Origin: Actinomycetota bacterium
GTDB taxonomy: Bacteria; Actinomycetota; CADDZG01; WHSQ01
DNA length: 61,974 bases
Assembly: GCA_009377815.1 (NCBI GenBank)
Contig: WHTI01000004.1
Span: 1-61,974, forward strand
Direction: 5' to 3'
The notes below the pieces were generated by a model. That model was not told the DNA's origin. It saw only the letters and a list, made by a program, of their open reading frames with translations, and ran no database searches. The position numbers and the translations under genes were made by a program. Numbering within the stretch: the first letter of the stretch is position 1; the number at the start of each line of letters is the position of its first letter. This document shows positions 1 to 61,974 of this stretch, piece by piece.

Positions 1-31
1 CGAGATGGGTTACCAGACGAAAGGAATCATC

Positions 32-1231
32 ATGGCCCCCACCGTTATCGCTTCTACCGCTCGCACCGCGATCGGCCGGTTCGGCGGCGCGGTCTCCGGC
101 GTTCCCGCGGTCGACCTCGGTGCTCACGCGATCAAGGCGGCACTCGAGCGCGCCGGGATCACCGGCGATCAGGTCGACTACGTGATCATGGGCCAGGTGC
201 TCCAAGCCGGAGCCGGGCAGATCACCGCCCGCCAGGCCTCGATCAAGGCCGGGATCCCGACCAGCGTGTCGGCCATCACGATCAACAAGGTCTGTCTCTC
301 CGGCCTCAACGCGATCGCGATGGCGGATCAGATGATCCGCGCGGGCGAGGCGTCGGTCGTGGTTGCCGGTGGGATGGAGTCGATGGACATGGCTCCCTAC
401 CTGCTTCCGAAGGCGCGCACCGGTTATCGGATGGGCGATGGCAAGCTCATCGACTCGATGATCTACGACGGTCTGTGGGACGCGTTCAACCACGTGCACA
501 TGGGTGACCAGTCCGACGACGTCAACACCGAGTTCAAGATCTCCCGCGGGGCGCAGGACGAATGGTCGGCCCGCTCCCACGAGCGCGCGCAGAAGGCCAG
601 CGAGGGAGGTCTCTTCAAAGACGAGATCGCTCCCATGGAGATCCCTCAGCGCAAGGGCGACCCCGTCGCCTTCGACACCGACGAGGGCATCCGCGCGGGA
701 ACGACCGTCGAATCGCTCGGGAAGCTAAAGCCGGCGTTCAAGTCCGACGGCACCATCACCGCCGGGAATGCATCGCAGATCTCCGATGGGGGAGCGGCGG
801 TCGTGGTGATGAGCGCGGAGCGCGCCTCGGAACTGCGCGTAACCCCGATGGCCGAGATCCTGGCCCACGGGATCTCCGCCGACCGACCCCCGTACCTGCA
901 CACGGTGCCTGCGATGGCGATCCAGAGCGCCCTCAAGAAGGCCGGGATGTCGGCCAACGACCTCGACCTGCTCGAGATCAACGAAGCGTTCGCCGCCGTT
1001 GCACTGCATGCGACCGGCATGCTCTACAACGGTGACAAGAGCGCCGAGGACAAGGTCAACGTAAACGGCGGCGCGGTTGCGCTAGGTCACCCGATCGGCT
1101 GCACCGGCGCGCGCATCACGGTCACGCTGCTCAACGAGCTCAGGCGCCGTGGCGGTGGCGTAGGAGCCGCCGCTCTGTGCGGCGGCGGGGGCCAGGGCGA
1201 CGCGATCGTGTACCGCGTTCCGGGGGCCTGA
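32..1231 (+). CDS. Acetyl-CoA C-acetyltransferase (thiolase)
   Basis: Thiolase-family enzyme, about 399 residues, the usual length for degradative or biosynthetic thiolases. It condenses or cleaves acetyl-CoA and acyl-CoA in the cytoplasm. The nucleophilic cysteine lies in KVCLSGLNAI (about Cys88), and the C-terminal half has the GHPIGCTGAR histidine block and the CGGGGQGDA cysteine block. The start at 32 is preferred over an in-frame ATG at 5 because a GAAAGGA ribosome site lies just upstream and the protein then begins MAPTVIASTAR, as in relatives. Its neighbours are a crotonyl-CoA carboxylase/reductase and an acyl-CoA dehydrogenase, which suggests C4-acyl-CoA metabolism. The 5' context is cut by the window edge. 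Confidence 0.95.
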   Translation: MAPTVIASTARTAIGRFGGAVSGVPAVDLGAHAIKAALERAGITGDQVDYVIMGQVLQAGAGQITARQASIKAGIPTSVSAITINKVCLSGLNAIAMADQMIRAGEASVVVAGGMESMDMAPYLLPKARTGYRMGDGKLIDSMIYDGLWDAFNHVHMGDQSDDVNTEFKISRGAQDEWSARSHERAQKASEGGLFKDEIAPMEIPQRKGDPVAFDTDEGIRAGTTVESLGKLKPAFKSDGTITAGNASQISDGGAAVVVMSAERASELRVTPMAEILAHGISADRPPYLHTVPAMAIQSALKKAGMSANDLDLLEINEAFAAVALHATGMLYNGDKSAEDKVNVNGGAVALGHPIGCTGARITVTLLNELRRRGGGVGAAALCGGGGQGDAIVYRVPGA

Positions 1232-1234
1232 TCC

Positions 1235-1768
1235 TCAAGGTTCTTCATCGGTAGGGCGTCGCATGATGATGAGGTCGTCGCGCCACACACCCAAAGGAAC
1301 GTTCTCCTTACGCTCGATCTCGACGAAGCCTCGGTGTTGCCAGAAGCGCAGGCCCTCTGGATTCTTAGACGCGACGGCGAGTCGGATCGCGCGACCCCCG
1401 TTTTCGGCGACCCAGTTCGAGAACGCCTCCAGGATGTCGCTCCCTAGGCCCATCGAGCGGATCGAAGGGTCCAGGAGTAGGACGCCGAGCCACCACTCGC
1501 CAGATTCCGGGTAATCCCGGATGAGATCGAGGTCTCCCACAACCTTGCTTTCGAAGATGAAGACGAACGTGAACTTGTCGTCGTAGGTCTTTCCCTCCGG
1601 AAGAGCGATGAAGGTGCTCTGCCGCTCCGCTGGACCCGGCGGATGGCCCAGGACGGTCTCGAAGTAATCGGTGCAGCGCTCGAAGTGTTCGACGAGTGCG
1701 TCGGCGTGCTTGGCGTCCAAGGTCTCGATCTCGAGCTCCGCGACGCGCTCTGGAGGTGCCGTGGTCAT
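1235..1768 (-). CDS. GNAT family N-acetyltransferase
   Basis: A 177-residue GCN5-type acetyltransferase. The acetyl-CoA pyrophosphate-binding signature R-S-M-G-L-G is visible in the second half, followed by the strand-helix pattern NPEGLRFWQHRGF typical of the family C-terminus. The substrate cannot be read from sequence. It lies 9 nt downstream of the crotonyl-CoA carboxylase/reductase gene on the same strand, so the two are probably co-transcribed. It converges on the thiolase with only 3 nt between stop codons. Confidence 0.85.
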   Translation of the reverse strand: MTTAPPERVAELEIETLDAKHADALVEHFERCTDYFETVLGHPPGPAERQSTFIALPEGKTYDDKFTFVFIFESKVVGDLDLIRDYPESGEWWLGVLLLDPSIRSMGLGSDILEAFSNWVAENGGRAIRLAVASKNPEGLRFWQHRGFVEIERKENVPLGVWRDDLIIMRRPTDEEP

Positions 1769-1777
1769 CTCGAGGCG

Positions 1778-3121
1778 TCAGTGCGAGAATTGTTTGAAGA
1801 TCTCGATCTCGGTGAGGTGCTGCGCGCGTAGTTCCTCGTTGGAGACTCCGAGGCCGTCTTCGGGGGCCAGAACGCGGATCCCGATCTTGCCGGCGTGCAG
1901 GTTCTTGTGGACCTGGGACGCCGCCTCGCCGGTCTCCGCCAGCGGATAGGTCTTCGACAGGATCGGGTGGATCATCCCGAGCGCCGCGAGCCGGTTCGAC
2001 TCCCACGCTTCTTTGTAATTGGCGAAGTGCGAACCGATGATCGACTTGAGGTTCATCCAGAGGTAGCGGTTGTCGTACTCGTGCCGGTAGCCGGAGGTGG
2101 ACGCGCAGGTGACGATCTTGCCGCCCCTCTTGGCAACGAAGACGCTGGCACCGAAGGTAGCGCGACCGGGATGCTCGAACACGATGTCGGGGTCTTCGCC
2201 GGTCATCGAGCGGACCTGCTTGCCGAAGCGCTTCATCTCGCCGTAGTCAGGCTCGTCCCCATCCCAGAAGTTGTAACCCTGGGCCCTGCGGTCGATCACG
2301 TGCTCGACGCCGATCCGCTGCAGGATCTCGGCCTTCTCGGACGACGACACCACGCCGACGGGGATGCCGCCGCCGTTGAGCACGTACTGACAGGCGAATC
2401 CACCGAGCCCGCCGGTCGCGCCCCAGATCAGCACCACGTCGCCCTGTTTCATGTTCGCACCGTTGTCGGAGACAAGCATGCGGTAGGAGGTCGACGACAC
2501 GAGGCCGAGGCACGCGGCCTCTTCCCAGGTGAGGTGCTTGGGCTTGGGCATCAACTGGTTGGCCTTGACCATGGCGATCTCGGCGAGGCCCCCGAAGTTG
2601 GTCTCGAACCCCCAGATCTTCTGGCCCGGGTCCATCATCGAGTCGTTGTGACCCTCATGGGCCTCGAGGTCGACGTAGTTGCAGTGGATCGTGACCTGGT
2701 CGCCCGGCTTCCAACTGGTGACCCCGGGACCGACCCGAAGGACAACGGCGGAGGCATCGGAACCGACGATGTGGTGATCGAGATCGTGTCTCGCTCCGTA
2801 CTCGGAGGTCTTCCCGAAACGCTCGAGGAACTTGAAGGTCGAGATCGGCTCGAAGATCGACGTCCATACGGTATTGAAGTTGATCGCCGACGCCATCACG
2901 CCGACGAGGACCTCGTTCGGTCCCAGCGGGGGGATCGGGACCTCGTCTACGTGCAGGGACTTGCTGGGGTCCTTGTCCTTGGACTCGAGGCCCTCGAACA
3001 TGTCCTGTTCGTCCTTGCGGGTGAACGCGGCCCGCATGGTCTCGGGAAGCTCGATGGCGGCCAGCTCATCGCCGCCCGCCCCCTCGAGGATCGCTTGTCT
3101 GATCTGGTCGATCGAACCCAT
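1778..3121 (-). CDS. ccrA: Crotonyl-CoA carboxylase/reductase
   Basis: A 447-residue member of the MDR enoyl-thioester reductase superfamily that reductively carboxylates crotonyl-CoA to ethylmalonyl-CoA with NADPH and CO2. The Rossmann segment WGATGGLGG lies near residue 233. The four residues reported to hold CO2 in the Kitasatospora enzyme (Asn81, Phe170, Glu171, His365) appear to be present as Asn81, Phe172-Glu173 in WGFETNFGG, and His365 in IIGSHFAN. This supports carboxylation rather than simple reduction. It is divergent from the acyl-CoA dehydrogenase across 53 bp. A TAAGGT hexamer 6 nt before the ATG suggests a leaderless mRNA. The full ethylmalonyl-CoA pathway cannot be confirmed from this window. 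Confidence 0.93.
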   Translation of the reverse strand: MGSIDQIRQAILEGAGGDELAAIELPETMRAAFTRKDEQDMFEGLESKDKDPSKSLHVDEVPIPPLGPNEVLVGVMASAINFNTVWTSIFEPISTFKFLERFGKTSEYGARHDLDHHIVGSDASAVVLRVGPGVTSWKPGDQVTIHCNYVDLEAHEGHNDSMMDPGQKIWGFETNFGGLAEIAMVKANQLMPKPKHLTWEEAACLGLVSSTSYRMLVSDNGANMKQGDVVLIWGATGGLGGFACQYVLNGGGIPVGVVSSSEKAEILQRIGVEHVIDRRAQGYNFWDGDEPDYGEMKRFGKQVRSMTGEDPDIVFEHPGRATFGASVFVAKRGGKIVTCASTSGYRHEYDNRYLWMNLKSIIGSHFANYKEAWESNRLAALGMIHPILSKTYPLAETGEAASQVHKNLHAGKIGIRVLAPEDGLGVSNEELRAQHLTEIEIFKQFSH

Positions 3122-3127
3122 CGGCGT

Positions 3128-3133
3128 ACCTTA
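3128..3133 (-). promoter_or_regulatory. Putative -10 element, leaderless promoter of ccrA
   Basis: TAAGGT on the minus strand ends 6 nt before the ccrA ATG. Transcription would start at or next to the start codon. No clear -35 was seen. Confidence 0.5.
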
Positions 3134-3161
3134 CCGGGCCTCGTAGGGCCCGGGCCGCGAG

Positions 3162-3167
3162 TACGAT
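3162..3167 (+). promoter_or_regulatory. Putative -10 element, leaderless promoter of the acyl-CoA dehydrogenase
   Basis: TACGAT ends 7 nt before the ATG at 3175. No ribosome-binding sequence separates them. It pairs with the opposite-facing element of ccrA in the same 53-bp gap. Confidence 0.5.
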
Positions 3168-3174
3168 TCGGGCC

Positions 3175-4353
3175 ATGAGCCAAGGACTGAATTTCTCGTT
3201 AACCGACGAGCAGGAGGCGTTCCGGGGGAGCGTGCGGCAGTTCGTCGAGGACAAGGTTGCCCCCCGAGCAGCGGAGGTCGACGAAACCGACGAGTTCCCC
3301 TGGGATCTCGACGAGCTGTTCGTCAAGAACGGCTTCACCGGGGTCTCCTATCCGGAGGAGTTCGGCGGTTACGGCGGCGGCGCACTCGAGCTGGCGCTGC
3401 TGATCGAGGAGGTCTCGCGCTGGTCGGCCGGCATCGCACTGGTGCCCGCGGTCAACAAGCTCGGCGCGATCCCAGTACTCCTTGCCGGCACGGACGAGCA
3501 GAAGCGTGAGGTCTGCGAGGGCATCAGCACCGGGGCGCATCGCATGTCGTACTGCCTCACCGAGCCGAGCTCGGGCTCGGACGCCGGCGCGATGAAGAGC
3601 AAGGCGGTCAAGGACGGCGACGACTGGATCCTCAGCGGCACCAAGCGCTTCATCACCAACGCGGGTGCTTCAGATCTCTACACCTACTTCGCGGTCAGCG
3701 ATCCCGACGCCGAGAAGGGTCGCAACATCACCTGCTTCCTCGTGTCCAAGGACATGAAGGGTTTCGAGATCGGCAAGAAGGAAGACAAGATGGGCATCCG
3801 CGGATCGCCCACCCGTGAGGTCATCCTCAACGATGTACGCGTTCCTGCTGAGAACGTCGTGGGAGAGGTCAACCAGGGCTTCCCCATCGCGATGAGAACG
3901 CTCGACTTCTCGCGTCCCTCGGTCGCAGCTCAGGCTCTCGGGATCGCCCAGGGAGCGTTCGACTTCGCGGTCGACTACGTCAAGGAGCGCCAGCAGTTCG
4001 GTAAGCCGATCGCAGCCTTCCAGGGGATGCAGTTCATGTTCGCCGACATGGCGATGAAGATCGAGACTGCCCGCCTCGCCGTCTACCAGGCCGCTACTGC
4101 GATCGACAACAGCAACTGGGATCTCAAGCCCGACCCGAGGGTGTCGTACCTCGCGGCGATCGCCAAGTGCTACGCGTCGGATATCGCGATGTCGGTGACC
4201 ACCGACTGCGTGCAGGCTCTGGGTGGCTACGGATACGTCAAGGAGTATCCGGTCGAGCGTTTGATGCGCGACGCGAAGATCACTCAGATCTACGAAGGCA
4301 CCAACCAGATCCAACGGATGGTCATCGCCCGGAGCATCTTCGGAGGTAGGTAA
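3175..4353 (+). CDS. Acyl-CoA dehydrogenase
   Basis: A 392-residue FAD flavoenzyme that oxidises acyl-CoA to trans-2-enoyl-CoA and passes electrons to ETF. The N-terminal helical domain begins FSLTDEQEAFRGSVRQF, and the middle domain has the YCLTEPSSGSDAGA flavin segment. The catalytic base is probably Glu374 in IYEGTNQIQR, the short/medium-chain position. It is too short to be a typical methylsuccinyl-CoA dehydrogenase, so an exact substrate is not assigned. It is divergent from ccrA, and the short downstream gene at 4370 may be in the same transcript. Confidence 0.93.
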   Translation: MSQGLNFSLTDEQEAFRGSVRQFVEDKVAPRAAEVDETDEFPWDLDELFVKNGFTGVSYPEEFGGYGGGALELALLIEEVSRWSAGIALVPAVNKLGAIPVLLAGTDEQKREVCEGISTGAHRMSYCLTEPSSGSDAGAMKSKAVKDGDDWILSGTKRFITNAGASDLYTYFAVSDPDAEKGRNITCFLVSKDMKGFEIGKKEDKMGIRGSPTREVILNDVRVPAENVVGEVNQGFPIAMRTLDFSRPSVAAQALGIAQGAFDFAVDYVKERQQFGKPIAAFQGMQFMFADMAMKIETARLAVYQAATAIDNSNWDLKPDPRVSYLAAIAKCYASDIAMSVTTDCVQALGGYGYVKEYPVERLMRDAKITQIYEGTNQIQRMVIARSIFGGR

Positions 4354-4369
4354 CACGGTGGAGCACTAA

Positions 4370-4831
4370 ATGCGGGCCGGCGTGGACGTTCCGATCCTCC
4401 CTCCTCACGACGAGATCGAGGATCTCGGCGGGGGCTCCGGATGGGTCGCCCTCGCTCGCGCTCGGGACGATATCGATGCCCATCTGATGACCGGCCGGCT
4501 GAACGCGGCCGGGGTCGAGACGAACCGGGTGAAGGAGTCCGGGGACGGCGGCTGGCTGCACGGCGGGTGGGACCCGCGAGCGCCGGTCACCATCATGGTC
4601 AGGCGGGCCCAGATCGACGACGCCCGCCTGGTCATGGCCGAGATCTCGTTCGAGGCCCCCGCAGCCGAGCCCTGGAGGCGGAGCGACCGGCCCCGGTGGA
4701 TCGTTCCGATGGTGTGGTGGATGGCCGCCCTGGCCCTCGGGCTCATCCTGACGACCCTGTCGTTCGTGGGAGCGGCTTCCAGCGACATCGGCGACCGCTG
4801 TGAGATCCCCATCATCTGCGCCCGGGACTGA
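4370..4831 (+). CDS. DUF2007-like signal-transducing domain protein with one membrane segment
   Basis: A 153-residue protein of unknown function. Residues 24-95 (WVALARARDDIDAHLMTGRL to VMAEIS) look like a DUF2007 small alpha/beta domain. A single hydrophobic segment lies near residues 111-134 (IVPMVWWMAALALGLILTTL), followed by a short tail with two cysteines (DRCEIPIICARD). This suggests a cytoplasmic sensor-like domain anchored at the membrane with an exported C-terminus. A GGTGGAG ribosome site precedes the ATG, 16 nt after the acyl-CoA dehydrogenase stop. The domain call is from pattern memory and should be checked by profile search. Confidence 0.7.
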   Translation: MRAGVDVPILPPHDEIEDLGGGSGWVALARARDDIDAHLMTGRLNAAGVETNRVKESGDGGWLHGGWDPRAPVTIMVRRAQIDDARLVMAEISFEAPAAEPWRRSDRPRWIVPMVWWMAALALGLILTTLSFVGAASSDIGDRCEIPIICARD

Positions 4832-4920
4832 ACCTATTTGTTGTGTGATTGTGGAGATTCGGCACGGTCGCGCCGCGCATGCAACCTTTTGGCACCGCCC
4901 GCACTCATAATCACTACTTC

Positions 4921-6399
4921 ATGAGAAACCCCTTCAAGAAGAAAGACCCACTCCAGAGCGAGCGCATGATCGGCATGATCCGGGGCGCAGCCACGCGCGA
5001 CCGCTTCCGGCGGCGGTTCCGCTTCCTCCGCCACCTTAAGAAGAAATGGGTCGTGATCCCGCTCGTGCTCCTCATCATCCTGGGGGGCATCGGGGGGTAT
5101 GCGGCCTGGTACTACTACTCGCTGCAGGGCGACGTCCAGGTCGAGATCCCCGAGATCGAGCCGCCGGAGGAGGAGCAGGATCCCTTCAACCTCTTGTTGG
5201 TCGGTTCCGACTCGCGCGAAGGCCTCACCGAAGAAGAGCAGCACGAATTGGGCGCCGATGACATCGATGAAAGCGGCAACCCGATCACCGGCGAACGTGC
5301 CGACACTTTGATCGTCGCCCACATCGACCCCGAGTCCGATCACGTGACGATGGTGCAGTTCCCGCGCGACTACTTCGTCGAGCACGCCGACGGCGAGCTG
5401 GCGAAGATCAACGAGGCCCTGCAGGACGGCCGCAGCGAATTGGTCAGGACGGTCGAGAAGGTCACCGGCATCGACATCCACAAGTACGCGCAGGTGAACA
5501 TCGCCGGGTTCCGCGACCTCGTCGATGCCGTGGAGGGGGTCGACATCTGCATCGCCGAGTCGATCCCATTCGACACGGCCACCGGCATCGAAGTCACCGA
5601 GGACGAGGTCGGGATGGTTCACTTCGACGGGGACCGCGCGATTCGATTCGTGCGCTCGCGGAAGGTGTTCGGAGGCGGCGATTTCGACCGCATCCAGAAC
5701 CAGCAGAAGTTCCTCTCGGCGGCCCTTAGCAAGATCACCTCGCCGGGCACGTTCCTCGACTTCGGCAAGCTCGCCAAGCTCAAGCGGGTCGCGGGGGACA
5801 ACGTCGTGATCGACGACCACACGACCCTGCTGGGCATGCTCGACGTCCTCAAGCGGTTCCGGTCGTTCGATCCCCAGAACTACGAGGCCTACACGGCTCC
5901 CAATTTCGGGACGGACACGACCGACACGGGTCTCAGCATCGTGGCCCCCGACTTCGACACCCTCGAGGTCATGTTCGATGCCATACGCGCCAACGAATCG
6001 CCCAAGGACGCCGACAACGTTCCCGACATCGACCCCGCAACCATCAGGGTCGGTCTTTACAACGGCACCGGTGAGGACGGGGTCGCGGCGGCCGCAGAGC
6101 CGGAACTCGTGGAGGCGACGAGGAGCGACTCTTCCTCCGGCGTGCAGATCGTTGATCTCGACACCGCCAGCCGGACCAACTACAAGCGCACGATCATCTT
6201 GTACGAGGCCGAGCAAGAGAGCATGGCCCAATTCGTCGCGGCCGCCATCCCCGGCGCCGTCCTCAGGGTGGGGGACACCCGCTCGGGGGTCGATGTCGAG
6301 GTGATCATCGGCCGACAAGAGTTCGTCACCGAGCGCGTCGTCCAGATCCGACCGCTCCCACTCCCGGTCCCGGGCGAACTCCCCGCCGTCTGCCGCTAG
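4921..6399 (+). CDS. LytR-CpsA-Psr (LCP) family cell-wall glycopolymer transferase with LytR_C domain
   Basis: A 492-residue type II membrane protein. A basic cytoplasmic N-terminus (KKKD, RFRRRFRF) is followed by one transmembrane helix at about 43-63. The LCP catalytic domain starts at FNLLLVGSDSR and continues through the phosphate-contacting FPRDYFVE motif and RSRKVFGGGDFDRIQNQQ. The C-terminal IRVGLYNGTGEDG region matches a LytR_C domain. LCP enzymes attach lipid-linked glycopolymers to peptidoglycan on the outer membrane face, which fits the glycan locus farther right. The start at 4921 gives a clean basic N-terminus. CATAAT at 4906-4911 may be its -10. Confidence 0.92.
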   Translation: MRNPFKKKDPLQSERMIGMIRGAATRDRFRRRFRFLRHLKKKWVVIPLVLLIILGGIGGYAAWYYYSLQGDVQVEIPEIEPPEEEQDPFNLLLVGSDSREGLTEEEQHELGADDIDESGNPITGERADTLIVAHIDPESDHVTMVQFPRDYFVEHADGELAKINEALQDGRSELVRTVEKVTGIDIHKYAQVNIAGFRDLVDAVEGVDICIAESIPFDTATGIEVTEDEVGMVHFDGDRAIRFVRSRKVFGGGDFDRIQNQQKFLSAALSKITSPGTFLDFGKLAKLKRVAGDNVVIDDHTTLLGMLDVLKRFRSFDPQNYEAYTAPNFGTDTTDTGLSIVAPDFDTLEVMFDAIRANESPKDADNVPDIDPATIRVGLYNGTGEDGVAAAAEPELVEATRSDSSSGVQIVDLDTASRTNYKRTIILYEAEQESMAQFVAAAIPGAVLRVGDTRSGVDVEVIIGRQEFVTERVVQIRPLPLPVPGELPAVCR

Positions 6400-6403
6400 A
6401 GAA

Positions 6404-7009
6404 CTAGACCTCCAGGGCTCCTTCGAGGTCGAGGAGGAATTCCTTCTTCGACAGACCGCCGGTGTAGCCGCCGAGGCCGCCTCCGGTTCTGATGACCCGG
6501 TGACAAGGGACGATGATCGGGATGCTGTTGGAGCCGAGGGCGTTGCCGGCCGCCCGGCTTGCCCATTCGTTGCCGGCCTTGCGTGCGACGTCTCGGTAAG
6601 TGAGCAACTTGCCGTAGGGGATGCGTGCGGTTGCTCGCAGGATCTTGCGAGCGAAGCCGGACGACAGGCTCCAGTCGATGTCGAGGTCGAAGTCCTTGCG
6701 CACCCCCTCGAAGTACTGATCGAGCTGGCGACGAACGGTATCGATCCGCTCGGGAGCTTCCATGATCCGTGGTGAGACTCGCTCCGAGAGCCGTTCGAGT
6801 ACATCCTCGATCCGGCCCTCGGTGTAAGCGAGGGTAACCAGACCCTTCGGGGTCGAGGCGGCGAGGAGCTGGCCGACCGGCGAGTCGACGGTCGCGTATG
6901 CGACGTCGACGAGATCCTCGGTCATGGCTCGGTCGAGCAGAGCGGTGATGTCCGGCGCAGGTGCGTTCATGTTCCTGAGTTCCTCCTCGATCGTCTTCTT
7001 CATGTTCAT
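6404..7009 (-). CDS. ogt: Methylated-DNA--protein-cysteine methyltransferase, coupled to an ECF sigma factor
   Basis: A 201-residue O6-alkylguanine-DNA alkyltransferase that repairs alkylated guanine by irreversible transfer to its own cysteine. The acceptor Cys is in IIVPCHRVIR, the arginine finger is in ASRAAGNALG, and the hinge is GGGLGGYTGG. The start ATG lies inside an ATGA overlap with the stop of the upstream sigma factor (7006-7009), so translation is probably coupled. The first 40 residues (KKTIEEELRNMNAPAPDITALLD) precede the conserved fold and resemble the short helical leader often seen at the start of anti-sigma proteins; that resemblance is inference. It converges with the LCP gene. 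Confidence 0.92.
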   Translation of the reverse strand: MNMKKTIEEELRNMNAPAPDITALLDRAMTEDLVDVAYATVDSPVGQLLAASTPKGLVTLAYTEGRIEDVLERLSERVSPRIMEAPERIDTVRRQLDQYFEGVRKDFDLDIDWSLSSGFARKILRATARIPYGKLLTYRDVARKAGNEWASRAAGNALGSNSIPIIVPCHRVIRTGGGLGGYTGGLSKKEFLLDLEGALEV

Positions 7010-7461
7010 GACCCCCATACCTCTCTGAGTTTCTTGATCCCTTCGTGGACGCTTCTTCGGGCCGCTTCCGGACTGCACCCCATGATGTCGGCGACATCCT
7101 TGAACGGCAGGTCGGTCACGTACCGCAGCGCCACTGCACTGCGTTGCTTCTCCGGCAATGACGCCACGGCTTGGATCAGCGCCGGGTCGATCGCCGGCGG
7201 ATCGTGATGGGGGAGTTCGGGGACGGCGCCGACGCTCACCCTCTTGGTCACCCGGAAATGATCGATCGCCTTGTTGCGCGCGATGGTTAGGAGCCACCCC
7301 CTGAGATTGTCGGTTCGCTTGAGGCCCGGGTAGGCCCTCAGAGCGGCGATGAAGGTCTCCTGGAAACAGTCCTCGGCCTCGGTCGGCCCGACAGACGCCG
7401 TCAGGAACCGCTTCACGGCGGCGGAATGGTCGTCGATGAGGCGCTGGAATGGTGGTTTCAC
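7006..7461 (-). CDS. ECF-type RNA polymerase sigma factor
   Basis: A 151-residue sigma-70 family protein with only regions 2 and 4. Region 2 includes DCFQETFIAALRAYPGLKR and NLRGWLLTIARNKAIDHFR, and region 4 includes LPEKQRSAVALRYVTDLPFK with the helix-turn-helix ADIMGCSPEAARRSVHEGIK. It starts with GTG. No classical zinc-binding anti-sigma gene follows; the next, coupled gene is the alkyltransferase. This suggests an alkylation-stress regulon. A TACGTT hexamer 9 nt before the start is a possible promoter. Confidence 0.92.
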   Translation of the reverse strand: MKPPFQRLIDDHSAAVKRFLTASVGPTEAEDCFQETFIAALRAYPGLKRTDNLRGWLLTIARNKAIDHFRVTKRVSVGAVPELPHHDPPAIDPALIQAVASLPEKQRSAVALRYVTDLPFKDVADIMGCSPEAARRSVHEGIKKLREVWGS

Positions 7462-7580
7462 TGAAAGATAAACGTACGGGACCCACTGGGGCGTGAGAGC
7501 GAAAGAGGGATACTGCCAAGATGTGTAGAAAAGAGTCCAAACTTGGGCATCTCGCCTCAGCCTAGACGCAGGGGGTATCT

Positions 7581-8837
7581 GTGAAGTCGAGACGCATCGT
7601 GCCGCTCATCGCGGCGGCACTTCTGGTTCTAACTGGGGTCGCGATCGCGGCACCGAGCAACGGGAAGGTCGTCCGGGCCGAAGGAGCCGAACTGGCGGCC
7701 GGTCGGTACGTGGTCGTTCTCGAGGACTCCGCAGTAGCAGGGACGGTAGCGGCCGCGCAGGCGGCGACCTTTGGATTCGACGTGCTCCACGTCTACAGCC
7801 ACACACTCCAAGGGTACGCGGCCAAGATGCCGGCTTCGGTCGCGCAGGCCGTGGCAGCTCTGCCCGGGGTGAAATGGGTCGAGCAGGACCGCATCTTCCG
7901 CGCTACCGCGCAGAGCCTTCCTTCCGGGATCGATCGGGTCGACGCAGATCTCAGCACGACGGCGGGCATCAACAACGTCGACACCCGCGTGAACGTCGAT
8001 GTCGCGGTGATCGACACCGGGGTCGACCTCAACCACCCAGATCTCAATGTCTACACGGCCGGTCAGAAGAACTGCACGTTCTTCGGACTCTTTGCGAACG
8101 CCGATGACGACAACGGTCACGGATCGCATGTGGCCGGCACGATCGGCGCGCTCGACAACAACGACGGGGTCGTTGGCGTGGCCCCCGGTGCGCGCATCTG
8201 GCCGGTGAAGGTGCTCAACGCGGCAGGCGTTGGATTCGGCTCGGACATCATCTGTGGGATCGACTACGTCGCCTCCCGCTCGTCAGAGATCGAGGTCGCC
8301 AACATGAGTCTCGGCGGTGGCGGCACCGACAGGGGTGCGTGTGGGGCCGGCGGCGACTCCCAGCACGCCGCTATCTGCGACGCGGTCAACAGTGGCGTGA
8401 CGTTCGTCGTTGCTGCGGGCAACGATTCCTCGGACGCTGCCGGCTTCACTCCGGCTGCCTACGACGAGGTCATCACGGTGTCCGCCCTGGCCGACTTCAA
8501 CGGGCAGCCGGGCGGCGGAGCCCCATCGACGTGCACTGCAGACGTCGATGACACGTTCGCCAACTTCTCGAACTACGGTGCCGACGTCGACATCATCGCT
8601 CCGGGTGTGTGCATCAACTCGACGGTGCCGGGCGGTGGATACGACAACACCTACTCGGGAACGTCGATGGCGAGTCCGCACGTCGCGGGTGGGGCCGCCC
8701 TCTACAAAGCGGTCAACCCGAGCGCCACTCCGGCTCAGGTGCGAGCTGCGCTTATCGCGGCTGGGACCCTGAACTGGAACTCGAGCGATGATCCGGACGG
8801 GGTTCAGGAACGTCTCCTGAACGTCGCGTCCTTCTGA
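7581..8837 (+). CDS. Secreted subtilisin-like serine protease (S8) with I9 propeptide
   Basis: A 418-residue exported protease. A Sec signal (RRIVPLIAAALLVLTGVAIA) is followed by an inhibitor-I9-like propeptide (RYVVVLEDSA to WVEQDRIF), then the catalytic domain. The catalytic triad is visible: Asp in AVIDTGVDLNHPDL, His in NGHGSHVAGTIG and Ser in GTSMASPHVAGG. The oxyanion Asn is in VVAAGNDSS. Cysteines in CGAGGDSQHAAIC and at APGVCINS could form disulfides. The GTG start has GGGGGT just upstream. Its 3' end is overlapped by the convergent MFS gene. Confidence 0.95.
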   Translation: MKSRRIVPLIAAALLVLTGVAIAAPSNGKVVRAEGAELAAGRYVVVLEDSAVAGTVAAAQAATFGFDVLHVYSHTLQGYAAKMPASVAQAVAALPGVKWVEQDRIFRATAQSLPSGIDRVDADLSTTAGINNVDTRVNVDVAVIDTGVDLNHPDLNVYTAGQKNCTFFGLFANADDDNGHGSHVAGTIGALDNNDGVVGVAPGARIWPVKVLNAAGVGFGSDIICGIDYVASRSSEIEVANMSLGGGGTDRGACGAGGDSQHAAICDAVNSGVTFVVAAGNDSSDAAGFTPAAYDEVITVSALADFNGQPGGGAPSTCTADVDDTFANFSNYGADVDIIAPGVCINSTVPGGGYDNTYSGTSMASPHVAGGAALYKAVNPSATPAQVRAALIAAGTLNWNSSDDPDGVQERLLNVASF

Positions 8838-10170
8838 AACTCAGGCGGGGGGCGCTTCGGCGCCCCTCGCCTGCTCTCTGATTCCTGCTCGCCGGTCTGC
8901 GCGCGTCTCGCCGGGTCGACAGGGTGTTGCCGGCTCGTCTCATGACTCCAGCCGCCTCTCTCCGGAGACGCTTCCTCAGAGCGAAGGTGGCGGCGACCAG
9001 GGTTGCTACGCCCGAGAGGGCCAGGGCCGCTCGGGTTCCCATGTGCTCGGCGACGTAGCCCATCAGGGGCCCGCCGACCGGAGTGCTCCCCAGGAACACC
9101 ACTGCGTAGAGCGCCATGACGCGCCCTCTCATCGCCGGGGCCGCCTCCATCTGCAGGGTTGAATTGGCGGTCGCCGCGAACAGGATGCTCGCAGCACCCA
9201 TCGGGACGATGATGACCATCGCCCACGTGAGGGTCGGAGCCAGTCCCAGTGCGACCAGGAACGCTCCGAAGGTCAGGGCGGAGGCCAGAAGTAGCTTCCG
9301 GGTTGGCCTGGAGGTTGCCGCCGAAGCGAGCGCCCCGAAGATCGTCCCGACGCCCATCATCGCCGAGAGCAATCCGAAGGTTGCGGCGTTGCCCGAGAAG
9401 ACCTTGTCGGCGAGCAGCGGCACGAACATCCTGAAGTTGAACGCCAGGGTTCCGACCACGGCCATGAGTAACAGGGTCGAACGCAGCACGGGGTTGGCCC
9501 AGATGTAGCGGAAGCCCTCGCGCAGCTGCCCCTTCCCTCGCGGCACGAGCTCGGTCTGGTGAAGTTCGTCCACGTCCATCTTTGCGAGCGCACCCACAAC
9601 GACGATGTACGACAGCGCGTTCAGGAGGAAACAGATCCCGATTCCGACCGTCGAGATGAGGATCCCGGCGATCGCCGGTCCCGCGGTGCGGGCCGCGGTG
9701 AGAACCGTCGAGTTGAGTCCGACGGCGTTGGACAGATGCTCTGGATCGACGAGTTCCGAGACGAAGCTCTGCCTGGTCGGGTTGTCGATCATGATCACCA
9801 CGCCCCACAAGGCGGTGAGGACGTAGACCATCCACAGGGTGACGATCCCGGTAACGGTCAGGATCCCAAGGGCCAGCGCGATGACCGCGGCGAGGACCTG
9901 CGTGATCATCAGGATGCGGCGTTTGTCGAACCGATCCGCGATGACTCCGCCCCACGCGCCGAACAGAAGCATGGGAGCGAACTGCAATGCGCTCGTGATC
10001 CCCAGCGCGACCGGGCTACCCGTGATGCTCAGGACCAACCAGATCTGTGCGACCGCCTGGAGCCAGGTGCCGGTCATCGAGACGGTCTGCGCGATGAAGT
10101 AGCGGCGGTAGTTGGGGATGTGGAGTGAACGGAACATGCGTCCCGCGGTCAATCGGATCGTTTCGGTCAT
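8752..10170 (-). CDS. MFS transporter (enterobactin-exporter-like MFS_3) with extended basic C-terminus
   Basis: A 472-residue major facilitator protein. Residues 1-400 contain about twelve hydrophobic helices, and the loop motif GVIADRFDKRRILM follows TM2. The family exports drugs or siderophores. Beyond the last helix (ALALSGVATLVAATFALRK) the frame runs a further 75 or so residues rich in Arg, Ser and Pro before a stop. This tail reads through a strong hairpin and 86 bp of the antisense strand of the subtilase 3' end, so the native stop may have been lost. It sits 7 nt downstream of marR, forming a MarR-controlled efflux operon. Confidence 0.88.
   Translation of the reverse strand: MTETIRLTAGRMFRSLHIPNYRRYFIAQTVSMTGTWLQAVAQIWLVLSITGSPVALGITSALQFAPMLLFGAWGGVIADRFDKRRILMITQVLAAVIALALGILTVTGIVTLWMVYVLTALWGVVIMIDNPTRQSFVSELVDPEHLSNAVGLNSTVLTAARTAGPAIAGILISTVGIGICFLLNALSYIVVVGALAKMDVDELHQTELVPRGKGQLREGFRYIWANPVLRSTLLLMAVVGTLAFNFRMFVPLLADKVFSGNAATFGLLSAMMGVGTIFGALASAATSRPTRKLLLASALTFGAFLVALGLAPTLTWAMVIIVPMGAASILFAATANSTLQMEAAPAMRGRVMALYAVVFLGSTPVGGPLMGYVAEHMGTRAALALSGVATLVAATFALRKRLRREAAGVMRRAGNTLSTRRDARRPASRNQRAGEGRRSAPRLSFRRTRRSGDVPEPRPDHRSSSSSGSQPR
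8843..8872. terminator. Strong 13-bp hairpin between convergent genes
   Basis: A 13-bp stem (one G.U pair) with a TTCG loop, arms 8843-8855 and 8860-8872, starts 6 nt after the subtilase stop. There is no T tract. It probably terminates or stabilises transcripts on either strand. It lies inside the reading frame of the opposing MFS gene. Confidence 0.7.
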
Positions 10171-10177
10171 CGATGCA

Positions 10178-10618
10178 TCAGTCCTCGTTCAGGATGGATT
10201 CGAGCAAGGCGACCGCAGCGGCCAGCTCTCGTTCTTCGGTTCCCGTGGCCCTCAGCCGCTTGGCCAGATAGGCGTTCTTCTTCGAGCGGTTGCGGGCGAT
10301 CAGCTTCTTGCCCTCGTTCGACAGGCTCACCCGCGCTACGCGCTTGTCCTCCGGGTCCGCATCCCGGGTGATCAGACCGACCTCCTCGAGCCGGGCGACC
10401 ACCCTGGTCATCGTCGGCGGCTGCACCCGTTCGGCCTCGGCCAGCTCCCCGATCGTCAGGGGACCGCGCTCGATGACCGCCAGCGCCGAAAGCATGGAGG
10501 GGCTGGCGTCTGGCTCGGCCTGCTGCCGGAGCCTCCGCGCAAGCCGCATGACCACCAGCCGCAGTCGGGTGGCGGTGTCGAGATCGATCTCGGCGGGGGC
10601 GTTCGCAGTCTTAGTCAT
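10178..10618 (-). CDS. MarR family transcriptional regulator
   Basis: A 146-residue winged helix-turn-helix protein. The DNA-recognition region is LTIGELAEAERVQPPTMTRVVARLEEVGLI, followed by the wing RDADPEDKRVARVSLS and a C-terminal dimerisation helix. It is co-transcribed with the MFS gene, so it probably represses efflux in response to a small ligand. A perfect inverted repeat sits just upstream of its -10 element, consistent with autoregulation. Confidence 0.93.
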   Translation of the reverse strand: MTKTANAPAEIDLDTATRLRLVVMRLARRLRQQAEPDASPSMLSALAVIERGPLTIGELAEAERVQPPTMTRVVARLEEVGLITRDADPEDKRVARVSLSNEGKKLIARNRSKKNAYLAKRLRATGTEERELAAAVALLESILNED

Positions 10619-10624
10619 GCCCTT

Positions 10625-10630
10625 AGCATA
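10625..10630 (-). promoter_or_regulatory. Putative -10 of the marR-MFS operon
   Basis: TATGCT on the minus strand, 6 nt before the marR ATG. The adjacent palindrome would block polymerase access. Confidence 0.55.
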
Positions 10631-10632
10631 AC

Positions 10633-10651
10633 TAATTAGCAGGACTAATTA
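10633..10651. promoter_or_regulatory. Candidate MarR operator (19-bp inverted repeat)
   Basis: TAATTAG, 5-nt spacer, CTAATTA: a perfect AT-rich inverted repeat in otherwise GC-rich DNA, placed between the putative -10 and -35 positions of the marR promoter. Size and symmetry fit a MarR-dimer site. Confidence 0.65.
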
Positions 10652-10666
10652 TTTCAATCCTGCTCG

Positions 10667-10693
10667 GCAGGTCGTCGAGACGACCTGCTTCTG
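10667..10693 (-). repeat. REP-like palindrome, copy A
   Basis: A perfect 10-bp inverted repeat (arms 10667-10676 and 10679-10688, 2-nt centre) carrying a CAGAAGC tag on its minus-strand 5' side (10687-10693). It shares the GGTCGTCGAGACGACC core with copy B. It lies between the stop of a glycosyltransferase gene and the marR promoter and could double as a terminator. Confidence 0.7.
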
Positions 10694-10723
10694 AGCTCAA
10701 AGCGGTCGTCGTGCCGGCGAGTA

Positions 10724-11953
10724 CTAGACAGATCTTGGATTCAGGGTCCCGAACAATTCTTCGTAGGCCCGTGCAACCGCGGCCGGGGAGGCCCACGATT
10801 CGACGAACCCCCGCCCGCTCGCACCCATCGAGGCGGTCCGGGCGGGGTCGTCGAGGAGCGTGCGGATCGCCTTGGTGAAGGCCTCGGAGTCTTCCGGCGG
10901 GACCGCGAGCCCGGCATCGGCGCTCGCGAGGATCCGGGCTACCTCGCTGCCGGCGTCGACGCTCGCGACGACCGGACGACCGGCGGCAAGGATCGAATAG
11001 GTCTTGGACGGAACGCTCGACCGTGCCAAGCCGCGCTTCAACGGCACGAGGTGGATGTCGGCGGCGGCCAGGACCTCACTCAGGCGTTCGACCGGCTGCA
11101 TCGGCGCGAAGACCACGTTGGCAAGTCCGGCCGCCTTCTCCTTGAGCTCATCGAGTGCTGAGCCGCCCCCGTTGATGACGAACGCGAGGTCTTCCTCATA
11201 GGAGAGGGCGGTGGCGGCCGCCAGGATCAGCTCGAAGGACTGCGAGAGTCCGACGTTGCCGGCGTACATGACGACCGTCTTCCCGGTGAGCCCGTGCTCC
11301 GCCCGGTATGAGTTCTCCCGGTCGCCGGGCCGGATCGCCTCGGTGTCCACGAAGTTCGGGATGACGTGGACCTTCGCAGGATCGTCGAGCTTCGCGGTCA
11401 GGTTGTCCTTGAGGTCGTTCGACAGCACGGTGATCGCGTCTGAACGCGCGTAGCAGAGGCGCTCAAGTCGGTACGCCGCCGCGATGGCGCGCTTGCCCTT
11501 TAGAGCGCCGACCTCGATGGCAACGTCTGGGTAGACATCCTGGATGTTGAAGACGAGAGGCGCCTTGCGCTTCTTGGCTACCGCCCAGCCGGTCAGACCG
11601 AGGGTGAGTGGTGGCGACATGGCGAGGACTCCGTCGACCGGATCCCCACGCATCCCTTGGGCCGCGGCCAGCGCGCTGAACCCGCCGAACGCGGCTGCTC
11701 GGCGGAGGATGTTCCGCTTGTCCTGGGTGGGAAAGGGATTCATCCGCGTGATGCGTCCCCAGGGAACGTCCTCGTGACGGGTCCACTTCCCCTCGTAGCC
11801 GGGCTCGATGCTGTGGTCGCGGTACCAGGGAAGCGATGTCAAGACCTCGATCGTGTGACCCCGTCCGGCAAGTTCGTGAACGATCCTCGTGATGACCGCG
11901 CCGGTGGGGGCCAGGTCCGGTTCGAAGTGGGGACAGACAACCGCCAGTTTCAC
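10724..11953 (-). CDS. Glycosyltransferase family 4, WcaI/WbuB-like
   Basis: A 409-residue GT-B fold transferase that moves a sugar from a nucleotide donor to a growing surface glycan at the cytoplasmic membrane. The N-terminal half begins MKLAVVCPHFEPDLAPTGAVI, typical of WcaI-like enzymes. The C-terminal donor domain contains TVVMYAGNVGLSQSFE and VPSKTYSILAAGRPVVAS. GTG start at 11953 overlaps the preceding stop in a GTGA (11950-11953), so it is translationally coupled to the upstream glycosyltransferase. Donor and acceptor are not predictable from sequence. Confidence 0.9.
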   Translation of the reverse strand: MKLAVVCPHFEPDLAPTGAVITRIVHELAGRGHTIEVLTSLPWYRDHSIEPGYEGKWTRHEDVPWGRITRMNPFPTQDKRNILRRAAAFGGFSALAAAQGMRGDPVDGVLAMSPPLTLGLTGWAVAKKRKAPLVFNIQDVYPDVAIEVGALKGKRAIAAAYRLERLCYARSDAITVLSNDLKDNLTAKLDDPAKVHVIPNFVDTEAIRPGDRENSYRAEHGLTGKTVVMYAGNVGLSQSFELILAAATALSYEEDLAFVINGGGSALDELKEKAAGLANVVFAPMQPVERLSEVLAAADIHLVPLKRGLARSSVPSKTYSILAAGRPVVASVDAGSEVARILASADAGLAVPPEDSEAFTKAIRTLLDDPARTASMGASGRGFVESWASPAAVARAYEELFGTLNPRSV

Positions 11954-13077
11954 AGCGTGGTTTCCAGCGCGTGACGGTAGGAGCTCTCGAGGATGTTGGC
12001 CGCCTGATCCCAGGTGAACGCGCCGGCGCGTTCGATCCCTTTCTTGACGAGGATCGAGCGCAGGTTGTCGTCATCGAGCAGCTCGGTCATCGCCTGGGAC
12101 CATTGCTCGGGATTGTCGGGGGACACCATCAAGCCGGCCTCGTCCACGACCTCGGGCAGCGCGGTGGCGTCCGCGGCGATCACCGGGCACCCCCGGGCCA
12201 TCGCTTCCAGCACCGGAGCGCCGAAGCCCTCGAAGCGTGACGGGAAGGTCATCGCGACGGCCTCTCGGTAGAGAGCATCGAGATCGTGCGACGGGATGTA
12301 GCCGAGCCGCTTCACCCGTCCGGCGATCCCTTGCTCCTTGATCTCCTGCGCGAGACGCACCTCCATCGAGCCCTTCGCTCCGGTGAACACCAGGGTGGTG
12401 TCGGGATACATCTTCGCGACGCGGGCGAACGCTTCGATGAGGACGAGATGGTTCTTGTGCGGATAGGTGATCGCCGGATAGAGGAAGAACCGGCCCTCGA
12501 TCCCGTATCGCTTTCTGACGCTCGAATCGTCTTCCGACGACACACGCGGTGAGATCCCGTGCGGGACGACGACGACGATGCTCGGGTCGATGTTGAGTCG
12601 TTCGATCACCGTGCGGCGGGAGTATTCACTTGGGGTTAGTACGAGACGGGCCGCCTCGGCCGAGCGCGGCACCATGCGCTTGAGGTAGGCGAGCTTCGTC
12701 GTCGAGAAGTACTCGGGGTAATAGAGGTACTGAAGGTCATGGATCGTGAGCACCGGGCGCGCCGTCCGAACGATGGGAACCACACCACCGGCGTGATGGA
12801 CGAGGTCGATCTTCCGCTTCCGGCACTGGGCCGCGAGCCATGAGTTCTCGCCGGCGACGCGGAACGACTTGAACTGTCCCGACACCGGCGCGAAGGCGAT
12901 CTTGAAGGTTTTCGAGAGGTCGGGGTAGGCCTCGGCGAACTGAGGCAGGGCGAAGATCGTGTAGTCGAACTCGGTGGGACGCTCCGCCAGGCCCTGGAGA
13001 AGGCGCGTGGTGTAGGTCTCGGAGCCACCCACGACCCCGGGAACCATCCACAACATGTTGATGCCGACCTTCTCCAT
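11950..13077 (-). CDS. Glycosyltransferase family 4
   Basis: A 375-residue GT4 enzyme. N-terminal GINMLWMVPGVVGGSETYTTR binds the acceptor side. The donor domain has the FLYPAITYPHKNH strand and the E-x7-E motif in FEGFGAPVLEAMARGCPVIA. The ATG at 13077 is chosen over an upstream in-frame start because GGAGG lies 5-10 nt before it and the protein then begins MEKVGINML. REP-like copy B lies right at the 5' edge of this ribosome site, within the mRNA leader. It is coupled to the next gene by GTGA. Confidence 0.92.
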   Translation of the reverse strand: MEKVGINMLWMVPGVVGGSETYTTRLLQGLAERPTEFDYTIFALPQFAEAYPDLSKTFKIAFAPVSGQFKSFRVAGENSWLAAQCRKRKIDLVHHAGGVVPIVRTARPVLTIHDLQYLYYPEYFSTTKLAYLKRMVPRSAEAARLVLTPSEYSRRTVIERLNIDPSIVVVVPHGISPRVSSEDDSSVRKRYGIEGRFFLYPAITYPHKNHLVLIEAFARVAKMYPDTTLVFTGAKGSMEVRLAQEIKEQGIAGRVKRLGYIPSHDLDALYREAVAMTFPSRFEGFGAPVLEAMARGCPVIAADATALPEVVDEAGLMVSPDNPEQWSQAMTELLDDDNLRSILVKKGIERAGAFTWDQAANILESSYRHALETTL

Positions 13078-13086
13078 TTTCCTCCT

Positions 13087-13113
13087 GCCGGTCGTCGAGA
13101 CGACCGGCTTCTG
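13087..13113 (-). repeat. REP-like palindrome, copy B
   Basis: A perfect 10-bp inverted repeat (arms 13087-13096 and 13099-13108) followed on the plus strand by GCTTCTG. It differs from copy A at one base pair, changed on both arms (A-T to C-G), which preserves the stem. It lies between two glycosyltransferase genes. Confidence 0.7.
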
Positions 13114-13161
13114 TGTCCTCAACGCCTGATCCGCCGTGGAGTCTCTCTCCTATCGCTCTGC

Positions 13162-14262
13162 CTAGTTCTTCTCGGCGAGTTCTTGGTAGACCTCACCCAA
13201 GAGCTCGGCGGTGCGGTCCCATGAGAAGTGCGCCGCGCGCTCCTTACCTCGGGCCCCCAGCTCGGCGGCGAACGAGTCATTCTCCAGCACCTTGGCAAGA
13301 CCCTTTGCGATCGAGCCGGGATCGGTCGGATCGATCAAGACCACCGCGTCCCCACCGATCTCTTCAGTCGATGTGCCCCGAGAGGTTACGACGGGCGTGC
13401 CCTGGGTCATGGCTTCGAGGACGGGGAAGCCGAATCCCTCGGCGAAGCTCGGAAAGGTGAATACCGAGGCTCCGGCATAGAGCGGACCGAGGTCGCCCGC
13501 CGGCACGAAGCCGAGGGGCTTCACCCGGTCCCCGAGGGGCTCGATCAGGGCGGTGATGTCCTCGTTCCAGCCCTTGGGGCCGACGAGCACGAGATCGGCG
13601 TTCGCATCGAGGGCGCGGAATGCCTGAAGAAGACCGTGGAGGTTCTTGCGAGGCTCGACCGTTCCGGTCCACAGGATGTAGGGGCGCTCGAGCAAGTAGG
13701 TCGCCCGGACCCGATCGACCGCGGTGGTCGTGGCGGCCTCGGAGCGCACGCCGAGCGGAACCATACGGAGGCGTTCGGGGGGGAATCCGGCGGTCTCCGC
13801 GTCCGCCCACACCGCCTTAGACGAGCAGAGCACGAGGTCGACGTCGGCAAGGGCGAGCTGGAGATTGCGGCGGAAGAACCTCAGCCCGTGGGCGGTGAAG
13901 TGCTCCGGGTACCTCACGAAGGCGAGGTCGTGGATCGTGAGAGCCATCGGTCGGGTTCGGGGAGGCACCGCGATGGTCGTGGCGTGGATGACATCGACCG
14001 GGCCCGAGGCTCGCTCCACCTTGGGGACCCGGACCCGGGACCACGCCTCGTACAGGGGGATGCGGGGGAGCGCCAGGTGGCGGACAGGGATCGGGGGCAC
14101 GAACGGTTCAGGAGGCGGCCGCCGGTGCCGGGCCGCGACCCCCACGAGTTCGGCGAGTCCCGCCTCGGTTATTGCCCGCGCCATCTCGATGCCGGCGACC
14201 GCGGTCCCCCCGGGCACCGCGTGCCAGCACTGCTCGATCGTGTAGGCGACCTTAGGTCTCAC
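13162..14262 (-). CDS. Glycosyltransferase family 4
   Basis: A 366-residue GT4 enzyme. It has the TGTVEPRKNLHGLLQAF nucleotide-sugar motif typical of mannosyl- and rhamnosyltransferase-like proteins, and the E-x7-E motif AEGFGFPVLEAMTQGTPVV. A GTG start at 14262 is preferred because GGGAGGA precedes it and the family-like N-terminus is VRPKVAYTIEQCWHAVPGG. An in-frame start 51 nt upstream would add an unlikely leader. First gene of the leftward glycosyltransferase run. Confidence 0.9.
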   Translation of the reverse strand: MRPKVAYTIEQCWHAVPGGTAVAGIEMARAITEAGLAELVGVAARHRRPPPEPFVPPIPVRHLALPRIPLYEAWSRVRVPKVERASGPVDVIHATTIAVPPRTRPMALTIHDLAFVRYPEHFTAHGLRFFRRNLQLALADVDLVLCSSKAVWADAETAGFPPERLRMVPLGVRSEAATTTAVDRVRATYLLERPYILWTGTVEPRKNLHGLLQAFRALDANADLVLVGPKGWNEDITALIEPLGDRVKPLGFVPAGDLGPLYAGASVFTFPSFAEGFGFPVLEAMTQGTPVVTSRGTSTEEIGGDAVVLIDPTDPGSIAKGLAKVLENDSFAAELGARGKERAAHFSWDRTAELLGEVYQELAEKN

Positions 14263-14508
14263 GCCGTCATCCTCCCAGAGCCCGCGCTGTGACGGGGCCC
14301 ACTCCCGTCCCACCCAAAGCCCTCAAGAATCAAACCCAAGATCAAAGGCAAGGAGCGGGGCCCTTCGGCCCCCGCCCGATCATCCAGAGTCAAAACCAAC
14401 CCCCGGAAACACCGCAGAGAACGCCGCGTTTTACCGCACAGAACCCCGCCCTAGGCCCCCGCGATCGAGCCCGAACCAGGGGGCTCCGCCCCCTCCTCAA
14501 GGTGCTCA

Positions 14509-14570
14509 TTTCGCGCACAAAACCCCTTAAGCAATCGCTAGAGCAAGCTCCAGGGGTTTTGTGCGCGGAA
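14509..14570. repeat. Long inverted repeat, 19-bp stem with 24-nt loop
   Basis: Arms 14509-14527 and 14552-14570 pair over 19 bp (one G.T). The core is GCGCACAAAACCCCT and its complement. The loop contains a second small palindrome, GAGCAAGCTC (14541-14550). It is the longest stem I found in the window. Confidence 0.7.
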
Positions 14571-14699
14571 TGGGGACTTGGGTGTGGGGGCGAAACCCCT
14601 TGTGGGGGAGGGAGGAGACAGGAGACACACCTCCTGAGGCCCCGCCGAGCTCGGAGCCGGTCGCCGAGACCTAGCACCCGTGCGGTCGGCGAGGCCAAA

Positions 14700-14705
14700 T
14701 AGGAT
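14700..14705 (+). promoter_or_regulatory. Putative -10, leaderless promoter of the fcl operon
   Basis: TAGGAT ends 6 nt before the ATG at 14712, with no ribosome-binding sequence between. Confidence 0.5.
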
Positions 14706-14711
14706 GGGGCC

Positions 14712-15664
<953 letters not shown>

Positions 15665-15668
<4 letters not shown>

Positions 15669-16726
15669 GAGTCGCCATCGATGCCGGGCCCCTGTTCGAT
15701 CCGCCCACCGGGATCGGCCGTTACGCGACCGAACTGATCCGAGAGCTCCCGGCCGCCGGGGTCGAGGTTCAGCCCTACGCGGTGACCCTGCGAGGTAGTG
15801 CGCCGGAACTCGAGGTCGCCCGCTGGAGGGTTCCGGCCCGGGCCATGCAGTTCGCCTGGAGGCGCCTCGACCGGCCCTCGATCAATCGGCTCGTCCCGGG
15901 GGCCGAGATAGTTCATGGGACGAACTTCGTCCTCCCCGCCCTCGGGGGCCTGGCAGGAGTGGTGACCGTGCACGACCTTTCCTTCTTTCGAGACGACACG
16001 TTCCCCGGAGGAGACCGGCTGCGAGAGCTGGTTCCCTGGTCGATCGGGCGCGCCGGCGCGGTCGTGGTCCCCACGCAGGCGATCAAGGATGAGGTCGCCG
16101 ATCGTTACGCCCTGGCTGAGGACCGTATCCACGTGACGCACGAAGGCGTCTCGCTCGAATTCTTCGGCGCGGCTCCGTTGTCCGCCCTTGCCCTTGGTCG
16201 CATGGGCATCCCAGGGCCGTTCATCCTCGCCGTGGGCACGATCGAACCTCGCAAGAATCTCCGGCGGCTCCTCAATGCCTGGGACAAGATCCGCTCCGAG
16301 CTCGACGGTTGGAGGCTCGTGATCGCCGGCCCCCGAGGCTGGGGCGAGGATCTCCCCGAGACCGACGCCGTGATGCTGCTGGGATGGGTAGGCGACGAGA
16401 CCTTGCCCGGCCTGCTGGCCGCCGCCGATGTCTTCTGCTATCCATCCCTGTACGAAGGGTTCGGGCTCCCGCCTCTCGAGGCGATGGCGACGGGCACGGC
16501 GGCCGTCGTCGGGCGCTACGGGGCGGCACCCGAGGTCCTTGGTGACGCGGCTCATCTGGTAGACCCTCTCGAGGTCGATGATCTCGCCGAGGGCCTCCTG
16601 AGGCTGGCGACCGATGGCTCGGGACGGCGGGATCTCGAACTCAAGGGCAGGGCGCAAGCGGCTCGCTACACGTGGACGGCGACCGCTCGCGCCACCGTAG
16701 AGGCATACAAGGCGGCGATCGCGTGA
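15665..16726 (+). CDS. Glycosyltransferase family 4 with apparent CTG start
   Basis: A 353-residue GT4 enzyme. The typical N-terminus (M)[19 protein letters not shown] begins exactly at a CTG that overlaps the fcl stop as CTGA (15665-15668). I see no ATG or GTG close by in frame that gives a family-like start, and a GAGG lies roughly 10 nt upstream of the CTG. The donor domain has [17 protein letters not shown] and the E-x7-E motif [15 protein letters not shown]. Coupled translation from fcl would explain tolerance of a weak start codon. Confidence 0.88.
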
Positions 16727-16773
16727 AACCTCCTAAGTCCTTCCTTTCTCCCCATCCGGGTCATCATGTAGGT

Positions 16774-18057
16774 ATGCATCGACGAGTTCTCGCTTTGCTT
16801 GTGGCCATCGCCGCCATCTCCGTGGCATTCGTCCCCGCGGCACAGGCCGGCCGCAAAGTGGTCATCACCGGCGGGGGTTGGGGCCATGGGATCGGGATGT
16901 CCCAATACGGCGCCTATGGGCGCGCCCTGAATGGGAAGAACGGCACCCAGATCGTCAAGACGTACTACAAGAACACGACCGTCGGCAAGCGGACGATGCC
17001 CTCGAAGATCCGCGTCGGACTCCTCCAGGGGAGGAAGACGGTGGGGTTCTCGTCATCTGCGTTCAAGGACGGCGGTGGAAAGCTCGTCTTCAAGGTGAAG
17101 GGAAGCGCCGAACAGATCGCCCAGGGTGGAACCTCGGTCGACTGGCGTGTAGATCTCAGCAACGCCGGGGGCGTCAAGCTCTTCAAGAACGGGAACCGCG
17201 TGAGCAAGAACGGAGTTTCCGTCTTCGGCGACACCGACCATCCGGTGGTCGTGCGGTACGAGGAGTTCGGGTCGTTGGTCAGGATCAAGGAGAAGTCCAC
17301 CAACTACGCCTACGGGCGCGTCGAGGTGTGGCCCTTCGCAACCTCGTCGTGTGGCGGCAACTTCTGTCTGCAGACGGTTATCGTCCTTCCGATGCAGAAG
17401 TACCTCTTCGGACTGGGCGAGGTGCCCGCGTCGTGGCCGGCGGGGGCACTCGAGGCCCAAGCGATCGCCGGTCGCACCTTCGCGTTCAAACGCATCGTCG
17501 ATTCCGGACAGCACCGGGTTCCGTGTCTGTGTGCCGTCGTCGACTCGACCCTCGATCAGGTTTACAGCGGAGATTCGAAGCGCACCGGGTCGGGGCAGTA
17601 CTGGGCCGACTGGAAGAAGGCAGTGCAAGTCACCGACGGGGTGGTGATCCTCTACGAGGGCAACCCGATATCGGCGCTGTATTCCTCGTCCTCGGGTGGT
17701 TACACCGAGAACAACGAGAACGTGTGGGGAGGCTCGCCCTACCCATACCTGCGCGGCGTCAACGACGCGCCCGATGCGGTCTCAGCCAACCCCAATCATT
17801 CGTGGAAGGTCACGATGACCTGGAAGGCGTTCTCGGCCAAGCTCGATGCCGCGTTCAACACCGGCAAGGTCAAGAGGTTCGTGATCAAGAAACCGTTGGG
17901 AGTCTCAAAAAGGGTCACGGTCGTCATTTCGCAAACCGAAGGTGGCGTGAAGATCGTCGGCGTCGATGCGACGCGCCGCGAGGATGGATGGGACGTTCGG
18001 AACGCCCTGGGATTGAAGGACACACTCTTCAAGATCAAGATCAAAACGACGAGCTGA
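16774..18057 (+). CDS. SpoIID/LytB-domain secreted protein
   Basis: A 427-residue exported protein. A signal peptide (RRVLALLVAIAAISVAFVPAAQA) precedes GGGWGHGIGMSQYGAYGRA, a motif typical of SpoIID/LytB proteins. The SpoIID core includes LPMQKYLFGLGEVPASWPAGALEAQAIAGRTFA and SSSSGGYTENNENVWGGSPYPYL (residues about 205-330). Such domains cleave denuded glycan or activate amidases in sporulation and wall turnover. This organism shows no other sporulation genes here, so a role in wall remodelling during glycan attachment is more likely. Its TGA overlaps the next ATG by one base. Confidence 0.9.
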   Translation: MHRRVLALLVAIAAISVAFVPAAQAGRKVVITGGGWGHGIGMSQYGAYGRALNGKNGTQIVKTYYKNTTVGKRTMPSKIRVGLLQGRKTVGFSSSAFKDGGGKLVFKVKGSAEQIAQGGTSVDWRVDLSNAGGVKLFKNGNRVSKNGVSVFGDTDHPVVVRYEEFGSLVRIKEKSTNYAYGRVEVWPFATSSCGGNFCLQTVIVLPMQKYLFGLGEVPASWPAGALEAQAIAGRTFAFKRIVDSGQHRVPCLCAVVDSTLDQVYSGDSKRTGSGQYWADWKKAVQVTDGVVILYEGNPISALYSSSSGGYTENNENVWGGSPYPYLRGVNDAPDAVSANPNHSWKVTMTWKAFSAKLDAAFNTGKVKRFVIKKPLGVSKRVTVVISQTEGGVKIVGVDATRREDGWDVRNALGLKDTLFKIKIKTTS

Positions 18058-18512
18058 TGGCGCTAGAGACACCGTTACCGGATGGCTTTGCCGCCGCGCC
18101 GGGAGCATCCAAGACCAGCAGTCTCATCTCCATGGTTTTCCTGGTGGTCAGCGTCGGCTTCGCGGTGGCCGGACAGGTCATCCTCAAGGCGGCCATGGAT
18201 CGCGTGGGCCGTATCGGCTCTGCGGAGGTGGCCGCCTTCGGCGACTACGTCGGACGGGCGGCACGGGAGCCGCGACTCTGGTTCGGGATGTTCCTCTTCG
18301 GCGTCTCCGGGATGTTCTGGCTCGTCGTCCTGTCGCGCGTTCCACTGTCGCTGGCGTATCCGTTCGTCGGGCTCTCCTACGTCGCGGTCGTGCTGCTATC
18401 CCGCTTCGTTCTCGGGGAGCAGGTGCCGGGTCTCCGGTGGATCGGAGTGCTCGTCGTGGCCGCCGGGCTCGTCATCATCGGATTGTCTGCCCGCAGCGTG
18501 AGGGGCGGATGA
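18057..18512 (+). CDS. Small multidrug-resistance/EamA-type membrane protein
   Basis: A 151-residue protein with four predicted hydrophobic helices: SLISMVFLVVSVGFAVAGQVI, LWFGMFLFGVSGMFWLVVL, LAYPFVGLSYVAVVLL and GVLVVAAGLVIIGL. The PLSLAYPFVGLSYV segment resembles SMR and ArnE/ArnF flippase subunits. It is locked between the SpoIID gene (1-nt overlap) and a sugar nucleotidyltransferase (ATGA overlap), so it more likely flips a lipid-linked sugar than exports drugs. That role is inference from context. Confidence 0.85.
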   Translation: MALETPLPDGFAAAPGASKTSSLISMVFLVVSVGFAVAGQVILKAAMDRVGRIGSAEVAAFGDYVGRAAREPRLWFGMFLFGVSGMFWLVVLSRVPLSLAYPFVGLSYVAVVLLSRFVLGEQVPGLRWIGVLVVAAGLVIIGLSARSVRGG

Positions 18513-19495
18513 AGGCACTCATCCTTGCGGGCGGCTTCGGGACCCGACTGAGGCCGTTGACCAATACGCGCCCCAAGCATCTCCTTCCGATCGCAAACCG
18601 CCCACACATCGAGCACGTCTTCGATCTCCTTCAGCGCTACGGCGTCGATGAGATCGTGCTGCTCACGTCGTATCTCGCCGAGGCATTCGATACAACTGTG
18701 GAGCGAGCGAAAGACAGGGGCCTGATCGTGCACGTAACGCACGAAGAGGAGCCGCTCGGAACCGCCGGCGCGATCAAGAACGCCGAGGCGTTCGCGTCCG
18801 GCGGCACCTTCTTCGTGTTCAACGGCGACGTTCTGATGGACGTCGACCTCGATGCAGTGTTGGCCTTCCACCGCGCCCGCGACGCGGAAGCGACCATCGT
18901 TCTAACGCCGGTGGAGGACCCGTCGATCTACGGCGTCGTCCCCACCGATGACACCGGGCGGGTTCTGGGGTTCATCGAGAAGCCGCCGCGGGAGGAAGCC
19001 CCGACGAACCTGATCAATGCGGGTATCTACATCCTCGAGCCGTCGATCCTCGCCCGCATCCCCGCCGGCGAGGTCTGGTCGGCCGAGCATCAACTGTTCC
19101 CCGGCCTCGTCCAAGAGGGAGCGAGCCTGTTTGCGCTCGCTACCGGCGGATACTGGATGGATATCGGAACCCCCGAGAAGTATGTCCAGGCGAACCTCGA
19201 CGCCCTGTCGGGCAAGTACCCCGACGAGGGGCGGGCAGAGCTCGTCGACGGCTCCCTCATCGGGGCAGGCGTGGGGATCGGGGATGGCGCCCGGTTGAAG
19301 TCGGTTTGTGTGGGGGCCGGGGTCACCATCGCAGCCGGCGCGGTCGTCGAGGAGTCCGTCCTTCTGCCCGGAGCGATCGTGGAGGCCGACGCGGTGATCC
19401 GCCGGTGCGTCCTGGGTGAAGCGTCAACCGTTGGGAATGGTGCGACTCTTACCGGAGTGGCATTAGAAGACAAGACCAAAGCGGACGAAACCTAG
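18509..19495 (+). CDS. Sugar-1-phosphate nucleotidyltransferase with beta-helix C-terminus
   Basis: A 328-residue NTP_transferase. The N-terminal signature LILAGGFGTRLRPLTNTRPKH binds the nucleotide, with FVFNGDVLMDVD and FIEKPPREEAPTNLINAGIY completing the catalytic domain. After about residue 230 a hexapeptide left-handed beta-helix follows (IGAGVGIGDGARLKSVCVGAGV). This layout fits mannose-1-phosphate guanylyltransferase or glucose-1-phosphate thymidylyl/uridylyltransferase relatives; GDP-mannose is attractive given the fcl-like gene. The ATG overlaps the previous stop (ATGA, 18509-18512). Confidence 0.9.
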   Translation: MKALILAGGFGTRLRPLTNTRPKHLLPIANRPHIEHVFDLLQRYGVDEIVLLTSYLAEAFDTTVERAKDRGLIVHVTHEEEPLGTAGAIKNAEAFASGGTFFVFNGDVLMDVDLDAVLAFHRARDAEATIVLTPVEDPSIYGVVPTDDTGRVLGFIEKPPREEAPTNLINAGIYILEPSILARIPAGEVWSAEHQLFPGLVQEGASLFALATGGYWMDIGTPEKYVQANLDALSGKYPDEGRAELVDGSLIGAGVGIGDGARLKSVCVGAGVTIAAGAVVEESVLLPGAIVEADAVIRRCVLGEASTVGNGATLTGVALEDKTKADET

Positions 19496-19525
19496 GACGC
19501 CGAGGATGGCGACCACTGGATAACG

Positions 19526-19560
19526 CAGAAGCGGGCCGCCTCGGCGGGACGCAGAACAAG
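19526..19560 (+). repeat. REP-like palindrome, copy E
   Basis: A CAGAAGC tag (19526-19532) leads into an imperfect palindrome (19531-19552; 8 of 10 pairs, central CCGCC-TC-GGCGG) followed by AGAACA. It closely matches copies C and D in both core and flank. It lies in the gap before the epimerase gene. Confidence 0.6.
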
Positions 19561-19573
19561 ATGGAGGATTAGA

Positions 19574-20545
19574 GTGCGCGTACTCGTGACTGGGGCGGCC
19601 GGGTTCATCGGCTCTCATCTCGTCGATCGTCTGCTGGCCGAGGGTGAGGAGGTCATCGGGGTCGACGACCTGTCGTCCGGATCCCTGACCAATCTGGCGG
19701 CAGCCCGGGCGTCCGAGCTCGGGAAGTTCTCCTTCCACCGGGTCGATGTCACGTCGACCGCGGTCGTCGAACTGGTGCGCCGGAACGAACCCGAGGTGGT
19801 CATGCATCTCGCCGCGCAGGTCGATGTGCGTGCGTCGGTCGCCGATCCGATCCACGATGCGATGGTGAACGTGATCGGCTCGCTGAACCTCCTGCACGCC
19901 GCAACTGAAGCTGGAACCAATAAGGTCGTGTTCACCTCGTCCGGAGGGTGCATCTACGGCGAGCCCGATGAATCTCGTCTGCCGGTCACCGAGGACCAGG
20001 TCTATCTGCCGGAGTCAGCTCCCGAGTCTCCCTACGGCGTCTCCAAGAAGGTCGTGCTCGACTATCTGCGCTACTTCAAGATCGTCAAAGGTCTCGACTA
20101 CACCGCGCTGGCGCTGGCGAACGTCTATGGACCGCGCCAGGAGCCTGCGTCGGAGGTCGGTCTCGAGGGCCAGGTAGTGGCGATCTTCTCGAGACGGATG
20201 CTCGAGGGGAAGCCCACGGTCATCTACGGCGATGGCAAACAATCACGAGACTTCGTCTTCGTCGACGACGTCGTGTCTGCCTTCCTCGCGGCGCGCACGA
20301 AGGGTAGCGGCGAACTCGTGAACATCTCGAGCGATTCCGAGATCTCGGTCACCGACCTGCATGCGAAGCTGATGGAACTATCCGGAGCCAAGTACGAGCC
20401 GGAGTACGCTCCGGCTCGCTCGGGCGAGCTCTACCGGACGCGGGTGTCCAACAAGAAGGCGGCCGAGGTGCTCGGATGGGAGCCGAGGGTCGGGCTCGAC
20501 GAAGGACTCGCCCAGACCGTCGCTTGGTTCCGCTCGAAGATCTAG
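19574..20545 (+). CDS. NAD-dependent sugar epimerase (UDP-glucose 4-epimerase-like)
   Basis: A 323-residue extended SDR enzyme. NAD motif TGAAGFIGS at the N-terminus, catalytic Ser-Tyr-Lys in TSSGGCIYGEP and SPYGVSKKVVLDYL, and FVFVDDVVSAFL typical of GalE-like proteins. The GTG start follows a GGAGGA ribosome site. It closes the glycan operon. Its stop overlaps the stop of the convergent DUF3105 gene by 4 nt. Confidence 0.9.
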   Translation: MRVLVTGAAGFIGSHLVDRLLAEGEEVIGVDDLSSGSLTNLAAARASELGKFSFHRVDVTSTAVVELVRRNEPEVVMHLAAQVDVRASVADPIHDAMVNVIGSLNLLHAATEAGTNKVVFTSSGGCIYGEPDESRLPVTEDQVYLPESAPESPYGVSKKVVLDYLRYFKIVKGLDYTALALANVYGPRQEPASEVGLEGQVVAIFSRRMLEGKPTVIYGDGKQSRDFVFVDDVVSAFLAARTKGSGELVNISSDSEISVTDLHAKLMELSGAKYEPEYAPARSGELYRTRVSNKKAAEVLGWEPRVGLDEGLAQTVAWFRSKI

Positions 20546-21198
20546 TTCTCGGCGGTGAAGGTCGGGATCCCGACGTTCTCCGGACCCTTGCCCTGGAACC
20601 TCTCGCGGAACGCATCGAGGATGTCCTCGGAGACCTCTTCGCAAGACTGCGTCGCGCCCCAGGCAGTGATCGTAAAGTTGTAGGGGGTTTCGATCCCTTC
20701 GTACGGTTCGACCAGCAACGCGCCCGCTCCGGAGGTGTTGTCGAAGTACCCCTCGAGATCGTCGACGACGTCCGAAGGTGCATCGGGCGCGTACCAGATG
20801 ACTACCTGACCGTGTTCCATATTGTGGACGATCCGTTCGGTCGGCATCTCGCCGAGCGACGACGGAGGGTTGAAGCCCGACGGCGCAGGGTCGATCCAGT
20901 GGTCTCCAGAGGTCGGAGGGCTGGTCCCGTAGGTGACGGGTGTGCCGTCGTCGACATGCGTGGCTCCCTCGTCCTCGGGGGTCTCGATCGTGTTGCAGCC
21001 GGCGGCGGCGTCGTCGACACCAACTGGGCCCGACTCTCGCTGCTTCTCCATCCCGATAAGGAGCACAACCAATGCCATGACCACCAGAACCACACCCCAG
21101 GTCAGGATGTTGCGCTTGCGAGCGGCGCGACGGCGAGCGGCATCGCGCTCTTCTTGGATCTGGCGGCGCCTCTGCTTCTCTTCTAGTTTCTTGCTCAT
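20542..21198 (-). CDS. DUF3105 family membrane-anchored protein
   Basis: A 218-residue protein of unknown function. A highly charged N-terminus (KKLEEKQRRRQIQEERD) leads to one membrane helix (residues about 30-49). The exported domain contains PPTSGDHWIDPAPSGF and IVHNMEHGQVVIWY, the histidine-rich signature of DUF3105. The conserved histidines suggest metal binding, unproven. TAGCCT 9 nt before the ATG is a putative leaderless promoter. Confidence 0.85.
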   Translation of the reverse strand: MSKKLEEKQRRRQIQEERDAARRRAARKRNILTWGVVLVVMALVVLLIGMEKQRESGPVGVDDAAAGCNTIETPEDEGATHVDDGTPVTYGTSPPTSGDHWIDPAPSGFNPPSSLGEMPTERIVHNMEHGQVVIWYAPDAPSDVVDDLEGYFDNTSGAGALLVEPYEGIETPYNFTITAWGATQSCEEVSEDILDAFRERFQGKGPENVGIPTFTAEN

Positions 21199-21207
21199 GG
21201 TCGAGAG

Positions 21208-21213
21208 AGGCTA
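21208..21213 (-). promoter_or_regulatory. Putative -10 for the DUF3105 gene
   Basis: TAGCCT on the minus strand, 9 nt before the start codon at 21198. Confidence 0.4.
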
Positions 21214-21227
21214 TCAGCCGATCCGGC

Positions 21228-21908
21228 CTACCTGAAGAGGTCGTCCCCCGCCGGTCGGACGATGTCCCGGGCGGACCCCCGGCCGGGAGCGATCGATGCC
21301 CCCCGGATCACGGCCAGGGGGATCCCGTCGGCTTTGCCCATGACCAGTTCGGCCGCGCCGGCGAGTTCGTCGGCGGTGCAGATCCGGGTGGCGGTCAGGT
21401 CTCGTCCCTGGGTGTCCCGTGTCCCGCGGTAGTCGGTGAAGGCATCCATCCCCGCCACGCCGATGGCCACGTTGGTCTGCCCGATGCGCCAGGCTCGGCC
21501 GAACGTGTCGGCGACGATCACCGCAACGTCGGCGCCCGTGAGGTGCTTGAGCGCCGCCCGCAGTCGCCTTGCCGAGAGGTCTGGATCCAGAGGTAGCAGG
21601 AGTACGTGGTCACCCTCGACATTGGAGGCATCGACTCCGGCGTTGGCGCAGACGAATCCATGACGGGTCTCGGAGATGATCATGTCGCCCGACCGCCGGA
21701 GTATCCGTAACGACTCATCGCGTGCCGCGGAGCGGCGGTCACTTCCCGGAACGATGCGGGCCTCGGCCTTGGAGACGATCTTCTGCGCTACGACGATGAC
21801 ATCACCGTCCCGTAGTTGGGTCCCGGTTGCGACGATCAGGGCGGCGAGGTCGTCGCCCGGAGTTACCTCGGGGATCCCAGCGACGGGGACGATCGTGATC
21901 TCGCTCAT
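21228..21908 (-). CDS. cofE: Coenzyme F420-0:L-glutamate ligase
   Basis: A 226-residue CofE-family enzyme that adds glutamates to F420-0 using GTP. The conserved segments DVIVVAQKIVSKAEAR, DTFGRAWRIGQTNVAIGVAG and GRDLTATRICTADELAGAAELVMGK are present. It lacks the C-terminal nitroreductase domain found in mycobacterial FbiB, so it is the single-domain form. The ATGA overlap with cofD (21905-21908) shows coupling. Confidence 0.95.
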   Translation of the reverse strand: MSEITIVPVAGIPEVTPGDDLAALIVATGTQLRDGDVIVVAQKIVSKAEARIVPGSDRRSAARDESLRILRRSGDMIISETRHGFVCANAGVDASNVEGDHVLLLPLDPDLSARRLRAALKHLTGADVAVIVADTFGRAWRIGQTNVAIGVAGMDAFTDYRGTRDTQGRDLTATRICTADELAGAAELVMGKADGIPLAVIRGASIAPGRGSARDIVRPAGDDLFR

Positions 21909-22819
21909 GCAAGCAGGACCCGGGCCAGTGCCTCGGAGTCGTCGGGGCTCGGGATGATCGTCGGGGCGACGATGACGTTGGGGATGAACTCCTTGATGTC
22001 CTCGGCGAGCTCCGCGTCGACCTCGTCGACGACGAAGGTTTCGCAGATACCGGCATAGAGCGATGCGACCGCAACCGGCGACACCTCCATCTCGAGATCT
22101 CTGAGCATCCGCGCGAGTGGGCCTTTGATCGCCTGGCCCCCGACGATCGGCGTCACCGCCATGACGTCCGGGTGTTCCCTCAGTGCGTTCTTCACGCCCG
22201 GCAACGCGAGGATCGGCTCGATCGAGAGCAGCGGGTTGCTCGGGCAGATGATGATGCGGTCGGCCGCGGTCAGCGCTTCGATCACTCCCGGCGCAGGTTT
22301 CGCCTCGGAGATGCCGTCGAACAGGATCTGATCGACCGATGGTTGCGAGCGCTCCTTCACGAAATACTCCTGGAACTCGAGGCTGCGTCCGTCGCTGGTG
22401 GTGACCCTGGTGCGCACGGGATCGTCCGACATCGGGATGATGTGCGTCTCGATCCCCAGACGACGCCGGATCTCATCGGTGACCGCTGACAAGGTCGCGC
22501 CTCCCGACAACCGTCCGGTCCGGAGGACGCAGGTGGCGAAGTCGCGGTCGCCGAGGGAGAACCACGCCTCCTCGCCCAACCCTCTAAGGCCCTCGACGAG
22601 ACGGAAGGTGTCGTCCTTGATTCCCCAGCCCCGATCGAGGTCTGCGATCCCGGCGAGCCAGTAGGACACGATGTCGACGTCGGGAGAGACATGCACGCCG
22701 TAGAACTCCGCGTCGTCTCCGGTGTTGACGATGGCGGTGAGGTCGTTCCCGAGGATGCGCTGGAGTCCAACGAGGCATTTGGCTCCGCCAACACCCCCAG
22801 CAAGTGCGGTGATGGTCAC
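21905..22819 (-). CDS. cofD: 2-phospho-L-lactate transferase (F420 biosynthesis)
   Basis: A 304-residue CofD/FbiA family enzyme joining FO and the activated phospho-lactate or phosphoenolpyruvate precursor to give F420-0 or its dehydro form. The N-terminal nucleotide-binding loop ALAGGVGGAKCLVGLQ, the FO-binding NTGDDAEFYGVHVSPDVD and the CPSNPLLSIEPILALPG motif are present. The GTG start is supported by a TAGCCT hexamer 7 nt upstream. It is divergent from cofGH. Confidence 0.95.
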   Translation of the reverse strand: MTITALAGGVGGAKCLVGLQRILGNDLTAIVNTGDDAEFYGVHVSPDVDIVSYWLAGIADLDRGWGIKDDTFRLVEGLRGLGEEAWFSLGDRDFATCVLRTGRLSGGATLSAVTDEIRRRLGIETHIIPMSDDPVRTRVTTSDGRSLEFQEYFVKERSQPSVDQILFDGISEAKPAPGVIEALTAADRIIICPSNPLLSIEPILALPGVKNALREHPDVMAVTPIVGGQAIKGPLARMLRDLEMEVSPVAVASLYAGICETFVVDEVDAELAEDIKEFIPNVIVAPTIIPSPDDSEALARVLLA

Positions 22820-22826
22820 CGCAGGG

Positions 22827-22832
22827 AGGCTA
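22827..22832 (-). promoter_or_regulatory. Putative -10 of the cofD-cofE operon
   Basis: TAGCCT on the minus strand, 7 nt before the cofD GTG. It lies only about 12 bp from the opposite-facing cofGH element. Confidence 0.5.
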
Positions 22833-22844
22833 CTAGATGCGCAC

Positions 22845-22850
22845 TACACT
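22845..22850 (+). promoter_or_regulatory. Putative -10 of cofGH
   Basis: TACACT ends 7 nt before the ATG at 22858. It lies downstream of another in-frame ATG (22837) and supports choosing 22858 as the true start. Confidence 0.5.
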
Positions 22851-22857
22851 GCTGCCG

Positions 22858-25257
22858 ATGAACCGACTCGACGGCTTGGCTATGCGCGCCGCGTCGGGGG
22901 CCAGGCTCGATGCCTCCGAGGTGCGCGAGATGGCCCACCTGGCCGCCTCCGATCCGGCCCCGCTCCTGGCGGCTGCCAAGAGCCTCAGGGACGAGGTCAT
23001 CGGACCCCGGATCACGTACTCGAAGAAGGTCTTCATCCCGTTAACGAAGCTGTGTCGGGATTCGTGCGGGTACTGCACCTTCGCCCATCCTCCGGTGCCT
23101 GGTCAGCGAGCGTTCATGACGATCGACGAGGTCTTGGATGTAGCGCGAGCCGGCGCCGAGGCCGGCTGCATGGAGGCGCTGTTCACGCTCGGTGAGAAGC
23201 CGGAGAGGAAGTGGGACGAGGCCCGCGACGAACTCGCCGCGATGGGATACGGATCGACGACCGAATACCTCGCGGCTGCGTGCGCTGCGGTCTTGGAGGA
23301 GACATCGCTCCTGCCGCACGCCAACCCCGGGACGATGACCGACACTGAGGTCGCGCTGCTCCGGGGAGTGTCGGTGAGCCAGGGCATGATGCTCGAGACC
23401 ACCTCCGAGAGGTTGTTGAAGCGGGGGAGCGCTCATTTCGGTGCGCCCGACAAGAAGCCTTCAGTGCGCCTCGAAACCCTCGAAGTCGCGGGCCGGAATC
23501 GGGTTCCATTCACGACCGGCATCCTCGTCGGTATCGGCGAGACCTTCGACGAGCGGATCGACACCTTGCTGGCGATCCGCGACGCGCACGAGCGGCACGG
23601 TCACATCATGGAAGTGATCGTTCAGAACTTCAGGCAGAAGCCCGACATCCTCATGGCGGCACATCCCGAACCGACGGTCGACGAGATGATGCTGATGATC
23701 GCCCTGGCCCGGTTGGTCATGGGGCCGGACGTCGGGATCCAGGCACCGCCCAACCTGACGCCGACGGAGTACGGGCGCTACCTCGATGCCGGGCTCTCGG
23801 ATTGGGGCGGCGTCTCTCCGGTCACCCCAGACCACGTCAACCCGGAGCGGCCGTGGCCCAAGGTCGACGAGCTCAAGAGTGTGACCGAGGGCAAGGGGTC
23901 GCTACTGCTCGAGCGACTCGCCGTCTACCCGGCTTACTGCGGAACCCCTGCGGCCCTGTCGGAGTGGGTCGACGGGTCGTTGCGATCGAAGGTGCTCGCC
24001 GCGATCGACGGCGATGGCTACCGGCGCGCCGACGAGGAGTGGTTCTCGGGCGTCGACGTTCCGCCGCCGGCATCGGCCACGATATCGATCGAGGCCGCCC
24101 GTTCGGGGGCCTGGCGTGTACCCGGCCGCGTGGTGAGAGGGCCGGTCGATCGCGCGCTCGGGCGCGCTGAGGACGGAGAGCGACTCGATGAGTCCACGGT
24201 GGCGCTCCTGTTCACCGCACGCGGAACCGAAGCTGAACGGCTCTTCGCTCTTGCCGACACCATGCGGAAGGACACCGTCGGCGACACCGTGACCTACGTC
24301 GTGAACCGGAACATCAATTACACGAACCTCTGCTACTTCAAGTGCGGATTCTGTGCGTTCTCCAAAGGTCCCAAGTCTCTGAACCTGAGAGGCGATCCTT
24401 ACCTTCTCGCCGAGGACGAGGTCGCGCGGCGCGCGGTTGAGGCGTGGGAGTTGGGCGCAACCGAGGTCTGCATGCAGGGCGGTATCCACGGCAGCTTCAC
24501 CGGCGAGAACTACATCCAGTACCTGAGGGCGGTCAAGAAGGCGGTCCCCGAGATGCACGTTCACGCGTTCACCGCGCTCGAGGTCTGGCAGGGTGCCGAA
24601 ACGCTGGGGGTCACGGTCGAGGAGTTCCTGCTTCGACTGAAGGAGGCCGGTCTCGCGACGCTTCCGGGAACCGCGGCCGAGATCCTCGACGATGAGATCC
24701 GCGCGCTCATCTGCCCCGACAAGATCACGACCGAACAATGGTGCACGGTGCACCGGATCGCTCACTCGCTCGGCCTGCGGAGCAATGCCACGGTGATGTT
24801 CGGTACCGTCGAGGGTCCTCGGAACTGGGCCCGGCACCTGATGGTGGTCAGGGACCTGCACGATGAACTGGTAGCGGGGGGACACGAAGGGCTCTTCGAG
24901 TTCGTGCCCCTGCCGTTCGTTCACATGGGCGCCCCGATCTACCTACAGGGCAAGGCACGCAAGGGGCCCACCTTCGAGGAGGCACTGAAGATGCACGCGG
25001 TGGCGCGGATCGCTCTCCACGGGAGCATCCACAACATCCAGGTTTCCTGGGTCAAGATGGGGGTGGAGGGAGCCAAACTGGCCCTCCAAGCCGGGGCCAA
25101 CGACCTGGGGGGCACGCTCATGAACGAGAACATCTCGCGTGCCGCGGGGGCCAGCCACGGTCAAGAACTGACGGCGGACGGGATGCGGGCTCTGGTTGAG
25201 TCGTTAGGACGCACACCGGTGAGGCGCACTACCCTCTACGACGCCGCTCCAGTTTGA
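22858..25257 (+). CDS. cofGH: Bifunctional FO synthase (CofG-CofH fusion, FbiC)
   Basis: A 799-residue fusion of two radical-SAM enzymes that build the deazaflavin FO from tyrosine and the flavin precursor. The CofG half carries the cluster motif CRDSCGYC near the N-terminus, and the CofH half carries CYFKCGFC at about residue 500. Each is followed by a full TIM-barrel. The start at 22858 follows a -10-like hexamer; an in-frame ATG at 22837 has a GGGAGG upstream and would add 7 residues, so the start is not certain. It is divergent from cofD and 14 nt before a giant glycosyltransferase gene. Confidence 0.95.
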   Translation: MNRLDGLAMRAASGARLDASEVREMAHLAASDPAPLLAAAKSLRDEVIGPRITYSKKVFIPLTKLCRDSCGYCTFAHPPVPGQRAFMTIDEVLDVARAGAEAGCMEALFTLGEKPERKWDEARDELAAMGYGSTTEYLAAACAAVLEETSLLPHANPGTMTDTEVALLRGVSVSQGMMLETTSERLLKRGSAHFGAPDKKPSVRLETLEVAGRNRVPFTTGILVGIGETFDERIDTLLAIRDAHERHGHIMEVIVQNFRQKPDILMAAHPEPTVDEMMLMIALARLVMGPDVGIQAPPNLTPTEYGRYLDAGLSDWGGVSPVTPDHVNPERPWPKVDELKSVTEGKGSLLLERLAVYPAYCGTPAALSEWVDGSLRSKVLAAIDGDGYRRADEEWFSGVDVPPPASATISIEAARSGAWRVPGRVVRGPVDRALGRAEDGERLDESTVALLFTARGTEAERLFALADTMRKDTVGDTVTYVVNRNINYTNLCYFKCGFCAFSKGPKSLNLRGDPYLLAEDEVARRAVEAWELGATEVCMQGGIHGSFTGENYIQYLRAVKKAVPEMHVHAFTALEVWQGAETLGVTVEEFLLRLKEAGLATLPGTAAEILDDEIRALICPDKITTEQWCTVHRIAHSLGLRSNATVMFGTVEGPRNWARHLMVVRDLHDELVAGGHEGLFEFVPLPFVHMGAPIYLQGKARKGPTFEEALKMHAVARIALHGSIHNIQVSWVKMGVEGAKLALQAGANDLGGTLMNENISRAAGASHGQELTADGMRALVESLGRTPVRRTTLYDAAPV

Positions 25258-25271
25258 CGGAAGAGACTTAG

Positions 25272-28200
25272 ATGGCAAGTACCGCCCAATCGACACAGAC
25301 GCGCCCACAACCGGCTAACGGAGAGCCGAGTGTGCTCGCGGTCGTTGTTACGCACGCAGAGCGCGAGTGGCTGACCGAGTGCCTGGTATCGCTGGCGACC
25401 CAGACTTACTCGACCCTCGATGTGCTCGTGGTCGACGACGCGTCCGGAGATCACCGTGGCCCGCCGTCGCTGAAGCGCGTCGTCAAGCGCCACCTGAGGA
25501 AGCGTCGTTGGGGATATCTGCGGACCCCGCGCCCCCTCGGATTCGGTGGCGCGATCAACTGGGCTCTGTCGCGCGTGCGGACGGATGCGGATCTTCTCTT
25601 GTTCATCCACGACGACGCGGCGCTAACCCCCGAGTCGGTCGAGAAGATGGTCGCGCGCATCGGGGCCGACCCGGACACCGCGATCGTCGGTCCGAAGATC
25701 ATGAACTGGGACAACGAGCACATCCTCGAAGAGGTGGGGATGGCGGCCGACCGGTTCGGCTATCCGTACAAGGGGCTCGACGAAGGCGAGATCGACTCCG
25801 GACAGCACGACCGCGCGTCCGAAGTGTTCTTCGTCACTTCGACGTGCATGCTCGTCAAGCACGGAGTGTTCCGCCAGCTGCGAGGGTGGGATGCGCGCAT
25901 GCGCGCGTTCTCCGAGGATCTCGATCTCTGCTGGCGCGCCCGTATCGCGGGTCATTCGGTTCGTTTCGAACCTGAGGCGAAGGCCAGGCACGCCATTGCC
26001 CTGGCGACCGGGAAGCGCACCTCGCCGTACGTGCCGACCCGGTACTTCATCCGGCGGAACCGTTTGAGGGCGGTGACCAAGAACGCCTCGGCCATCCGGC
26101 TCCTGGGTCTCATCCCGTTATTCGTTCTGCTGTCGATCGCCGAGATGATCGGTTTCATCGTCATCCGGCAGCCTCGCGAGATATGGAATCTGGTGAAGGC
26201 TCTCGGCTGGAACGCGGCGCGCCTCCCGCAGACGCTTGCCGAGCGACGGCGCGTGCAGCACAAGCGGCGGGTTCCCGACTCGACGATCAACCGTTACACC
26301 GTGCGTCTGTCGACCCGCATCCGTTCCTATCTCGGCAATCAGACCCATCGGATCGAAGAGGCCTGGGGTCGGCGCGCGGAACTGCTTTCCCAACGAGGAC
26401 ATGAGGCGCGGGCGTTCGGGCAACGGATGAAGGGCTGGCCCATCGCGCTGACGGTGCTCGCGGTGGTGGGCTTCCTGATCGGGTTCAGGCACATCCTGTG
26501 GGCGGAACAGGCTTCGGTGGGAGAGCTACTGCCGTTCCCCGAAGGAGGCGCCGGGATGTGGAAGGCGTACATCTCGCCGTGGAACCACGCTGGGCTCGGG
26601 GGGCCCGGTCCCAACCCGCCTGCCTTCGCGATCCTCGGGTTCATCCCGATGCTGACCTTCGGAGCCGCGAGTGCGGCGCAGAAGGTGATGATCCTAGGCC
26701 TCGGTGGGGTAGCTGCCTGGGGTGCCTACCGGCTCGTCTACGAACTGGTCGATCCGCCCGCACGCTGGGTGTCGGCCGCTACTTACGGATTCGGTGCGGT
26801 GGGATACGCAGGTCTCAGAGAGGGGCGGCTCGGGGCGATGTTCTTCGCCGCCGCGGCCCCGTTCGTCCTCGCCGCGATGATCCGGCTGATCGGATGGGCG
26901 CGGCCGCCGGAGTGGCGTCGCAATCAATCCATCGCTCTGATCGCGCTCGGTGGAGCGGTCTCGGCTGCCTTCGTTCCGGGGTCCCTACTCCTCTATGTGA
27001 TCGCGGCCGTGATGCTCCTCATCCCGAAGCTGATCCTCGATCACAAGGGTGAAACCTTCCGGCCCCTGCTGCAGTGCTTCCTCGGCCTACTGATCGCGTG
27101 GGCATTGTTGTTGCCGTGGAGCACCTCGTGGTTCGGTGACGGAGGAGCACTCAACGCATTGTTCGGCGATGACACCTGGCGCGGATACGCGAACACCTTC
27201 CGTGACGATGGGATGGCGAGCACCCTGCTCGGCCAGACGCCGGATGGTCCCGCTCTCTTCGGACTGGCCATGCCTCTCCTCGGCATCATCGCCGTAGCAG
27301 TGGCCGACGGGGCGCGCCGGAAGATGGCACTCGCGCTGTGGACCGTGGTGGTCGCGATGGGTTGGATCGTCGACCTCATATCGGCGGGGATCCTCCGCCC
27401 ATTCGTTCCGTCGCCAACCGAGGTCGGAGTGCTCGCGGCCTTGGCATTCGCAGGACTCGCCGGGATCGCGGTTGGTGCGTTCCGACTGGATCTCTCTCGT
27501 CGGGAACTCAGCTGGAAGCACGCGGCCAGCATCGGTGCGCTCGCTCTCAGCGGATTCCTCATCGCCGCCGGGATGGGCCCGGCCCTATGGCACGGGGAGT
27601 GGAACGCGGGCGAGACGGCCGGAGGCGTGGGCCCCGAGGTTGTGGCTCAGGTGTCTTCCCTGCTCGACGCGGAGGCGCAGCAGACCGGGCCGTTCCGCGC
27701 TCTATGGATCGGTTCCGGTTGGTCATCGCGAGAGCCGACGGGAGCGCGCCCCGGTGGCGACAGCTTCCTCACCGGCGCGCGCGAGCCGCAGCTGCAGGAT
27801 CTCTTCACGCCCCAGAGCGACGCCGACGGAACACTCGATGTCGTCATCGCTTCGATCGAGGAAGGGGCCACGGATCGCGGGGGCGAGTTGCTCGGTGCAT
27901 TCAACGTCAATTTCGTGATCATCGAGGATGGACCCAGAGCCGGTGGCTGGCTGGCGCAGCGCGATCTCGCACTGATCCGAACCGAGGATGACTACTTCGT
28001 GCTCAGAAACCAGGTCGAACTCCCGCGGGTCGGTGTCTACAGCGAGCTTCCCGTCTACGTCCGGGCTCTCGAGGAGGGCGATCCGAGACTGAGCGCGGGG
28101 GCGGAGGTCCAGAAGACAGCGCTCTCGACATCGGGTCCGAACGGCTACCGGGGCCGGGTCGCCGGCGAAGGGATGGTGTTCCTCGCAGCCTCCGAAGAAG

Positions 28201-28430
28201 GGGGATGGAAGGCGACCGCGGATGACCTGGCCCTCGATCGCGTTCCGGGAGGGTGGGGTAACGCCTTCGCCCTGGAGGAGGGACCGTCCGAGACCCAGGT
28301 GGTCGAGGTCACCTACCCGCGCTCGATCGTCGCGCTGTTCGTGTTGTTGATCACGATCCTTGCGTGGATCGCGACGGTGGGAGCAGCCGTCTCCCGTAAG
28401 CGTCGCAAGATCAGGGGGACGATCGCATGA
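25272..28430 (+). CDS. Giant membrane-bound GT2 glycosyltransferase
   Basis: A 1052-residue protein in three parts. Residues 18-260 are a GT-A family 2 domain: VLAVVVTHAEREWLTECL start, FIHDDAALTPESVEKM metal-binding site, and the acceptor-side FSEDLDLCWRARIAGH. A membrane helix and a charged linker follow (about 280-390), then about ten hydrophobic helices (about 395-790). The C-terminal extracytoplasmic domain ends in one helix (SIVALFVLLITILAWIATVG). It probably builds an exported cell-wall polysaccharide. It overlaps the DUF5719 gene by ATGA. A GGAAGAG site precedes the ATG. Confidence 0.88.
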   Translation: MASTAQSTQTRPQPANGEPSVLAVVVTHAEREWLTECLVSLATQTYSTLDVLVVDDASGDHRGPPSLKRVVKRHLRKRRWGYLRTPRPLGFGGAINWALSRVRTDADLLLFIHDDAALTPESVEKMVARIGADPDTAIVGPKIMNWDNEHILEEVGMAADRFGYPYKGLDEGEIDSGQHDRASEVFFVTSTCMLVKHGVFRQLRGWDARMRAFSEDLDLCWRARIAGHSVRFEPEAKARHAIALATGKRTSPYVPTRYFIRRNRLRAVTKNASAIRLLGLIPLFVLLSIAEMIGFIVIRQPREIWNLVKALGWNAARLPQTLAERRRVQHKRRVPDSTINRYTVRLSTRIRSYLGNQTHRIEEAWGRRAELLSQRGHEARAFGQRMKGWPIALTVLAVVGFLIGFRHILWAEQASVGELLPFPEGGAGMWKAYISPWNHAGLGGPGPNPPAFAILGFIPMLTFGAASAAQKVMILGLGGVAAWGAYRLVYELVDPPARWVSAATYGFGAVGYAGLREGRLGAMFFAAAAPFVLAAMIRLIGWARPPEWRRNQSIALIALGGAVSAAFVPGSLLLYVIAAVMLLIPKLILDHKGETFRPLLQCFLGLLIAWALLLPWSTSWFGDGGALNALFGDDTWRGYANTFRDDGMASTLLGQTPDGPALFGLAMPLLGIIAVAVADGARRKMALALWTVVVAMGWIVDLISAGILRPFVPSPTEVGVLAALAFAGLAGIAVGAFRLDLSRRELSWKHAASIGALALSGFLIAAGMGPALWHGEWNAGETAGGVGPEVVAQVSSLLDAEAQQTGPFRALWIGSGWSSREPTGARPGGDSFLTGAREPQLQDLFTPQSDADGTLDVVIASIEEGATDRGGELLGAFNVNFVIIEDGPRAGGWLAQRDLALIRTEDDYFVLRNQVELPRVGVYSELPVYVRALEEGDPRLSAGAEVQKTALSTSGPNGYRGRVAGEGMVFLAASEEGGWKATADDLALDRVPGGWGNAFALEEGPSETQVVEVTYPRSIVALFVLLITILAWIATVGAAVSRKRRKIRGTIA

Positions 28431-29821
28431 CCGGGCGCAGAGAGTTGGTGTTCCTTGTGTTCGTCGTCGTCATCCTCCTCGGCGGTATCGCGTTCGATGT
28501 GATGAGCTCCGATGTCGCGGAACAGACCTCGATCGCGGCCGAGGGGGAACGCTTCGAATCGCGCGCGGTCTTCTGCCCGCCCGCTAGTGGGAAGGCGAAG
28601 GCCAACACCTACTTCACGGTTGCGTCGGGAACCGGCGAGGACACCGTCGTGGGCACCAGTTCCGGCGTGGACGAGCCGGCCGACCTCGCGGCCGATCAGA
28701 TCCAGAGTTTCCATTCGGAGCGGAGTGATGCCCTCGACATCGTGGGATTCGGATCGACGGTGGTGGCCAGCGGCATCAGTGCGCGGCGGGATCCTTCGGG
28801 CGCAGGAGCAGCTCAATGCGCCAGCGAGGCATCGGAGCGTTGGTACTTCGCGGCAGGTTCCTCCTCGATCGATGTCACCGAGAAGATCCTGATCTACAAC
28901 CCGTTCCCGGACGAGGCCGTGGTCAGTCTGGGTGCGATCACCCCGCGTGGTGAACTTTCAAGGACCGCGTTGAGAGATCTGGCGGTACCGGCTAAGGAGT
29001 GGCGCACGATCGTGTTCAGCGATGTGGTCCAGGTGAAGAACACGATCGCGGTCGAGGTCGAGACCCGGCGCGGACGTGTGGTGGCGTGGCGCGAGACGAC
29101 GGCGTTCGGGAAGCGCGTCACGAAGGGGATCGAGTTCGACCTCGGGGCTCCGGCCCCCGAGATGCAGTGGTACTTCCCGGACGGCGCCGTGGGGGAAGGC
29201 GCCGAGGAGACGATCTCGCTGCTCAACCCCGGCGAACAGGAAGCGGTGGTGAGCGTGATCCTCGCAACGCCCGAGGAGACCCTGACCCCGCCGGACCTGG
29301 TCGAGTTCGTGGTCCCGCCCCGGACCCAACGGGTCATCTCGGTAGGTGACTACACCGGCAAGAAGAAGAGCGAGCTGATGTCGGTCAGCGTCATCGTTAC
29401 GTCTCTCAACGGGCAACCGGTGATCGCGGAGCGAGTCGTTTCACTCGACACCGAAGACCTCAGCGGTCGGTCGTCCGAGCTCGGGGCGACCGAGACGTCG
29501 CCGGCGTGGTTCCTCGGCCCGGCTGCCAGGGCTCCCAGTGCCGATGCGGTTGTTGTGATGGCTCCGGGCTCCGAGGACGTCACCGTCGACCTCACGATCC
29601 TGTCCGAGAACGGCTCACTGCTGGCGCCGGCCGAGCTTCAGGGCCTCCAGATAACCGCCGGGTCGCGGATCAAGGTGGCGATCGGGGAGTGGACGCGCGG
29701 CGAGATGATGGGTGTGATCGTGAGCTCCGATCAGGATGTCGTTGCGGAGAGGTTCTCTTACAGCGAGGGAGCGGCCGACATCTCAGCCTTGATGGGTCAA
29801 CCCATCAAGATGCTTCCCTAG
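28427..29821 (+). CDS. DUF5719 family exported protein
   Basis: A 464-residue protein with an N-terminal signal-anchor (ELVFLVFVVVILLGGIAF) and a largely beta-strand extracytoplasmic region. I see about three repeats of a motif of the type W-Y/F-F/L-x-(P/A)-x-(G/A) followed by a LLNPGEQEAVV-like segment (RWYFAAGSSS/ILIYNPF, QWYFPDGAV/SLLNPG, AWFLGPAA). Such repeats suggest tandem Ig-like domains. The ATGA overlap with the GT2 gene means it is probably a partner of that enzyme outside the membrane. The function is unknown. Confidence 0.8.
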   Translation: MTGRRELVFLVFVVVILLGGIAFDVMSSDVAEQTSIAAEGERFESRAVFCPPASGKAKANTYFTVASGTGEDTVVGTSSGVDEPADLAADQIQSFHSERSDALDIVGFGSTVVASGISARRDPSGAGAAQCASEASERWYFAAGSSSIDVTEKILIYNPFPDEAVVSLGAITPRGELSRTALRDLAVPAKEWRTIVFSDVVQVKNTIAVEVETRRGRVVAWRETTAFGKRVTKGIEFDLGAPAPEMQWYFPDGAVGEGAEETISLLNPGEQEAVVSVILATPEETLTPPDLVEFVVPPRTQRVISVGDYTGKKKSELMSVSVIVTSLNGQPVIAERVVSLDTEDLSGRSSELGATETSPAWFLGPAARAPSADAVVVMAPGSEDVTVDLTILSENGSLLAPAELQGLQITAGSRIKVAIGEWTRGEMMGVIVSSDQDVVAERFSYSEGAADISALMGQPIKMLP

Positions 29822-30593
29822 CCTCTCGTTCCTGAAAGGCGCGTGTCGCTTCGACGAACGCGCGGAAGAGATTCAGTTGATTGTCGTCGGCCGTCATGAC
29901 TTCCGGATGCCACTGGACGCCCACGACCCAAGAGTGCGCCGTCGACACGACTCCTTCGAGAACACCGTCGTCGGCCCATGCGACCTCTTCGAGCGGTTCC
30001 GCGACGCGGCCCAGTCCCTGATGGTGATGGGAGTTGACCTCGAGCTTCGGGATCCCCAGCGCAGCGGCGAGGAGGCTGCGCTCCTTGACCCGCATGCCGT
30101 GGACGGGGGCGGGGGTCGGGTAGCCGCGGTCGTGATCGATCCTGGTAGGGATATCCATCAGGTGTTGATCGAGCGTCCCGCCCAGTTCGACGTTGAGGAG
30201 CTGCATCCCGTGGCAGATGGCCAGAACCGGCATGTCGGCCTCGAGTGCTCGGCTCAATAACGCCCTCTCGAACGCGTCGCGCCGCTCGTTGATGTGATCG
30301 GTCTGTCCGTGACGTGCCTGGCCGTAGTGGCTGGGATCGATGTCGCCACCTCCGGGAAGGAGCAGGCCGCTGGCTCCGTCGAGGACGGAGGCGTCGTCGG
30401 GCTCGAGGAGTTCGTGGAACTCGACGTCCTCGGGGATCTGGTGGTCGGGAAGATCGAACACCGAGAAGATCACCGGAGTGCCGCCTGCCCCCCTGATGGC
30501 CACGGCATAAGGGGTGGGTGCATGACCCTGGCCCTCTCGCCACTGACCGACGACGACGACGTAGCCGTCACTCGTCGGGGCGTTGCTCCGCAT
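29805..30593 (-). CDS. Gamma-glutamyl-gamma-aminobutyrate hydrolase-like peptidase C26
   Basis: A 262-residue class I glutamine amidotransferase-like hydrolase (PuuD family). The nucleophile Cys is in LAICHGMQLLN, and the His-Glu pair in VQWHPEVMTA completes the triad. GLLLPGGGDIDPSHYG is the family oxyanion loop. It likely cleaves gamma-glutamyl bonds in polyamine or other amine breakdown. The ATG at 30593 has AAGGAGGG upstream. Its 3' end overlaps the convergent DUF5719 gene by 17 nt. Confidence 0.9.
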   Translation of the reverse strand: MRSNAPTSDGYVVVVGQWREGQGHAPTPYAVAIRGAGGTPVIFSVFDLPDHQIPEDVEFHELLEPDDASVLDGASGLLLPGGGDIDPSHYGQARHGQTDHINERRDAFERALLSRALEADMPVLAICHGMQLLNVELGGTLDQHLMDIPTRIDHDRGYPTPAPVHGMRVKERSLLAAALGIPKLEVNSHHHQGLGRVAEPLEEVAWADDGVLEGVVSTAHSWVVGVQWHPEVMTADDNQLNLFRAFVEATRAFQEREAREAS

Positions 30594-30664
30594 GCACCCT
30601 CCTTGTAGCTCTGCAATAGTTGATCGAACCACCCAGGCATCCGACCGGAACCATGAGGAGTTCG

Positions 30665-31822
30665 ATGACCCATCGTATGCGTTTCGAGACGGCCGCGATC
30701 CATGCCGGCCAGGACCCCGAGCCCACCACGGGCTCGGCCGTGGTTCCCATCTTCCAGACCTCGACCTACGCCCAAGACGGGGTCGGGGTCCACAAGGGCT
30801 ACGAATACTCGCGGACGGACAACCCAACCCGTCATGCGCTCGAGACTTGCCTTGCCGCAATCGAGGGGGCCGGGCACGCGCGTGCCTTCGGCTCGGGCAT
30901 GGCGGCGATCTCGACCCTGGCGATGACGCTGAGGTCGGGAGCGAGAGTGCTCCTCGCTACCGATGTCTACGGCGGCACCTATCGTCTGTTCTCCAAGGTC
31001 CTCACCGACTTCGGCATCTCGTTCGCGACGGTCGACATGACCGATCTCGACGCGGTCAGGAACGCTGCCGGCGATGGCGTCGATCTCATGCTGGTGGAGA
31101 CGCCGGGCAACCCGATGCTGAAGATCCTCGACCTCGAAGGCCTGGCGGAGATCGCGCACGCAGCGGGTGGACAACTCGCGGTGGACAACACCTTCGCCAC
31201 GATGTACCTACAGAGGCCTCTCGACTTTGGAGCCGATGTGGTCACCTACTCGGGGACCAAGTACCTCGGCGGTCATTCCGATCTCGTCGCCGGAAGCCTC
31301 GCGACCAACGACGACTCTCTGGCCGAGCGTTTGAGGTTCCTGCAGAACTCGATCGGAGCGATCCCCGGCCCCTTCGACTCGTGGTTGTTGCTACGGGGGC
31401 TCAAGACCCTCGGTATCCGCATGCGGGCGCACACCGCCGGTGCTGCTCGCATCGCAGCTTGGCTTGCCGAGCGCGACGATGTCGTTGCGGTGAACTATCC
31501 CGGGCTCGAGGGCTTCGCGGGTCACGACCTCGCTCGTAAGCAGATGTCGGCGCAGGGTGAACCCCTCTTCGGCGGCATGGTGTCGTTCGAAGCTTCGTCG
31601 GAGGAGCGCGCACTCGCGATCTGCGAGGGAACCGAGGTGTTCTTTCTTGCGGAATCGCTTGGCGGCGTTGAGTCCCTGATCGAGCATCCCGGACGCATGA
31701 CGCATGCGAGCCTCGCCGGGTCCGGCATCGAGGTCTCTCCCGCGCTGGTCCGGCTGTCGGTTGGAATCGAGCACCCGGACGATCTGATCGCCGACCTCGA
31801 GCGCGCCATGGGGGGCAAGTGA
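30665..31822 (+). CDS. Cystathionine gamma-synthase/gamma-lyase family PLP enzyme
   Basis: A 385-residue Cys/Met-metabolism PLP enzyme. The PLP lysine is in TYSGTKYLGGHSDLVAG, the cofactor phosphate is held by AFGSGMAAI, and YEYSRTDNPTRHALE is the family signature. Whether it is synthase (metB) or lyase (mccB) cannot be told from sequence; the cystathionine beta-synthase gene nearby favours a lyase completing reverse transsulfuration. ATG at 30665 has GAGGAG upstream. It overlaps the next gene by one base. Confidence 0.92.
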   Translation: MTHRMRFETAAIHAGQDPEPTTGSAVVPIFQTSTYAQDGVGVHKGYEYSRTDNPTRHALETCLAAIEGAGHARAFGSGMAAISTLAMTLRSGARVLLATDVYGGTYRLFSKVLTDFGISFATVDMTDLDAVRNAAGDGVDLMLVETPGNPMLKILDLEGLAEIAHAAGGQLAVDNTFATMYLQRPLDFGADVVTYSGTKYLGGHSDLVAGSLATNDDSLAERLRFLQNSIGAIPGPFDSWLLLRGLKTLGIRMRAHTAGAARIAAWLAERDDVVAVNYPGLEGFAGHDLARKQMSAQGEPLFGGMVSFEASSEERALAICEGTEVFFLAESLGGVESLIEHPGRMTHASLAGSGIEVSPALVRLSVGIEHPDDLIADLERAMGGK

Positions 31823-32631
31823 TGCGGGTCTTCATCATCAGCGACATGGAGGGTGTCGCCGGGATCTCGAAGTGGGCCCAGGTGACCGGGGGCCAGTCCC
31901 TCTACGAAGAGGGCCGCAAGCTGTACACCGAGGAGATCAACGCCGCGGTGAGAGGTGCAGCGAGCGCCGGAGCCAGCGAGATCGTCGTCATGGATTGCCA
32001 CGGTGCCGGCAAGGATTGGACGTTCAACTCCCTGATCCCCGAGAAACTCGACCCTCGCTGCGAGTTCGTCGTTCAGACCGAGTGGACCGAGTACACCGGT
32101 TTCCTGGAGGACGGCTGCGATGCCGCTCTCTTCGTGGCGATGCACGCGATGGCCGGTACCGGAGACGGCGTCCTCTGCCACACCGTCTCAGGGACGCAAT
32201 GGCGATCGCTCCGTTTCAACGGGACCGAGGTCGGTGAGACCGGTATCAACGCCGCCCTGTGTGGAGCTTGGGGAGTGCCGGTCCTGCTCGTGACCGGCGA
32301 CACGGCGACCTGCCGTGAAGCCCAGGCTTTACTGGGCGATGGCCTGACCACCGTCGAGGTCAAGAAGGGTTTCGGACGCTTCTCGGCTCGTCACCTGGCC
32401 CCCGCGGCGGCCAGAGTGGCGATCGAGAAGGGGGCCCAGGATGCTCTCGGTGACCTCGGTGCGGTCGCTCCCTATCTCCCGGGTTCGCCGTCCGAGATCA
32501 CCGTTGAGCTTCACGATCCCGATCATGCCGAGCCGTACCGCAATCGTGCCGGCATCGAATTCCTCGACGGTCGCACGGTCGTCTCGAAAGCCGACGACTG
32601 GTGGACCGCCTGGAAGCAGGTGTACCTGTAA
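31822..32631 (+). CDS. M55 family D-aminopeptidase (DppA-like)
   Basis: A 269-residue M55 metallopeptidase. The N-terminal FIISDMEGVAGI holds the zinc ligands Asp and Glu, with further ligands in VMDCHGAGKD and VAMHAMAGTG. DppA enzymes cut D-Ala-containing dipeptides, so it may recycle peptidoglycan fragments. TGA of the cystathionine enzyme and ATG share one base, indicating one operon, although the metabolic link is unclear. Confidence 0.9.
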   Translation: MRVFIISDMEGVAGISKWAQVTGGQSLYEEGRKLYTEEINAAVRGAASAGASEIVVMDCHGAGKDWTFNSLIPEKLDPRCEFVVQTEWTEYTGFLEDGCDAALFVAMHAMAGTGDGVLCHTVSGTQWRSLRFNGTEVGETGINAALCGAWGVPVLLVTGDTATCREAQALLGDGLTTVEVKKGFGRFSARHLAPAAARVAIEKGAQDALGDLGAVAPYLPGSPSEITVELHDPDHAEPYRNRAGIEFLDGRTVVSKADDWWTAWKQVYL

Positions 32632-32668
32632 GCCTGCTTGGAACTTACGCCGGAGCTTGCTTCGTCCT

Positions 32669-32715
32669 TTCTCATCCACACCAGTGGTCCCTGAGACCAC
32701 TCACGTGGATGAGAA
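32669..32715. terminator. Bipartite 18-bp hairpin between convergent genes
   Basis: Outer arms 32669-32679 and 32705-32715 (11 bp, perfect) and inner arms 32683-32689 and 32695-32701 (7 bp, perfect) are separated by a 3x3 internal loop; the terminal loop is CCTGA. It sits between convergent operons, so it probably stops transcription from both sides. No T tract. Confidence 0.7.
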
Positions 32716-32732
32716 GCCCGCAAATCCCCGAG

Positions 32733-34121
32733 CTAGTTCCGCTGCTGGTGCGCCAAGAACTCGAGGAGGTCGGCTCGGGTGAGGACGCCGGTAGGACGGT
32801 TACCGTCGGCGACGACAAGGGCCTCGGCCCCCTTGGACAGCGCCGAGAACAGTTCGTCGATGCCGGCCACCGATTGAACCGTCGGGAGCGGTTCGCCCAT
32901 GACGGTCGCAACGTCGGCGTCGATCGCGGATGGGTCCTTGAACACCTGGTCGAGGAGATCGCGCTCGTTGACCTGTCCGACGATCTGGGAGAGGTCGTCG
33001 ACGGTGGAGCTTTCGCCCACGAGCAGCTGGGAGATGCTGAACTCCTGCAGCATGTCGATCGCGCGGCCGACCTTCTCGGTCTTGGGTACCGCGACGATGT
33101 CGGGGATCCCGGCTTCCACCCGGCGCTTCTCGCCGAGGACCTGAGCGATCCTGGCTTTCGAGGTCGGTCGGTCGATGAACCCGTACTCTGCCATCCACGC
33201 TTCGTTGTAGAGCTTGGACAGATAGCTCTTGCCCGAGTCCGGAAGGATCACGACGACGATGTCATCGGGTCCCAGCTCCTTCGCCAGCTCGAGGGCCGCC
33301 CACATCGCGGTCCCGCACGATCCGCCGACGAGGACCCCTTCGGTGCGCGTCATCTTCCGGGCGGTCAGGAACGCATCCTTGTCCGAGACCGTGAACCACC
33401 GGTCGACGACGGTCGGATCGAACGTCTCCGGGTAGAAGTCCTCGCCGATGCCCTCGGTCAGATAGGGCTTCGCTTCCTTGCCGGTGTAGAGGGAACCCTC
33501 GGGATCGGCGCCGACCACGACGACGTCGGGGTTCTGCTCCTTGAGGTAGCGAGCGACTCCGGTGATCGTTCCTCCGGTGCCGACACCGGTGACGAAGTGC
33601 GTGATCTTGCCGTCGGTCTGCTCCCAGATCTCCGGCCCGGTCGTCTCATAGTGGGTCCTCGGGTTCTCCTGGTTGAAATACTGGTTAGGCTGGAACGCTC
33701 CGGGCGTCTCCGCGGCGAGACGGTCGGCGACCCGGTAGTAGGAGTCGGGGTGCTCCGGTGGCACCGCGGTCGGGCAGATCACGACGTCGGCACCATAGGC
33801 ACGGAGCAACGAGATCTTTTCCTGGGACATCTTGTCCGGCATCGTGAAGATGCAGTGATAGCCCTTGAGTGCCGCGGCGATCGCCAGTCCCACGCCGGTG
33901 TTGCCGGAGGTCGGCTCGACGATCGTGCCGCCGGGTTTCAGCTCCCCGGCAGCCTCGGCAGCCTCGATCATCCGGATCCCGATCCGGTCCTTCACGCTTC
34001 CGCCGGGATTGAGCATCTCCAGCTTGGCGGCCACCGTACAGGTGAGGTCCGGGGCCATCTTCTGGATCCGCAGGAGCGGGGTGTGCCCCATGAGGTCGGT
34101 GAGTGACTCATAGATTTCCAT
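32733..34121 (-). CDS. cbs: Cystathionine beta-synthase with C-terminal CBS domains
   Basis: A 462-residue protein. Residues 1-320 form the PLP fold-type II domain, with the Schiff-base lysine in NPGGSVKDRIG, substrate loop EPTSGNTGVG and phosphate loop GVGTGGTITG. A tandem CBS pair follows (about 335-460), probably regulated by S-adenosylmethionine or nucleotide. It condenses serine and homocysteine to cystathionine. The start at 34121 matches the family opening MEIYESLTDLMGHTPLL; a GTG 18 nt upstream is possible. Confidence 0.94.
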   Translation of the reverse strand: MEIYESLTDLMGHTPLLRIQKMAPDLTCTVAAKLEMLNPGGSVKDRIGIRMIEAAEAAGELKPGGTIVEPTSGNTGVGLAIAAALKGYHCIFTMPDKMSQEKISLLRAYGADVVICPTAVPPEHPDSYYRVADRLAAETPGAFQPNQYFNQENPRTHYETTGPEIWEQTDGKITHFVTGVGTGGTITGVARYLKEQNPDVVVVGADPEGSLYTGKEAKPYLTEGIGEDFYPETFDPTVVDRWFTVSDKDAFLTARKMTRTEGVLVGGSCGTAMWAALELAKELGPDDIVVVILPDSGKSYLSKLYNEAWMAEYGFIDRPTSKARIAQVLGEKRRVEAGIPDIVAVPKTEKVGRAIDMLQEFSISQLLVGESSTVDDLSQIVGQVNERDLLDQVFKDPSAIDADVATVMGEPLPTVQSVAGIDELFSALSKGAEALVVADGNRPTGVLTRADLLEFLAHQQRN

Positions 34122-34204
34122 CCCCCGATGGTTCACCACTGGGAGCCAATCGGCAAGGCGGGCGCAACCTTCAGGGGGTCACCGGCGTCTATCAGAGGTA
34201 GGTC

Positions 34205-34232
34205 TTGTGTAACAAGTCCCACTGGGTACCAT
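34205..34232 (+). promoter_or_regulatory. Putative promoter of the L,D-transpeptidase gene
   Basis: TTGTGT (34205-34210), 16-bp spacer, TACCAT (34227-34232). A GAGGAG ribosome site lies before the ATG at 34269, so this is one of the few leadered promoters with a recognisable -35 here. Confidence 0.5.
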
Positions 34233-34268
34233 GTCCGTTCGGGTTCTATCTGATCAGCGAGGAGCAGC

Positions 34269-35429
34269 ATGGGCGACACCACTCCTATGGGAGCCGCCAC
34301 CAGGAAGCGTTTCCCCCGACCAGGCAAGAAACTGGCCATCGTCCTCGCGGTCATCGCAGGGCTCGCAGTGCTGGGCCTGGGGTCTATCTCCTACGCCACC
34401 TACGACTATTCCAAGGCTCACGAGGGCCGCATCCTTCCGGGGGCCGAGATCGCCGGCGTCGACGTATCGGGCATGACCAAGGAGGAAGCGATCGCTGCCG
34501 TCCGTGAGGTGATGACCGTCCAGATGGGCGAGACCGTCACCGTCACCTGGAAGGACAAGGTCTGGGAGGGGACCCGAGCAGACCTGGGGGCCCGTCTGAA
34601 TGTCAAAGATGCCGTCCGGGCCGCCCTTGCCGCCAGCGAAGAGACCTCGTTCATGAAGAAGGCAAGGATGAGGGTCTTCGGCGACGAACTCGATTTCTCC
34701 CGTCCGGTAGCTATCCGCTATCCGATGAGGGGCCTGCGAGGATTCGTGGCAGGGATAGCGTCCGACTTCGAGATCGAAGCCCGCGATGCTTCCATCGACT
34801 ACTCGTCGGACTGGGTCGAATTCACCAAGGCTCGCCAGGGGCGTGAGATCCAGATCCAGAAGACAGCTCGGGCGTTGGAGGAGGCGCTGTCGGCCGGTTC
34901 GTCTGAGGCAGAACTTTCGGTGGCGGCGATCAAGCCCGAGGTCACCGACGACGCCTACAAGCAGGTCCTCCTGGTCCACATCGGCGACAACATGCTCTAC
35001 CTCTACGAGAAGGGGAAGATCACCCACGAGTGGCCGGTCGCCACAGGGACCGCGGACTTCATGACCCCGACCGGTGAGTTCGTGGTCGAGCTCCTGCGCT
35101 ACATGCCAACCTGGGTGAACCCTCACCCGGACTCTGGCTGGGGCCTGAGCATGCCGGAGTCGATCCCGCCGGGTCCGAACAATCCGCTGGGACTGCGGGC
35201 GATCAACTGGAGCGCCCCCAACATCAGGTTCCACGGGACGCCGTCGGAGTACTCGATCGGCTACAACGCTTCACACGGCTGCGTCAGGATGTTCAACGAG
35301 GACGTCATCGAGCTGTACGACCTGATCGATGTCGGGGTCCCGATCATCTCCGTGGTGCACGGGGATCTGAGGCCCATGGGTTCGTCGTCTTCCACCCCGG
35401 AGCCCTCCGCCGAGAACTCGGCCGAGTAA
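34269..35429 (+). CDS. L,D-transpeptidase (YkuD) with PG-binding domain
   Basis: A 386-residue membrane-anchored wall cross-linking enzyme. A short cytoplasmic tail and one helix (LAIVLAVIAGLAVLGLGSISY) precede a VanW/PG_binding_4-type domain (about 55-200, starting LPGAEIAGVDVSGMTKEEA). The YkuD domain holds FHGTPSEYSIGYNASHGCVRM, with catalytic His and Cys. It forms 3-3 peptide cross-links or anchors proteins. The C-terminus is Ser/Glu-rich. Strong hairpins follow the stop. Confidence 0.93.
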   Translation: MGDTTPMGAATRKRFPRPGKKLAIVLAVIAGLAVLGLGSISYATYDYSKAHEGRILPGAEIAGVDVSGMTKEEAIAAVREVMTVQMGETVTVTWKDKVWEGTRADLGARLNVKDAVRAALAASEETSFMKKARMRVFGDELDFSRPVAIRYPMRGLRGFVAGIASDFEIEARDASIDYSSDWVEFTKARQGREIQIQKTARALEEALSAGSSEAELSVAAIKPEVTDDAYKQVLLVHIGDNMLYLYEKGKITHEWPVATGTADFMTPTGEFVVELLRYMPTWVNPHPDSGWGLSMPESIPPGPNNPLGLRAINWSAPNIRFHGTPSEYSIGYNASHGCVRMFNEDVIELYDLIDVGVPIISVVHGDLRPMGSSSSTPEPSAENSAE

Positions 35430-35510
35430 CCCGCGAAGATTCGCAGGAGAACGCGAAAGAAAGTCCCCGAAAGGACTTGAACCGAGGGGCACCGTCTTCT
35501 ATCTTGCAGA

Positions 35511-35570
35511 TGTGTCCCGCAGGGATAAGTAGGCTCCGGCCGAAAGTCACTGCGGGGCACATTTTGTTTT
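35511..35570 (+). terminator. Intrinsic terminator of the L,D-transpeptidase transcript
   Basis: Arms 35511-35522 and 35550-35561 form a 12-bp stem (one G.U) around a 27-nt loop that itself contains GGC-TCCG-GCC. TTTTGTTTT follows directly. A complex loop leaves open a small structured RNA. Confidence 0.75.
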
Positions 35571-35598
35571 GCGATTCCGCCTAGGCGAATCGCTTCTG
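35571..35598 (-). repeat. REP-like palindrome, copy C
   Basis: Nearly perfect palindrome (core GATTC-CGCCTAGGC-GAATC, 35571-35593) with the CAGAAGC tag on its minus-strand 5' side (35592-35598). On the minus strand it matches copy D through the core and the following AAACAAAATG-like flank. Confidence 0.7.
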
Positions 35599-35741
35599 AG
35601 CGCTCAGGTGCCTAGCCTGGCATCGAGTCCCCGACCTGGATTCTTGGCTCTGTTCCCCGGTGCCGCTCCGGTCACGGGCCTGGCTCTCGTCGCTGCCTGG
35701 TTTGGGGTTGGTTTGTCGGGGTTTGAGCGGCCCAGAATTAC

Positions 35742-35763
35742 AAAAGCCCTCTTGGGTACGGGC
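35742..35763 (-). terminator. Weak intrinsic terminator of the alpha/beta hydrolase
   Basis: On the minus strand a GCCC...GGGC hairpin is followed by TTTTG, starting 3 nt after the hydrolase stop codon. Confidence 0.4.
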
Positions 35764-35765
35764 GG

Positions 35766-36572
35766 TTACACAAGCCCCTTGAGGAAGGCGTGGAGGCGGT
35801 CGTTGAAGGGCTGCATCTCCTCGACCATCAGGCCGTGGCCGGTCTCGAAGGTGGCGAGCTTGGCCCCCGGGATGGCGGCGGCGATCTCTTCCTGGGCGAA
35901 GTAGGGGACCATCATGTCCATCTTGCCGCCGACCACGAGGGTCGGGACCGAGATCGAGCCCAGTTCGGCCAGGGTGTTGTGCTTGTCGACCGCATCCAGT
36001 TGCGCGAGGAGAACCTCGGGCGGTGCGATGTCTTCGCCGCCGTTCAGGTCGAAGGCCTGAAGCATCCGGTCGATCACATCGGCGCCGACCTCGAAGAATT
36101 GAGGGGAGAACATGCGGACGAGAGCACCCTCGAGCATCGCGTCGGCTCCGCCTCCGGCGATGATCAATCGCGACAACGCCGACTGGCGTGCCATGAACTC
36201 GATCGGTCGCGCCCACGTGATCCCCAGGATCAAGGCAGAGAAGCGCTCGGGATGATCGAGGATGAGGCGTTGCGAGATAGCGCCTCCCATCGAGACGCCC
36301 ATGAGGACGGTGCGTTCGATCTCGAGGTGATCGAGCAGACGGATCGCGTCTTCGGCCATGTCCTCGATCGTGAAGGCCGGCTCACCGGTCGAGCGGCCCA
36401 CGCCACGGTTGTCGAACGTGATGAAGCGGTGGGTCTCGGTGACCGCCGGGATCTGCGCGGCCCAGAACCTTTGATCGAGCCCGAACCCCATGATCCCGAG
36501 TAGGGGAGGAGCGTCTTCACGACCGTAGACACGGTGGTGGATCGAGATGTCGTCGAAGGTGGCTATGGGCAT
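35766..36572 (-). CDS. Alpha/beta hydrolase
   Basis: A 268-residue serine hydrolase. The nucleophile elbow is GVSMGG, the acid probably Asp in VVGGKMDMMVP, and His in FETGHGLMVEEM; HG-type oxyanion residues lie in LLGIMGFGLDQRFW. Substrate unknown; similar proteins include 3-oxoadipate enol-lactonases and esterases. TACGAT 6 nt upstream of the ATG suggests a leaderless transcript. It is divergent from the ABC transporter genes. Confidence 0.9.
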   Translation of the reverse strand: MPIATFDDISIHHRVYGREDAPPLLGIMGFGLDQRFWAAQIPAVTETHRFITFDNRGVGRSTGEPAFTIEDMAEDAIRLLDHLEIERTVLMGVSMGGAISQRLILDHPERFSALILGITWARPIEFMARQSALSRLIIAGGGADAMLEGALVRMFSPQFFEVGADVIDRMLQAFDLNGGEDIAPPEVLLAQLDAVDKHNTLAELGSISVPTLVVGGKMDMMVPYFAQEEIAAAIPGAKLATFETGHGLMVEEMQPFNDRLHAFLKGLV

Positions 36573-36578
36573 GGGGCA

Positions 36579-36584
36579 ATCGTA
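36579..36584 (-). promoter_or_regulatory. Putative -10 of the hydrolase gene
   Basis: TACGAT on the minus strand, 6 nt before the ATG at 36572. Confidence 0.5.
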
Positions 36585-36622
36585 CGATGCCGCGCAGGGA
36601 CTAGGCTTCGTCCGATCTCACG

Positions 36623-37357
36623 ATGCCCAAGACCTCCGGAAATGCCAAGCAAAGACTCGTACTGACCGCGCGCGGGCTCGTGAAGAAGTACGGCGACGCG
36701 GTCGCGCTGGGTGGGCTAGATCTCGATCTCCGGAGCGGTGAGTGCGTCGCTCTCATCGGCCACAACGGCTCCGGGAAGACGACCGCCATGAGGATCATGG
36801 CCGGCCTCATGGAGCCATCCGAAGGCTCCGTCAAGATCAAGGGTATCGACATCCACGTGGCGCGCGGCAACCCGATCACGCGGTCCGCGATCGCATTCGC
36901 CCCCGACAACCCCGTCCTCTACGACGACCTCACCGTTGAGGAGCATCTGATCCTCACCGGCCTCGCGCACGGCGTCGGCGATGGACTCGACGAGCGCATC
37001 GATATCGTCCTCGAAGAACTGGGCCTGACCGACCGACGCGACTACCTGCCGTCGCAGCTCTCGCGAGGGATGCGACAGAAGACCTCGATCGCGTGCACGT
37101 TGGTGAGGCCGCTCGAGGTGCTGATGCTGGACGAACCGGTCGTCGGTTTGGATCCGCCGTCGCAGAGATTGCTCCGGGACGAGATCAGCCGTCTCATCTC
37201 CGACGAGGTCGCGGTCATCCTCACAACTCATCAGATCGAGTTCGCTCGCGGGATCGCGGCGAAGGCCGTGATCCTCGACAACGGAGAGATGGTCGACCAC
37301 GGTGCCTTCGACCAGGTGGTCGAAGGCGAGAAGGCCGCGTCGCTGGGTCTCGTATGA
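36623..37357 (+). CDS. ABC transporter ATP-binding protein
   Basis: A 244-residue ABC-2-type ATPase. Walker A is GHNGSGKT, the signature loop is LSRGMRQK, Walker B is VLMLDEPVVGLD and the switch His is in LTTHQIEFA. The partner permease follows 10 nt after the stop, so the pair forms an exporter. The substrate is unknown. Confidence 0.93.
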   Translation: MPKTSGNAKQRLVLTARGLVKKYGDAVALGGLDLDLRSGECVALIGHNGSGKTTAMRIMAGLMEPSEGSVKIKGIDIHVARGNPITRSAIAFAPDNPVLYDDLTVEEHLILTGLAHGVGDGLDERIDIVLEELGLTDRRDYLPSQLSRGMRQKTSIACTLVRPLEVLMLDEPVVGLDPPSQRLLRDEISRLISDEVAVILTTHQIEFARGIAAKAVILDNGEMVDHGAFDQVVEGEKAASLGLV

Positions 37358-37367
37358 GGTGGAGCGC

Positions 37368-38963
37368 GTGAGCTCGGTCGAGCTGCACCCGGCGGATGCG
37401 ATCGCCTTTCTCAAGGCGAGCCGTCGAGCGAATCACCGAGGACGCTCGGCGTTCGACCGGCTCTACACGATCTACATTCTCGCGATAAGCACCGTGGTCA
37501 TCGGCGTCCTCGGCTATGGATCGCTGAGGAACCATCCGTTCTCACCCGAGAACATCGCGTCGGTCAATGCACGTTTGCCGTTCATCCTCGCCGCGTTCTT
37601 CGGTCTCGTCTTCATCGGAGTGCTGCGGTTCGCGACGTGGCAAGGTCCGGTGTCGTTCTCTCGACCGGACGTTCCGTTCTTGCTCGGCTCGCCGCTGTCG
37701 CGTGGCGAACTCGTCAAGCCGAAACTGATCGGCGCGGCGATCTTCGGTGCGGCAGCAAGTGCCGGCCTGGGGATCGTGGTGTTCGTCTTCCTAGAAGCCA
37801 AAATGCTCGCGGATGCCGGACCTCTGCTCGGGGCCACGCTGGCCGGGCCGGTCCTGTTCGGGCTGCTCGCGGTCGGGCTCTCGTGGCATGTCGAGTCATC
37901 GATCCGCCGCGCCCGATGGGTGGTCCGCTGGGGATGGATCCTGTTCGTGCTCGCGGTCGCCGTTGCCCTCGGGGTGCGCGACCCATCCGGCGATCTTGCA
38001 TCGGCCGCGCTGTGGTCCGGTCCGTGGGGATGGGCCGCCGCTCCCATCGTTGCCGCCGCGGGCGGTTCCGCTCCGATGTGGCCGGTAACCCTCGGCCTCT
38101 TGGCGGTCTCCGCCACCGCCGCGCTGTTCACCGCATTGAGGTCGGCGGACGCCGCGCCGATGGAGGAACTCGCGCGGCGAGCCGGACTTCGGTCGGGACT
38201 CTCGGCCGCGCTTTACGTTCAGGATTTCCGCGGACTCGCGATGCTGGGACGCGAGGCACGCCGAGCGCTCTTCCTGCCTCGGAAGCGGAAGATCCGGCAC
38301 CCGCGTCGGGCCCTCCTGGTCGTTCCCTGGAGGGACGCCCTCGCTCTCTTGCGAGCGCCGAGCCGGTTCGTCTGGGCCGCCGCCCTCGTCGGTGCCGGAG
38401 CCCTCGTGGGTGGGGCCTCGGGGAATCATCCCGGGGGCCTGGCGCTCGCGATCGTGCTGGGCTACTTCGCCGCCGCCCGGCTCGTCGAGACGGTCCGCCA
38501 AGAGGCCGACGATCCCGACGCCGCGGGCCGGCTCCCATGGGCGTTCGGCGATGTCATCCTCATGCACACCCTGGTGCCGTCGGTGGTGTTGGCCGGCCTC
38601 GGCTGGGTCGTCATCGGGGTCGCGGCCCTGGACGGCGTGCTGACGGGGGCCGAGGCGGGTCCCTCGATCGGATTGGTTGCGCTCGCGTCTCCCATGCTCG
38701 TCATCTGCGCCGCGGGGGTTGCTCAGCGGGGCCGGCTTCCGATCGAACTGCTCTTCTACGGCTCCGAGATCGTCATCCTCTGGTACGCCCTCGGTCCCCT
38801 GTTGGGCTTGATCGCTCTCGGCGCACCGGTCGCGTCCATGATCGGGAACTTCGATCGTGACCTCGGGATGTCCCAGGCGGCATCGTCGGCCGCCTTCTTC
38901 CTCGCCCTCGGTCTGGTGCTCGGGATCACGATCCTCCGGCGGCGACGGCCCAAGACCCCGTAA
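37368..38963 (+). CDS. ABC transporter permease (ABC-2 like)
   Basis: A 531-residue membrane protein with about 12 hydrophobic segments arranged in two halves, separated by a basic loop (RRALFLPRKRKIRHPRRALL). A GTG start at 37368 is chosen because GAGG lies 8 nt upstream; another GTG at 37359 is possible. Such double-length permeases are common partners of ABC-2 ATPases in actinobacteria. Substrate unknown. Confidence 0.85.
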   Translation: MSSVELHPADAIAFLKASRRANHRGRSAFDRLYTIYILAISTVVIGVLGYGSLRNHPFSPENIASVNARLPFILAAFFGLVFIGVLRFATWQGPVSFSRPDVPFLLGSPLSRGELVKPKLIGAAIFGAAASAGLGIVVFVFLEAKMLADAGPLLGATLAGPVLFGLLAVGLSWHVESSIRRARWVVRWGWILFVLAVAVALGVRDPSGDLASAALWSGPWGWAAAPIVAAAGGSAPMWPVTLGLLAVSATAALFTALRSADAAPMEELARRAGLRSGLSAALYVQDFRGLAMLGREARRALFLPRKRKIRHPRRALLVVPWRDALALLRAPSRFVWAAALVGAGALVGGASGNHPGGLALAIVLGYFAAARLVETVRQEADDPDAAGRLPWAFGDVILMHTLVPSVVLAGLGWVVIGVAALDGVLTGAEAGPSIGLVALASPMLVICAAGVAQRGRLPIELLFYGSEIVILWYALGPLLGLIALGAPVASMIGNFDRDLGMSQAASSAAFFLALGLVLGITILRRRRPKTP

Positions 38964-38989
38964 TCCGGCTCGGGGGGGCGGTTTTCGCG

Positions 38990-38995
38990 TACCGT
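38990..38995 (+). promoter_or_regulatory. Putative -10 for the DUF3499 gene
   Basis: TACCGT ends 7 nt before the ATG at 39003. Confidence 0.5.
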
Positions 38996-39002
38996 CCGTG
39001 GC

Positions 39003-39296
39003 ATGAGTCAGTGCTCGAAGCCAGCTTGTAGTGCCCCCGGGGGAGTGATCCTCGGGTACGACTACGCGGCCCGCGTGGTGATCCTGGAAGATCCACCCGA
39101 GGGGATGATCTCCCCGCACCTCTACCTACTCTGTGTCGACCATGCCGACCGGCTCACGCTCCCGTACGGCTGGACGTTGGACGACAAGCGATTCCAGCCG
39201 GCGCTGTTCACCGACGAGTTCTCCGCCCTGGGGCCCAGCCTCCGCGATGAGCTCAGCGACGGCGGCGAGCAGATCTTCTTCGGGACCAGCGCCTAA
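39003..39296 (+). CDS. DUF3499 family small cysteine protein
   Basis: A 97-residue actinobacterial protein of unknown function. The family pattern MSQCSKPAC (C-x4-C) and the later LLCVDHADRLTLPYGW (C-x2-H) suggest a zinc site. First of three small cysteine-rich genes on this strand; a -10-like hexamer lies 7 nt upstream, so they may form an operon. In many actinobacteria this family lies near manB and whiB, which here are 5 kb away. Confidence 0.88.
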   Translation: MSQCSKPACSAPGGVILGYDYAARVVILEDPPEGMISPHLYLLCVDHADRLTLPYGWTLDDKRFQPALFTDEFSALGPSLRDELSDGGEQIFFGTSA

Positions 39297-39300
39297 GACC

Positions 39301-39624
39301 ATGGCCATCGAGAAGGAGCTGTACTCCAGGCTGCGTTCGCTCGACCGTCACGAACTGAGGCGCGCCTTGATCTTCGTAAGGGGTCTGCTCGTCGCCCACG
39401 GAGACGGAGCCGACGAGGTTTCCTTCGAGAGTGACGGCCCGGAGAAGGTCACCTACCGGCTCGAGACCGTGAAGTGCGGCAAGGAGGGATGCAGATCGTG
39501 TCCCCACGGCCCCTACTGGTACGCCTACTACCGCGAGGGGAACCGGTTGAAGAGCCGTTACATCGGCCGGGATCTGAGCGACGACGCCGTCGAGGTCGCC
39601 GAGCAGGCATCCGACTCCGTGTGA
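39301..39624 (+). CDS. Small DUF6788-like zinc-binding protein
   Basis: A 107-residue protein. Residues about 60-90 hold VKCGKEGCRSCPHGPYWYAY (C-x4-C-x2-C-x-H), a compact metal site reminiscent of DUF6788 domains, which in other proteins accompany DNA-handling enzymes. The N-terminal half is helical and charged. ATG at 39301 lies 4 nt after the DUF3499 stop. Function unknown. Confidence 0.75.
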   Translation: MAIEKELYSRLRSLDRHELRRALIFVRGLLVAHGDGADEVSFESDGPEKVTYRLETVKCGKEGCRSCPHGPYWYAYYREGNRLKSRYIGRDLSDDAVEVAEQASDSV

Positions 39625-39702
39625 GTCGACGTGCAACACCGCCGCTCCCGGGGCATCATGTAGCAACCAAGGGGTTGATCCAGGAACCGGACGGGAGGCA
39701 GG

Positions 39703-39882
39703 GTGCGGTGTCCCAAGTGCGACGCCACTGATTGCATATCCATCGAGATCCACCTCGCCTCCGACGACCCGCTCCAGTTTTTCTCGTGCAGGCACTGCGA
39801 GGCTCGCTGGTGGCAGCGCGACGGCGAATCGGTCTCGCTCGAAGAAGTCCTCTCCCTCGCCGCCAAGAAAGACCCGAGGTAA
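39703..39882 (+). CDS. 59-residue zinc-ribbon protein
   Basis: A small open frame with GTG start at 39703, preceded by GGGAGG. The protein opens (M)RCPKCDATDC and later has FSCRHCEARWWQRDG, giving two CxxC knuckles spaced as in a zinc ribbon. Codon use resembles the neighbours. It follows two other cysteine-rich small genes, which supports it being real. Function unknown. Confidence 0.75.
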   Translation: MRCPKCDATDCISIEIHLASDDPLQFFSCRHCEARWWQRDGESVSLEEVLSLAAKKDPR

Positions 39883-39957
39883 GCCAAAAAACCAGGCACA
39901 AGCCGCCACGCAGCGCGCCGGTCGGAGACTCCTCGAAGAGGCAAGCCACCGCGGATC

Positions 39958-39996
39958 CAGAAGCGATCCGCCTAGGCGGGATCGCAGAACAGAGTG
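39958..39996 (+). repeat. REP-like palindrome, copy D
   Basis: CAGAAGC tag, then a palindromic core GATCCGCCTAGGCGGGATC (39965-39983), then GCAGAACAGAGTG. Compared with copy C, one stem base pair is T-A there and C-G here, a compensatory difference. Confidence 0.7.
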
Positions 39997-39997
39997 C

Positions 39998-40135
39998 GCG
40001 GGCGCTCGCTGTCTGAGACCCGCCGTCCCGGCAACAGGTGCCAGTTGAGGGGGTCGTGCCGGTGCGTCCCCGAGGACCGAGCCGAAACCCAGCCTCCAGA
40101 GACTGCCGTCGGCTCTCGGCGTAGCGAGCGCCCGC
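39998..40135. repeat. 13-bp inverted repeat flanking a 112-bp segment
   Basis: Arms 39998-40010 (GCGGGCGCTCGCT) and 40123-40135 (AGCGAGCGCCCGC) are exact inverted copies. The enclosed sequence shows no gene. It starts 2 nt after REP-like copy D. It could be a small non-autonomous element or a large RNA stem. Confidence 0.55.
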
Positions 40136-40207
40136 AAACCCAGTCCTGAGGGGTTCGCGTCTGTATCCCCGTCCCTGTCTCAGTATGGCTCGCTTCGCTG
40201 TCCGATG

Positions 40208-40891
40208 CTAGGGCGCGGTTCGGGGGAAGCAGGTGGTGCCGGCCTCGGCCAGGGGGCCCTCGGGGATGCCGAGGGTGAGGCGGCCGAAGCGTCGGCGGTA
40301 GGAGATCTCGAAGGCGACCTCGAAGCCGGCCTTGGTGATGGCCCGGATCGAGGGCTCGTTGTCGGCCTCGACCCCGACCCACATACGGGCGATCCCCTCG
40401 GCGCCCAGTCGGGCCAGGATGTGTTTCAGGGCCAATGGATAGATACCCCGGCCTCGGACCGCGGGCGAGGTGAACGACTCGTAGATGTAGCCGTCTCCCG
40501 GCGGCGGCTTGAAGTAGCGACCGACCTCCCGGGTCCACGCCGTCGCGGTGGTGGTCCAGGTCGCGTGCGCGATCTTCCCTTCGTGCAACACGAGCCAGCA
40601 GCGGGTCGCGTCGGAGAGGCGGGCGCGGAAGGTGGCCGCCGAATCGGTCCCGATGTCGCGGGCGTAGATGCTTCCGTCCTCGGGCGTCGCCGCCCGGAAT
40701 ACAAGATCGGGGGGATCGATAGGATCGTCCCCTCCTGCCGGATGGACCAGGAACAGCAGTCGTTCCTCGGACGACCATGCCTTGCGGAGACGTTCGAGAC
40801 CGAGCCCGATCATCTCTCCCGGTCCCCGGGTACGTGCCCGCTGCGTGAGCTTCCCCGCGACCTGGACTGGGGTGGGGCGGCGGTCGGGCAT
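40208..40891 (-). CDS. GNAT family N-acetyltransferase
   Basis: About 227 residues. The acetyl-CoA motif is SPAVRGRGIYPLAL, followed by MWVGVEADNEPSIRAITKAGFEVAF typical of GNAT C-termini. The N-terminal 60 residues (VQVAGKLTQRARTRGPGEMIGLG) are not part of the core fold. The start is uncertain: in-frame starts lie at 40948 (TTG), 40927 and 40891. Substrate unknown. Confidence 0.8.
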   Translation of the reverse strand: MPDRRPTPVQVAGKLTQRARTRGPGEMIGLGLERLRKAWSSEERLLFLVHPAGGDDPIDPPDLVFRAATPEDGSIYARDIGTDSAATFRARLSDATRCWLVLHEGKIAHATWTTTATAWTREVGRYFKPPPGDGYIYESFTSPAVRGRGIYPLALKHILARLGAEGIARMWVGVEADNEPSIRAITKAGFEVAFEISYRRRFGRLTLGIPEGPLAEAGTTCFPRTAP

Positions 40892-40984
40892 CCCGTGACG
40901 ATAAACGGCGATCGGCCGTGCAACCATGATCACGTGGCCGTCGTCCAAGAACTAGACCGACTCTCGACGGGGAAGGAACGCGCC

Positions 40985-41464
40985 ATGCGCCTAAGAACCA
41001 CGGTCATCGTTCTGCTCGCCGGGGCGGTCCTCATCGGCGGATGCGGTTCGGACGAAGGAGCACCGTCCGACGACCAGACAACGAATGCTCCGACCATGTC
41101 TCCTTCGCCGAGCAAGCACGTAGATCGACCCCCCGAGGGGACGTTCCCGTCATCGGAGGACGGTGCGATCGTGGTCGAGTCACCGGAGCCCGGGGCCACT
41201 GTGTCCTCGCCGATCACGATCTCCGGTACTGCCGACGTCTTCGAGGCGACCGTGAGCATCCGCATCCTCGATGCCGCGGGGAACGAGATCGCGAGAACGT
41301 TCACGACCGCGACCTGCGGATCGGGCTGCCGCGGTGACTACCGGAAGTCGGTGAGCTTTGAGATCGACTCGAAGCAGGCCGGCACGATCGAGGTATTCGA
41401 GGAATCCGCCGAGGATGGCTCCGCGATCAACGTGGTGACCCTAGACGTGACGCTCGTTCCCTGA
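40985..41464 (+). CDS. Lipoprotein with Gmad2-type immunoglobulin-like domain
   Basis: A 159-residue exported protein. The signal peptide ends in LIGGC, a lipobox, so Cys20 is probably lipid-modified. A Ser/Thr/Pro linker follows, then ESPEPGATVSSPITISGTADVFEATVSIRI, which resembles Gmad2 domains of germination and peptidoglycan-binding proteins. GGAAGGA precedes the ATG. Outer-face anchoring to a wall process is inferred. Confidence 0.85.
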   Translation: MRLRTTVIVLLAGAVLIGGCGSDEGAPSDDQTTNAPTMSPSPSKHVDRPPEGTFPSSEDGAIVVESPEPGATVSSPITISGTADVFEATVSIRILDAAGNEIARTFTTATCGSGCRGDYRKSVSFEIDSKQAGTIEVFEESAEDGSAINVVTLDVTLVP

Positions 41465-41470
41465 CACCGG

Positions 41471-42046
41471 TTAGGCCGGCTGCGGCTCCCGCTCCTTGCG
41501 CCGGCGCCCGAAAACAAAGGCTCCCGCGGCGGCGAGCGCGACCAGCGCGATCGAGATCGGGACCACGTTGAAGGATCCGCTCTTGGTGGGAGTGGTGGGT
41601 GGCTGATCATCCGCGACCGGCGCGGCGACCGGGATCGACTGTTCCGCGGCGGCGGCCTTCTCGGCACTGACATCGCCGACAACCACCGCCCCCGCCATGC
41701 CCGGGTGGAGGAAGCAGTAGTAGGGATACACGCCCTCATCCTCGAATCGGTAGGCCTTGGTCTCCTCACCTGCGTCGAACTCCGTGAGCCCGCCGAGGGA
41801 CATCCCCATACCGGTGACGGTGTGCGGCATCGGATCCAGGTTGGTCCAGCTGACCTCGGTCCCCGGCTCGACGTACAGGATCGCCGGGGAGTATCCGCAC
41901 CTCGAGATATCGACGAGCACCTTTCCCGCCCCCTTGCCGGAGGTTGCCTCCGAGGACCCGTGACATCCACCGGCGAGTCCCGCGTTCGGGATCAGTAGCA
42001 CCAACAGGAATCCCACCACCACGATCGATCCGGCACGACGGAGCAC
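41471..42046 (-). CDS. Membrane-anchored cupredoxin (amicyanin-like copper protein)
   Basis: A 191-residue exported protein. After a signal peptide (SIVVVGFLLVLLIPNAGLAG) and a possible lipobox cysteine, a cupredoxin domain binds copper through His in PMPHTV and Cys, His and Met in YYCFLHPGM. The C-x2-H-x2-M loop is the short amicyanin type. A Pro/Thr linker and C-terminal helix (VVPISIALVALAAAGAFVFG) with a basic stop-transfer tail anchor it. It may carry electrons outside the membrane. GTG start with AGGAG upstream. Confidence 0.88.
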   Translation of the reverse strand: MLRRAGSIVVVGFLLVLLIPNAGLAGGCHGSSEATSGKGAGKVLVDISRCGYSPAILYVEPGTEVSWTNLDPMPHTVTGMGMSLGGLTEFDAGEETKAYRFEDEGVYPYYCFLHPGMAGAVVVGDVSAEKAAAAEQSIPVAAPVADDQPPTTPTKSGSFNVVPISIALVALAAAGAFVFGRRRKEREPQPA

Positions 42047-42189
42047 GGCGTTCTCCTCTCTGGGCGACTTCCTCAGGTACACCGCCGGACGCCGGTTGGT
42101 TCCCGTCCGGGGAGGACTCGGCCCCTCCCCGGCGAAATCCACCGGAGGACGAGACATCGCTCGGAACCGACCAAACGGGGGACCACCAC

Positions 42190-44535
42190 ATGCACGGATC
42201 TCGACGTCTCGCTTCAGTGCTTGCCGCTGCGGCGGTTCTGATCGCGCTGGTGCCGGCACCCAGTGGCGCAGCCGAGCCCCCGAAGACCCGCGCCGCCGGA
42301 GCCGGGAGCGGCCGCAGCCTGATCCCCGAAGACCGCTATGCGATGGCGGGCGGGTGCTATGCCCTCCGATCGACCGAGCACGGTTTCGTGGTCCGCAGCG
42401 AGACCGGATTCGCGGCGACCGGGAAGCTCGAGGACGCCGAACCCTTCCACTTCCAGGCCACCGACCTCGGCCGCTACCTGCTGTTCGGATCGATCGAGGA
42501 CTTCCTCGCCGCCAACGACGATCTGCTCGCGGGCCCGACCAGCGGTCCGTCGGTGGTTGCCGCCGATGCCCCGAGCGAACTCGCCGACTGGCAGGTGAAG
42601 GGGACCAAGAAGAAAGGGTTCTCCTTCGTCCTTCCGAGCTCGGACCAGTCGCTGGCCACCGATGATGGGGGTGCTCTGACGTTGGCCGGAGCAGACGACG
42701 GAACCAGGTTCGCCCTTCGCCGCGTCGACGGTTGCGCGACCTATCCCGAGATCGAGATCAACATCGACGGACCGGTTACCGGCGGTGACAACCCGTTCCA
42801 GGAGGTCCGTGGGTTCTTCGACGCTCATCTGCACATGATGGCGTTCGAGTTCCTGGGAGGACGCGTACGCTGCGGGCGCCCCTGGCACCCGTACGGTGTC
42901 GCCTACGCGCTGGTCGATTGCCCCGACCATGAGCCCGGCGGTCACGGCGCGGTGCTAGAGGCCGTGCTGAGCGGCGGGGATCCGGTCACCGGTCACAACA
43001 CCGATGGGTGGCCGACGTTCGAAGGGTGGCCCCGGCACGATTCCCTCACCCACGAGCAGGTCTATTACAAGTGGATGGAGCGCGCCTGGCGTGGAGGGCT
43101 GCGCATGTTCACCAACCTCCTGGTCGACAACAACCAGCTCTGCAAGATCTACCCCTTGAAGAAGAACAGTTGCAACGAGATGGACGGGGTCCGCCTACAG
43201 GCGAAGCGCATCCGCGAGCTCGAGAGGTACATCGATGCTCAGAGCGGTGGTCCGGGCGAAGGTTGGTTCCGTATCGTGACCGATCCCTTCGAGGCACGTC
43301 GGGTCATCAACGAGGGGAAGCTCGCGGTCGTGCTGGGGATCGAGGTGTCGGTGCCGCTCGACTGCGGGATCACGCTCGACATGCCGCGCTGCGACCCCGA
43401 CCAGATCGAGGCCGGCCTCGACGAGGTCTATGACCTCGGGGTCCGCCAGATGGAACTGACCAACAAATTCGACAACGCGTTCTCGGGTGTGACCGGCGAC
43501 AACGGGACCACCGGCATCATCGTGAATCAGGGGAACTTTCTCGAGACCGGCAGGTTCTGGCGGATGGACACCTGTACCGAGGAAGACGGCCACGCTCACG
43601 ATCACACGCAGATGAACCTGACCGACGATGGTGGCGTGCCGGCCGAGATCACGGGACGAGACTCGCTGGCGGGAGGGATCCTGTCGGTGGCCGGAGCCAG
43701 TGGCATCGCGCCCCTGTATCCGACCGGTCCTCACTGCAACGTGCTCGGCCTCAGCGACCTTGGGGAGCAGATGATCCGCGGGATGGTCGAGCGCGGCATG
43801 ATCTTCGACCCCGACCATATGAGCGCGCGGGCCCGAACCGCCGCCCTCGATCTCATCGAGGACCTCGGTCACTCGGGCATCGTCTCTAGTCACGGGTGGG
43901 CCGACGAAACTATCTACCCGCGCGTCTACGAGAACGGCGGCGTCGTCACTCCCTATGCGGGCGGCTCCGAAGGTTTCGTTGAGATGTGGAGGGAGCACAA
44001 GGCGTGGGCCGACGACCGCTACTACTTCGGGTTCGGCTACGGCGCGGACACCAACGGTTTCGGGGCACAGGGTGGCCCTCGAGGCGCCGACGTTCCCAAC
44101 CCTGTCACCTATCCATTCACGGGCTTCGGCGGGACCACGATCGATCAACAGCACAGCGGCACCCGCCTCTACGACATCAATACCGATGGGGTCGCGCATT
44201 ACGGCCTGTATCCGGACTGGATCGAGGATCTTCGGCGTCAAGCCGGCGACGAGATCATCGAGGACCTGGCTCGAGGGCCGGAGGCCTACCTGCAGATGTG
44301 GGAGCGCTCGATCGGTGTTCCGCCCGATGCCTGCCGCGACGACATCGCCGACCTGACCCCGGCGCGGATCCGATCCCTCAACCGGGGCATGACACCCGAC
44401 GCGGTTCTATGGACGCTGGGTCAGCCGAAGTCCCGTACCGGAGCGAAGTTCCAGTACTGCGTGACTAAGGACCGAACTGCGAATGTCAGATTCACACCGG
44501 AGGGCCGGCTGAAGTCCTTTGAGATCAGGTCCTAG
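42190..44535 (+). CDS. Large secreted M19/amidohydrolase-like metalloenzyme, three domains
   Basis: A 781-residue exported protein. Signal peptide (about 1-29); then a beta-rich domain (about 50-200; CYALRSTEHGFVVRSETGF) that may be a fascin-like trefoil; then a large metal-dependent hydrolase domain beginning FFDAHLHMMAFEF, with further ligand motifs FDPDHMSARART and SSHGWADETIYP; and a C-terminal 60-residue SmpA/BamE-like module (MTPDAVLWTLGQPKS). Renal dipeptidase (M19) relatives share the DAHLH and HGW features. Substrate unknown; a dipeptide or cyclic amide is a guess. Confidence 0.75.
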   Translation: MHGSRRLASVLAAAAVLIALVPAPSGAAEPPKTRAAGAGSGRSLIPEDRYAMAGGCYALRSTEHGFVVRSETGFAATGKLEDAEPFHFQATDLGRYLLFGSIEDFLAANDDLLAGPTSGPSVVAADAPSELADWQVKGTKKKGFSFVLPSSDQSLATDDGGALTLAGADDGTRFALRRVDGCATYPEIEINIDGPVTGGDNPFQEVRGFFDAHLHMMAFEFLGGRVRCGRPWHPYGVAYALVDCPDHEPGGHGAVLEAVLSGGDPVTGHNTDGWPTFEGWPRHDSLTHEQVYYKWMERAWRGGLRMFTNLLVDNNQLCKIYPLKKNSCNEMDGVRLQAKRIRELERYIDAQSGGPGEGWFRIVTDPFEARRVINEGKLAVVLGIEVSVPLDCGITLDMPRCDPDQIEAGLDEVYDLGVRQMELTNKFDNAFSGVTGDNGTTGIIVNQGNFLETGRFWRMDTCTEEDGHAHDHTQMNLTDDGGVPAEITGRDSLAGGILSVAGASGIAPLYPTGPHCNVLGLSDLGEQMIRGMVERGMIFDPDHMSARARTAALDLIEDLGHSGIVSSHGWADETIYPRVYENGGVVTPYAGGSEGFVEMWREHKAWADDRYYFGFGYGADTNGFGAQGGPRGADVPNPVTYPFTGFGGTTIDQQHSGTRLYDINTDGVAHYGLYPDWIEDLRRQAGDEIIEDLARGPEAYLQMWERSIGVPPDACRDDIADLTPARIRSLNRGMTPDAVLWTLGQPKSRTGAKFQYCVTKDRTANVRFTPEGRLKSFEIRS

Positions 44536-44809
44536 CGGCTTTCGCCATCGCCCGGAGCCTGGCCTTGCGCTCGACCTCGTTGAGGCCTCCCCAGATGCCG
44601 TAGGGCTCACGCGCCTCGAGGGCATGGGACAGGCACTCGAGTCTGACGATGCACTCCCGGCACACGAGCTTGGCCCGCTCCTCGCGTTCCCGCCGGTCGC
44701 CGGGGGCCTCGGCGTCGTCCATCCCGAAGAACAGCACCGCCGGGTGCCTGAGGCACGCGGCGCGCTCCCTCCACTCCGGCCCCTCCGCCCCGAGATCGCC
44801 CATCATCAT
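44525..44809 (-). CDS. WhiB family iron-sulfur transcription factor
   Basis: A 94-residue WhiB-like protein. The four cluster cysteines are in RAACLRHP and KLVCRECIVRLEC (C-x2-C-x5-C), and the sigma-factor-contacting turn is GIWGG. The C-terminal RKARLRAMAKAART is basic, as in DNA-binding WhiBs. The start is one of three consecutive ATGs (44809, 44806, 44803); a TTG 36 nt upstream is possible. It converges on the M19-like gene with an 11-nt overlap and is divergent from manB. It probably senses redox or nitric oxide. Confidence 0.93.
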   Translation of the reverse strand: MMMGDLGAEGPEWRERAACLRHPAVLFFGMDDAEAPGDRREREERAKLVCRECIVRLECLSHALEAREPYGIWGGLNEVERKARLRAMAKAART

Positions 44810-44852
44810 CCTGCGATGCTGGCAGAGCCAACGGGTCCCGGTCAACGCCCTT

Positions 44853-44858
44853 TAGGAT
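44853..44858 (+). promoter_or_regulatory. Putative -10, leaderless promoter of manB
   Basis: TAGGAT ends 7 nt before the GTG at 44866. The nearer ATG at 44857 overlaps this element, so GTG is the better start. Confidence 0.55.
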
Positions 44859-44865
44859 GCGGCCC

Positions 44866-46203
44866 GTGACCAGCGACCTGAGCCCGATCTTCAAGGCCTA
44901 CGACATCCGAGGCGTCTATCCGGACGAGCTCGATGAGGGCGCCGCAAGGCGCATCGGTGCGGCCTTCGCAGGGTTCGTCCCCTCGGATCAGATCGTCGTC
45001 GGCCGGGACATGAGGGCCTCCTCACCGTCGCTGTCGAAAGCCTTCGCTCAGGGCGTCACCTCTGCCGGGAAGTCGGTCCTCGACATCGGCGAAGTTTCCA
45101 CCGATACCTGCTACTTCGCCGCCGGCAAGCTGGATCTCCCCGCGGCCATGTTCACCGCCTCGCACAACCCCGCTCGCTACAACGGCCTCAAGCTCTCCCT
45201 CGCCGGAGCGGTTCCGATCAGCAGCGATTCGGGTCTGGTCGACATCAGGGATCGGGCCAACGCTCTCGAAGTCCCCGAGGGACCGGCAGACGTCACCGAG
45301 CGGGACCTCCTCTCGGAGTACGCGGCTCACTGCCGGTCCTTCGTTGACACCTCGGCGTTGAAGCCGCTGAAGGTCGCGGTGGATGCCGGCAATGGGATGG
45401 CGGGCAAGACGATCCCGACAGTCTTCGAACCCTTGCCCTTTGAGGTCGTTCCACTGTTCTTCGAGCTGGACGGCACGTTCCCCAACCACCTCGCCAACCC
45501 GATCGAGCCCGAGAACGTCGTCGCGCTCCAGGCCAAGGTGGTCGAGGAGGGCTGCGATCTGGGGATGGCGTTCGACGGAGACGCCGACAGGGTCTTCCTC
45601 ATCGACGAACGCGCGCAGGCGGTGAGCGGCTCCACCACCACGGCGCTCGTCGCGTCTCGTCTACTCGCCAAGCATCCCGGCGAGGCGGTCCTGTACAACC
45701 TGATCTGCTCGTGGTCGGTGGCCGAGGTGATCGAGGAGTCCGGAGGACGTCCTATCCGCACGAGGGTCGGACACTCGTTCATCAAACAGGTCATGGCGGA
45801 GACGGGTGCGATCTTCGGTGGCGAGCACTCGGCCCACTACTACTTCCGGGATAACTACCGGGCCGACTCCGGGATGATCGCCGCTCTCGTTGTGCTCGAA
45901 GCTCTGTCGACCTTCGACGGACCCCTGTCCGAGTTGGTCCGGCCCTTCGATCGTTACTTCGCCTCCGGCGAGATCAACTCCGAGGTGACCGATCAGCAGG
46001 GGGCGATCGAGAAACTTGCCGCCCACTACGATGACGGCAAGCAGGACCGCACCGACGGATTGACCGTCGAGTACGAGGACTGGTGGTTCAACTGCCGGGC
46101 CAGCAACACCGAACCGCTCCTGAGGCTTAACCTCGAGGCGCGTACCGAAGACCTGATGACCTCCAAGCGCGACGAGGTCCTCGGCCTGATCCGGGAGGGA
46201 TAG
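44866..46203 (+). CDS. manB: Phosphomannomutase/phosphoglucomutase
   Basis: A 445-residue alpha-D-phosphohexomutase. The catalytic serine is in FTASHNPARYNG, the magnesium loop is FDGDADRVF, the sugar-binding loop is FGGEHSAHYYF and the phosphate-binding C-terminal loop is CRASNTEPLLRLN. It interconverts mannose-6- and -1-phosphate (and glucose equivalents), feeding GDP-mannose. GTG 44866 gives (M)TSDLSPIFKAYDIRG and is supported by the -10 hexamer. First gene of a four-gene run with Trm112, SIS and ahcY. Confidence 0.94.
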   Translation: MTSDLSPIFKAYDIRGVYPDELDEGAARRIGAAFAGFVPSDQIVVGRDMRASSPSLSKAFAQGVTSAGKSVLDIGEVSTDTCYFAAGKLDLPAAMFTASHNPARYNGLKLSLAGAVPISSDSGLVDIRDRANALEVPEGPADVTERDLLSEYAAHCRSFVDTSALKPLKVAVDAGNGMAGKTIPTVFEPLPFEVVPLFFELDGTFPNHLANPIEPENVVALQAKVVEEGCDLGMAFDGDADRVFLIDERAQAVSGSTTTALVASRLLAKHPGEAVLYNLICSWSVAEVIEESGGRPIRTRVGHSFIKQVMAETGAIFGGEHSAHYYFRDNYRADSGMIAALVVLEALSTFDGPLSELVRPFDRYFASGEINSEVTDQQGAIEKLAAHYDDGKQDRTDGLTVEYEDWWFNCRASNTEPLLRLNLEARTEDLMTSKRDEVLGLIREG

Positions 46204-46373
46204 ATGGCACTCGATCACCCCGAACTGCTCGAGATCCTCGCCTGCCCCAATTGCAGAGGCGCGGTTGAATATCTGGACGCCGAGGACATCATCGTGTGCC
46301 GCGGGGAATGCCGCTACCGGTACCCGGTACGCGATGGAATCCCGGTGATGCTGATCGATGAGGCCGACAAGCC

Positions 46374-46377
<4 letters not shown>
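46204..46377 (+). CDS. Trm112-like zinc protein, 57 residues
   Basis: A very short gene starting directly after the manB stop. The opening LEILACPNCRGAV (C-x2-C), the CRGEC pair and YRYPVRDGIPVML are the Trm112 pattern. Bacterial Trm112-like proteins bind zinc and may support methyltransferases. The gene is tightly coupled: its TGA overlaps the next TTG start as TTGA. Confidence 0.9.
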
Positions 46378-48717
<2,340 letters not shown>

Positions 48718-48724
48718 TCCCCGT

Positions 48725-49603
48725 CTAGGAGCGGGAGGTCTTCGAGTCACCCGCTTCGGCCGAGATCATCACCTGGTGGGGGAACGGGATCTCGACGCCC
48801 TCGCGCTCGAAGGCCACCTGGATCTTCTCGCGCAGCGTGCGCGCCGCTTCCCACTGACGTCCCGGCTTGGTGTCGGCCGACAACCGCCACACGACCTCGT
48901 ACTCGCCGAGTGTCTCGACGCCCATCACGTTGGGGACCGAGTACAGGATCTTGCCGAGGACCTCGTCCTCCTTCGCTTCCGTAGCGACGTCATCGAGCAC
49001 TCGCCTTACCTTGGCGGGTTCCTCGCGATAGGCGACGCCGACGTCGACGATGGCGCGAGCCCAGTCCTTCGAGCGGTTGGCGACGTGGGTGATGTTGCCA
49101 TTCGAGATGTAGTGCAGGGTTCCGTCCAGAGCGCGCAGCCCCGTGACGCGCAGCGTCAGTTCCTCGACGGTTCCCGAGGCGGTCTCGTTGATCTCGATGA
49201 TGTCGCCGACCCCGTACTGGTCCTCGAACAGGATGAAGAACCCGGTTACGACATCGCGGACGAGGTTCTGCGCTCCGAAACCGATCGCGAGACCGATGAT
49301 CCCGACCCCGGCGAGCAGGGGAGCGAGGTTGAAGCCGAGATCCTCGAGGATCAGGAACGTCGTGAGTATCCAGATCACCACGATCCCCGCGGACGACAAC
49401 ACGCGCGTCAGGGTGTCGGTCCGCTGGAGTGTCCGGATCGGCGTGGTGTGGGCCTCGACCTTCCCCTTCACCTTGGCGACGATGCGGCGAAGGAATCTGG
49501 TCAGTAGGAACGCCGCGCCGATGATGGCCACGATCCTCAGGGTGGATCCGATGATCTCCGCTTGGTTGTCCGAGAACCAGCTCGTGACATCGTCGAACGA
49601 CAT
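48725..49603 (-). CDS. Small-conductance mechanosensitive channel (MscS family)
   Basis: A 292-residue membrane channel. Two or three N-terminal helices (ILRIVAIIGAAFLLTRFL, IVVIWILTTFLILEDLG) lead to the pore helix (LLAGVGIIGLAIGFGAQNLVRDVVTG), followed by the beta-domain QYGVGDIIEINETASGTVEELTL typical of MscS. It releases osmolytes on hypo-osmotic shock. AGGAGG lies upstream of the ATG. Confidence 0.93.
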   Translation of the reverse strand: MSFDDVTSWFSDNQAEIIGSTLRIVAIIGAAFLLTRFLRRIVAKVKGKVEAHTTPIRTLQRTDTLTRVLSSAGIVVIWILTTFLILEDLGFNLAPLLAGVGIIGLAIGFGAQNLVRDVVTGFFILFEDQYGVGDIIEINETASGTVEELTLRVTGLRALDGTLHYISNGNITHVANRSKDWARAIVDVGVAYREEPAKVRRVLDDVATEAKEDEVLGKILYSVPNVMGVETLGEYEVVWRLSADTKPGRQWEAARTLREKIQVAFEREGVEIPFPHQVMISAEAGDSKTSRS

Positions 49604-49710
49604 GGTGAGTACGCCTCCTGAATGGTTTCTTGGGAGCGCTCCGAGATGGAGGCTCCACTAGGTCTACCCCGGCGTAACCACGGGGAACCGCTCGTGTCTC
49701 ACCCCGAGGC

Positions 49711-49716
49711 TAGGTT
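49711..49716 (+). promoter_or_regulatory. Putative -10 for comF
   Basis: TAGGTT ends 6 nt before the ATG at 49723. Confidence 0.45.
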
Positions 49717-49722
49717 GCCTCG

Positions 49723-50334
49723 ATGGTTCTCGCAAACCGCCTCCGAGCCGTGACTGGTGCGCCCGCCTGCGCTAGGTGTTCCCGGCTCGGTAAACACCTG
49801 TGCGACTCGTGCGCCCGGTCCCTGTCCCCGGCGGCCACCCCGACGATCGCCGGGGCGGCTCAAGTGCTGGCGGCGTGGGAGTACGAAGGAGCGGCTCGAT
49901 CGCTCGTACTGGATCTCAAACTCCGAGGGCTGAGGAGTACCGCCGGTCCGCTGGTGGCAGCGACGGTCGCGACGGTCCGGGCCGCCGGGCTGAGCGGATC
50001 GGTAGTTGCGTGGGTCCCGGGCCGCCGCCGCGATATCCGTCGGCGCGGCTTCGATCATGCGGCCGAACTCGCGACCGGTCTCGCCCGGGCTCTCGGACTC
50101 CCGCTCGTCGGAGCGTTGACTCGTCGAGCTGACCCCCCCGATCAGACGACGCTGGGGGCCGGTGAACGAAGAGCCAACGTGGCCGGTGCCTTCGCGGCGA
50201 CCGGTTGTACGGAGAGGGTCGTGCTCGTCGATGACCTCATCACGACCGGAGCGACGGCGACCGAGTGCGTGAGGGTCCTCAGGGACTACGCGCCATCGGT
50301 CGAAGTGGTCGCCCCCTGCGCCCGAGGTAGATAG
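49723..50334 (+). CDS. comF: ComF family phosphoribosyltransferase-like protein
   Basis: A 203-residue protein. An N-terminal zinc site (CARCSRLGKHLCDSC) precedes a phosphoribosyltransferase fold with the PRPP loop RVVLVDDLITTGATATEC. ComF takes part in DNA uptake in competent bacteria, although many relatives lack a competence role. The internal RRRDIRRRGFDHAAELA is the family core. The metalloprotease follows 9 nt later. Confidence 0.9.
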   Translation: MVLANRLRAVTGAPACARCSRLGKHLCDSCARSLSPAATPTIAGAAQVLAAWEYEGAARSLVLDLKLRGLRSTAGPLVAATVATVRAAGLSGSVVAWVPGRRRDIRRRGFDHAAELATGLARALGLPLVGALTRRADPPDQTTLGAGERRANVAGAFAATGCTERVVLVDDLITTGATATECVRVLRDYAPSVEVVAPCARGR

Positions 50335-50337
50335 CCT
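50332..50337 (+). promoter_or_regulatory. Putative -10 for the metallopeptidase gene
   Basis: TAGCCT ends 6 nt before the ATG at 50344, overlapping the end of comF. Confidence 0.45.
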
Positions 50338-50343
50338 CTATGC

Positions 50344-50700
50344 ATGGAGACGCCGTTCGATGATCTGGTAGCCGAGGCGCTCGACGAGCTGCCCGAGGAG
50401 TTCGCCTCGGCGATGCGGAACGTAGAGGTTGTGGTTCAGGCCGAGCCGACCCGCGCCCAGCTGGCCCGGCTCCCAAGAGGGCACACCCTCTTCGGTCTCT
50501 ACGAGGGTCATCCCCTGACCAGCCGAGGGGTCCACTACTCGGGGGTGATGCCGGACAAGATCACGATCTTCCAAGGCCCGATCACCCGACTGGCGGGGAA
50601 CCCGGAGTCGATCCGCGAGCAGGTCAGGAAGACCGTCATCCACGAGATCGCCCATCATTTCGGCATCGATGACCCGCGTCTGAGAGAACTGGGCTGGTGA
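50344..50700 (+). CDS. Small zincin-like metallopeptidase family protein
   Basis: A 118-residue single-domain protein. HEIAHHFGIDD is the zincin HExxHxxG/D motif; PLTSRGVHYSGVMPDKITIFQGP is the conserved core of the actinobacterial metallopeptidase family. Its substrate is unknown. Family members often lie near whiB or DUF3499 genes. Confidence 0.9.
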   Translation: METPFDDLVAEALDELPEEFASAMRNVEVVVQAEPTRAQLARLPRGHTLFGLYEGHPLTSRGVHYSGVMPDKITIFQGPITRLAGNPESIREQVRKTVIHEIAHHFGIDDPRLRELGW

Positions 50701-50762
50701 GCGGGGCCTAGCAGGCCATTCCCTGGAACCGAGAGGGGGGTCTTCGGGCTATCCCCGCATGG

Positions 50763-50784
50763 TTGCTTAGTACTAATTGCTTAG
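50763..50784. promoter_or_regulatory. AT-rich direct repeat upstream of the response regulator
   Basis: TTGCTTAG occurs twice, 14 bp apart (50763-50770, 50777-50784), enclosing the palindrome TTAGTACTAA (50767-50776). A TACAAT hexamer at 50807-50812 may be a -10. This is the only AT-rich patch in the gap and may be a regulator site. Confidence 0.4.
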
Positions 50785-50909
50785 GGTTTCGGGGCCTCAT
50801 CCGGGCTACAATTCGTCATGACAGACTAGTCAATACGGATGGAAATCGGTCGAATCGGACGGCTTCAACCCCATGAGCCGCTCGGCGGAAAGGACCAGGG
50901 AAACCCCCA

Positions 50910-51575
50910 GTGGAGGAACCGATCACGGTCATGATCGTGGACGACCACGCCCTTTTCCGTCGCGGCCTCCAGATGGTCCTCGAGAGCGAGAAGGACATCG
51001 ACGTGGTGGCCGAGGCCAACGATGGTCATGAGGCGATCGAAAAGGCCGAGCAGACGACCCCGGACGTAGTCCTCATGGATGTCCGCATGCCCAAGCGCAC
51101 CGGCATCGAAGCGACCCGGGCGATCAAGGACACGCTTCCGTCCACCAAGATCCTGATGCTGACGATCTCGGACGAGGAAGCCGATCTCTATGAGGCCATC
51201 AAAGCGGGGGCCTCGGGCTACCTTCTGAAGGAGATCTCCATCGACGAGGTCTCCGATGCCGTCCGCTCGGTCCACGCCGGACAGTCTCTGATCTCGCCGT
51301 CGATGGCCTCCAAGCTCCTCACCGAGTTCGCTGCGATGGTCAAGCGCAAGGACGAGAGGACCCAGGTCCCCGGCCCCCGGCTTACCGACCGCGAGCTCGA
51401 GGTGCTTAAGCTCGTCGCCAAGGGCATGAACAACCGGGACATCGGCTCCGAGCTGTTCATCTCCGAGAACACCGTCAAGAACCACGTGCGCAACATCCTC
51501 GAGAAACTGCATCTTCACTCCCGCATGGAAGCGGTCGTCTACGCCGTGCGAGAGAAGCTCCTCGACATCAAGTAA
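50910..51575 (+). CDS. NarL/FixJ-type response regulator
   Basis: A 221-residue two-domain regulator. The receiver holds the acidic pair in IVDDHALFRRG, the phosphorylated Asp in VVLMDVRMPKRTG and the Lys in GYLLKEIS. The LuxR-type helix-turn-helix is LTDRELEVLKLVAKGMNNRDIGS and NTVKNHVRNILEKL. No sensor kinase is adjacent, so it is an orphan. The start is GTG; an ATG 21 nt further is less likely because it would cut into the first strand. Confidence 0.93.
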   Translation: MEEPITVMIVDDHALFRRGLQMVLESEKDIDVVAEANDGHEAIEKAEQTTPDVVLMDVRMPKRTGIEATRAIKDTLPSTKILMLTISDEEADLYEAIKAGASGYLLKEISIDEVSDAVRSVHAGQSLISPSMASKLLTEFAAMVKRKDERTQVPGPRLTDRELEVLKLVAKGMNNRDIGSELFISENTVKNHVRNILEKLHLHSRMEAVVYAVREKLLDIK

Positions 51576-51605
51576 GCACGTCGGACGTGCGAAGATGACC
51601 CCTCT

Positions 51606-54344
<2,739 letters not shown>

Positions 54345-54350
54345 TAATCT
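54345..54350 (+). promoter_or_regulatory. Putative -10, leaderless promoter of prfB
   Basis: TAATCT directly follows the secA stop and ends 6 nt before the prfB ATG at 54357. Confidence 0.55.
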
Positions 54351-54356
54351 GCGCGC

Positions 54357-55461
54357 ATGGCAGACCTAACAGAGCGGCTCGACTCGATCGAGTCACGGCT
54401 CTCCCAGATCAAGGATTACCTTTGACCTCGACGTCAAGCGGGTGCGTCTCGCCGAGCTAAGAGCTCGATCCGCCGAACCTGACTTCTGGAACGATCCCCA
54501 AGCAGCACGGAACACCAGCCGCGACATCGCCGCGCTGTCGGACGACGTCGAGGGCTTCGATCGGATCCTGCAGCGAACCTCGGATGCCCGCGTCCTCATG
54601 GAACTCGCGGCCGAGGAAGGGGATGCCGGTTCCCTGAGTGAGGCCGAAGCCGAGATCGCCGCGGTCGAGGGCGAGCTCGAATCGCTCGAGGTGCTGGCGC
54701 TCCTCGCGGGCGAGTTCGACACCAATCCCGCCATCGTCGAGATCCATCCGGGCGAGGGCGGCACCGATTCCCAGGACTGGGCCGAGATCCTGCTCCGCAT
54801 GTACACGCGATGGGCCGAACGCCGGGGATTCAAGTACGACCTGCTCGAGGCGACCGCAGGCGATGAGGCGGGGATCAAGAGCGCCACCTTGACCGTTGAG
54901 GGCCGTCACGCCTACGGCTTGTTGTCGGCCGAGCGAGGCGTCCACCGCCTGGTCCGGATCTCTCCGTTTGATGCCGCCAAGCGACGGCATACGTCCTTCG
55001 CGTCGGTGGATGTGACCCCGGAGGTGACCGACGACGTCGAGATCGAGATCGGGGACGACGACCTCCGGATCGACACCTACCGGTCCTCGGGGGCGGGGGG
55101 CCAGCACGTCAACGTGACCGACTCCGCCGTGCGCATCACGCACCTGCCGACCGGCATCGTGGTGTCGTGCCAGAACGAGCGCTCCCAGATGCAGAACAAG
55201 GCCGTAGCGATGCGGGTCCTCAAGTCCCGCCTGCTGCAGAGGGCGCGCGAGGAGCGGATGGCAGAACTTCAAGCACTGAAAGGCGAGCAGCGGGACATCG
55301 GCTTCGGCTCCCAGATCCGCTCCTACGTGATGCACCCGTACCAGATGGTCAAGGACCACCGCACGAGCTACGAGACCGGCAACGTCCAGGGGGTGCTCGA
55401 CGGAGATCTCGACGCCTTCATCGAGGCGCAATTGAAGAAACGGGCCTCCGAGGAAGAGTGA
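54357..55461 (+). CDS. prfB: Peptide chain release factor 2 with programmed +1 frameshift
   Basis: RF2 of 367 residues, read as 54357-54422 joined to 54424-55461. Frame 0 encodes MADLTERLDSIESRLSQIKDYL and then meets CTT TGA C at 54420-54426, the classical slip site. Skipping T54423 continues as DLDVKRVRLAELRARSAEPD, the conserved RF2 N-terminus. An AAGGA element lies just upstream of the slip codon. The stop-recognition motif is ISPFD and the peptidyl-hydrolysis motif is SSGAGGQHVN. Starting at GTG 54442 instead would lose the N-terminus. RF2 controls its own level through this UGA. Confidence 0.95.
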
Positions 55462-55507
55462 CAGGCGTAACGCCCGCACAACCCTTCGTACGTGCCATCA
55501 TCTAGCG

Positions 55508-56593
55508 ATGACCGACATCAGGAACGATGTTGCGCCCGAGGTCGTAGGGCGGGTCGAGAACGCGACGCTTGCCGAACTCCGCGACGTTCACATCGACGAC
55601 GTCTACCTGCAGATGGACTGGCTGCTCAAGTCGCGGCCGACCCCGATCGACCTCTACCACCGCTGGGAGAACCAGAACTGGTCGACCCAGGAGCTCGACT
55701 TCTCTGAGGACGCGCAGCACTGGCGCGACATGGAAGGCATCTTCGAAGGCTTCCGCACCGAGTTGCAGCGGACCTTCACATTGTTCTTCCTCGGCGAGCA
55801 GGCTGTTACCGACACGTTGTCGCCGATGGTGCACGCAGCACCCGATGAGGACTCGCGCATCTTCCTGTCGACGCAGCTGGTCGACGAAGCGCGCCACACG
55901 GTGTTCTTCTCACGTTTCTTCAACGAGGTCATCGGCGTTACCGGTGGATTGCACGAAGCTCTAGGTCTCGTGCGCGATCAGACCGTCGAGGCCTACCAGG
56001 TCATTTTCGACGGCGAGCTGGTCGACGTCACCGAGGCCGTGAGACTCGACCCGAGTGACTACGCAACCTGGGTGCGATCGATCACGACCTATCACCTGAT
56101 CGTCGAAGGGATGCTGGCCTTGACCGGACAGAAGTTCCTGCTCGGCATCGTCCGTGAGCTCGGCATCCTGCCTGGCTTCTATTCGGGCTTCACGGCGGTG
56201 GCGCGCGACGAATCGCGCCACGTGAACTTCGGAGTGCGCGCACTACTCGAGGCGCACGCCAAGGACCGGGCGATGGGTACCGTGATCGAAGACCAGGTGA
56301 TGAAGTTGCTGGAGCCGGCCTGCCGGATCGTGGCCGCACCCGACCGCCGTTTCGTGGTGGAGCCCGAAGAGACCCCTCCGAATCTGAGGATCAGCCCCTA
56401 TGAGGTCCGGGCCTTCTCCTTGAACTCCCTAACCAAGCGACTCAGGGTTGCCGGCCTTTCCGAAGTTTTCCTGGAAGAGGTAACCAAGCGGGGCGAGGCG
56501 GCCTACGACCGGGCCTGGAGCGACTACGAGGACATCCACTCCGTGGACCATCCGAGGCGCTTCTGGGACCGAATGGCCCCAACAAATGCCTAG
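55508..56593 (+). CDS. R2-like ferritin-superfamily diiron protein
   Basis: A 361-residue helical protein related to ribonucleotide reductase R2 and R2-like oxidases. Metal ligands look complete: Glu in STQELDFSED, Glu in FFLGEQAVTD, Glu-x2-His in VDEARHTVFF, Glu in LIVEGMLAL and Glu-x2-His in ARDESRHVNFG. No large subunit NrdA is in the window, and the sequence is closer to stand-alone R2-like oxidases or N-oxygenases, so reductase function should not be assumed. It is 46 nt after prfB. Confidence 0.8.
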   Translation: MTDIRNDVAPEVVGRVENATLAELRDVHIDDVYLQMDWLLKSRPTPIDLYHRWENQNWSTQELDFSEDAQHWRDMEGIFEGFRTELQRTFTLFFLGEQAVTDTLSPMVHAAPDEDSRIFLSTQLVDEARHTVFFSRFFNEVIGVTGGLHEALGLVRDQTVEAYQVIFDGELVDVTEAVRLDPSDYATWVRSITTYHLIVEGMLALTGQKFLLGIVRELGILPGFYSGFTAVARDESRHVNFGVRALLEAHAKDRAMGTVIEDQVMKLLEPACRIVAAPDRRFVVEPEETPPNLRISPYEVRAFSLNSLTKRLRVAGLSEVFLEEVTKRGEAAYDRAWSDYEDIHSVDHPRRFWDRMAPTNA

Positions 56594-56600
56594 CCTCCGC

Positions 56601-56606
56601 TAGTCT
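56601..56606 (+). promoter_or_regulatory. Putative -10 for ftsE
   Basis: TAGTCT ends 8 nt before the ATG at 56615. Confidence 0.45.
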
Positions 56607-56614
56607 GGGGCCAG

Positions 56615-57301
56615 ATGATCAAGCTTATAGACGTAGTCAAAGACTACAAAGGTGATATCCGCGCCCTGGATAACGTGTCCCTCGAGGTCACCAAGGGTGA
56701 GTTCGTGTTCATTGTGGGACCCTCCGGCTCGGGCAAATCGACCTTCCTGAAACTGGTGACCAAAGAGGAGGATCCGACCTCTGGAGATGTCTTCGTCGCG
56801 GGGAAGAACCTCGGGAGCCTGCCGCGCTGGCGGGTTCCTTACCTCCGCCGCAACGTCGGCTGCGTGTTCCAGGACTTCAAGCTCCTGCCCAACAAGACGG
56901 TGTTCGAGAACGTCGCCTTCGGCCTCGAGGTAATTGGACGCCCGAGGTCGGTGGTCCAGCGTCAGGTTCCTCAGATCCTGGAGCTGGTTGGACTCGGCGA
57001 GAAACTCGATCGGTTCCCCGACGAACTCTCCGGAGGTGAGCAGCAGCGAGTCTCCGTCGCGCGCGCGTTCGTCAACCGGCCGCTGATCCTGGTGGCCGAC
57101 GAGCCCACCGGTAACCTCGACCCCGCGACCTCAGTCGGCATCATGCGTCTGCTCGATCGCATCAACAAGACCGGCACCACCGTCGTGATGGCGACCCACG
57201 ACCACGCGATCGTCGACTCGATGAGACGCCGGGTGCTCCAGCTCGAACATGGCAAGGTGGTCCGTGACCAGTCCCGGGGCATCTACGGGGTGGGCACTTG
57301 A
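56615..57301 (+). CDS. ftsE: Cell-division ABC ATPase FtsE
   Basis: A 228-residue ATPase. Walker [10 protein letters not shown], signature LSGGEQQR, Walker [13 protein letters not shown] and switch His in [10 protein letters not shown]. The early [19 protein letters not shown] is typical FtsE. With FtsX it relays division signals to wall hydrolases; an M23 peptidase gene follows the pair. The stop overlaps the ftsX TTG start as TTGA. Confidence 0.96.
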
Positions 57302-58170
57302 GGCTCAAGTACTTCTTCTCCGAAACGGTCCAGAACCTCCGCCGCAACCTCTTGATGACCATCGCGGCGGTCTCGACCGTCGCCATCTCGCTGCTGCTCC
57401 TCGGCGGCGTCCAGGTGCTGGGCATCATGGTCAATCGCATGACGACCGACTGGGAAGCCAAGGTCGAGGTCAACGTCTTCCTCCTCCAGGACGCAACGGA
57501 GAACGAGACCCAGGCCCTTCAGACCGAGGTCAGCAAGATGACCGAGGTCGAGGACGTGACCTACGTGTCGTCACGGGAAGCCTTCCTCGAGTTCTCGGCC
57601 GACTACCCGGAGCTGGCCACGGGTCTTACAGACAGCGATCTGCCGGCCTCCCTGCGGATCAAGCTGGCCGATGCCAACGAAGCCGAGGAGGTGGCGGACC
57701 GTATCGAGGGCGCCCCCGGGGTCGACGAGGTCCGCTTCGGTGGGGACATCATCAAACGGTTACTCCAGGTTAACGCGCTCTTACGCACTGTGACCCTCGC
57801 GATGTCGGTGATCCTGATGATCGCGGCCGCGGGACTCATCGCGAACACGATCCGATTGGCGATCTATGCCCGGCGCGACGAGATCGGCATCATGAAGCTC
57901 GTGGGCGCGACCAACTGGTTCATCCGGATCCCGTTCATGCTCGAGGGTCTCTTCGCCGCGCTCGTAGGGGCCGCGGTAGCGGTCGTCGTCGTCCTCGGCG
58001 GCAACTGGCTGCTGTTATCGCGCCTCCCGGAGGCGTTCCCCTTCCTCGCCCCGGTGCTCGATTTCTCTTCGGGCGAGCTGCTGACAGTGGCGGGCCTGCT
58101 GGTGGGGGTCGGCGGTCTCGTGGGCCTTGCCGGCTCCAGCCTGGCGCTTCGCCGCTTCCTCGAGGTCTGA
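57298..58170 (+). CDS. ftsX: Cell-division protein FtsX
   Basis: A 290-residue membrane protein. TM1 is [20 protein letters not shown]; a periplasmic-like loop (about 50-165) contains [17 protein letters not shown]; three C-terminal helices end in [21 protein letters not shown]. The start is TTG (57298) within TTGA. FtsX extracytoplasmic loops in Gram-positives bind coiled-coil M23 or NlpC/P60 hydrolases, consistent with the next gene. Confidence 0.95.
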
Positions 58171-58328
58171 TCTAGTCTCATTTCCGGCGCCGCCCCGCCC
58201 TGATGCAGCGTTCCGGGAGTGCCATAAGTCCCCTGATGGGGTTAAGTGGTAGCCCCCGGCCGCCGAATCCTAGGTAGGACGGTTTCTCGACCCGGTAGAG
58301 GATGTTGTTGATGTTGCTGGAGTTAACT

Positions 58329-58334
58329 TAAGAT
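58329..58334 (+). promoter_or_regulatory. Putative promoter of the M23 peptidase gene (-10 shown)
   Basis: TAAGAT with TTGTTG 18 bp upstream (58305-58310). It ends 7 nt before ATG 58342 and overlaps the alternative ATG at 58333. Confidence 0.55.
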
Positions 58335-58341
58335 GCTTGGG

Positions 58342-59541
58342 ATGGCGCGTTCCCGCTGGCTCCCGGCCCTCATAGGACTTGCCTTCGTGGCCAGCCTGGC
58401 CGCGGTCGCGATCCCCGCGGCCGCCGACCCCCAGGCCGAACTCGAGGCGATCGAGCGCGAGCAGGATGCGCTCGACGAGAAGATCGAGGCCCTCCTCTCC
58501 CAGAAGGGCAACATGCTCGACAAGATCGCCGTCATCGACGGTGAGCGGGCAACGGTCGAGAAGAGCGTCGAGAAGCTCGATTCCAAGATCCGCGACCTGA
58601 ATGCCGAGATCGATGTCGTCGAGGGTCGTCTCCAGAAAGCCCAGCAGGAACTGGCAGCGATCTCCGATGAACTGAACGTGATCCTGGGTGACCTCGTGGC
58701 CCGCACCGATATCTTCACCGAGCGGGCCATCGCTATCTACAAGGCGGGGCCGTCCGCGTATATGGAGTCGATCCTGTCCTCGCAGGACCTCACACAACTG
58801 CTGGAGCGCTACGAGTACTACGAATCGGCCCTCGAGGCCGACAACGAGATGATCGATGCGATCAACCTGCTGCGCTCGGAGACGGATCAGAAGCGGCTCG
58901 AGGTCGAAGAGCGGCGTGCTGCCATCGTCAAGGACAAGAAGAAGCTCGAGAGGAGTAAGGCAGCCGTCGCCGCCGTCCGAACGGAGAAGGCCGGCCGCCT
59001 CGCCTCGCTCAACGACCTGCTGGCCGCGAAGCAGGCGGTCGTCGAAGAGGTCGACTCCAAGCGGAAATCGTTCCTCGCGGCGCAGGCCCGGCTCGAGGCC
59101 GACTCGGATCAGATCAAGGATCTCCTTGCGGGGACCGGTCCTGCTCCTGGGGGAGCCGGTCAGCTCGCATGGCCCGTGTCGGGTCCGGTCAGCTCGCCGT
59201 ACGGCTGGCGGACGCACCCGATCTTCGGAGACCGGCGACTTCACACCGGCATCGACATCAGCGCCGGCTACGGAGCCACCGTCTACTCGGCCGACCGGGG
59301 CACGGTCAGCTTCGTCGGCGTCATGGGCGGCTACGGGAACGTCGTGGTGGTCGATCACGGCGGGGGGCTCGCGTCGACCTACAACCACCTGTCGGCCTTC
59401 TCGGTATCGAGCGGCCAGACCGTGGGTCGCAGCCAGCCGGTGGGCGCCGTCGGTTGTACCGGTTACTGCACCGGCCCCCACCTCCACTTCGAGGTCAGGG
59501 TCAACGGGACCCCCGTCGACCCCATGCCCTATCTCCAGTAG
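58342..59541 (+). CDS. Coiled-coil M23 peptidase, probable FtsEX-controlled wall hydrolase
   Basis: A 399-residue exported protein. Signal peptide (LPALIGLAFVASLAAVAIPAAA) then a long coiled coil (about 30-250), as in EnvC/PcsB. The C-terminal LytM/M23 domain holds HPIFGDRRLHTGIDI and HLHFEVR zinc ligands and looks catalytic. Position directly after ftsEX supports regulation by that complex. ATG 58342 is preferred because the -10 overlaps the ATG at 58333, giving a leaderless transcript. Confidence 0.92.
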   Translation: MARSRWLPALIGLAFVASLAAVAIPAAADPQAELEAIEREQDALDEKIEALLSQKGNMLDKIAVIDGERATVEKSVEKLDSKIRDLNAEIDVVEGRLQKAQQELAAISDELNVILGDLVARTDIFTERAIAIYKAGPSAYMESILSSQDLTQLLERYEYYESALEADNEMIDAINLLRSETDQKRLEVEERRAAIVKDKKKLERSKAAVAAVRTEKAGRLASLNDLLAAKQAVVEEVDSKRKSFLAAQARLEADSDQIKDLLAGTGPAPGGAGQLAWPVSGPVSSPYGWRTHPIFGDRRLHTGIDISAGYGATVYSADRGTVSFVGVMGGYGNVVVVDHGGGLASTYNHLSAFSVSSGQTVGRSQPVGAVGCTGYCTGPHLHFEVRVNGTPVDPMPYLQ

Positions 59542-59555
59542 CCCTGACCAACAAC

Positions 59556-59561
59556 TACGCT
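59556..59561 (+). promoter_or_regulatory. Putative -10 for the S41 peptidase gene
   Basis: TACGCT ends 6 nt before the GTG at 59568. Confidence 0.5.
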
Positions 59562-59567
59562 GTCTGA

Positions 59568-60761
59568 GTGACTAACCGGCAGAAGATCTTCATCGCCATG
59601 CTCGCTTCGCTCACTTTCGCCGTGGGTGCCTTCTCCTTCGGCTATGCGATGGCGGACGGGGACTCTTCGGTCACGATCCCGACGTCTGCGGGCGGCGGCT
59701 CGTCGGCCAAGGGCCTCGATGCGATCGACGAGGCCCTGAGCGAGATCCTCTCGACCTCGGTGGACCCGCCCCCCGAGAAGGCGCTCGTCAGAGGGGCCAT
59801 CAAAGGCATGGTCAATGTGGTCAAGAAGGCCGGCGACGACTATGCGGCGTTCTATTCACCCCAGTCCTACGTCTCGCTCCAGGAACTCACCACCGGGCAG
59901 TTCTCCGGCATCGGAGTGTGGCTCAAGGAGAAGGGCAAGGTCCTGGAGATCGTCTCGGTGCTTCCGTCCACGCCGGCCCTCGAGGCCGGCCTCAAACGGG
60001 GCGATGTGATCAGGACGGTCGACGGTCAGGACGTCTCCAAGCTGGCCTCCGACGATGTCATCAACCGCGTGAAGGGCCCGGAGGGGACCGAGGTCGACCT
60101 GGGGATCGAGCGCGACGGAGCGATGCTCGATTTCAGCATCACCCGACGGGCGATCGAGCTGCCCAACCTGAAGGCCGGGATCGTCGACGGGGACATCGGC
60201 TACGTCCGACTCTTCGGCTTCGGCGATGGAGCGGGAGACCAGCTCCGCAAGAAGGTGCGGGAGCTCGTCGACCGTGGAGCACGTGGGGTCATCCTCGACC
60301 TGCGCGACAACGGCGGGGGCCTGTTCGACGAAGGCGTGTCGGTTGCGAGCGCCTTTATCGAAGACGGTCCGGTGGTCGGATACCGCACGCCTGGTGAAGA
60401 CGACGTGATCTACGAAGCCGAAGGCAAGGCGTTCCCTGACATCCCCGTGGTCGTGCTGGTGAACGAGGGGAGCGCCAGCGCATCCGAGATCGTTGCCGGT
60501 GCCCTGCAGGACCGCGACCGCGCGCTGCTCGTCGGGACCACCACCTACGGCAAGGGTTCGGTCCAGCAGATCCTGCCGCTAGCGTACGGATCGGCGATCA
60601 AGGTGACCTCCGCTGCCTACCTCACTCCCGGCGGCACCAACATCAACGGCAAAGGGATCAAGCCCGACGTGGTCTCGGAGGGCAGTCCCGCGTCGCAGAA
60701 GCAGCGTGCCATCGAGATCCTCACCGGGATCCTGTTGTCGGGCTCGAGCAGTGGCGGGTAA
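59568..60761 (+). CDS. C-terminal processing peptidase (S41) with PDZ domain
   Basis: A 397-residue membrane-tethered protease. One N-terminal helix (IFIAMLASLTFAVGAFSFGYAM), then a PDZ domain (about 105-195, FSGIGVWLKEKGKVLEI) and the S41 core with Ser in NEGSASASEIVAGAL and Lys in TTYGKGSVQQ. It trims exported proteins from their C-termini. GTG start. The 3' end overlaps smpB by 11 nt. Tsp/CtpA relatives can degrade tmRNA-tagged exported proteins, an interesting neighbour for smpB-ssrA. Confidence 0.94.
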   Translation: MTNRQKIFIAMLASLTFAVGAFSFGYAMADGDSSVTIPTSAGGGSSAKGLDAIDEALSEILSTSVDPPPEKALVRGAIKGMVNVVKKAGDDYAAFYSPQSYVSLQELTTGQFSGIGVWLKEKGKVLEIVSVLPSTPALEAGLKRGDVIRTVDGQDVSKLASDDVINRVKGPEGTEVDLGIERDGAMLDFSITRRAIELPNLKAGIVDGDIGYVRLFGFGDGAGDQLRKKVRELVDRGARGVILDLRDNGGGLFDEGVSVASAFIEDGPVVGYRTPGEDDVIYEAEGKAFPDIPVVVLVNEGSASASEIVAGALQDRDRALLVGTTTYGKGSVQQILPLAYGSAIKVTSAAYLTPGGTNINGKGIKPDVVSEGSPASQKQRAIEILTGILLSGSSSGG

Positions 60762-61224
60762 GGACGGTGGGCCCCCGACCAAGCTGATAACGCAGAACCG
60801 CAAGGCCCGCCACAACTACGAGATCGAAGACACTCTCGAGGCCGGCATCGTGCTGGTCGGAACCGAGGTCAAGTCGTGTCGCGAGGGGAAGGCCAACCTC
60901 ACCGATGCCTACGGAGTGATCAAGGACGGCGAGGCGTGGCTGTTCGGCTCGCACATCAGCCCCTACTCGCACGGGAACCGCGAGAACCACGATCCCGAGC
61001 GGGCGCGCAAGTTACTTCTCAACCGCAACGAGATCGAGCGCCTCGACAAGCGGGTGTCGCAGGAAGGCCGCACGATGGTGCCGCTCAAGATGTACTTCAA
61101 GCAGGGGATGGTGAAGGTGGAGCTGGCGATCGCCAGGGGAAAGAACGTCCACGACAAGCGACAGTCGACCGCCAAGCGAGACGCAGAGAGACAGATGCAG
61201 CAAGCGCTGGGACGACGTCGATAG
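60751..61224 (+). CDS. smpB: SsrA-binding protein SmpB
   Basis: A 157-residue partner of tmRNA that brings it to stalled ribosomes. The OB-fold signature KARHNYEIEDTLEAGIVLVGTEVKS and AWLFGSHISPYSHGN are present; the basic C-terminal tail (KRQSTAKRDAERQMQQALGRRR) enters the mRNA channel. GTG start at 60751 lies inside the end of the S41 gene. The tmRNA gene begins 0.5 kb downstream, after msrB. Confidence 0.97.
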   Translation: MAGKDGGPPTKLITQNRKARHNYEIEDTLEAGIVLVGTEVKSCREGKANLTDAYGVIKDGEAWLFGSHISPYSHGNRENHDPERARKLLLNRNEIERLDKRVSQEGRTMVPLKMYFKQGMVKVELAIARGKNVHDKRQSTAKRDAERQMQQALGRRR

Positions 61225-61252
61225 TGGACGTCGCTAGAGAAGGAGGCTGATC

Positions 61253-61657
61253 GTGTCCGAGACGATCGAGAAGACCGAAGAGGAATGGCGCGAACAACTC
61301 ACGCCCGAGCAATACGAGATCATGCGCAATCACGGGACCGAGCCCGCCTTCACCGGCAAGTACGTGGATGCCAAGGACGACGGTGCTTACCGCTGCGCCG
61401 CGTGCGGTGCGGAGCTGTTCTCGTCCGACACCAAGTTCGACTCGGGGACCGGCTGGCCGAGCTTCACCGAACCGGGCGTCGCCGAGAACATCACGACCCG
61501 GATCGACCCCAGCCTAGGCATGGTCCGCACCGAGGTCCTGTGCGCCCGCTGCGGCTCGCACCTAGGCCACGTCTTCGACGACGGTCCCGGGCCTACCGGC
61601 AAGCGCTTCTGCATCAACTCCTGTGCGCTTGACCTGGAGCCCGCCGAAGAGGCGTGA
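61253..61657 (+). CDS. msrB: Peptide methionine-R-sulfoxide reductase MsrB
   Basis: A 134-residue repair enzyme for oxidised methionine. Two zinc CxxC pairs (RCAACGAEL and CARCGSHL), the FDSGTGWPSF motif and the catalytic cysteine in RFCINSCALDLEP. GGAGG precedes the GTG start by 7 nt. It sits between smpB and ssrA, an unusual but harmless insertion in the rescue pair. Confidence 0.95.
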   Translation: MSETIEKTEEEWREQLTPEQYEIMRNHGTEPAFTGKYVDAKDDGAYRCAACGAELFSSDTKFDSGTGWPSFTEPGVAENITTRIDPSLGMVRTEVLCARCGSHLGHVFDDGPGPTGKRFCINSCALDLEPAEEA

Positions 61658-61721
61658 GTCGGGAAGCAGACGGCGCCCGAAGGCGTTGTAGGAAGTAACC
61701 TGAACATCGAACATTGACAAT

Positions 61722-61747
61722 CTTCCCGGCGGTCCGCCGTCGGGAAG
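61722..61747. terminator. 11-bp hairpin between msrB and ssrA
   Basis: Arms 61722-61732 and 61737-61747 pair over 11 bp (one G.T) with a TCCG loop. A perfect TTGACA lies just before it (61714-61719), but I see no convincing -10 at the right distance. No T tract. Confidence 0.5.
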
Positions 61748-61755
61748 GTTCGCGA

Positions 61756-61974
61756 GGGGCTGAACTGGTATCGACCTCGACCGAACCGAGATAGAAGAAG
61801 CGAGCCGAGGACTCCCGGTGTGACCTCGTTAATCCTCTGGGAAACTTATACCTGCCGCTGCGTAATGCACGGTTGCCATCACCTAAATGATGGCCGTCGG
61901 CCCGAGATGAGCCTGCGATCTCGGAACCCGGCGTCGTCTAGCAGGCTTACCGTCTGAAGTTCGTTCGAGGCGAA
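61756..61974 (+). ncRNA. ssrA: tmRNA (5' part; truncated by the window end)
   Basis: The 5' end GGGGCTGAACTGGTATCGAC matches the conserved tmRNA acceptor/D-arm start. A pseudoknot PK1 can be drawn: stem 1 CGAGG (61806-61810) with CCTCG (61824-61828), stem 2 TCCCGG (61813-61818) with CTGGGA (61837-61842). After the tag region a hairpin (GCCATCA...TGATGGC) and the conserved GGCGTCGTCTAGCAGG follow. The 3' half including the CCA end lies outside. The tag frame is unusual (see findings). Confidence 0.9.

Follow-up and report, generated by a model that had tools for sequence, protein, structure and literature searches.

The closest described systems to the repeats reported here are the GTAG REPs and REPINs, which, according to PMC3733652 and PMC3116915, are short dispersed hairpins, mostly intergenic and present in dozens of copies, with stem sub-lineages, tandem or grouped copies and lineage-specific amplification. 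The CGTC-tagged REPs, which include RPE-4 and RPE-6 of Rickettsia, have 8-9-bp stems and 4-5-nt loops and are a precedent for palindromic repeats that lack a dedicated transposase; no Actinobacteria are listed among their carriers (PMC3733652). Two further systems bear on the comparison. MITEs are small, non-autonomous, gene-adjacent insertions with empty sites, and inverted repeats can be reshaped by template switching, of which spacer inversion is a footprint according to PMC8604942, and in which homogenisation of one arm against the other can yield paired changes without selection (PMC8794818).

In the window analysed here, a 61,974-nt stretch of the genome of an uncultured member of the Actinomycetota (contig WHTI01000004.1 of assembly GCA_009377815.1), we found five hairpins, A to E, that probably represent a non-autonomous mobile element of the REP-like kind, about 75-100 bp long and mobilised in trans by a putative enzyme. 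The family shares with the GTAG REPs and REPINs the features listed above, but it has no unpaired GTAG tag, its hairpins being preceded by TGTTYKG and usually followed by TTCTG or TCTCG, and its inserted unit is longer, at 75-100 nt. Its stem and loop sizes are those of the CGTC REPs, but here the CGTC is paired within the apex and does not form an unpaired tag at the end; a CCA tail is lacking, and the stem begins with G-C and C-G pairs where the CGTC REPs have A-T. As with MITEs, whole units (A, B and D) are absent from a related genome, whereas the palindrome stands at one side of the unit and does not appear to be made of terminal inverted repeats. Compensated double changes, together with loop inversion in two copies, recall the quasi-palindromes attributed to template switching in PMC8794818 and PMC8604942, but those are single-locus mutations, whereas here whole units are dispersed and inserted.

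The best-conserved part of the element is the 9-bp hairpin, usually with a CGAG apex. Copy A (positions 10667-10688, + strand) was recognised from its sequence, GCAGGTCGTCGAGACGACCTGC, which divides into GCAGGTCGTC GA GACGACCTGC and forms a 9-bp hairpin with a CGAG loop, and it scored 57.3 bits with covariance model R1. Its inserted unit extends over about 10657-10740, with TCCTGCTCG as the 5′ flank and a 3′ tail of TTCTG followed by a less conserved 3′ stretch. Copy B (13087-13108, + strand; GCCGGTCGTCGAGACGACCGGC, that is, GCCGGTCGTC GA GACGACCGGC), found from the sequence and by covariance-model scan, has the same 9-bp stem and CGAG loop and is likewise followed directly by TTCTG. Its unit (about 13087-13162) abuts, on the upstream side, the start codon and Shine-Dalgarno sequence of an opposite-strand glycosyltransferase gene (11950-13077), and the span from A to B is ordinary glycosyltransferase coding sequence. 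The only difference between A and B is a change from A-T to C-G at stem pair 3, as the preliminary description had reported, although the range given there, 10667-13113, takes in these two copies only. Copies C (35571-35593, + strand; GCGATTCCGCCTAGGCGAATCGC) and D (39963-39985, - strand; GCGATCCCGCCTAGGCGGATCGC), located by covariance-model scan and flank search, belong to a subtype with a bulged C and a CTAG apex, and the replacement of one T-A stem pair by C-G on both arms that had been noted between them, at that time without coordinates, is indeed present. In C, the hairpin is followed by TTCTG and then by a 3′ stretch that closes with GGCATCGAGTCCCCGACC (to about 35637), while the unit of D covers about 39890-39990. 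Copy E (19531-19552, - strand), found by covariance-model scan, reads GCGTCCCGC CGAG GCGGCCCGC and carries a 2x2 internal mismatch; the subtype represented by E (at 19519-19564 with its flanks) recurs, with the 2x2 mismatch kept, in L042, L043 and L044, of which at least L042 adjoins a tRNA gene. Folded as DNA, A and B reach about -10 to -11 kcal/mol, better than 200 of 200 shuffles, and the number of palindrome hits was reached by none of 100 dinucleotide shuffles. These palindromes are beyond chance.

Other members of the class have few or no copies of the hairpin family, whose amplification is lineage-specific. The genome that carries the window (G000; 3.6 Mb) contains 14 occurrences of a 16-nt core, compared to 0 of a reversed control. 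A first covariance model, built from these 14 core copies, retrieved about 30 copies in G000. With a second model, built from 58 copies and used at a cut-off of E <= 1e-5, we counted, among the best 150 candidates scored in each of these fragmented draft genomes, about 37 copies in G000 and about 49 in G001, the sole congeneric genome in our comparison, which represents one other species. On the same basis, G010 holds 3 copies and G003 holds 1, while no copy was present among the best 150 candidates in each of the remaining 20 genomes of the class; under a stricter pattern, no carriers were found among viral sequences. The common 5′ flank of the copies is T(C/T)TGTTYKG. The 3′ tail is usually TTCTG, is TCTCG in some copies and is different again in others, and a subset carries the additional 3′ motif GGCATCGAGTCYCCGACC. 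In G001 there are also tandem arrays, each sharing one hairpin type (L095, L077 and L088). The array at L095 (1153-1254, - strand) consists of three head-to-tail 30-nt units, TCTGTTTGGCGATTCGTCGAGACGAATCGC, and apparently lies within a predicted coding region on the opposite strand.

We then asked how the stems vary. In register, 78 copies represent 41 distinct hairpins, among which 94.0% of the pair cells are standard pairs, compared to 77.8% when the 3′ letters are shuffled, and 59 cells are altered on both sides, compared to 16.6. The excess of paired changes that the preliminary description had proposed as the test for an expanded alignment was thus found: the covariation score is 0.433 against 0.147 after shuffling, a value reached by none of 500 shuffles, and the signal is destroyed by sliding the partners. 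The apex pairs 6-9 are nearly invariant. Since retrieval with a model rewards pairing, it was repeated with a structure-blind pattern, GNNNNTCGTCGAGACGANNNNC, in which nothing but the apex and a single foot pair is specified. This yielded 56 copies (22 in G000 and 34 in G001) against 1 control hit, and in this set 200 of the 224 free pairs (89%) are Watson-Crick, whereas 2000 shuffles of the arms give a mean of 122.7 (55%) and never exceed 144. Where distinct hairpins are separated by exactly two changes, both changes affect the same base pair in 21 of 29 comparisons (expected, 4/28). When the distinct hairpins are linked in a minimum spanning tree, the two-change steps are paired in 9 of 14 cases, next to 21 single-change steps. 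The copies are paralogous descendants, and they therefore do not count as independent events. Double transversions (C-G to G-C, G-C to T-A) are frequent among the paired changes, and G.T and A.C mismatches are equally common in the distinct hairpins, with 8 of each. Pairing is maintained beyond drift.

Comparison with G001 showed how the units come and go. The G001 DNA orthologous to the surroundings of A, B and D is 73-87% identical to the window, and alignment showed that each of the three units is cleanly absent there, leaving gaps of about 75-100 nt. The flanks of these empty sites are too diverged for a target-site duplication to be read. Each unit has a single hairpin, which lies towards its 5′ end, and terminal repeats were not seen. 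Other sites are occupied in both genomes. Copy E is also present in G001, where 33 of 34 nt are identical over the hairpin and its immediate flanks while the surroundings are 55-77% identical, and two more shared sites, L031/L078 and L035/L072, have kept an identical 22-nt hairpin between flanks that are again 55-77% identical. Two further shared sites have diverged, one of them, L028/L100, with a tandem duplication in G001. The presence or absence of whole units, together with the lineage-specific amplification, indicates a mobile element. Judged from these alignments, the copies appear to behave as insertions, although at any single site a precise loss in G001, instead of a gain in G000, is possible.

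All five window copies are intergenic according to gene calls made with a simple home-made hexamer caller, as are about four-fifths of the copies in three genomes, and most of the others run antisense across the 3′ end of a gene. In several cases, copies lie antisense over the last codons of a gene and apparently provide its stop codon (L021, L030 and L039 in G000; L071, L084, L085, L092 and L096 in G001). The neighbours include the genes for RNase HII, lumazine synthase, ScpB, ribosomal protein L11 and fumarase as well as tRNA genes, which several copies abut at either end. The neighbouring proteins that were examined showed no transposase domain.

This context bears on the possibility that the hairpin acts as RNA. 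The preliminary description had taken the paired changes as evidence of selection on a folded RNA or a cruciform; the part of this claim that holds is that pairing is kept beyond drift, while a folded RNA is unsupported by placement, Rfam, gene function or wobble bias. A cis-acting translation or stability element, or a leader, selected to fold in transcripts would be consistent with the strong covariation, with the many copies that end, on the gene strand, 9-27 nt ahead of a start codon (B, E, L024, L070 and L086), and with a weak hint of a second helix in the TTCTG class (p 0.0096, in one of nine comparisons). We nevertheless consider it unlikely, because placement is mixed (of the copies flanked by co-directional genes, 25 are antisense and 15 sense; divergent genes flank 12 others and convergent genes 7), the 30 neighbouring proteins that were compared have no common function, no Rfam family matches the hairpin copies, and the equal numbers of G.T and A.C mismatches, small as they are, reveal no strand bias. 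A riboswitch or leader, or a shared regulon, was rejected since the 5′-UTR position is inconsistent and the neighbour proteins are unrelated. Intrinsic terminators are very unlikely, although the 9-bp stem is GC-rich, B (but not A) passes a simple terminator scan with the tail TTCTGTGT, and L016, L025 and L036 lie in sense orientation directly after a stop codon. A, B, D and E are antisense to the genes on both sides, antisense copies outnumber sense copies overall, the conserved tail (TTCTG or TCTCG) has no T run, and copies are also found between divergent genes and at the 5′ ends of tRNA genes; a terminator role was accordingly rejected on orientation. Single copies, such as B and E, which lie just 5′ of a ribosome-binding site, may still affect the neighbouring gene.

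The remaining accounts concern DNA. The near-perfect dyad around the conserved TCGTC-GA-GACGA core could suggest operator sites of a dimeric DNA-binding protein, in which half-site symmetry mimics covariation. This is highly improbable, since independent preferences of the half-sites would not force the outer pairs to change jointly within a site, as they do in the two-change comparisons, and since the insertions, 75-100 nt long, are present or absent as complete units. A much more serious alternative, which is quite possible even though we doubt it, is that the covariation is mainly mutational and arises without selection on the fold, one arm being overwritten with the sequence of the other by template switching at the replication fork. 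The loop is inverted to CTCG, with the orientation of the flanks, including the 5′ flank, retained, in two G001 copies (L078, 1501-1546; L094, 1501-1546, - strand), and these inverted loops are suggestive of template switching. The double transversions also fit, as they are common and have no wobble intermediate, and template switching is a documented source of compensatory changes (PMC8794818). On the other hand, the orthologous hairpins described above are identical, or nearly so in the case of E, within diverged flanks, suggesting constraint; blind homogenisation would not leave the apex pairs hardly varying; and stable mismatched subtypes, such as the T.C/C.C mismatches in GCGTCCCGC, remain uncorrected. 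The data are therefore compatible with contributions to the covariation from both selection for a foldable hairpin and correction of the arms by template switching, and do not tell the two apart.

We therefore return to the REP-like mobile element as the preferred reading; the family looks like a new lineage of REP-type repeats and not like a gene-control RNA. In the proposed mechanism, a putative enzyme acting in trans would copy or move the element, recognising its hairpin in single-stranded DNA or as a cruciform. If only foldable hairpins were propagated, stem sub-lineages that differ by compensated pairs would result, and template switching from arm to arm probably helps to restore pairing. 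Effects on neighbouring transcripts would be secondary, if there are any. The Y1/RAYT transposase domain (PF01797), the partner of GTAG REPs, is absent from the carrier genomes G000 (96.6% complete), G001 and G010, while controls were positive, and a RAYT/REP partnership was rejected on this ground. A more specific version of the proposal, which we offer tentatively and regard as rather unlikely, is that the unit is a structured element of about 80-100 nt whose 5′ hairpin covaries and whose 3′ part forms a second, variable domain, and that it spreads within a single actinobacterial genus with no Y1-family tyrosine HUH transposase, by way of a hairpin-recognising enzyme of a REP-like mobilisation class not yet described. 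For the 3′ stretch, candidate pairings (P2/P3) in the TTCTG class gave p values of 0.0096 (by permutation) and 0.057 in a weak test with nine comparisons, and nothing consistent was found for a structured 3′ domain outside that class.

Two other features of the window were recorded. A second dispersed repeat family lies at 14350-14600 (GGGGGCTCCGCCCCC..., ...CTCAAGGTG...CGCACA...AACCCC) and contains a 56-nt imperfect inverted repeat; it has a near copy downstream of L018 and about 12 weak matches in G001. A tmRNA gene (RF00023, 52.9 bits) is truncated by the contig end, so that the window holds only its 5′ part (61756-61974).

These findings describe a palindromic family of the Actinomycetota that has neither the known REP tags nor the known REP transposase, and in which entire units can nevertheless be present in one of two related genomes and absent from the other. 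The family offers dozens of paralogous hairpins as well as orthologous pairs, empty sites and loop inversions, and constitutes a natural data set that is suited to splitting stem covariation into the parts due to selection and to template switching, a distinction that bears on the use of covariation as evidence of RNA function.
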